Both the position numbers and the translations under genes were made by a program. Positions 1-37,081 of a DNA stretch of 37,081 bases are shown here, piece after piece (the stretch's first letter is position 1; each line of letters opens with the position of its first letter). The stretch comes from a virus, in IMG/VR virus record IMGVR_UViG_3300032073_000084, positions 1 through 37,081 of that record; one strand, written 5' to 3'. A model generated the notes under the pieces. It was not told the origin of the DNA. It did not search any database and worked only from the letters and a program-made list of their open reading frames with translations.

Positions 1-248
<248 letters not shown>

Positions 249-1091
249 CTATTTTAAATTTAATGATTTTTTGTAAGAACCACCGATGTTCCAAAATAAA
301 ATTTTACCATCTAGTGATTCTATATTTTCTTCTAACCAATACCACATCTTTTTATCCCAAAATTCGTTACAATCAAATGGAACTGAATAATCTTCCATAA
401 AATCATTGAATTCATATGGTGATTTATAAATGTTAATATTGTTTAGGTCTCCTGCCTTGTTCTCATTAAGAATTTTTTTAGTTGATTCTAATGATGACAT
501 TGTAATCGTGTGAACTTTTCTCTTATTATTAAGTAAATCTTTCCAATCTTTATATTGTAAAAATTCTTTAATTAAACCAGAGGCAGTTACACCACTACCG
601 ATTGATACAACAAGATGGTCGAAATCGTGTTCTTCTAAAACTTCTTTCATTCTACTCTGCATATAACCAACATAACTTGGGTGATTAAATGCATATGGTA
701 GTTGTTGCCAACCATTCTTTTTTGCGATACCACCTAATTTATTCTCAAGTAGTTTCATCATATTTGGTTTCATTGGATTTAATGTTGCACCATTACCTTT
801 TATTATCTCTAATATTTCAGGTGGATATGATTTAGAGTTTGGGTATGAAGATATAAACTCAATACCATACTCTTTACACATCTTAGATAGTGTCCAACCA
901 GTCCAACTTCCATATACTGAAAGGTGAGTAAGTGGTTTTGATTTATCAATATAATCTGATTCTATAATCTTTCTTATACCTTCAATCTTAGCCCATCGTG
1001 GATAATTTGTACCATCCCCAACCAAATCATCTCTTTTGACATGAACTGTTTTACCTTTTAGTTTATATTCTTCTATTGGAGTTAGAACCAT
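249..1091 (-). CDS. PLP-dependent enzyme, tryptophan-synthase-beta fold (ACC deaminase / D-cysteine desulfhydrase-like)
   Basis: This 280-residue protein resembles fold-type II PLP enzymes. The N-terminus has VKRDDLVGDGTNYPRWAKIEG (about residues 18-38), like the 'KRDD...GGNK.RKLE' start of ACC deaminase/D-cysteine desulfhydrase. SIGSGVTASGL (about 164-174) looks like the glycine-rich loop holding the PLP phosphate. The Schiff-base lysine is uncertain: the GGNK lysine position is Tyr30 here, and Lys35 is the nearest candidate. The family lyses or substitutes groups on amino acids; the substrate cannot be told from sequence. It overlaps the AsnB-like gene by 10 bases, which suggests translational coupling and a shared pathway. 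A role in attaching or remodelling an amino-acid group on a modified nucleotide is inference. Confidence 0.7.
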   Translation of the reverse strand: MVLTPIEEYKLKGKTVHVKRDDLVGDGTNYPRWAKIEGIRKIIESDYIDKSKPLTHLSVYGSWTGWTLSKMCKEYGIEFISSYPNSKSYPPEILEIIKGNGATLNPMKPNMMKLLENKLGGIAKKNGWQQLPYAFNHPSYVGYMQSRMKEVLEEHDFDHLVVSIGSGVTASGLIKEFLQYKDWKDLLNNKRKVHTITMSSLESTKKILNENKAGDLNNINIYKSPYEFNDFMEDYSVPFDCNEFWDKKMWYWLEENIESLDGKILFWNIGGSYKKSLNLK

Positions 1092-2008
1092 TCGTGTTGT
1101 ATTTCTTTTTTTACTTTATTATATTCGGATATAAGTTGTTTCTTTTCAGTTCCAAATATTTCACAATGTAATGTGTTTACATCTCCTTTTTCTTTTTTAG
1201 TATGAAAGTTAGAGTTGTTTTTTGCATTACCAAATCTATCAAACTCTTTCTTGAATAATAAATCAGTTACAAACCATTTTTTCTTTTCTTTCATTTTATC
1301 ATCTTCGAGTTTAAAGTTGGTTTGTTCATAATTTACATTCTGAAAATGTTCATAGATACTTTCGGTTTGTAATGGAGTATCTAATTCAACTCCATATGAA
1401 TTTATATATTTTCTAATTGATACATGATTGTGCACATTACCATTAAAATTTTTATCTTCATAACACATTCTACGATGGTCATTGTAATGTTTATCAAAAT
1501 CTTCTCTAGTTACATCACCCTTTAACATATCTCTATATTTGATACTAAGTTTGGCGTTTGTTTCATATATAACATCTTCATATAATCCAGCAACTAAATG
1601 ATTGGTTGAAATATGTTTTAACATATACCAATATGCATAACAACATTGTATATCTATTTTTCTTGATATTCCTATCCTATCTATACCATCTCTAATAATT
1701 GAAGATGCATCTTTTTTACTTATTTTAGGAATATTAACTATTTCTAATGGAATTCCATAACCTTTTGCAATCTTACGAGAATAAATTAAATCATTTGTAT
1801 CGTAATCTTCTACTTGAAATGTTAGTAATTGAGATGGTTTTTTATCTAATTCCATCAAACCATATAATAACATAGATGAATCGATACCAGCAGAGAATGA
1901 TAATGAGTAATCCTCTGGTATTTCTGATAATCTATTTAGTAAAAGTTCTTTAAACTCCCATGCCCACTTTGGGTTAGGGTCGAACTTAAATGATTCGTGT
2001 ACTTTCAT
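1082..2008 (-). CDS. AsnB-like ATP-dependent synthetase domain without the glutaminase domain
   Basis: This 308-residue protein has the PP-loop signature SFSAGIDSSMLLYGL (about residues 37-51), corresponding to SGGxDS of N-type ATP pyrophosphatases and the C-terminal domain of asparagine synthetase B. A later GLYEDVIYE segment sits where AsnB has SGDGGDELFGGY, and further AsnB-like blocks follow. The N-terminal class II glutamine amidotransferase domain (Cys2 nucleophile) is absent, so it must use ammonia or another nucleophile, or a separate partner. Such domains adenylate a carboxylate to make an amide or lactam. It overlaps the upstream TS-like gene by 4 bases (ATGA type) and the downstream PLP gene by 10, so the three are probably co-translated. 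The substrate is unknown. Confidence 0.72.
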   Translation of the reverse strand: MKVHESFKFDPNPKWAWEFKELLLNRLSEIPEDYSLSFSAGIDSSMLLYGLMELDKKPSQLLTFQVEDYDTNDLIYSRKIAKGYGIPLEIVNIPKISKKDASSIIRDGIDRIGISRKIDIQCCYAYWYMLKHISTNHLVAGLYEDVIYETNAKLSIKYRDMLKGDVTREDFDKHYNDHRRMCYEDKNFNGNVHNHVSIRKYINSYGVELDTPLQTESIYEHFQNVNYEQTNFKLEDDKMKEKKKWFVTDLLFKKEFDRFGNAKNNSNFHTKKEKGDVNTLHCEIFGTEKKQLISEYNKVKKEIQHEWF

Positions 2009-2715
2009 TTACCTAATACTTCTAATAACTTAATTGTTTTCTTTTTTTCACTATCCATATCACCGATGTGACATGAACATGCAAGTGTAGTTACTTTACC
2101 TAATTCTAATCCACTTTGTTCAGAAAGAAAATGTCCCATCTCTGTTAATGCGGTGTAATCTGCATAACCTGATTTAGATACTCTGTTTGAACGAAGTACT
2201 GATGTTAAGTATAATTTACCATTTCTTGGTTTTAAATCAATCATACACATACAAGGTTGTGAATATGGATTCCTAGCATCTTTTGTAGGGTCGAATATAA
2301 TCAATTCACATCTTTTTACTGCCTGTCCTTTACTTAAAATCTTAATTACATTTTCAATTTGGTTAAATTCACCTTTCCAAGATATTAATCTACCCCAATA
2401 AGATTGATACCAATGTTCTTTTATATATTTGTAATCTAATCCTTCTTCTTCTTCAAAGAATGGATTATCTGATTTCTTTTGTTCTGGTTTAAGAAAGGTT
2501 ACTGTTTTGGCGAAATCAATTCTATCATCTCCCATAATTTCTCTGAAATGTCCATCAAACCATTCATCTGATTTAAATTCTGTAATTTCAGTTACTACAT
2601 TGAGTTCTTCTGTAAGATTTCCTACCTTAACTCCATTTTCTAATAAATGTTTTGATACTTTTACCCAAGCATCGCCTGGGGATGTTGCTTCTATAACTGT
2701 CATATATGTGTCCAA
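2005..2715 (-). CDS. Thymidylate-synthase-family protein with cytosine-type active site (dCMP hydroxymethylase-like)
   Basis: This 236-residue protein aligns without gaps to the TS core from the catalytic Cys onward. PCMC supplies Cys155 as the nucleophile (E. coli C146), RS at 175-176 matches the phosphate-binding R166-S167, and His216 matches H207. The position equal to E. coli Asn177 is Asp186, the same 31-residue distance from the Cys as Asp179 in T4 dCMP hydroxymethylase. In the known family that Asn-to-Asp change switches the base preference from uracil to cytosine. The length also fits dCMP hydroxymethylase (246) better than TS (264). Oddities are Arg178 where TS has D169 and Gly218 where TS has Tyr209. 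It is second in an early-promoter operon, overlapping the HTH gene by 16 bases. TS fold is confident; dCMP hydroxymethylation is inferred. Confidence 0.75.
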   Translation of the reverse strand: MDTYMTVIEATSPGDAWVKVSKHLLENGVKVGNLTEELNVVTEITEFKSDEWFDGHFREIMGDDRIDFAKTVTFLKPEQKKSDNPFFEEEEGLDYKYIKEHWYQSYWGRLISWKGEFNQIENVIKILSKGQAVKRCELIIFDPTKDARNPYSQPCMCMIDLKPRNGKLYLTSVLRSNRVSKSGYADYTALTEMGHFLSEQSGLELGKVTTLACSCHIGDMDSEKKKTIKLLEVLGK

Positions 2716-2900
2716 GTTTTTCGTTTAACAATTTCTTCTACATTCCAAGTAGATACTTTAAAATTACGAGCTATAATATTGGTAGAGAAACCCTTAGAAT
2801 AGAGTTCTCTAATCTGCCTCACTTGTTTGGATGTGAGTTTTGCTTTTGGGTGAGATTCACCTCGTAACCTATTTGAGAAAAACCATAAGCTTTTCACCAT
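2700..2900 (-). CDS. Small helix-turn-helix protein (HNH-endonuclease-type HTH tail)
   Basis: This 66-residue basic protein is mostly a single HTH. KLTSKQVRQIRELYSKG, then TNIIARNFKVS, then VEEIVKRKTWTHI follow the pattern of the HTH found at the end of phage HNH homing endonucleases (KLT..QV..IR.LY..G.....IA..F.VS...V..I...K.W). No HNH catalytic domain is present, so it is either a stand-alone DNA-binding protein or a remnant of a homing endonuclease. It is the first gene after the promoter at 2917-2949 and overlaps the TS-like gene by 16 bases. A regulator of the downstream module is possible but not shown. Confidence 0.65.
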   Translation of the reverse strand: MVKSLWFFSNRLRGESHPKAKLTSKQVRQIRELYSKGFSTNIIARNFKVSTWNVEEIVKRKTWTHI

Positions 2901-2916
2901 ACTTTTTTAAATTTAA

Positions 2917-2949
2917 GCTAATATACGAAAAATATTTGAGAATTCCAAA
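2917..2949 (-). promoter_or_regulatory. Early-type promoter for the HTH/TS-like/AsnB-like/PLP/GroEL operon
   Basis: On the minus strand TTTGG (2945-2949) is followed by exactly 19 bases and then TATATTAGC (2917-2925), 16 bases before the ATG of the HTH gene. The same layout occurs at 13084, 17679, 19191 and, weaker, 19488. It fits the Bacteroidota -33 TTTG / -7 TAnnTTTG pattern, but could also be read as a sigma70-type TTGGAA-17-TATATT. It lies right after the thioredoxin stop codon. Confidence 0.75.
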
Positions 2950-2956
2950 TATTTAC

Positions 2957-3217
2957 TTATAAATTTTCATTAATGTTATTAACATAGGCAAGTTCTGATT
3001 GAACTCCTACAAATCTTCCTACTTCTTTACCATCTTTTTCAATGATAACTGTTGGTACTGACCTTACATAATATTTCTGTGCAACTTCAAATTGTGAATC
3101 AATATCTACACTTTCAAATTGTACTTGTGCAAATTTTGATTTTACATTCTCCATTACAGGTGTTAGAACTTTACATGGGCCACACCACTCTGCATAAAAT
3201 TTTTTAACTGATACCAT
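2957..3217 (-). CDS. trxA: Thioredoxin
   Basis: This 86-residue protein has the thioredoxin active site AEWCGPCK at about residues 9-16 and the cis-proline segment VRSVPTVIIEKDG near 51-63. It is shorter than bacterial thioredoxin (about 108) because the N-terminal strand and helix are missing, as is common for phage thioredoxins and glutaredoxins. It would reduce the C-terminal CxxC of the phage NrdA encoded 20 bases upstream in the same transcript. An AAAAAGGAG ribosome binding site precedes the ATG. The promoter of the next operon begins 7 bases beyond its end, so it is probably the last gene of the nucleotide-metabolism unit. Confidence 0.93.
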   Translation of the reverse strand: MVSVKKFYAEWCGPCKVLTPVMENVKSKFAQVQFESVDIDSQFEVAQKYYVRSVPTVIIEKDGKEVGRFVGVQSELAYVNNINENL

Positions 3218-3237
3218 AATTATTCTCCTTTTTAAAT

Positions 3238-5022
3238 TTAACCATCACACGCAACACAATCAGGGTCTACCGCTCTTGTTGCAATATCTCCCCTAAGAAC
3301 TGATTCAGTTCTCGTATAGTACAATGTTTTAATACCTTGTTTCCAAGCCTCCATTGTTACTTGATTTATCCACTTCGGTGTTGCAATCGAAGGGAAAGCT
3401 AAATTCAAAGAAACTCCTTGGTCTATATATTGTTGTCTAACACCAGCTTGTTTTATCAAATCCATCTGATTAATTTCTTTAAATGTTCTAAATACATCTT
3501 TAACTGGATATACTTTTTCTCTATCACCATTAGTAATATCTTTACAGAGAACCATTTTGTTATCTAAATAACACCATTTATCTAATTCTTTTAATCCTTG
3601 TACTGAACCACCATCTTCAAGAATTTTATCCCAAGTATCCTTATTATTAATACCTGCTTTTCTAAGTATTTTTGTTAACTCATTATTTTTTCTAATAAAT
3701 GTACCTTTTGCAGTTTGTTCAGTAAATATATTTGCAGCCCATGGTTCTATACCAGGTGATACATTTCCAGCAAGTTTTGAATTGGATACAGTTGGTGCAA
3801 CTGCTCTTAAGTGTGTGTTTCTTAAACCAGATTCTCTACACCAAAGTGGTTCACCATACTCTGTTGCTAAATCTCTACTAGCTCTTTCTGATTCAATTTT
3901 TAATTGTGAGAAAATTTTACGAGTTTCAAACTGTGCCTCCATTCCTTCAAATGGAATACCTCTTTGTTGTAGGTAAGTGTGCCATCCTAAAACTCCCAAT
4001 CCTAATGCTCTACCTTTTTCAGCTGAACGAACTGAGTTTTCAAATCCTCTCATGTTTTTAGCCTTTTGAATAAATTCTGAAAGAACTCCATCTAAAAACA
4101 TAGTTGCTGTATAAATTAAATCAGTATCTCTCCACTCATCATACTTTGCTAAGTTTACTGAAGATAAACAACAAACAAAAGAATGAGATTCATCTGTATG
4201 TAAGGTGATTTCAGAACATATATTTGTCATAAATACTTTTAATCCATTATCTTTGTACATAGAAGGGTTTGCTTTGTTTACATTACCCTTGAACATAATA
4301 TAAGGTTCACCTGTTGCTTTTCTTTTTTGAAGTAGTTTTCCCCACTTTCTTCTTGCACCATCATCACCATCTTGAAGTTTTCTCATAAACTTATCACCAA
4401 CAATTGCACATTGATGTAAGTTAAGTGATTGTCTGTTTACATCGCCTTTAGGTTCTCTAATTTCTAACCAATCTTCAAAATCATCATGTTCAATATTAAG
4501 GTTAACTGAAGCAGCACCTCTCCTTACTGAACCTTGATTTGTAGCAAGTATTGTAGAATCATAAATTTTAGCAAATGGTACAACACCATCAGATGTTCCA
4601 TTTCCACTAATGATAGAACCTGCTGGTCTAATCTGATTGATTCCTACACCAACACCTCCACCATGTTTTGCAAGTAACATAAGTTCTAAGTTTTTAGAAC
4701 CAATATCAAATATTGAATCGGCAACATCTATACCAAAACAAGAAATAGGTAATCCTCTATCGGTACCAGTATTTGAAAGAACTGGTGTTGCTAAGTTTAA
4801 CCAACCTTTCCAAATATAATCAAAGAACTTTGTTGCTAGTTGTGGTTTGTTTAATCTCTGTGAAATACGAGTTGCAACCCTCCAATAAGCATCTTTTGGT
4901 TTCTCACCTGCTAACAAATATCCTTTTGATATTGTTTTTACATATATCTCTGTATTTGCCCATGATGGAAAGTCCACATCAAGTTCCCAACCTAATTCTT
5001 CTCCGTAGTTTGTTTTTGCCAT
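3238..5022 (-). CDS. nrdA: Class I ribonucleoside-diphosphate reductase, alpha (catalytic) subunit
   Basis: This 594-residue protein reduces ribonucleotides to deoxyribonucleotides together with NrdB. Visible marks are the redox Cys in PISCFG (Cys95), the catalytic Asn-x-Cys-x-Glu in NICSE (Asn267, Cys269, Glu271), the partner Cys in FVCCLSSVNL (284/285), the Tyr pair in LYYTRTES near the end, and a C-terminal CVAC (Cys589, Cys592) that passes electrons from thioredoxin. It is shorter than bacterial NrdA (about 760): the N-terminal ATP-cone that mediates dATP inhibition is missing, which is known from phage enzymes and suggests escape from feedback control. It is separated from nrdB by two methyltransferase-like genes, an unusual arrangement. 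Confidence 0.96.
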   Translation of the reverse strand: MAKTNYGEELGWELDVDFPSWANTEIYVKTISKGYLLAGEKPKDAYWRVATRISQRLNKPQLATKFFDYIWKGWLNLATPVLSNTGTDRGLPISCFGIDVADSIFDIGSKNLELMLLAKHGGGVGVGINQIRPAGSIISGNGTSDGVVPFAKIYDSTILATNQGSVRRGAASVNLNIEHDDFEDWLEIREPKGDVNRQSLNLHQCAIVGDKFMRKLQDGDDGARRKWGKLLQKRKATGEPYIMFKGNVNKANPSMYKDNGLKVFMTNICSEITLHTDESHSFVCCLSSVNLAKYDEWRDTDLIYTATMFLDGVLSEFIQKAKNMRGFENSVRSAEKGRALGLGVLGWHTYLQQRGIPFEGMEAQFETRKIFSQLKIESERASRDLATEYGEPLWCRESGLRNTHLRAVAPTVSNSKLAGNVSPGIEPWAANIFTEQTAKGTFIRKNNELTKILRKAGINNKDTWDKILEDGGSVQGLKELDKWCYLDNKMVLCKDITNGDREKVYPVKDVFRTFKEINQMDLIKQAGVRQQYIDQGVSLNLAFPSIATPKWINQVTMEAWKQGIKTLYYTRTESVLRGDIATRAVDPDCVACDG

Positions 5023-5023
5023 T

Positions 5024-5443
5024 TTATATTAGTTTTACTTGTGAGGAGTTTCCATAATTACCAAAAATTTCCTCATCTTTGTTTATATCTTTTATTGCTA
5101 TACCTGTTTCACTATCTATACTTCCTTCTTCATATTTTGTATTTAATAAACACAATGGGTCTGAGAATAGAAAATTACAATCCTTCGTTAGTTTAAATCT
5201 AATTTCAGAATTATCGTCAACTATAATATTCCCAAAAGAACGAAGTACATATCCTATTACTTCTTTAGGTAACTGTTTGGATTCTCCAAACTTTATTTTG
5301 TACCAATCAGTTTCTCCTTTCCATATTGGAAAAACTTGTTCTCCTTCTTTTATATCTACCAAAGCAAATAATCCAACTCCATGAACTGAACTTGCTCTTT
5401 GATAACTTTTAATTGAAGTATTTAAATAATCAAATGGCTTCAT
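5024..5443 (-). CDS. SET-domain protein (putative lysine methyltransferase)
   Basis: This 139-residue protein is little more than a SET domain. SSVHGVGLFALVDIKEGE (about residues 18-35) matches the opening 'S.i.G.GlFA...I..Ge' of SET proteins. NTKYEEG with the following IAIKDINKDEEIFGNYG (about 114-130) matches the closing 'N....AxrdI..GEEl..dY' block, which includes the catalytic Tyr. SET enzymes transfer a methyl group from SAM to protein lysine; the target here is unknown. The NHSC motif is not well kept. It lies 1 base after nrdA and overlaps the next methyltransferase by 14 bases, so the pair seems coupled. Possible targets are host proteins, phage proteins or the histone-H1-like peptide two genes upstream. 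Function is inferred from fold only. Confidence 0.75.
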   Translation of the reverse strand: MKPFDYLNTSIKSYQRASSVHGVGLFALVDIKEGEQVFPIWKGETDWYKIKFGESKQLPKEVIGYVLRSFGNIIVDDNSEIRFKLTKDCNFLFSDPLCLLNTKYEEGSIDSETGIAIKDINKDEEIFGNYGNSSQVKLI

Positions 5444-6020
5444 GTATTACATTTTTCTGAAATACACCATCTATAAAGTAACTCCAATTACAATTATGTG
5501 TTTGTTCAATTACTTTTGGATAGTGTTCTCTATGAGAAGAGTCTATCTTGAATTGAAAAGAATGCAAATCGTTAGTATCTCTTAATGCGAAATAACTAAA
5601 AACTGATAATACACAATTTTCATTTGAGATTAGTTTTGCATAATCTTCAAACTTAGAATAGTTAGGGTCATCATAAGTATCCATAAAGATACCATCAAAC
5701 TTAACATCTAAAGTTGGGATTACATCTACCCAATTACCAAAATATAAATGAACATTATCTTTACCTTCAGCCCATTTCTGTGCCTCGTTAAAGATTTGTG
5801 GATTTGATTCTATACAATGGTAATTACCAACCTTATTATAGATTGCATTAGCACTATATCCTAATCCGAATCCAACATCTAATATCTTTCCACCATTTTG
5901 TGTAACAATATTAGAATAAAACTCCATCAATTCTTTGGATACTACATCCATAACAATTTTGGAATCATCATCTTGATACGATATTCTCGTATCTGTTATC
6001 GTAACCTTTTGTTCTTTCAA
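5430..6020 (-). CDS. SAM-dependent methyltransferase, guanidinoacetate/arginine N-methyltransferase-like
   Basis: This 196-residue class I methyltransferase has motif I GKILDVGFGLGYSA (about residues 44-57), an acidic ribose-binding Glu71 in CIESN, and KFDGIFMDTYDDP (107-119). The run VGFG..., IESN, GNW.DV.PTL and FDGI..DTY closely follows guanidinoacetate N-methyltransferase and RMT2-type arginine methyltransferases. Guanidino-nitrogen methylation is therefore the best guess for its chemistry, though the substrate could be a small molecule or protein arginine. It is co-transcribed with nrdA/nrdB and overlaps the SET gene by 14 bases. Methyltransferase assignment is firm; subfamily is moderate. 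Confidence 0.82.
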   Translation of the reverse strand: MKEQKVTITDTRISYQDDDSKIVMDVVSKELMEFYSNIVTQNGGKILDVGFGLGYSANAIYNKVGNYHCIESNPQIFNEAQKWAEGKDNVHLYFGNWVDVIPTLDVKFDGIFMDTYDDPNYSKFEDYAKLISNENCVLSVFSYFALRDTNDLHSFQFKIDSSHREHYPKVIEQTHNCNWSYFIDGVFQKNVIHEAI

Positions 6021-6026
6021 TTTATT

Positions 6027-7022
6027 TTAAAATAAGTCATCCCAATCTTCACCCTCATTAGCCTTACTATAATCAGTAGGTCTAATAGCGAAGAAATCTG
6101 TGTGAGTATGTCCACCAGTTAGGTGGTAGAACCATTCTAAGTTTTCGCATTTCTTTTTATCGAATTCGAAAATAGAATCATATCCTAGTTCTTTTAATTT
6201 CGTATTTGTTCTTTCTTTAATGAATTCTTTTAGGTCATCTGATTTAAGATTTTCTAAATCACCTAATTCGAACATTTTATCAATGAAGTTACATTCAAGT
6301 TGTACGATTAGCCTTCCAGCCTCTTCAATAGAATCTTTACATTCTTCTTTTAGTTCTGGATACTCTTCACACATATGTCTGAATAATTGACAACCCATTC
6401 TCGAATGTAGAGATTCATCTCTTACACTCCATTTCATTTGTTGTCCAATTCCTTTTAATAAGTTTCTCATTTGGAAAGAATAAAGAACAGCAAAGGAAGA
6501 GTAGAGTGAAACACCTTCAGCAAATGCTGAAAATATTGCCAAACTTCTACCAACTTCCTGTCTTGCCTTTGGGTTCTTTTCTAGGTCTTTAAAAGACCAA
6601 TTTGATGTAGTTTCTGTAAGTAAATCGAACTTTGCTGCAGTAGCAGGTTCGTGTAAAAAAGCAGAGAAATCTTCCAATCCTAAAGTTTCATTTAAATAAG
6701 AGTATGCTGTTGCATGAATGGTTTCTTGTGAACCAAACATCATAGCCATTTGTCTTATTTCATGTTTAGGAAACCAGTCTGTAACCATATTTGTCCAATA
6801 ATCAGATACTGCACATTCTGTTTGTGCAAATCCTAAAAGGATGTTACCTACTAAATTTTTCTCCGATTCATTTAATCTTTCGTTCCAGTCTTTAACATCA
6901 CCTTGCATTGGGATTTCTGTGTGTAACCAAAATGCTTGTGCCTGTTTTAACCAGCCTTCTGTATAATAAATTGGATATTCGAATGGTTTGAACGGTACTC
7001 GTTCTTGAAATAGTTTGCTCAT
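6027..7022 (-). CDS. nrdB: Class I ribonucleoside-diphosphate reductase, beta (radical) subunit
   Basis: This 331-residue ferritin-like protein carries the metal site and tyrosyl radical used by NrdA. The ligand set is visible with the right spacing: Glu69 (E. coli D84), Glu100 and His103 in SQETIH, Glu169 in FAEG, Glu203 and His206 in RDESLH. Tyr107 sits four residues after His103, where the radical Tyr122 is expected. The C-terminal EDWDDLF resembles the acidic, aromatic tail that docks onto NrdA. It is first of the RNR transcript after the histone-like gene, 21 bases downstream of it. Nothing suggests loss of function. Confidence 0.96.
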   Translation of the reverse strand: MSKLFQERVPFKPFEYPIYYTEGWLKQAQAFWLHTEIPMQGDVKDWNERLNESEKNLVGNILLGFAQTECAVSDYWTNMVTDWFPKHEIRQMAMMFGSQETIHATAYSYLNETLGLEDFSAFLHEPATAAKFDLLTETTSNWSFKDLEKNPKARQEVGRSLAIFSAFAEGVSLYSSFAVLYSFQMRNLLKGIGQQMKWSVRDESLHSRMGCQLFRHMCEEYPELKEECKDSIEEAGRLIVQLECNFIDKMFELGDLENLKSDDLKEFIKERTNTKLKELGYDSIFEFDKKKCENLEWFYHLTGGHTHTDFFAIRPTDYSKANEGEDWDDLF

Positions 7023-7043
7023 TTTTTTATATAACTTTTTTTA

Positions 7044-7214
7044 TTACTTATTTTCTTCTACTGATGCTTTTCTATAATCTGTTACTAATTTTTTAATTTC
7101 ACCAATGTGTTTTCTAGCTCTTGATTTTGCAGCTTTTGATGTTCCATTGTGTTCATCTTCAAATTGTGTAAATAATTCTTTGATTGTTTCGAAAAGTTCG
7201 TGTGAATTTGCCAT
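7044..7214 (-). CDS. Histone H1-like (Hc1-type) mini-protein
   Basis: A 56-residue ORF starts at the ATG at 7214 after an AAAAAGGA ribosome binding site. It begins with MANSHELFETIKELF, and the second half has TSKAAKSRARKHIGEIKKLV followed by TDYRKAS. This matches the short histone H1/Hc1-like proteins common in Bacteroidota (LKELF..FE.....AAG.RARKALGEIKKL...YRK.S). Such proteins are basic, helical and thought to bind DNA. Here it could compact phage or host DNA; that is inference. An ATAGTTATA box lies 36 bases upstream, so it may lead the RNR transcript. The family resemblance is one of the main hints about the host phylum. Confidence 0.8.
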   Translation of the reverse strand: MANSHELFETIKELFTQFEDEHNGTSKAAKSRARKHIGEIKKLVTDYRKASVEENK

Positions 7215-7249
7215 AATGTATTTCCTTTTTAGTTTTAAGTGTTCGTGAA

Positions 7250-7258
7250 TATAACTAT
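7250..7258 (-). promoter_or_regulatory. ATA-N-TTATA box upstream of the histone-like gene / RNR unit
   Basis: Minus-strand ATAGTTATA, 36 bases before the ATG at 7214. It is a one-base variant of the box repeated before phage tail genes (see 30831, 33815, 34182). It may be a promoter core; no -35-like partner is obvious. Confidence 0.4.
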
Positions 7259-7311
7259 AATATATATTTAAAATAAAATCGTTATTTTCAAATTATTTTT
7301 ATTGTGTTATA

Positions 7312-8670
7312 CTATCCCATATTTTCCACATACTTCTTGTGGAGTAATTGACGTCTTTCTATCTGACCAGAAGCCGATTCTTTCGTAGAAAGGATTCCTT
7401 CAGCAGATGTTCCGTCATATACTTCAATATAACCAGTATTAGTATCCATTTTACATGGAAATGTTATCCCGTCTGGCCCAAATCTATTTTTCATGATATG
7501 TGCCCTTGCAGTATTATTCAATTTATCTTTTGATTTTCTACTCCAACTCATAATGAAATCTGCATTCATTACTTTTGCATATGAATCAGCAATCTTATCA
7601 GCCTCAATCACTTCGGAATCGATTGCGGAACGATTAGTTTGAGATGCCGTCCATACTGGTATTCCTAATTCACCACTTAATCCTCTCAAATCTATATAAA
7701 CTCCACCTTGTTCTGCATAGGTGGAATCACTTTTGTTTGAGTAAGATAGTAATAAATCAGCATAATCTACAATGATAACATCGGGTCTATTATCAGTTGC
7801 AATCATTTTATCTATATGTTGTTGTATTTTTTTAACAGAAACACCTTTAGGTGGGAAGTATTTAATTAATAACCTACCTGGTAGCCCTTCTATCTTAGTT
7901 GCAACCTCATCTTTTTTATCTTTTAAATCTGAAGATGGTATTCTTGTAAATACAGTATCGTATCTTGCACCTACATAGTGTTCGGATAATTCCATTGAAT
8001 AATGAACTACACTTAATCCCTGTCTTACTGCAGATGCACCAAGTGCTGTTAGTATCCAAGTTTTACCTACACCAGATGGTGCAACTACAACTCCTAATTC
8101 ACCAGGTCCTAAACCACCATCCATTAAATCATTAATAGGTGACCAATCGGTAGGAACTGTTGACCTCTTTGAATCTTCCATACGAAGTTGAAAATCATCT
8201 TTATATGAATGACCTAAATCAGTTTCAGTACCAACTTTCATAGCCTTATCTACTAAATCTTTAATCCTATCAAAGTTTCCAGCCTTTAATAAATCAACTG
8301 ATGCAAGTATTACTCCTTTTAAGTTTTGATTTCTACAAAAAGAAGTGAACTCTTTTTTGATATAATCTAAATCAACATTACCTACTTGAGTGAATACATG
8401 TCTAAGTTGTTCAACAACAGTTGTTTTTAGAACATCATTATCAAGTTTTGATAGTTGCCCCTTAAAAACATCCATAGTTGGTGGTTTTCTAAACTCAGTA
8501 TGGTATTCTAATATTTCATCAATTATCCACTTGTTTGCCTCTGATTCAAAGAACTTAGCTGATGTAATCTCACTAAGAGTGTCTAAGAATTTTTCATCAG
8601 TTAGTAGTGCAGAAACTACTTTACTTTGGAATGATTGACCAAATTTTGATAAATTATCGGTTTCTTGCAT
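7312..8670 (-). CDS. 41: Replicative DNA helicase, DnaB/gp41 type
   Basis: This 452-residue protein combines an N-terminal DnaB-like helical domain with a RecA-fold motor. The Walker A loop APSGVGKTW is at about residues 197-205 and Walker B VIIVDYADLL at 298-307; SQTNRS near 345 is the DnaB-family motif H3 region. It would unwind the fork on the lagging-strand template as a hexamer, as T4 gp41 does. It shares one base (TAATG) with the exonuclease gene upstream, indicating coupled translation in a replication operon. The 97 bases beyond its end hold only the ATA-N-TTATA box. Confidence 0.93.
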   Translation of the reverse strand: MQETDNLSKFGQSFQSKVVSALLTDEKFLDTLSEITSAKFFESEANKWIIDEILEYHTEFRKPPTMDVFKGQLSKLDNDVLKTTVVEQLRHVFTQVGNVDLDYIKKEFTSFCRNQNLKGVILASVDLLKAGNFDRIKDLVDKAMKVGTETDLGHSYKDDFQLRMEDSKRSTVPTDWSPINDLMDGGLGPGELGVVVAPSGVGKTWILTALGASAVRQGLSVVHYSMELSEHYVGARYDTVFTRIPSSDLKDKKDEVATKIEGLPGRLLIKYFPPKGVSVKKIQQHIDKMIATDNRPDVIIVDYADLLLSYSNKSDSTYAEQGGVYIDLRGLSGELGIPVWTASQTNRSAIDSEVIEADKIADSYAKVMNADFIMSWSRKSKDKLNNTARAHIMKNRFGPDGITFPCKMDTNTGYIEVYDGTSAEGILSTKESASGQIERRQLLHKKYVENMG

Positions 8671-9713
8671 TAATCTGTTATGATATTACCAAAAGTTGAT
8701 TTTAACCAATCGTTTATATTGCCCATGTTATTAACAACTTTATATTTTAATAAAACTTTCATAAAATCCATTTTATTTAATGGTTCTATTTTTTCATCGA
8801 ATTTACCAAGAATTTTCATCTTGATTGTACCACTAATATCAACTTCTTGAAGTTGCATTAGTTTTTCATTTAATAGAATCTGTTCTTTTGCATTAATTAT
8901 ATCATCGTATAATTTGATTTTTCCCTTCTTTTCTTTTGCTAACTCTAGTAACTCTTTCGGAGTAATAGTTTCTTCTTCAGTCAACTCAGGAAACCTCTTA
9001 AGAAGAGTTTTAATACCACATCCTCTTATACCAGGTATATTATCTGAAGTATCACCATCTAATACACGATAGATTAACATATTATTAGGATGTAATCCAA
9101 ACTCCTCTGCAATAACTTTCTGATTATAGATTTTCTTTTTTGTAGGTGACCATATAATTGTTTTCTCATCTACTAATTGTAAGAAATCTTTATCAGTTGA
9201 CATTATAACTGCCTGTTCATCTTCTTTTAATAGTTGTTCAGATATATATGCCATAACATCATCAGCCTCAACTGAATCATACATCATAAATGATACTGGT
9301 AATGAATCAAGAATATCAGCTAACCAAACATATTGTCTTTTCATTGATTCTCTTTCTTCTTCATCATTCATTAAATCATTGTAAGCACGATTAATTCTTA
9401 ATTTACTTTTTGAACGATTTGCCTTGTACTCTGGAAATAACTTTTTCCTTCGTTTAGAACCACCTTGTCCATCAAATGTTACAATAACTCTTGATGGTTG
9501 TGTTTGTCTAATTGCATATCCTATGGAACGAAGTGTTCCTGTCACACCACCAACATGGTCACCATCATCATTAAGTGTGGGTATTGATGTCCAACATCTA
9601 ATAAATGTATTTAAACCATCGATGATTAAGACTCGAGAATTTTTATGTCTATCTTTATTGTTTTCTCTATCTATTTCAACTGATTCTAAAATGTTTTTGT
9701 ATAATTCTCTCAT
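8670..9713 (-). CDS. rnh: 5'-3' exonuclease / RNase H (T4 rnh, FEN-1 family)
   Basis: This 347-residue protein is a FEN/PIN-fold nuclease that removes RNA primers and 5' flaps. Acidic metal ligands are in place: Asp32 in LIIDGLN, Asp81 in VTFDG, Glu149/Asp151/Asp152 in VEADD, Asp174/Asp176 in STDKD, and Asp221/Asp224 in GDTSDNIPG. The helix-hairpin-helix segment PGIRGCGIKTLLKRF follows. The arch region after the first Asp is basic (KRRKKLFPEYKANR), as in the family. It overlaps the helicase by 1 base and the upstream glycosyltransferase-like gene by 4. Confidence 0.92.
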   Translation of the reverse strand: MRELYKNILESVEIDRENNKDRHKNSRVLIIDGLNTFIRCWTSIPTLNDDGDHVGGVTGTLRSIGYAIRQTQPSRVIVTFDGQGGSKRRKKLFPEYKANRSKSKLRINRAYNDLMNDEEERESMKRQYVWLADILDSLPVSFMMYDSVEADDVMAYISEQLLKEDEQAVIMSTDKDFLQLVDEKTIIWSPTKKKIYNQKVIAEEFGLHPNNMLIYRVLDGDTSDNIPGIRGCGIKTLLKRFPELTEEETITPKELLELAKEKKGKIKLYDDIINAKEQILLNEKLMQLQEVDISGTIKMKILGKFDEKIEPLNKMDFMKVLLKYKVVNNMGNINDWLKSTFGNIITD

Positions 9714-10423
9714 ATAACTTTTTTCTTTGGGTATTTTCCTTTAACTGATTTTATCCAATCTGGTCCTAATCTGTAAGTCCAATATTCCCCTTGTTTTTCT
9801 TTTGCCTTCTCTAATGTTTTATCAGAATTTCTTAATATTCTATAATTTAATCTGATTAAAACATGGTCAACATCTAATTGTTCATAATTTGTTTCTGTTC
9901 TATCTAACATATTTTCAAATCTAATATGAATACCACTACTATCTTTTGTGTCTATTTCTTGTATAAATTTACTTATGTTATCATATGAACCCATTAAAAA
10001 TCTATCAACCAATCCACTTTCTAGTCTTTGTAAATAAAATAAAGAATCTTCTTTATAACTTTTAAGTGCCTCTGAATAATCTACATATTGGTCTGGTCTA
10101 CTTAGTATAATACAATCGTATTTACTTAAATCAAAATGATTAAATGCAGTTTTCCAATGATATAAACCTTTTGGTTTAGATACTTTTTTTGATTTTTCGT
10201 CTAATAGTAAACATTTTATGTCCTTATTAATCGAATGAATAAGTTTTTCTGATACTTTTTCATCGTGTACTACAATTTCATTGTGAGAATCTTTGTAGTA
10301 ATCTCTACTTTCTGTCCAAGTAGAAAAAAATATATCAGTATTAGGTGGAATCGTATCTTTCACTAAAGAATAACAATCCTCAAATTCTCTATAAATCCCA
10401 CCTAATACTAATGCTATTTTCAT
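9710..10423 (-). CDS. Putative glycosyltransferase-like protein
   Basis: This 237-residue protein starts MKIALVLGGIYREFEDC, and about 25 residues on has NTDIFFSTW. That layout ('kia..i.G..R.fe.c......n.DvFi.tW') is seen in small capsule/LPS glycosyltransferase-like proteins of bacteria and large viruses. YDCIILSRPDQYVDY (about 104-118) could hold the acidic sugar-nucleotide site in place of a DxD. It is not a T4 alpha- or beta-glucosyltransferase by eye. It is inserted in the replication operon, overlapping both neighbours by 4 bases. If DNA carries hydroxymethylcytosine, glucosylation of the base is a tempting role, but protein or polysaccharide glycosylation is equally possible. Confidence 0.45.
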   Translation of the reverse strand: MKIALVLGGIYREFEDCYSLVKDTIPPNTDIFFSTWTESRDYYKDSHNEIVVHDEKVSEKLIHSINKDIKCLLLDEKSKKVSKPKGLYHWKTAFNHFDLSKYDCIILSRPDQYVDYSEALKSYKEDSLFYLQRLESGLVDRFLMGSYDNISKFIQEIDTKDSSGIHIRFENMLDRTETNYEQLDVDHVLIRLNYRILRNSDKTLEKAKEKQGEYWTYRLGPDWIKSVKGKYPKKKVI

Positions 10424-10656
10424 AAAACCTCTTTTGAAGTATCAGTAAAATACTTTTCTAGGGTTTCTAACCTCTCATCAGCTGATGCCAATAATTTTAA
10501 AGCTTCTGTTGCGTTATCCCAAAAATCTTTTGTAGAATGGTCTCCTATTCCACTTGGAAAATTTTTAAGTAAATCTAACGATAACAAAGCTTTATTCTTA
10601 TCAGCTTGAGCTTCTGATTTTAACATATCGAATATTCTTTTATCTAATTTCGCCAT
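10420..10656 (-). CDS. Small hypothetical protein in the recombination operon
   Basis: This 78-residue, charged and probably all-helical protein (MAKLDKRIFDMLKSEA..., with ALKLLASADERLETLEKYF near the end) is not recognised. It has no cysteines or membrane segment. It lies 2 bases after uvsX and overlaps the glycosyltransferase-like gene by 4, so it is expressed with recombination and replication genes. T4 uvsY and gp59 are also small helical proteins next to these functions, but no sequence match is visible. Confidence 0.6.
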   Translation of the reverse strand: MAKLDKRIFDMLKSEAQADKNKALLSLDLLKNFPSGIGDHSTKDFWDNATEALKLLASADERLETLEKYFTDTSKEVL

Positions 10657-10658
10657 AA

Positions 10659-11792
10659 TTAATTGTTTTCACCAGGTCCTTCGGTATCAACTTGATGATT
10701 ATCGATATCAAGAGTATCAGTTTTGTATTGGAGAATTGTTTGTTCACAAATTCTTTTATAAATTTGTTCTCTTAATTCAACATTAGTTCCCATTAAAGGA
10801 ATGAAATCCTTTGATTGGAATTTAAATACTTCACCTGTCTCAACATCTACATATTCGTACCAAGCCCCAGCTTGTTTTAATAGTTTATTTTCTTTCATTA
10901 CTCCGAGCCATGAACCATAGTTATCAATACCTCTTTCAAAGTATATCTCAAAATCAGCCGCTCTTAGAGGTGGGCCCATTCTGTTTTTTACGATTTGTGC
11001 TCTTACCTTAATTCCAATAGTTCTATCTTTACCATTTACTTTGGTTTTAATCTGACCCATATTTTTGAGTCTGATTCTTACAGAACTATGAAATGCTAAA
11101 GCTTTACCACCACTTGTAGTCCAAGGGTCTCCAAACATTACACCCATTTTTTGTCTGAGTTGATTTGTAAACACAAGAGAAATTCTTTGTCTACCAATCA
11201 TGTTTGTAATTTTCCTCATCGCTTTTGAGATGATAATTGCTTTATCAGTTGCGTATCCATCTTTTTTATAATCGGATGCCAATTCATTTGTTGTTGAAGC
11301 GGCTGCAACAGAATCCACTACGATAGTTACTATCTTGTCTCTTGATGCTGTTCTTACTTTTTCAATTATAGTTTCACAATAATCAAAAATTTGTTCAACA
11401 GAATCTGCAGATACATAAAGTAATTTAGAAACATCTACACCAATCGCTTCTAAAAATTCTCTACTTACCGCGGTTTCTGTATCAATAAGAACTGCAACAC
11501 CATCTAATTTCTGAGTTTCAGCAAGAAGATGGGCAGCTAGTAGTGATTTACCACTTTGTTCTAAACCTGTGATTTCAGTTATTCTACCTACTGGTAATCC
11601 ACCATATGGTCGATTAGATATGGCAACATCCAACATAGCAGTTCCAGTCGAAATCCAACCTTCTACATTAGTAGGTGCCTCATCCGAATCTAAAAAGAAT
11701 GCAACTTTTTGGTCTTTGGATAATTTATTGAGTTCGCCTGCAAGAATATCTGCTAATTCTGGTTCTTTACTTTTTACTTTCTTTTTTGCCAT
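10659..11792 (-). CDS. uvsX: RecA-like recombinase UvsX
   Basis: This 377-residue recombinase forms filaments on single-stranded DNA and drives strand exchange and recombination-dependent replication. It has Walker A GLEQSGKS (residues 76-83), Walker B IVTIVVDSVAA near 150-160, and the RecA-family segment FERGIDNYGSWLGVMKENKLLKQAGAWYEY in the C-terminal third. The C-terminal tail is acidic. The gene starts 9 bases after the gp32 stop codon, so single-strand binding protein and recombinase are made from one transcript. No inteins or truncations are seen. Confidence 0.94.
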   Translation of the reverse strand: MAKKKVKSKEPELADILAGELNKLSKDQKVAFFLDSDEAPTNVEGWISTGTAMLDVAISNRPYGGLPVGRITEITGLEQSGKSLLAAHLLAETQKLDGVAVLIDTETAVSREFLEAIGVDVSKLLYVSADSVEQIFDYCETIIEKVRTASRDKIVTIVVDSVAAASTTNELASDYKKDGYATDKAIIISKAMRKITNMIGRQRISLVFTNQLRQKMGVMFGDPWTTSGGKALAFHSSVRIRLKNMGQIKTKVNGKDRTIGIKVRAQIVKNRMGPPLRAADFEIYFERGIDNYGSWLGVMKENKLLKQAGAWYEYVDVETGEVFKFQSKDFIPLMGTNVELREQIYKRICEQTILQYKTDTLDIDNHQVDTEGPGENN

Positions 11793-11801
11793 GTAATAGT
11801 A

Positions 11802-12617
11802 TTAATTGTTAAACAAGTCATCAAATGCAGAAGCTACATCATCAGTTTTCTGTGATGGTGTAGGTTTTTTCTCATCTACATCAAATGGTAAGTCATCTGT
11901 TTTTTTGTTTTCAGATAATGATTGAGTACTTTCAGATTTTACACCATCTTCTGATTTTCCATCAGTTGGATTTAACCATCCTTCTAATACATCTTTTAAT
12001 TCATCGTAAGATAACTCTGAATATAAATCAGTAATTTCAGTTTGATTTTCTAAAAGTGAAGCAACATTATCTGCTTTATCAGATAACGGTGTTTGACTTG
12101 GTTTAACTCTAATAGTAGTAGTTGGATAAGTAGTTCCAGCCTCTTCAGCTGTTTTATACTCGATTGTTAAATCTCTACCACTGGTAGGGTCGGTGATATC
12201 TCCATAATCAGGATCAGCAATGTATCCAAGAATTTCTTGATATACAGTTTTACCGAATCCCCAAAAACGAACACCTTCACCTTCTTCACCTCTAACAATA
12301 ACAGGTACAAAAGTTCTTAGTTTAGGCTCCATTTGTTTTGCAGCCTTCCAATCTTCCTTATCTCCCATTCTTTTCAGTTTATCCGCAAACTCTACAATAG
12401 GGTCTGGTCTACCAAATGATTGTGGTGATAAATAAGTTTTGTTGTTAATGTTGTAGTGAAAATAAAGTTCTATGAAAGGATTATCCTTGTTGAACTTGTA
12501 AGGAGCAATTCTAACTTGTGTTTTACCAGGTGTTGGTTTCCACAGAGAATCACTCTTCTTTTGAGTGTTTTGAAGCTTGTTAAGCCTCCCTTTAATTGCG
12601 TTAATGTCAATTCCCAT
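11802..12617 (-). CDS. 32: Single-stranded DNA-binding protein, gp32 type
   Basis: This 271-residue protein has the gp32 layout. A basic N-terminal segment (IKGRLNKLQNTQKKS) is followed by an OB-fold core with GKTQVRIAPYK, PFIELYFHYNI, YLSPQSFG and VRFWGFGKTVYQEIL. A low-complexity Ser/Asp/Glu/Lys linker then leads to the acidic tail DDVASAFDDLFNN, which in T4 recruits replication partners. The zinc-binding Cys/His set of T4 gp32 is absent, as in many marine T4-like phages. It starts a transcript: an ATATTTATA box lies 74 bases upstream. The position next to uvsX supports the assignment. Confidence 0.9.
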   Translation of the reverse strand: MGIDINAIKGRLNKLQNTQKKSDSLWKPTPGKTQVRIAPYKFNKDNPFIELYFHYNINNKTYLSPQSFGRPDPIVEFADKLKRMGDKEDWKAAKQMEPKLRTFVPVIVRGEEGEGVRFWGFGKTVYQEILGYIADPDYGDITDPTSGRDLTIEYKTAEEAGTTYPTTTIRVKPSQTPLSDKADNVASLLENQTEITDLYSELSYDELKDVLEGWLNPTDGKSEDGVKSESTQSLSENKKTDDLPFDVDEKKPTPSQKTDDVASAFDDLFNN

Positions 12618-12690
12618 AATAATAAAATTTTAGTTTTTAATGTTTAAGTTTTACAGTTTATTTTAAGTGTCCTGTCACACTTGGTGTATA

Positions 12691-12699
12691 TATAAATAT
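12691..12699 (-). promoter_or_regulatory. ATATTTATA box upstream of gp32
   Basis: Minus-strand ATATTTATA followed by TATAC, in the 106-base gap between the Nmad1-type gene and gp32. It is identical to the boxes before gp26-, tube-adjacent and Hint-protein genes. The leader between box and ATG is 73 bases and includes a weak 6-base-pair inverted repeat (AAGTGT/ACACTT) around 12665-12682. Confidence 0.45.
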
Positions 12700-12723
12700 G
12701 GCCATTTTCCGAAAACGAAAAAT

Positions 12724-13068
12724 TTATTTTGCCCATTTCTTTCTTTGTACAATTTGTGATATTACACCATATACAGACAAATCTTCATAAGTATCTTGGA
12801 TGTTCTCTCCTACCTCATCAGGTTGTCCTTTTACCACTAATTGTAATAATCTTTGAATCTTATCATTCTTTCTGAACCAAAGACCTGTAAGTGCTATCTT
12901 GATATCTTCTTCGGATTCCAAAGATGTACCAACTGATATATTACCAGGGCCGTAATTCCTCTGTTTTTTACAGAAGGTTACATACATTTCGTCAAGGATG
13001 TTTTTAAATTCTTGTGTAGTTTGTGGATACTTTTCTTCGCAGTACTCCACGGCGGATTGTTTCTTCAT
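12724..13068 (-). CDS. Nmad1 / DUF1599 family protein (nucleotide-modification-associated)
   Basis: This 114-residue protein fits the DUF1599 pattern: YVTFCKKQRNYGPGN (about 29-43), then LTGLWFRKNDKIQRLLQLV and ENIQDTYEDLSVYGVISQ. The 'K..dYG....... r...K..Rl...........e...DtyeDL..Y' spacing is the family signature. The family was named Nucleotide modification associated domain 1 because of its association with phage base-modification genes; its chemistry is not established. The conserved acidic and Lys/Arg helix residues recall all-alpha NTP pyrophosphatases, so it might clear dCTP as T4 gp56 does (inference). It has its own early-type promoter ending 15 bases before the ATG. Confidence 0.78.
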   Translation of the reverse strand: MKKQSAVEYCEEKYPQTTQEFKNILDEMYVTFCKKQRNYGPGNISVGTSLESEEDIKIALTGLWFRKNDKIQRLLQLVVKGQPDEVGENIQDTYEDLSVYGVISQIVQRKKWAK

Positions 13069-13083
13069 ATAACATTATTTTAA

Positions 13084-13116
13084 GCTAATATAGTAAATTA
13101 ATTTGACAATTCCAAA
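13084..13116 (-). promoter_or_regulatory. Early-type promoter for the Nmad1-family gene
   Basis: TTTGG at 13112-13116, 19 bases, TATATTAGC at 13084-13092 on the minus strand, then 15 bases to the ATG. Box sequences and spacer are identical to the promoter of the TS-like module at 2917. Confidence 0.75.
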
Positions 13117-13127
13117 TTTTATTTGAA

Positions 13128-13529
13128 TTATTTTTGCGAAAAATCAATAATTTCAAAAATTCGTGTTGATATCCTTTTAGTCCCATCAACATTTGTCACT
13201 ATAATTGAGTTTTTAAATTTATCCCAATCAATAGAAAATGTTTTATCTAATACTCCATTGTTTTCTTCTTTAACAAGTTCGTTCAAAGCGTTTATTGTGT
13301 ACAATGTATTAGATTGTTTTTTTCTATGTACTAATATAGTATTTTCAAGTGGTTTACTTGGTTGATACTGTGTGTCTATATTGTAAGTTACAAACAGTTC
13401 ATCTAAGTTACCTTTATTCTGAAGAACATAGATGTAATTATAAACAATTTTATAATTAGTTCTAATCTCTTGCAGAGCCGTTTGTAAATCGTCCTTTGTA
13501 GTAAAGGTACATAGTAGTTGAGTTTTCAT
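13128..13529 (-). CDS. Conserved-looking phage protein of unknown function
   Basis: This 133-residue protein (MKTQLLCTFTTKDDLQTALQ...) has alternating strands and helices and no membrane segment or clear catalytic motif. ENTILVHRKKQSNTLYTINALNELV near the middle and TKRISTRIFEIIDF at the end look like ordered core segments. The first 20 residues suggest a ferredoxin-like beta-alpha start. It lies between the early-type Nmad1 promoter and the large unknown gene, and has its own ATACTTATA box 37 bases upstream and a CGGAG ribosome binding site. Function is unknown. Confidence 0.7.
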   Translation of the reverse strand: MKTQLLCTFTTKDDLQTALQEIRTNYKIVYNYIYVLQNKGNLDELFVTYNIDTQYQPSKPLENTILVHRKKQSNTLYTINALNELVKEENNGVLDKTFSIDWDKFKNSIIVTNVDGTKRISTRIFEIIDFSQK

Positions 13530-13565
13530 TAAATTTATACTCCGTATATGGGTTATTTATCCATG

Positions 13566-13574
13566 TATAAGTAT
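13566..13574 (-). promoter_or_regulatory. ATA-N-TTATA box before the 133-residue gene
   Basis: Minus-strand ATACTTATA located 37 bases before the ATG at 13529, the same variant as that before the sheath gene at 33815. The surrounding 115-base gap contains no credible gene. Confidence 0.4.
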
Positions 13575-13644
13575 AAAATGAAAACGCTTTTACTATTATT
13601 TTATCTTTTTGCTCTTAATAGCTAGTTCTATATCAAGCTTCAAT

Positions 13645-15774
13645 TTATAAATCTTTTCTTTCTGCATTTGCACCTGCAATCAAACCACCAGCTCTATCAT
13701 CATAAGCTCTCCAAGTAAGAGCCCAATTCTTTAAAGATTTAGTTTGACCAGTTTCTGCAGTATCTGTTTTTGTAATATATTTACCATCAGCAATTTCTTG
13801 ATGATTGTGTTCAATTACATCTAATCCATTTGAGGTAGTTAAAGTTGAACCAAAGGTTAAGGCAGCCATCATACATTGTGGTCTACTCATTATGACTCTA
13901 GCGTTATCTTTACCAACTAACTCATCAAGTTTATCTCTATCTATGTGTTTAGCCATTTGAGATGCTATTTGTTTCTCGATTGCTGAAATTTTCTTTTTCT
14001 GTGAACCTATTTGTTTTTTAGCAGTAGGTTTTCCTTCTTTTCTTGCTTCTTTTGAGCTTTGAATATATCCAATATCGTCTTTAATTTTTTGGATTTCTTT
14101 TTTCATTTGTTGGATATTTTCAATTACTTTATCTTCATTTGTAATTGCATCTCCAAAACCAGATTCACTTATAATTTGTTTTATTTGTAATGGATTATCT
14201 ACTATTGAATCTTTAACTCCTAAATCATACCCATCATCTCCTGGTCTACTATGTAATCTATCTCTATATTCTGGATTTGGATGAAATTTTTGATATTGGG
14301 TAGTTTCACCTGGAAATCCATATGCTTTGAATTTACCACTCTTACCATATTTTACAGAAACTGCTGCTATCTTTTCAACAACACCTTTACCATCTCTATC
14401 TACTCTAATTTTATCTCCACTTGGGAAAGTTCCTGCAGATGGTAAATATGCCTCATCACCTTTAGCTAGTTCAGTATCATATAAGGCCATCTCAGCCATA
14501 TTCTTCATCATTGCCCCAGCAAGTACACCAGATTCTGCAGTGAGAGTTTCTGCCATAACTGCATAAGAACTACCAACAGCCTCAGATGCCTTTTCAGATG
14601 GTATTTCATATTCGTTAAGAATACGATTCATGTTTTCTTTATGTGTTTCTAATGCTTTACGAACTGATGGTTTTACATTATCACTTCCTTCAAGTTCTTT
14701 TAATTTTTCTATTGTTTTTTCAAGAGATTTATTTTGTTCAATAGAGTGTTTTAAATATGCTTTAGAATTTTTTGATGATGGATATACTAAATTACCACTT
14801 TCATCAGTTGGACCCATTAATTGATGCATTGATGAATCTAATCCTGAAAAAGAGTCTATTGAAAATATTTCACGAACACTTGCATCTTGTTCTGATGTTC
14901 TAATGAATTCTTTATTTGCACCACCTATATCTGGTTTAGATGTTGTGGTTACCTCTTGTTTTACATTTTTACCACCTTTAGTTTTACCTTGTAGTGTATC
15001 TCCTAATGCATTTTCGATTGTATCTCTTAATTCTTCTGAAGTTTTGTTTCCTTCTCCACTTAATATTTTACGAGCATCTGGTGATACCTTTCTCATATAT
15101 ACTTTTGGATTTGGTTCATCAGAACCTTTATTTGAATCCAAACCGTATTTTTCAACCATTTTTTCTGCTTGAACTTTTCTTTCTTGAGAATCCTCAAGTG
15201 ATACTAATGTTCGATAATCATCTCCGAACTCTTCGAATTGTTTTTTATCTTCATCACTTAGGTATTCATAAACATTTCTTACAGATGCCTGTTTACCTGT
15301 AAATAAATTTTCTACATTTTTTCCTAATGGTTCACCTTTTGGTGTAATTGGAGTAATTCTTTTACCATCTTCTGCCTTTACAGGAGGTTTATTACTTGCA
15401 GGGTCATTTGCGGGTAGATTATCTTTATATGATTTTCCTGCTTTACCTTTAAGTGAACTTCCTTGAGCTGTTTCACCTTCTTCGCCTTGTTTATTTGGTT
15501 TATAATTTCCACCATCATCCTTAGAGAATGTTTGTGCATCATCATTTTCCTCATCACCTTTTTTTACATAAATACCTTGTCCTTTATGTGAATACTTTTC
15601 ATCTTCTTCCGCTTCAGTTAGGTTTTGGATTAATTCATGTTTGATTGAACTCCAACCTTTTTCGGTAAGAATTTCTGATAAAATAGAAATATGCTTAGGG
15701 TTTTTCCAATCAACCCAAGCCTCATCAATTCTATATTCTACTTCTTCAAATATTTTTTCTATTTCTGTCATCAT
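13645..15774 (-). CDS. Large phage protein of unknown function (709 residues)
   Basis: This is the largest unassigned soluble gene. Residues 1-50 form an acidic helical start; about 55-155 is a hydrophilic, low-complexity Asp/Glu/Lys/Gly/Pro region including YVKKGDEENDDAQTFSKDDGG; residues 330-400 and 555-620 are charged helices likely to form coiled coils (for example around IEKLKELEG and IQQMKKEIQKIKDDIG). The C-terminal 100 residues are more compact, with SRPQCMMAALTFGSTLTTSNGLDVIEHNHQEI and a basic end. No signal peptide or membrane span is seen. An ATATTTATA sequence lies only 4 bases before the ATG. A structural or ejected internal protein is possible from its size and late-type context, but I do not recognise it. 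Confidence 0.75.
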   Translation of the reverse strand: MMTEIEKIFEEVEYRIDEAWVDWKNPKHISILSEILTEKGWSSIKHELIQNLTEAEEDEKYSHKGQGIYVKKGDEENDDAQTFSKDDGGNYKPNKQGEEGETAQGSSLKGKAGKSYKDNLPANDPASNKPPVKAEDGKRITPITPKGEPLGKNVENLFTGKQASVRNVYEYLSDEDKKQFEEFGDDYRTLVSLEDSQERKVQAEKMVEKYGLDSNKGSDEPNPKVYMRKVSPDARKILSGEGNKTSEELRDTIENALGDTLQGKTKGGKNVKQEVTTTSKPDIGGANKEFIRTSEQDASVREIFSIDSFSGLDSSMHQLMGPTDESGNLVYPSSKNSKAYLKHSIEQNKSLEKTIEKLKELEGSDNVKPSVRKALETHKENMNRILNEYEIPSEKASEAVGSSYAVMAETLTAESGVLAGAMMKNMAEMALYDTELAKGDEAYLPSAGTFPSGDKIRVDRDGKGVVEKIAAVSVKYGKSGKFKAYGFPGETTQYQKFHPNPEYRDRLHSRPGDDGYDLGVKDSIVDNPLQIKQIISESGFGDAITNEDKVIENIQQMKKEIQKIKDDIGYIQSSKEARKEGKPTAKKQIGSQKKKISAIEKQIASQMAKHIDRDKLDELVGKDNARVIMSRPQCMMAALTFGSTLTTSNGLDVIEHNHQEIADGKYITKTDTAETGQTKSLKNWALTWRAYDDRAGGLIAGANAERKDL

Positions 15775-15789
15775 TACCTATAAATATCT

Positions 15790-16416
15790 TTAAAAAAGAG
15801 TTTTGGCTCTCTTTACTTGACATTGGATTTCATATTCACTCCAATGTTTTGTTGGAACTGAGTTAGGAAAATAAAAACATTCTTTTCTTCCATCAGGAAA
15901 TGTAATATGTTTCCAATATCCACTTGGTACATGACCACCTGTCGGTAAAACTTCGTGGTCTGCTTCGAAATGTAATACTATTCTAACTTGTATAGTACCA
16001 TATTTCTTAGCCCAAGTTCTTTCTTGTGCTTCTAATTCTCTCCACGCACCTCTATTTAATTTATCAAATTGTAAAGAACAATTTAAATATGAGAATGTCG
16101 TTTTTAGGTTTTCTTTGGTATCGGTAAATGCAGCTGCTGGAGCCAAATGACCTTTATCCCAAACATTGTTTTTATAATCATTGTTATCTGATGTGTAAAC
16201 TCCTTTTGGTACATAAAAATCCATACTACCTCTATCGAAGTTTTTTACGATATCTCTTACATCATATTCTAACCAATTAGGTTGTTCTAATGTTTCATTA
16301 TAAGAAACACTAAACACATCATTTTCAACTCTTACATCTGTTCTATCTTGTCCAAAGCTACTTTGGAACACTCCTACACTTAATAGTAGGGATAAGCTTA
16401 CTATAAATTTATTCAT
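15790..16416 (-). CDS. Secreted DNA/RNA non-specific endonuclease (NUC1/NucA family)
   Basis: This 208-residue protein has a classic signal peptide (MNKFIVSLSLLLSVGVFQSSFGQ, likely cut around residue 22-23) and the beta-beta-alpha-metal nuclease motif. VWDKGHLAPAAAF (85-97) is a DRGH variant with catalytic His90. NCSLQFDKLNRGAWRELE (112-129) supplies the metal ligand Asn121 and Glu129, eight apart as in Serratia nuclease. The domain is complete for the family. The leader ending in FGQ resembles Bacteroidota secreted proteins. Export means it would degrade nucleic acid in the periplasm or outside rather than host chromosomal DNA in the cytoplasm. It sits between the DNA polymerase and the large unknown gene, 11 and 15 bases from them. 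Confidence 0.88.
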   Translation of the reverse strand: MNKFIVSLSLLLSVGVFQSSFGQDRTDVRVENDVFSVSYNETLEQPNWLEYDVRDIVKNFDRGSMDFYVPKGVYTSDNNDYKNNVWDKGHLAPAAAFTDTKENLKTTFSYLNCSLQFDKLNRGAWRELEAQERTWAKKYGTIQVRIVLHFEADHEVLPTGGHVPSGYWKHITFPDGRKECFYFPNSVPTKHWSEYEIQCQVKRAKTLF

Positions 16417-16427
16417 ATATATAAATA

Positions 16428-17675
16428 TTAAACTTCCGAATAGTTATTACCTTTTGTCATCTTGACGGGAAACCCAAAAGATTCGAGAACGGCCACAATC
16501 TCCTTTACCTTTTCAGCGTTATCCAATTCAAACAGAAACGAGTCGTAGGTGTAAAGGTTCGGAAGGATGTCGTTATCTACTAATTTTGATAGTACCTCTA
16601 TATTGAATTCTGTTTCTGTTGCTTGTAAGATATAGTTGAAGAGTTTTTGTGCATTGGGGTTTTCAATCCACCCCATAGGAATCTTTCTTCCTTTTGGAGT
16701 CATTATAAACCCATTTCTCACTGCCTCTTCTTGCATCTTACTAATAAACTTATCTACTTTATCAAAGAATGGAATCTTTCTATCTTCATCGGATACTCCC
16801 CCATACAAGATTCTAAATGTTCTTCCTTTGGATTCATCGTATCCACAACCATATTGGTCTGCTAACCATTGGTGAACCGAAGTATCGGGTAACTTGTACT
16901 TAATCAACTTGCCAATAATCCTAACATGATATGCATCGTAATCGAATTGTATAAACTTCTTACCTTCTTTGGGAATGAATATCTCTCTACTACCGTCCTT
17001 CTTATTAAGAGCGGAGTAATTAATACCTAAGTGTCTATTGGATGGTCTACTTGTTATTGTGTATGGATTGTACTCGGTAAAGGTTCTATTACCTTTAAGT
17101 GATTTATCATTATCTTTCCATCTATCTATAAATTTTTTCCTATCGACCTCAATCCCTAATCGTTCTATGGCTGAAAGGGTAGGAATCATAGTATTGTCTA
17201 TCCAAGTATTAGTAGTACCAAGATTAAGGTTATCAACAATATCCCTTAGAACCTCTCCCCACTTCATTATAGAGATACTTTTACCCAAGTCATCCTTTAT
17301 ACCCAAACGATAGTAAAAGTTTGTTAGAACCTCTAATTTATCTTTCATTGGATATATTTCATTATTTTCAAAGAATAAAGAAGTTTGAATATCCTTAAGG
17401 TTTTTAATATTAAGATTTGTTTGTAGTAATCCTTTTTTATTCCAAACCCATTTTTCTTGATTCGAGGTTGTCAAATCTATTTCTAACTTTTCACAATCAT
17501 TATGATTAAATGGAAGAATAAAATCTAAATTAAGGAATGTTATATAAAGAAAAGATAATTCATTGTTCATTGGATGACACTCCAAATCACTCCATATAGG
17601 AATGATTTTACACTCTTCATTATTCCAATATTCAAGAAATTGTGCTTTTTCTTTACTTGATTCTACTATAATCAT
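16428..17675 (-). CDS. Compact divergent family A DNA polymerase
   Basis: This 415-residue protein shows the family A polymerase motifs. Motif A FIQFDYDAYHVR has Asp245; motif B KGRTFRILYGG has Lys283 and Tyr291; GFIMTPKGRKIPMGWIENPNAQKLFNYILQ corresponds to the family's later fingers segment; motif C TYDSFLFEL has Asp378. The usual HDE of motif C is YDS. The N-terminal 125 residues are far shorter than a normal exonuclease domain, although SDLE (Asp30, Glu32) resembles the ExoI DxE. Both palm metal ligands are kept, so activity is plausible. It may be the replicase or a repair enzyme; a family B gp43 could lie outside the window. The -7 box of its early promoter ends only 3 bases before the ATG, implying a leaderless or near-leaderless mRNA. 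The C-terminal half looks less AT-rich than its neighbours. Confidence 0.85.
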   Translation of the reverse strand: MIIVESSKEKAQFLEYWNNEECKIIPIWSDLECHPMNNELSFLYITFLNLDFILPFNHNDCEKLEIDLTTSNQEKWVWNKKGLLQTNLNIKNLKDIQTSLFFENNEIYPMKDKLEVLTNFYYRLGIKDDLGKSISIMKWGEVLRDIVDNLNLGTTNTWIDNTMIPTLSAIERLGIEVDRKKFIDRWKDNDKSLKGNRTFTEYNPYTITSRPSNRHLGINYSALNKKDGSREIFIPKEGKKFIQFDYDAYHVRIIGKLIKYKLPDTSVHQWLADQYGCGYDESKGRTFRILYGGVSDEDRKIPFFDKVDKFISKMQEEAVRNGFIMTPKGRKIPMGWIENPNAQKLFNYILQATETEFNIEVLSKLVDNDILPNLYTYDSFLFELDNAEKVKEIVAVLESFGFPVKMTKGNNYSEV

Positions 17676-17678
17676 ATT

Positions 17679-17711
17679 GCTAATATACGAATAATATTTT
17701 AATTATCCAAA
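17679..17711 (-). promoter_or_regulatory. Early-type promoter for the family A polymerase (leaderless layout)
   Basis: TTTGG at 17707-17711, 19 bases, TATATTAGC at 17679-17687 on the minus strand. Only three bases separate the -7 box from the ATG at 17675, so transcription would start at or near the start codon. The upstream element overlaps the last codons of the 57-residue ORF. Confidence 0.72.
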
Positions 17712-17872
17712 TTATTTTTACAATCTTTTTTGTGAAAGAATAATCCACCACATTTACATTTAATATAATAAACAGTTGATGCGATTACTGGTGAACCAGC
17801 AATAGCAGTCCAAATGTTTGGATGCCAATGGTCTCCACAAATTCCTAGTATATGTTTTACGAATTCTATCAT
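17699..17872 (-). CDS. Small cysteine-rich protein, 57 residues
   Basis: Read from the ATG at 17872, which directly follows the stop of the 43-residue gene. The product begins MIEFVKHILGICGDHWHP, has a short hydrophobic stretch (IWTAIAGSPVIASTVYYI, about residues 20-37) and ends KCKCGGLFFHKKDC. The CxC...C pattern with nearby His could bind zinc, and the hydrophobic stretch may be a single membrane span. No homologue is recognised. The head-to-tail placement with no gap suggests translational coupling. Confidence 0.55.
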   Translation of the reverse strand: MIEFVKHILGICGDHWHPNIWTAIAGSPVIASTVYYIKCKCGGLFFHKKDCKNNLDN

Positions 17873-18004
17873 TTAACAATTTTCAGCTAGTAACATTTCG
17901 GCTGTTTCCATATCTACCCAACCATCACCATAATCTAAGATATCACCGATATACACTAATCCTTCGTTTTCTTCGTATTCAAATATTGCTCCTGGTATAC
18001 ACAT
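17873..18004 (-). CDS. Small acidic protein, 43 residues
   Basis: A short ORF from the ATG at 18004, preceded by AAAATTAT and 17 bases from the 79-residue gene. The product is acidic (MCIPGAIFEYEENEGLVYIG..., DYGDGWVDMETAEMLLAENC) with Cys at both ends. It ends exactly where the next ORF starts. The even packing and clean coding look support it as a real early gene. No function is recognised. Confidence 0.5.
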   Translation of the reverse strand: MCIPGAIFEYEENEGLVYIGDILDYGDGWVDMETAEMLLAENC

Positions 18005-18021
18005 AATTTTTATATTTTAAT

Positions 18022-18261
18022 TTATTTAAATCTTTTATCAGAAATTTTATAATTTACTAGAGATGAACCAAATTCACACTCATCTACTTCATATTTTTCA
18101 ACTGTTAGATAATCAGGTAATATTTTTTTTAATCCTTCTAAATCAATTGTACTCCAGTATCCAAATCTTATTGTTAAAGCATCTGTATCATATCCGATTT
18201 CAAAATCAGATGAACCATACCACTTTTTAATTTCTTTAAATTTTTTATATCCTATTCTCAT
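18022..18261 (-). CDS. Hypothetical protein, 79 residues
   Basis: The product begins MRIGYKKFKEIKKWYG and ends in a basic YKISDKRFK; the middle is a mixed strand/helix segment with LEGLKKILPDYL. No motif is recognised. It follows the 106-residue gene with a single base between them and belongs to the small-gene run started by the promoter at 19191. Confidence 0.6.
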   Translation of the reverse strand: MRIGYKKFKEIKKWYGSSDFEIGYDTDALTIRFGYWSTIDLEGLKKILPDYLTVEKYEVDECEFGSSLVNYKISDKRFK

Positions 18262-18262
18262 A

Positions 18263-18583
18263 TTAATATCCTATAAATTCATATCCTACATCTTTTACTA
18301 ATCCTTTATCAACTTGATATGGATATTCTTCTCTTAACCAATAGTTTTGAACATTATCAACTTCATCATGAACATCTCGATAAAGGTCATCAATAGTATA
18401 TCCATCACCATACTTAATACCACCACACAACTCCATTAGTTCGTTGAGTTTATCAAAATCATTTTGGTATTTAACAATTGATTTGGTGATTTCATTTTTC
18501 ATCATATCAGCTACCTTGTCATTGTAATCATACATTTCTTTAGACCAAGGTTTTGTTATTTGAGGTTTTATTAGTACTTTCAT
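18263..18583 (-). CDS. Hypothetical protein, 106 residues
   Basis: A soluble, mainly helical, acidic protein. DKVADMMKNEITKSIVKYQNDFDKLNELMELCGG suggests two packed helices, followed by YTIDDLYRDVHDEVDNV and an aromatic tail ending GYEFIGY. No family is recognised. It lies 1 base from each neighbour in the run of small early genes, a context typical of host-takeover proteins in T4-like phages, though nothing in it proves that role. Confidence 0.6.
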   Translation of the reverse strand: MKVLIKPQITKPWSKEMYDYNDKVADMMKNEITKSIVKYQNDFDKLNELMELCGGIKYGDGYTIDDLYRDVHDEVDNVQNYWLREEYPYQVDKGLVKDVGYEFIGY

Positions 18584-18584
18584 A

Positions 18585-19148
18585 TTATAATGATTTAAAG
18601 TTTGAACTAACTAAACTATATTCTTTATCAGTCATATAAGTTTTATTATGTGATAAAAACTCATCTATTGTATTAATAGTACCTTGATAATATTCATCTT
18701 TTAAGTTCCATTGATTTAACCAATATTCCCAAGAACCCCATTTAGGTTTGTTGTTTATGAAAATATAAGAAGGGAAATACTTTAAAGGAGTACCTTTATC
18801 AGTAGTAGGAGAATCTTCTCTATAATTGTAGATATCATACATACCATCGAATGAACCGCCTTGTAGGATAGATTTCCAAGATGAAATATCATCCCAAATC
18901 TTTGAATCTGTTATCGAAGTACCATCAGAATTACATACATCAACATCAACCGAAGAACCTCCACTATATACAGAGGATTTAGACCAAACCTTTAAGTTTG
19001 GATAAGTTTTTTTAACATATTGTTTGATTATACTAGCAGCTAATTTAGCTCTCATATAAATATAAGGGGTTTTTTCATCATAATTGATGAAAGTGGAAGG
19101 AATAAGGAACTCTGTTCCTTTTATTGATATTTTAACTTTTTTACTCAT
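18585..19148 (-). CDS. LPD29-like protein (large polyvalent protein-associated domain)
   Basis: This 187-residue protein has a segment at about 30-75, MRAKLAASIIKQYVKKTYPNLKVWSKSSVYSGGSSVDVDV, that matches the LPD29 pattern (a helix with 'I...LK..FP..KFSV.s..ysgGsSI.V.w'). LPD29 is known as a small alpha/beta module inside large polyvalent proteins of phages and mobile elements and in stand-alone forms, with no proven function. The rest (WGSWEYWLNQWNLKDEYY and a C-terminal helix) is not recognised. It is the first gene after the promoter at 19191-19223, with a leader of about 40 bases. Confidence 0.55.
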   Translation of the reverse strand: MSKKVKISIKGTEFLIPSTFINYDEKTPYIYMRAKLAASIIKQYVKKTYPNLKVWSKSSVYSGGSSVDVDVCNSDGTSITDSKIWDDISSWKSILQGGSFDGMYDIYNYREDSPTTDKGTPLKYFPSYIFINNKPKWGSWEYWLNQWNLKDEYYQGTINTIDEFLSHNKTYMTDKEYSLVSSNFKSL

Positions 19149-19183
19149 TTAATTTATTTTAGGGTTTAACTTTTATCTCAATC

Positions 19184-19217
19184 TTACATAGCTAATATAC
19201 GAAATAAAGCCGAGACT
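19184..19217. repeat. 34-base direct repeat, copy 1 (promoter-bearing)
   Basis: These 34 bases are identical to 19481-19514, 297 bases apart. Each copy contains the TATATTAGC -7 box and its upstream spacer including a GC-richer AGTCTCGGC core, followed on the minus strand by ATGTAA. The match stops short of the TTTGG element, which copy 2 lacks. Confidence 0.9.
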
Positions 19218-19223
19218 TCCAAA
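19191..19223 (-). promoter_or_regulatory. Early-type promoter for the LPD29-like gene run
   Basis: TTTGG at 19219-19223, 19 bases, TATATTAGC at 19191-19199 on the minus strand, about 42 bases before the ATG at 19148. It lies in the 96-base gap between the 70-residue gene and the LPD29-like gene. Confidence 0.75.
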
Positions 19224-19244
19224 TAAAAAGTGAATTATTTTCAA

Positions 19245-19457
19245 TTAATTTTCAATTGTTATTACTTGGAAGGGGTCAATTATTACATTGTTCCATTTGG
19301 TACTATATGGAAGGAAAGAAGGTGCACTCAACTGAATACATCCATTCAAATCAACATCAACACAATTTGTGAATTTATCAAGACTTGTTACTATTCCTGG
19401 TAGGATTCTACCATACTTATCTTTCCAAGTTACTTTATCGTTTAATTTTAGTTTCAT
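19245..19457 (-). CDS. Small SH3/KOW-like hypothetical protein, 70 residues
   Basis: The product (MKLKLNDKVTWKDKYGRILPGIVTSLD..., then VDVDLNG and NVIIDPFQVITIEN) looks like an all-beta barrel: 'DkVtWkdkyGr..pGiVtsld....vdVdl' recalls small SH3-like or KOW-like folds. It carries no catalytic motif. It stands alone between two copies of the duplicated promoter, transcribed from the copy at 19488. Fold assignment is tentative. Confidence 0.55.
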   Translation of the reverse strand: MKLKLNDKVTWKDKYGRILPGIVTSLDKFTNCVDVDLNGCIQLSAPSFLPYSTKWNNVIIDPFQVITIEN

Positions 19458-19480
19458 ATCTTATCTATGTTAATTATTAT

Positions 19481-19514
19481 TACATAGCTAATATACGAAA
19501 TAAAGCCGAGACTA
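19481..19514. repeat. 34-base direct repeat, copy 2
   Basis: Identical over all 34 bases to 19184-19217. The duplicated unit is a promoter -7 region plus spacer, so this is probably a recent duplication of a regulatory sequence that brought the 70-residue gene under the same control. Confidence 0.9.
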
Positions 19515-19520
19515 CAATGG
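19488..19520 (-). promoter_or_regulatory. Early-type promoter (weaker upstream box) for the 70-residue gene
   Basis: TATATTAGC at 19488-19496 with the 19-base spacer conserved, but the upstream element is CATTG instead of TTTGG (19516-19520). It sits about 30 bases before the ATG at 19457, just past the stop of the dioxygenase-like gene. Confidence 0.6.
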
Positions 19521-19525
19521 TCTTT

Positions 19526-20281
19526 TTAGGAAATTTTTGCAGAACCTACGTCAATTGGTTCTCTTTTCATGTGGTTACCTGATGCAAAGTTTGCACCTTC
19601 TTTTATGTAACCAGTTAGGAATGCTCTTCTGAATCTTTTAGATGTATTTTCTTCAGACCCATGTATTACATTAGAATGTAATAAAGCAACTTGTCCTTTT
19701 CTTAAATACCCATCTATATGTGGAAAATTGTGGTCCTCAGGTAGTACACAAGGTTTTCCTCTTTCATTTCTCCAATTTTTAGGATTTGAACCTGCTCTTA
19801 CTTCATCTACTTGGATAGGTAGTTTTCCTAATCTATGTGAACCTTCTAAATACCAAACAGAACCATTGTTTGGGTCGTGATTATCTAATGCAATTGAAAC
19901 ATTTATTATTTCATTAGATTTACATTGTGTATAAAATATATTTTGATGCATATCTCTACCTAATTGACCTGGTGGTTTAAAATATGCCCAAGTTTGAACA
20001 CCAAAAACTTTTCCATTCATTAAAAATTCAACTGCTTCTATTACTTTAGGGTGTTTCATTAATCCATCAAGTACTTTTGATTGTTTATGTGGATACATAA
20101 ATGGGTCATATTCTCCCCATTCACCTTTTGTATCGTTTACTTGTCTTGTAGTTCTGATTCTTTCTAATTCATCTGCTATACTATTAACTTCAGATTCTTT
20201 TAGTAAGTTTAGGATAGATACTCCTTTGTATCTCCAATCAAAATGTAATTGTTGTTTTTCTAAATCGGTAAGATAATTCAT
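19526..20281 (-). CDS. Phytanoyl-CoA dioxygenase (PhyH)-like 2-oxoglutarate/Fe(II) family protein with altered metal site
   Basis: This 251-residue protein has the PhyH-type double-stranded beta-helix. DNHDPNNGSVWYLEGSHRLG (133-152) is a hallmark segment, and NVIHGSEENTSKRFRRAF carries the distal His207 and the likely 2-oxoglutarate-binding Arg218. The proximal metal motif, normally HxD, reads MHQNIFY (His112-Gln-Asn114), so the Asp ligand is replaced by Asn. Family members hydroxylate or halogenate small molecules; D-to-A/G changes are known in halogenases, while the effect of Asn is unclear. It follows the radical SAM gene by 38 bases, with a TATATTAG-like sequence but no clear -33 box between them. 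The substrate is unknown. Confidence 0.82.
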   Translation of the reverse strand: MNYLTDLEKQQLHFDWRYKGVSILNLLKESEVNSIADELERIRTTRQVNDTKGEWGEYDPFMYPHKQSKVLDGLMKHPKVIEAVEFLMNGKVFGVQTWAYFKPPGQLGRDMHQNIFYTQCKSNEIINVSIALDNHDPNNGSVWYLEGSHRLGKLPIQVDEVRAGSNPKNWRNERGKPCVLPEDHNFPHIDGYLRKGQVALLHSNVIHGSEENTSKRFRRAFLTGYIKEGANFASGNHMKREPIDVGSAKIS

Positions 20282-20319
20282 TGTAACTTATTTGTTTATA
20301 CTAATATATATTGATTTTT

Positions 20320-21369
20320 TTAAAATAATGTTTTTTCTACCGCTGGTATTAGATGATTGAAATTGTGTGATACATTTTTAACTTTTACTATTCTATCTAA
20401 TTCGTTAAGAAAATCAGTATGTTTAGGATTTTTTGGATTGGATACATCTTTTAATTCATACTCCTCATTTTCATATGTGCCCCAATTTGTTATGTGATTG
20501 AAAAAAATGTTAACTCTTTTGTTATCTTTCCAATCTAAACTATTAATTAATTGAGAAAAATCAAACATTTCTTTATAATTTGTATCTTGAACAACAAATG
20601 AGAATATATAATGCTCTATATTTGGTATATTAATTATAAAATCAAGATTATCAATTAATTTATCCCATTGTCCACCAATTCTAACTAAGTTTTCATAAGT
20701 TTCTTTTGTGGATGAATCTATTGATATTTCACAAGATTTAACAAATGGATGTATTGGTTTCATTTTTTCCCAAAGATTCTGTGTCCATAAAATACCATTA
20801 GTATGAATATGTATTCTTTCCATCATTGGATACTTTTTAGCGTCAAAGTTAATTAAAAACTGTCTAAATGATTTAGAATAGAATGGGTCTGCAGAACCAC
20901 TAAGATATAACCTTTTTATTGTTTCTGAAATCTCTTCATTTACTTGTCTTAATTTTTCATCCACTCCATCTCTATCTTTACCTAAATAATTTATCAATTC
21001 TAACCTACAAGATGGGCATTGAAGATTACAACTTCTATCAAAACAAAAATTAACCATGTTTATTTTTGATTTAGGTTTAAATCTTTGTAAACTTTCTTTA
21101 TTTTTAGGTACGAATCTGTTATCAATAAATTTGTTTTGTTTAAAACCAGATAAATGTGGACATTGATGTTCATCACAATATTTGTAAGAACCATCTAAAA
21201 TAGATTCTCTTATTTTTTGTGATTTTTTAGAATTAAAGTTTTTCTTGATATTATTTGTTTCATATATATCTTCCTTTAACCAACCTGGGCAACAAAGAAA
21301 CTGTTTATCATCAAAAACTTCTGTATATCCAAAGGGTGTTGTGCATATGTATTTAGATTTATCTATCAT
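20320..21369 (-). CDS. Radical SAM protein with N-terminal auxiliary cysteines
   Basis: This 349-residue protein has the radical SAM cluster motif Cys114-x3-Cys118-x2-Cys121 (SCNLQCPSC), a glycine-rich LYLSGSADPF in the place of GGEP, and a TIM-barrel-like series of strands (HIHTNG, CEISIDSS). Unusually, extra cysteines come before the core: Cys9, Cys26-Cys27, Cys65 and Cys70 in a SPASM-like pattern (CTTPFG...CCPGW...CDEHQCP) that may hold a second Fe-S cluster. Such enzymes often modify peptides or other macromolecules; the substrate is not evident. It overlaps the SGNH-like gene by 11 bases, so the two are probably coupled. Confidence 0.85.
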   Translation of the reverse strand: MIDKSKYICTTPFGYTEVFDDKQFLCCPGWLKEDIYETNNIKKNFNSKKSQKIRESILDGSYKYCDEHQCPHLSGFKQNKFIDNRFVPKNKESLQRFKPKSKINMVNFCFDRSCNLQCPSCRLELINYLGKDRDGVDEKLRQVNEEISETIKRLYLSGSADPFYSKSFRQFLINFDAKKYPMMERIHIHTNGILWTQNLWEKMKPIHPFVKSCEISIDSSTKETYENLVRIGGQWDKLIDNLDFIINIPNIEHYIFSFVVQDTNYKEMFDFSQLINSLDWKDNKRVNIFFNHITNWGTYENEEYELKDVSNPKNPKHTDFLNELDRIVKVKNVSHNFNHLIPAVEKTLF

Positions 21370-22234
21370 TCTCTAAAAAGTATTGAATATAGTTGTAAAC
21401 TTGTTCAGATATTTTTTTATGTCCTAATAAACTCGGATGTTTATCAATTACATTTGGTGATATTTCAATATTAAATCCTGCTCCAATAAAATCAGTATAA
21501 TAAACAAGTAAATTAGTTGTCCAATATTCGTGTGGTGAAAAATCAGATTTATCGTTTGGTAATAAACTACATCCATGATGTGCTCTATCCACTTTGAACT
21601 TAATTAAATTTAAATCCAATTTTTTTAATTCTGATTCTGTTATCTTCATGAATTCAGTTGCACCATTTTCATCATCTGGTATTAGATGTACTAATTGTTC
21701 TGTTGGAATAATTAAATGTTTACAATTTAAAGATTTTAACCAACTTGAATATTCTATTAATCTTCTAATTTCTTTTTCAAAATTAGTAGTATCGTCTGCA
21801 AACTGAACATACCAATTTTCTATTGCATTTATTTCATTTTGTGAATGTGGTTCTCCCCAACCAGTTTGACCAGTTACTTTTTTATATCTTTTATCTTCAA
21901 GTGACCATACATCTTTTCGAACTGCATTTGGCATTTCTAAGATATATAAAACTTCAGATGGATTTTTATGTTTCAATACAAAATCTGTAGTCATTCTTAA
22001 TACTCGTTCCCAAGAACCACCATAATCTGCTTCATTGGTCAATGGTAATTTAATTTTTTCTTGGAGTTTGGCTGGCCAGTTATTAGATATACGAAAATTA
22101 GTTCTTTCTTCTTCTGATGCATCCCATTTAGGATACTCTGATTCAGATTTGTTTAGTATTTTTAAAAAAGATGGAAGGTCTAATCCATAACCATGTGTAA
22201 ATGATGAACCATTTACATATATTTCTTTAATCAT
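21359..22234 (-). CDS. SGNH/GDSL-hydrolase-like protein
   Basis: This 291-residue protein begins IYVNGSSFTHGYGL, matching block I of SGNH hydrolases (GDS(L), here GSS with Ser10 or Ser11 as nucleophile). ADYGGSWERVLR (about 69-80) fits the block II Gly region. The C-terminal DKHPSLLGHKKISEQVYNYI (264-283) supplies the DxxH catalytic pair. Such proteins de-esterify or de-acetylate polysaccharides or lipids. No signal peptide is seen, so it would act in the cytoplasm or in the virion. It lies 3 bases beyond the baseplate-region gene and overlaps the radical SAM gene by 11 bases. Confidence 0.68.
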   Translation of the reverse strand: MIKEIYVNGSSFTHGYGLDLPSFLKILNKSESEYPKWDASEEERTNFRISNNWPAKLQEKIKLPLTNEADYGGSWERVLRMTTDFVLKHKNPSEVLYILEMPNAVRKDVWSLEDKRYKKVTGQTGWGEPHSQNEINAIENWYVQFADDTTNFEKEIRRLIEYSSWLKSLNCKHLIIPTEQLVHLIPDDENGATEFMKITESELKKLDLNLIKFKVDRAHHGCSLLPNDKSDFSPHEYWTTNLLVYYTDFIGAGFNIEISPNVIDKHPSLLGHKKISEQVYNYIQYFLENDR

Positions 22235-22237
22235 ATT

Positions 22238-22729
22238 TTATCTTTTATAATACTGCAGTAAATTTGGTAAATATAATTTTAAATTAGGCATTATATTTGA
22301 AACATTTGCAATACTTAATTGATTCATTTGTTCTGGTGTAAGTGTTTTAGTAATATCACTATTTATCTTGATACTATTTCCACCTGAAATTACCCAATCT
22401 ATTACTGCCAAAGTATATCTAGTACTTCTTGAGTATTTTGCACTTTCTCTTCTATCTACCTCATACACAGGTGAATTCCTATCGTTTGATTTTTGTATAA
22501 AATATCTTTTTATAGAACCAATTTTATAATCTTTTTCAAGAGGTTCTGGTTTAGATTGTCTAATTTTTATATCTTTAAATTGTGTTTTTGATTTATTTAA
22601 TAGGCCTTTGTAGTTAGTTACCATAGGATTTTCTTGGCCTCCATCAGATTTTCTTGCTAGTTTTCCACTTGGTAGTTTGTACCACCCGTTTGGTATATAG
22701 TTATTTGGGTCTGTTAATTCTCTATCCAT
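22238..22729 (-). CDS. Baseplate-region protein of unknown function, 163 residues
   Basis: The product starts MDRELTDPNNYIPNGWYKLPSGKLARKSDGG and has a basic middle with short strands; the end (ITKTLTPEQMNQLSIANVSNIMPNLKLYLPNLLQYYKR) is helical. No domain is recognised. It shares one base (TAATG) with the 756-residue tail gene, suggesting stoichiometric co-translation and a role in the tail tip or baseplate. Confidence 0.6.
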   Translation of the reverse strand: MDRELTDPNNYIPNGWYKLPSGKLARKSDGGQENPMVTNYKGLLNKSKTQFKDIKIRQSKPEPLEKDYKIGSIKRYFIQKSNDRNSPVYEVDRRESAKYSRSTRYTLAVIDWVISGGNSIKINSDITKTLTPEQMNQLSIANVSNIMPNLKLYLPNLLQYYKR

Positions 22730-24999
22730 TATGATGATACATTTCTAAATTGTCCCTCCACTTGTGTTTTCCAAACCATACCTTCACATTGTTGGTTTAT
22801 TTGTGTAACTTGAAAAAATCCATTATTATATTGATTTGGTAATCCTAGTATTTTAAACTTATCACCTCGTTTCCATCCACTTAATCCATGTATAGTAAAT
22901 GAAAATTTAATAGGTAGTAATGCTTGTCCAATTTGATGTTCTGCATTTGTTGATTGTTGACCATCTTTTTCTCTCCATGTTCTTAATAAATCAGGGTCAT
23001 CATAAATTGCTATTAATAATTTATCAGAACTACCTTTTGCATCTAAATCATCTGCACTATTATCAATACTATTTGGATATACACCAGCTTTACCTTGAAA
23101 TATAGAATACATTGATGCAATTTTTTCTTCTTTACTTCCTTCAGCTTGTGGGTTTTGTTTTACACCTTGTTGGTTATCTTGGTTGATTTTTGCACCTATC
23201 CAATCTACTTCATTTGTAAATAACCCTCTACCAGTTTTTGGTGCACTTACAGTTCCATCAGGACTTACTTGAATTGCTCCTTGAGATGCTTTACCCATTG
23301 TAACAATACCCATCATTGCTCCTGGTATATCTGATTGTAAGGATGCATCTAAAAATACTGATTGTTCTCCTCCTAAAACCATAGTTAATGGTGGAAGGTT
23401 TGGTGAGGGACATGATAATGCTTTATCTATTATCACCAATTGTTCTATTCTTTTACCTGTTTTTTTACCAAATAAATTATATTCATTACAATAGTGTCTT
23501 TCTATTTCAAATTGCCACATATTATTAGATGCAGCAGATAATCCATTAAGTATTTGCATAAATACATCGTAAGTAGTATTTGTTTTTGATTCTAAAACAC
23601 CTTTTGCAAAATCATAATTTACATATAAATCATCGATATATCCCCAATCACCTGCTTGTAATTGACTTAATTCTGTAAATACTCCAGCTGAACTTGGGTT
23701 AAATTTTGCTTCTGATGGAAAACTTATACCAAAGAAACTCATATCTTTAGGTTGGTTTGCATCTGCAGATGGTGGTTCTTTACCATTTAGTATAGACCAC
23801 AATCCAAAATCAGGCATTTGGTTATTTGGTATTAATAATTTTGTTTTATCTGTACTGAATATATGTCTGTGTGCACGAATAGGAATTTTGTGATATCTAA
23901 TACCACCTTCAATTGTTGTTCCTTTTTCATCTATTATTGTTGGAATTGGATTTACTGCTAAAATTGCAGAAAATAAAACATCTAACTTAACAAATCTTTC
24001 ATTACCTATAAGTGGAGTATTACCAGGTATAGTTACTTTTTTACCATCTGGATTACGAATCTTACTATCAACAGTTTCATCCCCCATATCTTCTCTAAGT
24101 TCTTCATCAAAGTTTATGAAATTGAATTCATTTGTAAAATATGGATTTTCCACTAAACTTTTCATTTTCTCTGTTCTGTTGTAAGCTGGTAACTCATTAA
24201 AGAAATATTGAAATTGTCTCTTTTGGTCATTTATAGTTCCACCTACCCACCAAAATGATTTTCCACCAACTGTTGTTTTCTCTTCTGTATCTTTTGGTCC
24301 TTTTTGTCCTTGAAGAAATGCAGCTAAATCACCTACACCAGTAAGTTTTGAAGTTACTATAAATTTTTCTCCACCTTCTACTGTAAGACCACCACCTGTA
24401 ATTCTACCTAAAAAATTATCGTAGTGTCCTTCTGCTCTTTTTCTAGCCTTTTGGATATCTGCTAGATTTCTCATAGATACAACTTCTTCAATACTTTTTA
24501 AATTTACTACACCTTTTACTCCTTTTGCTGTATTCCATCCAAATTCAAGAAATACAGAATGTGCGGGTTCTCCAAACTTCTTTTGGATTTCAATCATCTG
24601 GTCTAAAGAAAAACAAGTAATTTGTAATTCACATTTTTTAGATAATCCATTATTACCTTCACTTATATCAATACCACTTATAATAGGTCTAGGTCTACCC
24701 CACCTTGCATCGTTAAATTTAATTTCTTTACCTTGTATATCTACAAGTTTACTACCACCTTCTTCATCTGTTGTTTCAGTTTGTAATTGGCCACCATCTG
24801 CTCCTATTCCACCATAGATTGCATTTGCAGCATAAAATAAAGGTAGATTTGGATTTGATGTTATTACCATTCCATTACCAACACCTGAAGTTACTCGTAT
24901 CCAAGCGTTTAATTTACTACCATAAAGGATATTTCCTTTTCGTAAATCTATTTCTGATTTTATATAAGCTTCTGGACTTGCAAAATAACTAAATGACAT
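22729..24999 (-). CDS. Large tail/baseplate structural protein (hub candidate)
   Basis: This 756-residue protein is mostly beta-rich with Gly/Asn/Pro loops and no membrane segment or enzymatic motif. The first 150 residues include RPIISGIDISEGNNGLSKKCELQITCFS and FGEPAHSVFLEFGW, and the last 70 include IKFSFTIHGLSGWKRGDKFKILGLP and GFFQVTQINQQCEGMVWKTQVEGQF. Such repeated 'load-bearing' beta segments are typical of baseplate hub proteins around the tail-tube end. It lies between the LysM protein and a small tail gene, downstream of the tape measure, the usual place for hub and wedge genes. The specific T4 counterpart (gp27 or other) is not proven. Confidence 0.6.
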   Translation of the reverse strand: MSFSYFASPEAYIKSEIDLRKGNILYGSKLNAWIRVTSGVGNGMVITSNPNLPLFYAANAIYGGIGADGGQLQTETTDEEGGSKLVDIQGKEIKFNDARWGRPRPIISGIDISEGNNGLSKKCELQITCFSLDQMIEIQKKFGEPAHSVFLEFGWNTAKGVKGVVNLKSIEEVVSMRNLADIQKARKRAEGHYDNFLGRITGGGLTVEGGEKFIVTSKLTGVGDLAAFLQGQKGPKDTEEKTTVGGKSFWWVGGTINDQKRQFQYFFNELPAYNRTEKMKSLVENPYFTNEFNFINFDEELREDMGDETVDSKIRNPDGKKVTIPGNTPLIGNERFVKLDVLFSAILAVNPIPTIIDEKGTTIEGGIRYHKIPIRAHRHIFSTDKTKLLIPNNQMPDFGLWSILNGKEPPSADANQPKDMSFFGISFPSEAKFNPSSAGVFTELSQLQAGDWGYIDDLYVNYDFAKGVLESKTNTTYDVFMQILNGLSAASNNMWQFEIERHYCNEYNLFGKKTGKRIEQLVIIDKALSCPSPNLPPLTMVLGGEQSVFLDASLQSDIPGAMMGIVTMGKASQGAIQVSPDGTVSAPKTGRGLFTNEVDWIGAKINQDNQQGVKQNPQAEGSKEEKIASMYSIFQGKAGVYPNSIDNSADDLDAKGSSDKLLIAIYDDPDLLRTWREKDGQQSTNAEHQIGQALLPIKFSFTIHGLSGWKRGDKFKILGLPNQYNNGFFQVTQINQQCEGMVWKTQVEGQFRNVSS

Positions 25000-25005
25000 A
25001 TCATC

Positions 25006-25293
25006 TTATTTATTAAAATTCTTTTCTATTTCTATAAAGTTTTGTGGAATTCTTAAAACAGTTCCATCCTCAAGACCAATAGATGCGGTGTGTAAATTAT
25101 TAGAAGATGCAATAATCCACCATAATGTTGAATCGTTGTAGTACTGAGCAGCTAAACTATCTAACCTATCACCTGTTTGTGTTACTACATATTTATCATC
25201 ATCTCTTAGAGGTATTGCTGGATATATTTTACTTCTATATACCACTCTACCATCTAATAGTTTTTTTGTTTCGTTATTATCGTATCTAGCCAT
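25006..25293 (-). CDS. LysM-domain baseplate protein (gp53-like)
   Basis: This 95-residue protein has a LysM-type segment: KYVVTQTGDRLDSLAAQYYNDSTLWWIIASSNN (about 34-66) followed by LRIP near 80. LysM modules bind peptidoglycan or serve as structural clips. In T4 gp53 and P2 gpX a LysM-like fold links baseplate or hub parts. It sits 1 base after the 591-residue tail gene and 6 before the hub candidate, exactly in a baseplate gene cluster. The structural role is likely; the exact T4 homologue is tentative. Confidence 0.75.
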   Translation of the reverse strand: MARYDNNETKKLLDGRVVYRSKIYPAIPLRDDDKYVVTQTGDRLDSLAAQYYNDSTLWWIIASSNNLHTASIGLEDGTVLRIPQNFIEIEKNFNK

Positions 25294-25294
25294 A

Positions 25295-27070
25295 TTAAGT
25301 TAATGATTTAAAACTATACATTTTTGATAAACCTGTGTTACTTCTTTGTTCAACAAATTTAATTGTTAGTGCAACATCAATAAATTTAGGTAATTTATAA
25401 CCTTTTAAATCTGATGTTTTTAGTTCTTTAACACTAAATTTTTGAATGAATTCATTATTTGCAGGAGGTGTTCCATCTCCAGTTTCCCATGTACTATTAT
25501 CAGGTATTGTATATGATAATGATTCTACGAATCCATCTTTGGCTTTGTACATATCTCCTAATGTGAATTTTATAAATGGAGGTACTACATATCCTATTCT
25601 ACTATCTTGATAAGCAGTTGGATAACATAAATATGTTAAGAATTTTAATTTTTCCCAATTATTTACAAGTTCATTTGCATTAAGTGAAAATAATTGTAAA
25701 TTAAATGAAACACTTCTTTCTACTCCATTGTATGTGTATAAACTAAATGGATTACCTAAAAACTTAGAGGTATCCCATGCAGGAGTTGTTGTTTCTGTTA
25801 ATCCATTTATAGAACATCTAAAATGTGCTCTTTTACCACTATATGTATTTTTTATTACAAGAGGGATTAAATCAAAATCTTCTAATGGTTTATTTCCATC
25901 TACTAAAATATCTGTATCTGATACTTTTGATTGATTTATTATATCTGCGTCATTTTTTATTCCTCTTCTAGCTTCTAAACTTCCTCTACTTGCTGCATCA
26001 GAGTTAGATGAGTATAACTCTTCTGAAGTTCTTTGTTTATCAAAATCATCTCCATCAAAATTATCACTTGGTTTAAATCTAAATGCATAGGGTGAAGTAC
26101 CAAATGATTTTCCTTCACCTCTTGTTGGTTCATAAGAAACTCTATTAATTCCTAATCTTTGTAATTCTTGAGAATCATCTACAATTAAATCTTCACTTAC
26201 TTTCGTATATAAATTTGGTTTATTACCTGAACGAGTTTCATCAGAATTAAATGTGTTTTGTGAAATTGTTTGGTTTCTACCTATTACGAATGGAGGTGTT
26301 GTAAATGCACCTTTTAGATATAATTGGTTAACATATGCAAGTTTAGTACTTAAATCATATCTGTCTTTTGCTTCTGTTCCTACACTTATATCAACAGTTG
26401 ATGAGTATGTATAACCACCTTCTTTTTGTGGTTTGTTTTCTTGTATATCTTGTCTATTTGCAACTGCATTACCATAATTTGGTATTAGACCTTCATAATC
26501 TCCTTTATTTTGAGAATCTCCTGCCTTTTTACCAAATAAAGCTCCACTTACTTTACCTTTTATTAAATCAATTCCTTTACCAACTGCCTGTTTTGCAATC
26601 TGTGATGGATTTCCACCACCAGTACTCTTTAAGAACTTACCAAGTCCACTTCCAGCACCACCTTTCCTGATGTTTTCTAATGTTATTGATGTGTTTGATG
26701 TATTTCCTTTTGTTAATTGACTAACAACATCGCTAGGGATTAGATTTACTGGTATACCTAAAGTACTATTTACTTTATCTCTAGCTTCTGATATTGAATT
26801 TACTTTACCACCTGTAAGTTTTCCTAAACCTTTACCAATTAATCCACCATCTGCAGGTGCTGAACTATTTCCTTGTCTTTGTTTTTCAACTGCCTCAGTT
26901 GTTCTGTTGGTTATTCGTGTAGCTTCATTTCCATAGAGTATAGGAGATGGTAAATCTATTCTTGATTGTTTTCTTATACCAGTTGTTTCTTGACTTACGA
27001 TGGTTACTTCATCAGTTGCTACTTGTGAACTTACTGTACTACTCTGAAATAATTCTAATATTGTTGGCAT
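25295..27070 (-). CDS. Tail/baseplate structural protein, 591 residues
   Basis: The N-terminal 200 residues are low in complexity with Gly/Ser/Lys-rich stretches (GGLIGKGLGKLTGG, KGGAGSGLGKFLKSTGGG), probably flexible or helical. The C-terminal 200 residues form a beta-rich domain: RAHFRCSINGLTETTTPAWDTSKFLGNP, then NGVERSVSFNLQLFSLN, then FVESLSYTIPDNSTWET and IDVALTIKFVEQR. The C-terminal part resembles tube-like or tube-initiator baseplate proteins ('...isF.l.lfa.n...l...w.kl..L..l.yP'). Context between tape measure and LysM protein fits a gp48/gp54-like adaptor. Specific identity is not proven. Confidence 0.6.
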   Translation of the reverse strand: MPTILELFQSSTVSSQVATDEVTIVSQETTGIRKQSRIDLPSPILYGNEATRITNRTTEAVEKQRQGNSSAPADGGLIGKGLGKLTGGKVNSISEARDKVNSTLGIPVNLIPSDVVSQLTKGNTSNTSITLENIRKGGAGSGLGKFLKSTGGGNPSQIAKQAVGKGIDLIKGKVSGALFGKKAGDSQNKGDYEGLIPNYGNAVANRQDIQENKPQKEGGYTYSSTVDISVGTEAKDRYDLSTKLAYVNQLYLKGAFTTPPFVIGRNQTISQNTFNSDETRSGNKPNLYTKVSEDLIVDDSQELQRLGINRVSYEPTRGEGKSFGTSPYAFRFKPSDNFDGDDFDKQRTSEELYSSNSDAASRGSLEARRGIKNDADIINQSKVSDTDILVDGNKPLEDFDLIPLVIKNTYSGKRAHFRCSINGLTETTTPAWDTSKFLGNPFSLYTYNGVERSVSFNLQLFSLNANELVNNWEKLKFLTYLCYPTAYQDSRIGYVVPPFIKFTLGDMYKAKDGFVESLSYTIPDNSTWETGDGTPPANNEFIQKFSVKELKTSDLKGYKLPKFIDVALTIKFVEQRSNTGLSKMYSFKSLT

Positions 27071-27073
27071 ATC

Positions 27074-29557
27074 TTATAATCCATAGGAGTTAACTTTTGT
27101 ACCATTAACTATATTTCTAATTCCACTTGAAACTTTTGCACCATCTAAATAAACTGCAATTTTACCATTTGCTAAATCTTCTCTTAATCCTTTTATTTCA
27201 CCTACAACACCATCTCCATCACTTCCACCTTCTTCTCCACCTCCTCCGAATAAAGAACCTAATCCTGCGGTAATTCCACCTACCATTGTTAAAGCCATCA
27301 GGCCAGGTAGTGCAGCAATACCAGCAATTCCTAATAATCCTAATGAACCTGCCAGTGCAGTTATTCCTGCAGCAAGTGATAGAATTCCAGCTGTCATTGG
27401 TACTATATTGGTAAGAGTATCTTTTACTAAATTTAGAGTTTCAAATGGTATCATTCTTAATCCTATACCAAATGCAGTTAATCCAACTCCCATAATTGTA
27501 AGAGCACCTGCTGCTAACATTAATAGAGGTGATAAAAATCCAAGAGGTGTTACTGCTAATCCAAACATTAATAATTGTTTTCCTAAAGATACAAAATCAA
27601 AGTCTGCAGGTACTTTTGCAATTTCTTGTAATGCCTTTCCAAGAACAAACATAGCTCCCGCAATAACAACCATAGCTAAAGCTCCAACTAAAATAGCAGG
27701 TCCTGCAACTTGCATTATTAATCCAACTGCTGCTAATGAAAGGGTTAATCCAAGAAGTGCTGCTCCTGCAACTGCCAATGTATCAAACCCAATACCTTTA
27801 AACTCTTGTAATGCTTTTCCAAGAACAAACATAGCTCCTGCAATCAATACAAGTGCTGCTGCTCCTTTAACTACATCATTCATTTTTATTTTACTAACAC
27901 TTTTTGTAAGAGCGGAAGGGTCACCTTTAGGTGATGATTTTGGTAATTTTGTTTTAGATGGTGATTTACCACCACCAGCTCCTCCAAACATTCCACCTAC
28001 TTTTTCAAATATTTTATTTTTAAGTTGTTTTGCAGTTCCAGCAACATTGAATCCCATTTGACCAGCCGCAACAGCAGCTGAACCTAATCCTTTTACCATA
28101 TTACCTAATGGTCCTTTGGCAATTGCAGATAATGATTCTTTCATCATATCAAACTGAGATTGTTGTATAGAACCATCAGCGTTTAACTTATCCATATTGG
28201 CTGTCATCTTCCCAAGTTCTTCTACTGAAATACCTAATGCCTTTGCTGCTTCTCTCTTTTGGTAGATGTCCATTTTGTTAAATTCTTCAACACCACCTAA
28301 TTGTTCTATTGCTGATTTAACTGCTGAACCTATCTCACCTTCATATGCTAATCTTCTTGCTTGTTCGAAGTTAATATTTTTTCCTAGTAATGCCCCTAAT
28401 TCAAGTTCTGAGGTTAATGAGTTTTCAATATCTAATAAACCATCAGTAACATTTGTTAAGGATGACATTTCTAAACCTAGTTTCTTTGCCGCAATTGCAG
28501 CCTCAATCATATTTTTTCCACCATCTTTACCATACTCGGCAAACTTTTCAGTATTTGCTGCCAAATCTCCAGCAACTGCAGCAGGAATAACACCATTTGC
28601 GATAGATGCAGATTTAACAAGTGATAACATATCAGCACCTGCGGCTGCTGTTCCATCACCTAATCTAGCGAAAGTACCAACTAATTTTGCTGCTTCTCCA
28701 CCACCTATACCTAAGTTAGTGGCTAATAAGTTTGTTTTAAGTTGTGCACCAAATGTGGCATTTTCAACACCACCCATTTCATTGGCCAATCCTTTGGCTA
28801 CTTGAACTGCATCTTCGAATACGAGTCCTAATACTGTTGCCGATATTGAAGATTCTGTAAAGAATGTTCCTAATTCCTTAGCAGTTTTTCCTAAAGCCTC
28901 TATTGCATATCCAGCTCCAATTAAAGCAGTACCTAATGCACCACCAACAGTACTAGTCAATGTAGAGAATACATCTAATACTCCACCTATTGTACTTTTC
29001 ATTCCCTCCATCACCTTGTGGGTCTTTTCCATTTGGTCTTTTTGATAATCAGTTAGATTGGCATAATTTTCTGCTATACTATTTTGATTTTTTAAGGATT
29101 GGACAACTTTATTATTTCCATGTAATCCTTCTGTAGCAATAGCCATTTCATCATCTCTTAAACCTAGAAGATGTGCTCTCTGTTGTATATCATCTCTTCC
29201 TAATTCAGAAATTTGTCTGTTTATATCTGCTATTTTTAATGCAGCTTTTGCTTGTTTAGAACCTGCAGAAAATGCATCCATTGTTAAGGTTAATCCTTCT
29301 TTTTGACTTTCTTTTAAACCTGCATATGCACCAGATATAGAACCGATTGATTTTTCTGCATCTGCATATGAACCTTGTTGGTCTTGGTTTACTTTTTTAA
29401 GTTCTCTAGCTAGATTTAATATTTCTTTTTTGTGGTCACGAATTTTTTTGTTTCTTATTTCAATAAGTTCATTTTCATTGGCCCTTTCACGAGCTATTGC
29501 ACGCTCAGTTTTGTCAATCTCTTTTAGAATTTGTAATCTATCTCTTTCCTTAGCCAT
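27074..29557 (-). CDS. Tail tape measure protein candidate
   Basis: This 827-residue protein has a charged coiled-coil N-terminus (about 1-60), a helical, Ala/Gly-rich body, and several long hydrophobic Ala/Gly/Leu/Val stretches between 560 and 780 typical of tape measures that insert into the host membrane. IAGAMFVLGKALQE occurs twice, 60 residues apart, and is also a near-perfect DNA repeat (27624-27664 and 27804-27844). The end (GKIAVYLDGAKVSSGIRNIVNG) is a common tape-measure finish. At the usual 0.15 nm per residue the tail would be about 120 nm. It starts after an AAGGGAG site. The large plus-strand ORFs opposite it are antisense shadows. Confidence 0.85.
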   Translation of the reverse strand: MAKERDRLQILKEIDKTERAIARERANENELIEIRNKKIRDHKKEILNLARELKKVNQDQQGSYADAEKSIGSISGAYAGLKESQKEGLTLTMDAFSAGSKQAKAALKIADINRQISELGRDDIQQRAHLLGLRDDEMAIATEGLHGNNKVVQSLKNQNSIAENYANLTDYQKDQMEKTHKVMEGMKSTIGGVLDVFSTLTSTVGGALGTALIGAGYAIEALGKTAKELGTFFTESSISATVLGLVFEDAVQVAKGLANEMGGVENATFGAQLKTNLLATNLGIGGGEAAKLVGTFARLGDGTAAAGADMLSLVKSASIANGVIPAAVAGDLAANTEKFAEYGKDGGKNMIEAAIAAKKLGLEMSSLTNVTDGLLDIENSLTSELELGALLGKNINFEQARRLAYEGEIGSAVKSAIEQLGGVEEFNKMDIYQKREAAKALGISVEELGKMTANMDKLNADGSIQQSQFDMMKESLSAIAKGPLGNMVKGLGSAAVAAGQMGFNVAGTAKQLKNKIFEKVGGMFGGAGGGKSPSKTKLPKSSPKGDPSALTKSVSKIKMNDVVKGAAALVLIAGAMFVLGKALQEFKGIGFDTLAVAGAALLGLTLSLAAVGLIMQVAGPAILVGALAMVVIAGAMFVLGKALQEIAKVPADFDFVSLGKQLLMFGLAVTPLGFLSPLLMLAAGALTIMGVGLTAFGIGLRMIPFETLNLVKDTLTNIVPMTAGILSLAAGITALAGSLGLLGIAGIAALPGLMALTMVGGITAGLGSLFGGGGEEGGSDGDGVVGEIKGLREDLANGKIAVYLDGAKVSSGIRNIVNGTKVNSYGL
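27624..27664. repeat. In-gene repeat, copy 1 (tape measure)
   Basis: This 41-base stretch matches 27804-27844 except for two bases, with a register of exactly 180 bases (60 codons). It encodes the repeated GAMFVLGKALQE segment, so it reflects an internal duplication in the tape measure gene. Confidence 0.8.
27804..27844. repeat. In-gene repeat, copy 2 (tape measure)
   Basis: Second copy of the 41-base repeat, two mismatches from 27624-27664 and in the same reading frame. Confidence 0.8.
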
Positions 29558-29567
29558 TTATACTCCC

Positions 29568-29777
29568 TTATTTAGAATATTTTTTTATAAGTGCATCTAA
29601 TTCAGCTTTTTCTTTTCTGATTTTATCCATCTTATCTACTAAATCTTTTGGAGTACCTGCTTTCTTAGCTCTCTGAATAAATTTATCATGAGTATTCTTT
29701 TGTAAGCCATTGAAAAAAGAATCGCTAAACTTTCTTGCAGTTCCAAATAATCCTTCGTTTGTTTTTTGTTTTGACAT
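29568..29777 (-). CDS. Small tail-region protein, 69 residues
   Basis: A basic, mostly helical protein (LFGTARKFSDSFFNGLQKNTHDKFIQRAKKAG, then DKMDKIRKEKAELDALIKKYSK), with no cysteines or membrane span. The start has a CTAGGAGAA ribosome binding site, and an ATATTTATA box lies 27 bases upstream, just after a terminator. It sits 10 bases before the tape measure gene and could be a tape-measure chaperone or structural partner; this is context only. Confidence 0.65.
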   Translation of the reverse strand: MSKQKTNEGLFGTARKFSDSFFNGLQKNTHDKFIQRAKKAGTPKDLVDKMDKIRKEKAELDALIKKYSK

Positions 29778-29803
29778 ATGATTCTCCTAGTTAGTTATTC
29801 TTA

Positions 29804-29812
29804 TATAAATAT
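29804..29812 (-). promoter_or_regulatory. ATATTTATA box for the 69-residue gene / tape measure unit
   Basis: Minus-strand ATATTTATA 27 bases before the ATG at 29777 and immediately downstream of the terminator at 29820-29848. The terminator-then-box order is repeated at 30862 and 30831, which supports promoter function. Confidence 0.55.
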
Positions 29813-29819
29813 AGTGCAT

Positions 29820-29848
29820 AAAAAAAGTGAGGAAATTACTTCCTCACT
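29820..29848 (-). terminator. Rho-independent terminator after the gp26-like unit
   Basis: On the minus strand a 9-base-pair stem (AGTGAGGAA / TTCCTCACT, 29826-29834 with 29840-29848) with a 5-base loop is followed by a run of seven T. The stem overlaps the last codons and stop of the 94-residue frame. Confidence 0.85.
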
Positions 29849-30120
29849 CTTACATTTGGTCCTTTAGCTTTCTTAGTAGATTTATCAGCTTCTTGTTTTT
29901 CTTTCTTTTTTGATTCAACTAACTTTTTAAAGTAGAACCTTCTCCAATGGATAGGCATGAAGTAAACATCTTTCCAAGTAAATCCATTACCATAGTTAAC
30001 CATCTCCCAAATTTGATTGTGGAGTTGGATGCTATAGTCATTCGGAAGGGTAAAAAAACCCAATCCCAAAGGGAATATCGAGAGCCTCCGTATCGCCCGT
30101 GATATCTGATGTAAAATCAA
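29836..30120 (-). CDS. Downstream frame of the gp26-like gene, probably expressed by ribosomal frameshift
   Basis: This frame is open from 30120, but its first codons have only a TTG and no convincing ribosome site, and it overlaps the gp26-like gene by 83 bases. Its coding-like part starts near the overlap end: TLPNDYSIQLHNQIWEMVNYGNGFTWKDVYFMPIHWRRFYFKKL, then a Lys-rich tail ending GPNVRVRK. The 'mPi..RRfy.kkl' segment recalls small T4 gp51/tail-assembly proteins. A seven-T run (30052-30058) at the frame switch lets a Phe tRNA re-pair after a +1 slip, giving a 322-residue fusion with the gp26-like protein. Independent initiation at the internal Met40 is an alternative. Confidence 0.65.
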   Translation of the reverse strand: MILHQISRAIRRLSIFPLGLGFFTLPNDYSIQLHNQIWEMVNYGNGFTWKDVYFMPIHWRRFYFKKLVESKKKEKQEADKSTKKAKGPNVRVRK

Positions 30121-30805
30121 ATTTCATATCCATATCTGGACTTATATTTTTAATGAAACTTCTTAATGACCTCGTATCCAAAGCCAATAAACCATTTACT
30201 ACAAATTTGTTAATGAATCCTCTATCACCATTACCATCTACTTCTTGTATCATATACTTTAATCTAGTAGTTACATCAGAACTTACTTCTGATTTACCTT
30301 TTTGTAATCTTTGTATTGCTTGTATTTCTGCAGTGATATCTTTCTCATCTTTGTGAGTTAGTAATCTAAATTTTATTTTTTTCTTAGCTTTTGGTAACTC
30401 ATATTCATATATGTTATCTCTACTAAGAATAGATTCATCTACTTCTTTTGTTTGAATTTTTGCTAAATCAATAGTTGTTCTTTGTTGTTCACCACTAAAT
30501 GGGTCATTGATTTCAACTTCATATTGTGCCCCATATCCTAATATACGAGTTGCTAAAAGGATTGCATTTTTATCACCTATTACGATATCATCGATATTAA
30601 TATCTTTATCAATAACAACTGATTCGAATAGTTTATCAAGAACTACTCCTTTTTTAATTAAATTTTGAGAAGCAAGTATATCTTCTTCTTTTGCCGTCAT
30701 ATACTTGATTTCTACCCTACCATTTGATAATGGATTTGATTCGGGATAAACTTTACCTTTAGATGGTAATTCTATCACCTCTGTTGGAAATTCGTAATTT
30801 GCCAT
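30038..30805 (-). CDS. 26: T4 gp26-like baseplate protein
   Basis: This 255-residue protein matches the T4 baseplate-protein family (gp26). It begins YEFPTEVIELPSKGKVYPESNPLSNGRVEIKYMTAKEEDIL, has LDKLFESVV, then NIDDIVIGDKNAILLATRILGYGAQYEVEI, followed by a helical C-terminal domain with HKDEKDITAEIQAIQ. The 'LPSkGkvYp' start and the 'R..gyG..Y' centre are family features. It is the first gene after the box at 30831 and the terminator of the tube gene. Its end (GIGFFYPSE) coincides with a likely frameshift site that would add a 71-residue extension. The T4-counterpart assignment is fairly good. Confidence 0.8.
   Translation of the reverse strand: MANYEFPTEVIELPSKGKVYPESNPLSNGRVEIKYMTAKEEDILASQNLIKKGVVLDKLFESVVIDKDINIDDIVIGDKNAILLATRILGYGAQYEVEINDPFSGEQQRTTIDLAKIQTKEVDESILSRDNIYEYELPKAKKKIKFRLLTHKDEKDITAEIQAIQRLQKGKSEVSSDVTTRLKYMIQEVDGNGDRGFINKFVVNGLLALDTRSLRSFIKNISPDMDMKFDFTSDITGDTEALDIPFGIGFFYPSE
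30052..30058 (-). other. Putative +1 ribosomal frameshift site (seven-T run)
   Basis: The gp26-like frame reads GGG TTT TTT TAC here, and the downstream frame continues ACC CTT CCG. A +1 slip of the P-site TTT onto the overlapping TTT is fully re-paired. The zero-frame stop follows four codons later (30038-30040). Confidence 0.5.
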
Positions 30806-30830
30806 AATAAATAACTTTTCTTTGTTTGTA

Positions 30831-30839
30831 TATAAATAT
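30831..30839 (-). promoter_or_regulatory. ATATTTATA box for the gp26-like unit
   Basis: Minus-strand ATATTTATA 26 bases before the ATG at 30805 and 23 bases past the terminator at 30862-30887. It is one of the clearest members of the recurrent box. Confidence 0.55.
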
Positions 30840-30861
30840 ATAAAAGTTAAAAAGTTGACAT

Positions 30862-30887
30862 AAAAAAAGGTTCTCTTTGTGAGAACC
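30862..30887 (-). terminator. Rho-independent terminator after the tail tube gene
   Basis: Minus-strand stem GGTTCTC (30881-30887) pairing with GAGAACC (30869-30875) around the 5-base loop ACAAA, followed by seven T (30862-30868). It lies 27 bases beyond the tail tube stop codon. Confidence 0.9.
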
Positions 30888-30913
30888 TTCTTCCTTCAAT
30901 TATATTATTAGTA

Positions 30914-31402
30914 TTAGAATTCTAGTATTGCGTAATCATAAGATAGTGTTAATGTGATTTCAGCCGGGTCATTTGAACTCCAGTCAACATCATTGAACAC
31001 TGCATTATTGATAAATGCACCTTTAAGAGTCCATTGTTCAATTTTATCACCTACAGGTCCTAACATATAAAAGTTAATATCCTTTTTGTAGAAATCAGCA
31101 TATCCATCTCTACCAGTTAGTGATTCATGTGATGTTCTAACCCATTCCATTACAGATTGTGCACCACTTGGTACAATTGGGTCATACATAGTTATTTCAA
31201 CATCTTGCCATTCACCTTTTCCTTTAAGTTTTCTCTTAACATTTATGTGGTCAAGAGTTACTACCTCAAATTGGATTGAAGGTCTGTTGGCTGTTTTTAT
31301 GAGATATGAAGGTACACCATCGATTTCCATGATGAATCTATTTTTCATCTTCGGTTCGAAGTTCGTGTAAAACATATCGTTAAATTCTAATACTTCTGCC
31401 AT
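30914..31402 (-). CDS. 19: Tail tube protein, gp19 type
   Basis: This 162-residue protein matches the T4 gp19 tube family. It starts with FNDMFYTNFEPKMKNRFIMEIDGVPSYLIKTANRPS, includes VKRKLKGKGEWQDVEITMYDPIVPSGAQSVMEWVR and ends with the strand ITLTLSYDYAILEF. The tube is the inner channel of the contractile tail. It lies 55 bases after the sheath gene and is followed by a strong terminator, so sheath and tube can be made at different levels. A GGAGAC ribosome site precedes the ATG, and an ATATTTATT box (31426-31434) is 26 bases upstream. Confidence 0.93.
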   Translation of the reverse strand: MAEVLEFNDMFYTNFEPKMKNRFIMEIDGVPSYLIKTANRPSIQFEVVTLDHINVKRKLKGKGEWQDVEITMYDPIVPSGAQSVMEWVRTSHESLTGRDGYADFYKKDINFYMLGPVGDKIEQWTLKGAFINNAVFNDVDWSSNDPAEITLTLSYDYAILEF

Positions 31403-31425
31403 TTTTGTTTGTCTCCTATTATACT

Positions 31426-31434
31426 AATAAATAT
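31426..31434 (-). promoter_or_regulatory. ATATTTATT box before the tail tube gene
   Basis: One-mismatch variant of the ATATTTATA box, 26 bases before the tube ATG. It may allow extra tube transcription independent of the sheath. Confidence 0.4.
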
Positions 31435-31457
31435 ATAATTTCTTTTTTTTCATTTAA

Positions 31458-33773
31458 TTACGCCGAGAATGATGCCCCAGTCGGTAGAATGTTGAAATCA
31501 ATTACAATGAATTCAGCAGTTTTCGTTGGTTGTAAGAAAATCTGTCCAGCCAATATATTTCTATCGATTACATCTGGTGTATTGTTTGTTTCATCCATTA
31601 CCACTCTAAATGCATATAACCCTTGTCTTTGTTGTACTCCTTCTAAATACGGTTGTACTGTATTTATGAATCTACTTCTTGTTTGAGCTGTATTTTGTTC
31701 GAACACTAAGTATCTCGAAGTACTTGCAACAAATTTCTTAACTTTAATCAATAATCTACGAACATTGATTCTATCTAAAGCAGATGCCTTATCTTGTAAA
31801 GTTTTTTGTCCGAATGCCACGATTCCTTCTCCTGGAAACTGTGCAATTGGATTAACTTTTCCTTCATACAATGTATCTCTTTCAGCATGTGTTAATCTGT
31901 TTAGTACAGAAACTGCTCCTACAATTCCACCTCTGTTTAACCCAGCAGGTGCAAACCATTCTGCAGCTACTCTATCGTTTGCCGCATATATTCCAGGTAA
32001 TAAAGTTGATGGTGGAACAGCCGTTAATTTATTTGTGTTAGCATCAATTGTTTTAACCCACGGGTAGTAAGTACCTACATAGTTAGAATCAATTGCCTCA
32101 GCCTGTGTTATTGCCTGTCCAATACTATCATCTTGTGCAGATACATCACCGATAAAGAAAGCATCTTGTCTAGCTTCTACCATATCAGTAATTTTATCGA
32201 ACACATAAGAATGTAATCTTCTTACAACACCAGGTGCAGATATCAAGTTGATATCGAAATCATCTGGATTAGATATTGCGTTTATTGCTTTTACATAAGC
32301 AACTGAACCACTTGCAGTTGAACTTGCTAAACTAAATCCTTGTGTGTTTCCAGCAGATATTCCACTTCCTAAGTATGGAGATATTGTTGGTGCAACACCA
32401 TCAAATCCTCCTTGAAATCCTACTGAGAACTGTCTTTTAGCAACATCAATTGCTTTAGTATCAGAATTTGTTGAACCAGTCAACTCATAAGAAAGTTGTT
32501 GGTCAAAAGCAAATACTGTGTTTGAACCAGTTGATGCATTTGTTGTTAGAGGTGCAAGATAGTTAAAGTTATCTTTCTTAACTACTGCAGTTTCTAAATC
32601 GATACCAGCGTAATTTAATTTACTTGATGCCGTATTTGAATCAGATGTTGTTCTAAATTTAACTGCTGATAAATCAGTATCAGTTGTTAATTTTACTGGA
32701 TTTGAATATGCCTCATGACCAAATGGTCCAGCAGTTATTGGGAATCCTTCGTTAACATCTACTCTAATATATTTTGAATTATTTCTATAATCACCAGTAT
32801 CAGTTTGTTTTCCATTAGCATCGATAGATACATTTCTATCTCCAATTACTTTTGAAATATACTGAGGTGATGCAGGGTCTAGGTTAACATTGTTAAATGT
32901 TTCTAATACTGATTTTCTTTTATCAGTATCACCAAATTTTCTAACTGCAAGTGAGAATGTAGCATAATCAGTAGCATTAGAAGAACCAGCTTCTTTTACA
33001 TTGAATATAGAAATTACACATTGTTGATTCGTGTATGTACCATCACCTAAAGTATGGAATCTAAACAAGTTGTGTCTTTGTCCTGATATTTTTTGTGAAA
33101 CGATATATGGAGTAGTAGCATGAGTTACATCGTTTGTAAATAATTGTGCTGGTAGTTGTTCTGCAATTACTTTAGAACCACTATCAGATATATAAGTTCT
33201 TTGGTCATATGATGCTGATTGGAACCAGTTATATGCATATGCCGTTTTTGTTCCATATGGTGATTCTCCAAATACATCTGCAATGTCATTACCTGCAGTG
33301 TACAATACTGAAGAAGATACTTCTCCGAATGAACCACTTATGGTAAATGCCGATGCTGATAGTTGAGAATCTATTGAAGCGGATGATGCTGCAATATTAA
33401 ATCCTACTGATGCATCTGAACCACTTGAATTAAATAGTGTTCCTGCTACAACAGTTCCTCCATCAGAACCGCTAATTTTTAAAGCAATACCATTAGTTTG
33501 AGTATATCCACCAATGTGTCCTACTCTTACAACTGTTACGGTTCCTGCCTCTCTTAAATAATTTTGTACGGTATATCCTGTATAGTATGAACCATCAGGT
33601 GTACCGAAGATTTCATCGAAATCTGATTGTGTGTTTATTACAGTAGGAACGAACGCAGGGCCCTTTTTAGTAGGTCCTATTATTGCTGCTCCTATTTCTC
33701 CAATTCCTTGAGAAAGGAAAGATAGGTCATTCTCTCTTGTAAATACACCAGGTGATACAATTTTTTCTGCCAT
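31458..33773 (-). CDS. 18: Contractile tail sheath protein, gp18 type
   Basis: This 771-residue protein begins VSPGVFTRENDLSFLSQGIGEIGAAIIGPTKKGPAFVPTVINT, the typical sheath N-terminus, then FGTPDGSYYTGYTVQNYLREAGTVTVVRV. The C-terminal domain contains WFAPAGLNRGGIVGAV, the 'INVRRLLIKVKKFVASTSRYLVFEQNTAQTRSRF' region and GLYAFRVVMDETNNTPDVIDRNILAGQIFLQPTKTAEFIVIDFNI, all sheath hallmarks. It is longer than T4 gp18 (659), with the extra length in a variable Ser/Thr/Ala-rich middle that would lie on the outside of the sheath. It has an AGGAG site and an ATACTTATA box 42 bases upstream. Confidence 0.96.
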   Translation of the reverse strand: MAEKIVSPGVFTRENDLSFLSQGIGEIGAAIIGPTKKGPAFVPTVINTQSDFDEIFGTPDGSYYTGYTVQNYLREAGTVTVVRVGHIGGYTQTNGIALKISGSDGGTVVAGTLFNSSGSDASVGFNIAASSASIDSQLSASAFTISGSFGEVSSSVLYTAGNDIADVFGESPYGTKTAYAYNWFQSASYDQRTYISDSGSKVIAEQLPAQLFTNDVTHATTPYIVSQKISGQRHNLFRFHTLGDGTYTNQQCVISIFNVKEAGSSNATDYATFSLAVRKFGDTDKRKSVLETFNNVNLDPASPQYISKVIGDRNVSIDANGKQTDTGDYRNNSKYIRVDVNEGFPITAGPFGHEAYSNPVKLTTDTDLSAVKFRTTSDSNTASSKLNYAGIDLETAVVKKDNFNYLAPLTTNASTGSNTVFAFDQQLSYELTGSTNSDTKAIDVAKRQFSVGFQGGFDGVAPTISPYLGSGISAGNTQGFSLASSTASGSVAYVKAINAISNPDDFDINLISAPGVVRRLHSYVFDKITDMVEARQDAFFIGDVSAQDDSIGQAITQAEAIDSNYVGTYYPWVKTIDANTNKLTAVPPSTLLPGIYAANDRVAAEWFAPAGLNRGGIVGAVSVLNRLTHAERDTLYEGKVNPIAQFPGEGIVAFGQKTLQDKASALDRINVRRLLIKVKKFVASTSRYLVFEQNTAQTRSRFINTVQPYLEGVQQRQGLYAFRVVMDETNNTPDVIDRNILAGQIFLQPTKTAEFIVIDFNILPTGASFSA

Positions 33774-33814
33774 TTTATTTTACTCCTATTATCTGGTTTG
33801 TGTAATGATACACA

Positions 33815-33823
33815 TATAAGTAT
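33815..33823 (-). promoter_or_regulatory. ATACTTATA box before the sheath gene
   Basis: Minus-strand ATACTTATA, 42 bases before the sheath ATG in a 76-base gap, the same variant as at 13566. Confidence 0.45.
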
Positions 33824-33849
33824 TATTTAAAACTTCTAAAACATAAAAA

Positions 33850-34149
33850 TTACTTAGCAGTTGTTACTGCTTCAGTAGATTCTTTTTGTGTTGGGGTGAA
33901 AATTCCTGTTTCGGGGTCAAAATTTCCATCTCCATATGATTTATTCAGTTCTGCAAACAAATTTTGTTCGTCTTGAACTAATGTTGTGTAATTTCCTTCT
34001 ACTTGAAGGATTTGTTGGTCTACCTCTTGTACTCTTCTTTTCTTTTCCAAGTGTAATTGACCTAATTGTGCAAATGATTGACCAATTTTTTGTCTTAATT
34101 CATTAATTTGGTCTAATTCGCCTTTTGTAAACTTTATTTCTTTTGCCAT
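33850..34149 (-). CDS. Coiled-coil phage protein of unknown function, 99 residues
   Basis: The product is a long amphipathic helical hairpin (ELDQINELRQKIGQSFAQLGQLHLEKKRRVQEVDQQILQVEGNYTTLVQDEQNLFAELNKSYG) with a short Asp/Gly/Thr-rich tail, prefoldin-like in look. No catalytic motif is seen. It stands alone between the Hint/FN3 tail gene and the sheath gene, with its own ATATTTATA box 33 bases upstream. A chaperone or tail-completion role is possible. Confidence 0.7.
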   Translation of the reverse strand: MAKEIKFTKGELDQINELRQKIGQSFAQLGQLHLEKKRRVQEVDQQILQVEGNYTTLVQDEQNLFAELNKSYGDGNFDPETGIFTPTQKESTEAVTTAK

Positions 34150-34181
34150 TTTGATATATTTTTAAAATGATTAGTTGTATA

Positions 34182-34190
34182 TATAAATAT
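34182..34190 (-). promoter_or_regulatory. ATATTTATA box before the coiled-coil gene
   Basis: Minus-strand ATATTTATA followed by TATAC, 33 bases before the ATG at 34149. The extended sequence is almost identical to the box at 12691 ahead of gp32. Confidence 0.5.
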
Positions 34191-34219
34191 AAGATTTTTT
34201 GTCAAACGCAATTTTTATT

Positions 34220-35518
34220 CTAAGGAGCATCTGTTGTAAATGATAAAGTAGAGGAGTATGTTCCTGCCAACCCACTTTTTATTGCTCTTACTCTTGCATA
34301 ATATGTAGTTCCTGCGGATAAACTATATCCATCCATTAATTCTGCAGAAGTTGCACTCCATTCTGTTTCATTAGCTACTGTTGAACCGAAGTTTGATACT
34401 GCAGAAACTTGGAAATCATAAGCAGTTGCATTTTCATATGCAGTCCAACTAAGAGTTGGTTGACTCCACGATAAACCTTGTACTGCAGTTGGTGCTGAAG
34501 TATCTGTATGTGAATTACCACCTTTGTTGTGAGTTATATATCCATTTACTAAATAGGTATCTACATCTTCTACATTAATAGATACAATCTCTACACTTTC
34601 TTTAATAAGATTAATAGTATCAACATTAACTTCAATCACTCCATCTTTTACTCCTCCAGCAGCTTTAATTAATCTATCTCCTACCTTTAATCTAAAGATT
34701 TCTTTAAATTTGTATATTTGTTGTTCATTATCCCAAACTAACATTGGATGTTCAGATGTTGCTGTAATTTCTCCATCATTGATGTTATAGTATGATGATG
34801 CAAAAGAATATATAATATCTCTTACTTTTACTTTACAGAACTCACCATGTACATCTCTTGCATTCCATTCAAAGAAATCATCATCTGAATCTAAATTTAA
34901 ATTATTTGGGTTATATCCTAGTAGTTCATCTCCTTCATCTAAATCTCCAACCTCAACTATACTCCCATCCCATTTTGTTACTGGAGAATCTGCAGTTAAA
35001 CATAATGAAGCAGCATTGTTATCATATGAATCTACTACATATACAGTTTTATCTCTGTTTGCATTAAAATTTGTTGCATGACCATTATATGTGTCATCAA
35101 ATTTAACTCTTACAGTATGTGTAACTACTGTTTGTAATTCTGTTTGGGACTCTGAATCACCAACATTTGATAATGCACTTGCAACAAATGCAGCAGTTTC
35201 TCCAGAGTTTGATGATACTGCCATTTTGGCTCCACTTCCAACACTCCATTGGAAATTAGGAGACCTATCTGCAATTGCTCCGGTAAATTTTGAACCAGAA
35301 CCACCAAAGTTTAATCTAAATGTTTCAGTTGTACTTTCAACCACATATGTAAATCCACCAACTGAACCTACACTATCTATTGCGTATTGTGAAAGTTGTA
35401 CTGTTGAACCAGCACTACCATTGATTGCGTTTAAAGAAATACCACTACCTGAACTTGTACCTGTAGCTGTTCCTAAACTTTTTAAACTGAGTGTATCTCC
35501 TGATGATAATGTTGGCAT
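34220..35518 (-). CDS. Tail-associated protein with an internal Hint (intein-like) domain and a C-terminal FN3 domain
   Basis: This 432-residue protein has three parts. Residues 1-170 are Ser/Gly/Thr-rich beta structure opening MPTLSSGDTLSLKSLG, similar to phage tail-fibre or whisker segments. Residues 173-331 are a Hint domain: it opens CLTADSPVTKWDGSIVEVGDLDEGDELLG, has the block B TSEHP with His257, and closes VDTYLVNGYITHN at His330-Asn331. Residues 342-432 are a fibronectin type III domain. At 159 residues the Hint unit has no homing endonuclease. Residue +1 is Lys332, not Cys/Ser/Thr, so ordinary splicing is unlikely; cleavage at either end, as in bacterial intein-like domains, is more plausible. 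It lies 9 bases after a glycosyltransferase gene. A GGAAG site precedes the ATG. Confidence 0.85.
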   Translation of the reverse strand: MPTLSSGDTLSLKSLGTATGTSSGSGISLNAINGSAGSTVQLSQYAIDSVGSVGGFTYVVESTTETFRLNFGGSGSKFTGAIADRSPNFQWSVGSGAKMAVSSNSGETAAFVASALSNVGDSESQTELQTVVTHTVRVKFDDTYNGHATNFNANRDKTVYVVDSYDNNAASLCLTADSPVTKWDGSIVEVGDLDEGDELLGYNPNNLNLDSDDDFFEWNARDVHGEFCKVKVRDIIYSFASSYYNINDGEITATSEHPMLVWDNEQQIYKFKEIFRLKVGDRLIKAAGGVKDGVIEVNVDTINLIKESVEIVSINVEDVDTYLVNGYITHNKGGNSHTDTSAPTAVQGLSWSQPTLSWTAYENATAYDFQVSAVSNFGSTVANETEWSATSAELMDGYSLSAGTTYYARVRAIKSGLAGTYSSTLSFTTDAP

Positions 35519-35527
35519 AATATCTTC

Positions 35528-36529
35528 CTATATATTATAAATATTTAATAGTGAATTAATCCATTCATTTTTGTTCGTATAATTATCTATCATGTACGAT
35601 TTTAACTTATCGAACCAAAATTTCTTTGTTTCGTAGGATTCATCACATATCTTTCTATAAATATCATCAAAATCCTTTTTAAATGTTGCACGATATGGAT
35701 ATTCAAAATCTTTACACCAATTTTCGTATAAAATAGGTAGTTTACCATAATCAACTGCCTCAAAGATTCCATAACCAAATGGTTCATTAATAAAACATGA
35801 ATGAGATATACCCCAATCTTTTTTATAGAACTCATCTTTGAACTCAGAATGATAGTGATATATTTTAGATTTACTAAAATCTATTTTTTGTCCTGTTTTC
35901 CAATACCACATAATTTCTAATCCTTCTGTAAACATAAAAGATTTCATACCATCTAAGTAATGTGGATTTTTTCTTCCTTCTGGTCTTGCACAAAATCCTA
36001 TTGTATTTGATTCTGAGAAATCCCAATTCTTTTTGAATTCATAAAAGTTTTGAATGTTTTGATTTTGAATAAGAATATCAAATAATCCAACCCAAATATT
36101 ATGAGTAGAATATTCTACAACTTCTTTTTCCCAACTAGAATCCATATATGGTGCATGTATTGCTCTTGAATCTGTTCCTGCAGTTGATTTTAATACATGG
36201 TCTACTGAATTATGTAAAATATTTGAATGTATTTTATCTTTATTATCTATAATACATTTCATTGGTGTGTAATGACCATGTAGTATATTGATTCTTCTTG
36301 CACCTTTACATAATTCTTCAAACTTATTTATATCATCTCCATGCCAATGGGCTTCAATTGGGAATTCATAATCAATTTGGTCAAAATTATTTGGTTTGTT
36401 TCTATGAATAAGAAGTATTGGTTTTACATCTAGTTTTGGTACAACTAACTCTAACCAATCATTTACCCATTTATCAGAACCTGCGTTGGTATAAGGGCCA
36501 CCGCCAGTTGTGTAATAAACATCGTACAT
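35528..36529 (-). CDS. GT-B glycosyltransferase (GT4/group 1-like)
   Basis: This 333-residue protein has the GT-B C-terminal donor-binding signature EPFGYGIFEAVDYGKLPIL, in which the E-x7-E pair of GT4-type enzymes binds the nucleotide sugar. TIGFCARPEGRKNPHYLDGM (about 185-204) is the interdomain 'G....kg...l' region. The N-terminal half is acceptor-binding and divergent (RINILHGHYTPMKCI). It immediately follows the S74 tail fibre gene with no gap and precedes the Hint/FN3 tail gene by 9 bases. That makes glycosylation of a tail fibre or other virion protein the most likely job, though modified DNA is another possible acceptor. Confidence 0.82.
   Translation of the reverse strand: MYDVYYTTGGGPYTNAGSDKWVNDWLELVVPKLDVKPILLIHRNKPNNFDQIDYEFPIEAHWHGDDINKFEELCKGARRINILHGHYTPMKCIIDNKDKIHSNILHNSVDHVLKSTAGTDSRAIHAPYMDSSWEKEVVEYSTHNIWVGLFDILIQNQNIQNFYEFKKNWDFSESNTIGFCARPEGRKNPHYLDGMKSFMFTEGLEIMWYWKTGQKIDFSKSKIYHYHSEFKDEFYKKDWGISHSCFINEPFGYGIFEAVDYGKLPILYENWCKDFEYPYRATFKKDFDDIYRKICDESYETKKFWFDKLKSYMIDNYTNKNEWINSLLNIYNI
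35537..35545 (-). promoter_or_regulatory. ATATTTATA box before the Hint/FN3 gene
   Basis: Minus-strand ATATTTATA, 18 bases before the ATG at 35518, overlapping the last codons of the glycosyltransferase gene. Confidence 0.45.
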
Positions 36530-37081
36530 TTATTTTATTTTTGATTCTAACTCTTCTACTCGTTTGATAAGTTCTTTATTAGATTCTATAAGAAGAGCAA
36601 CTATCTTTTCGTATTTTACGGCTTTGTATCCGTTATCTCTTGTTTCAACTATCTCTGGTAATACTTTTTCTATTTCTTGTGCAACTACACCGATATCTTT
36701 TTTACCTTTGAATATTTCGTGTTTATCATTCCAATCAAAAGTATATCCACCGATTTGTTTTATTTTTTCGTTTGGATTTCTTATTGGAATAATATTATCT
36801 TTATATCTCTCATCTGAAGAAGCATATGCAACAACATCTTCACCAACATTAAGTGTTTTAGCGATACCAACACCACCATCTACTAATAATGCTCCAGTAG
36901 TTTTGGTAGTTGATTGTGTTGATGCATCAACAGTCACTACACCTGCATTACTAATTTTTAAAAATGCATTTCCTGTTTCTGCAGCTTCGGTGTTTATAGA
37001 TGTTCCCGTAGCTCTACCAATTTGCCATGTATCAGCATCTTGGTATTGAGTTCCCATATAAAAAGTAGAATCATCACCCTC
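36530..37081 (-). CDS. Tail fibre/spike C-terminal part with S74 intramolecular chaperone (5' end outside window)
   Basis: The reading frame stays open to the window edge, so the ATG at 37057 is internal and the gene is partial. The visible part has the fibre motif TGALLVDGGVGIAKTLNVG followed by a peptidase S74 chaperone domain. Ser and Lys of the self-cleavage dyad are in ASSDERYKDNI, spaced five apart as in endosialidase-type domains. GYTFDW, IGVVAQEIEKVLPEIV and YEKIVALLIESNKEL complete the domain, ending in a coiled coil. The chaperone domain trimerises the fibre and then cuts itself off before the Ser, releasing about 95 residues. It directly abuts the glycosyltransferase gene. Confidence 0.9.
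   Translation of the reverse strand, partial: EGDDSTFYMGTQYQDADTWQIGRATGTSINTEAAETGNAFLKISNAGVVTVDASTQSTTKTTGALLVDGGVGIAKTLNVGEDVVAYASSDERYKDNIIPIRNPNEKIKQIGGYTFDWNDKHEIFKGKKDIGVVAQEIEKVLPEIVETRDNGYKAVKYEKIVALLIESNKELIKRVEELESKIK

Follow-up and report, generated by a model that had tools for sequence, protein, structure and literature searches.

A likely +1 frameshift site in a viral gp26-type gene, a probable tail assembly chaperone, at codons where relatives appear to shift in the opposite direction

Results

Two overlapping frames between the tail tube and tape measure genes

The window, i.e. the whole 37,081-nucleotide stretch of marine phage DNA that was analyzed (record IMGVR_UViG_3300032073_000084), contains a gene at 30038..30805 (minus strand) whose 255-aa product matches the Pfam family T4_baseplate (PF12322; 37.6 bits against a curated cut-off of 24.5, E 2.5e-9) and phrog_150, labeled 'baseplate hub' (E 2.7e-12). 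Upstream lie a gp19-like tail tube gene (30914..31402, minus strand) and a tail sheath gene (31458..33773, minus strand), both recognized by profile matches. Downstream follow a 69-aa ORF and the tape measure gene (27074..29557, minus strand), which was assigned from a match to phrog_4372 (E 4e-6), its size and its position. One PF12322-type copy was recognized among the scanned genes of the window, the record being a 37-kb fragment, and no tRNA genes were found in the window. A 432-aa protein encoded at 34220-35518 (minus strand) contains a weak HINT/intein-like stretch at about residues 180-335 (...CLTADSPV...YITHNKGG) beside an fn3-like end, both Pfam matches being below the cut-offs. PhyH-type dioxygenase and radical SAM genes (19526-20281 and 20320-21369, minus strand), which are possible auxiliary or modification genes, lie no more than about 10 kb from the tail genes.

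Near its 3' end the gene reads GGG TTT TTT TAC CCT TCC GAA TGA in the 0 frame (minus strand). The seven T (30052..30058, minus strand) fall into the codons TTT TTT TAC and form a candidate slip site, where a P-site tRNA-Phe is able to pair again after moving one base 3'. The Phe pair is preceded by G (30059, minus strand), a position considered in the junction comparison below, and TGA at 30038..30040 (minus strand) ends the short form. The open +1 frame begins 86 nt ahead of the end of this stop codon; counted from the TTG at 30120 the overlap is 83 nt, as given in the initial annotation, which had likewise described both frames as crossing the T run. Past the shift, the +1 frame encodes an extension of 71 residues (29839..30051, minus strand) up to a stop codon at 29836-29838 (minus strand). 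A +1 slip on the seven T would yield a predicted 322-residue fusion (...GIGFF-TLPND...), in which four T are read as one Phe. At the composition of the window, one 67-codon open stretch would arise by chance with a P of about 0.007.

Both in the window and in annotated phages the gene is found between the tail tube and tape measure genes, which is the G/GT position, and it therefore most likely encodes a tail assembly chaperone (TAC; the short form being TAC-N) and not a structural baseplate part. As in G/GT-type genes, a conserved second frame is connected through a slippery sequence close to the 3' end. The likeness to lambda G/GT that had been noted for a T4-type baseplate gene thus holds for the position, while 'T4-type baseplate' is probably a database label only, judging from position, fold and the literature on the T4 family. 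Short form and extension were modeled separately with AlphaFold. The short-form model (pLDDT 91) matched SP-15 and other T4-like baseplate-hub proteins, and its best PDB chain was the HK97 tail assembly chaperone 2ob9, a weak match (Z 4.7, below 8). The extension was modeled as three helices, and no significant structure match was obtained with this model alone.

The +1 arrangement is conserved among relatives

A search with the extension yielded 167 relatives, of which 80 loci were kept, all with the +1 offset. Wider scans detected a +1 extension in all 186 loci with a complete junction (L107 and L139, in which the junction is cut by contig ends, were left out), a regularity at the sequence level that supports the +1 programmed frameshift initially proposed from the window. 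Neither an in-frame fusion nor separated frames with a start of their own were encountered in the wider clade (these 186 loci). Its members in culture are Bacillus SP-15, Listeria LIS04, Flavobacterium immuto, Microcystis Mel-JY01 and Streptococcus GXN1, and Rhodothermus RM378 is a probable distant member. The predicted long-form junction peptide of SP-15 ends ...NSEFFTPDSTTK. The gene was also observed on contigs binned as Flavobacteriales, WOR-3, an alphaproteobacterium and a Woesearchaeota archaeon (L254-L263), some of which are probably phage contigs misbinned in MAGs.

In the closest set, TTTTTTTACCCT is invariant in 44/44 distinct overlap sequences. Because many separate assemblies carry the identical seven T, a sequencing error is excluded; the frame arrangement itself is real and well beyond chance. 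Pairwise differences in the extension amount to 0.178, 0.145 and 0.400 at codon positions 1, 2 and 3, and at the sequence level the extension evolves as a protein under purifying selection.

The extension might instead be a separate gene, translated from its own start or by coupling, with the GGAGG at 30085-30089 and a TTG start in the +1 frame. The +1 overlap of the window does contain TTG codons, close relatives retain GGAGG, and the annotation of Mel-JY01 lists a separate overlapping gene. However, 52 of 137 distinct junctions contain no ATG, GTG or TTG inside the +1 overlap, which is evidence against independent initiation and agrees with the earlier remark that the extension lacks a credible start. 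Many of these junctions have no start over the first 18 codons, yet the residues there are conserved, and GGAGG stays in the close relatives. A separate gene would also leave the invariant Phe codons unexplained, and we regard this explanation as extremely improbable. In 19 to 20 distinct junctions the overlap comprises only 23-26 nt, which confines the shift there to the stretch from the codon preceding the Phe pair to the stop.

The same GGAGG (30085..30089, minus strand) ends 26 nt before the T run and is kept in 56/58 distinct close relatives, in which the codon giving its first G encodes several amino acids and always ends in G. At that position it is present in only 6/74 distant members. 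A distance of 26 nt falls outside the Shine-Dalgarno spacing of prfB or dnaX. As a Shine-Dalgarno stimulator it was rejected in view of its distance and its absence from most distant members. RNA folding gave single-sequence z values of -1.2 to -2.9, and a covarying stimulatory RNA structure was not found across 32 relatives, with only one covarying pair.

Candidate slip codons of the +1 clade

Of 132 distinct +1 junctions, 129 have TTT as the second codon of the Phe pair, and the base after this codon is T or C in nearly all. TTT TTT TGG C (50) and TTT TTT TAC C (36) are the commonest sites among 103 distinct anchored junctions; rarer ones include TTT TTT CGT, TTT TTT TTC, TTC TTT CGT and TTT CTT TGG. 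In the close clade TTT251 and CCT253 show no synonymous change (69/69) and are two of only 8 such unchanging columns in 176. Unlike the slip-site pair, Phe codons at other positions of the gene vary freely, e.g. Phe229 with 28 TTT versus 27 TTC in the close clade. The A-site codons vary between members (UGG, UAC, CGU, UUC, CAC), and UUU_CGU is carried by GXN1 and others. The second codon is CTT in two immuto-type junctions and CTA in one (LR756508), and slippage in these must therefore use the first TTT or the CTT. In LIS04, AGT comes after the second TTT, so that perfect re-pairing is possible only by the first TTT.

These sites bear on two further explanations. Ribosomes slipping by -2 on the T run, as in phage Mu, would also enter the frame of the extension, and the product would contain an additional Phe (GFFF-TLPND); seven U would permit P-site re-pairing two bases back, and -2 slippage is known in Mu and arteriviruses (PMC5009743). 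The homologous sites TTC TTT CGT, TTT CTT TGG and TTT CTA TTC, however, re-pair well one base forward and not two back; sites such as TTC TTT CGT therefore argue against a -2 shift, which we consider improbable. Alternatively, RNA polymerase might slip on the seven consecutive T found in most members and generate mixed transcripts that lack one U or have gained two. Homologues with only three to six T (TTCTTTC, TTTCTTT, TTTCTAT, TTTTTTC) nevertheless keep the arrangement, and these sites without a long T run argue against polymerase slippage. Together with the conservation of the downstream TAC/TGG CCT, they make it very improbable.

The same Phe pair in a sister clade

In a sister clade (LR756511 type) the extension lies in the -1 frame. 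The +1-type and -1-type extensions are homologous (E 4e-12), as are the N-terminal parts of the two clades (E 2.7e-48). At the same Phe pair the -1 clade carries NNT TTT TTC, i.e. the heptamer T_TTT_TTC, in 44/44 distinct junctions. The classical -1 heptanucleotide X XXY YYZ was not found at the site of the window, where the extension is in the +1 frame and G precedes TTT TTT. T before the Phe pair occurs in 44/44 of the -1 junctions, compared with 21.6 (sd 3.1) expected from codon usage, and in 1/132 of the +1 junctions, where 60.5 (sd 4.9) are expected and the base is non-T in the other 131/132. The Fisher value for this base between +1 and -1 junctions is 7e-41, which overstates independence because the sequences are related. 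In the +1 clade the residue before the pair is Gly, Asn, Ser, Glu, Asp, Thr, Gln or Arg, with a codon not ending in T except in L163 (IMGVR_UViG_3300039049_000191). This sole +1-clade junction with a preceding T reads AAT TTT TTT TGG and, by its sequence, could in principle slip both ways. The sister clade appears to shift the opposite way on these two codons.

In the jumbo phages Atu_ph07 and Paride an unannotated -1 extension follows T_TTT_TTC; no tail tube or tape measure gene is annotated beside the gene in these genomes. A quick tree of 75 proteins needed two direction changes, with weak support at the deep forks.

Discussion

We consider it very probable from the sequence comparisons that this TAC gene is read in two ways, giving a 255-aa short form and, by a +1 slip, a 322-aa long form. 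Most ribosomes would stop at 30038 and release the short form. In a minority, a tRNA-Phe would sit in the P site on TTT while the 0-frame codon, TAC in the window, awaits in the A site; the tRNA would slip one base forward, re-pair perfectly with the next UUU and continue in the +1 frame, yielding the long form with its three-helix C-terminal domain. The sequences directly show how the frames are arranged, that they are conserved, that the extension is under purifying selection, that the slip codons are invariant, and in what order the genes lie; from these we infer the slippage, its rate and product ratio, the Phe codon that slips and a role as chaperone. If the two forms act as lambda gpG/gpGT do, the part common to both would bind the tape measure protein, and the additional domain would bring in tail tube subunits. 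For the influenza +1 site, slippage of tRNA-Phe on a P-site UUU_C is favored, and comparable sites are predicted to form a wider class (Firth et al., 2012; PMC3498833).

For the gp26-type family as a whole, we lean slightly towards a model in which the Phe pair is the recoding site and its neighbors set the direction: T before the pair with TTC as second codon would give -1, non-T before the pair with TTT-pyrimidine would give +1. Lineages would have switched direction while keeping both proteins, and T4 would have swapped the shift for two genes.

Frameshifting TACs are already known. Vladimirov, Gautam and Davidson (2022) reportedly dealt with the TAC genes of T4-like phages and may report part of what appears new here, namely a +1 site of the UUU_Y kind in gp26-type chaperones that are encoded by a single gene and occur in phages of many hosts, and one shared site used in both directions. 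Single-gene gp26 relatives appear to make both forms by frameshifting, +1 or -1 by lineage, at one homologous site; two directions at one site would offer a natural experiment for asking what determines which way ribosomes slip. This also suggests that many 'baseplate hub' annotations are mislabeled chaperones whose long form is absent from databases. UUU_Y would serve as a searchable +1 motif, forward shifts being described by the authors of PRFect as having no known general motif (PMC10885494).

Comparison with known systems

Like the window gene, lambda G/GT lies before the tape measure gene and gives a short and a frameshifted long form near the 3' end. The two are likened by position and arrangement, whereas lambda shifts -1 and the window gene would shift +1 on UUU_Y. 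The lambda genes were reportedly studied by Levin (1993) and by Xu, Hendrix and Duda (2004). Lambda G/GT chaperones have been reviewed, with G/GT-type shifting established in the -1, -2 and +1 directions and T4 named in 2016 as an exception to it among long-tailed phages (PMC5009743).

T4 gp26 and gp51 belong to the same Pfam family as the window gene (PF12322) and are homologous to each other (E 4e-17), gp51 being longer at the C-terminus. T4 encodes a short and a longer protein in separate genes, whereas in the window both products are predicted from one gene; gp51, a distant paralogue, was the sole family member observed to be long in a single frame. The extension and the gp51 C-terminus occupy the same place and have a similar motif order, but the match between them is not significant (E 0.3). 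According to a passage in the PRFect paper that cites Vladimirov et al. (2022), short and longer fused TAC genes replace frameshifting in some T4-like phages (PMC10885494), and gp26 and gp51 would be that pair. For poly-T signals of the -1 type in the TAC-N genes of T4-like phages, the Adele paper cites Vladimirov 2022.

The +1 sense, initially taken as a departure for tail-assembly genes, has precedents in haloarchaeal viruses: HSTV-2 and the HF1 group have TACs with a putative +1 shift at TTT-CGC (PMC5009743; PMC7230728). As in the window, two chaperone frames with a putative +1 join lie between the tail tube and tape measure genes; homology to the HF2 TAC was not detected against single HF2 sequences (hhalign E 0.2 and 0.03). 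Forward re-pairing of a P-site UUU, as proposed here, is also the favored model for UCC_UUU_CGU of influenza A PA-X, an unrelated eukaryotic virus gene (PMC3498833).
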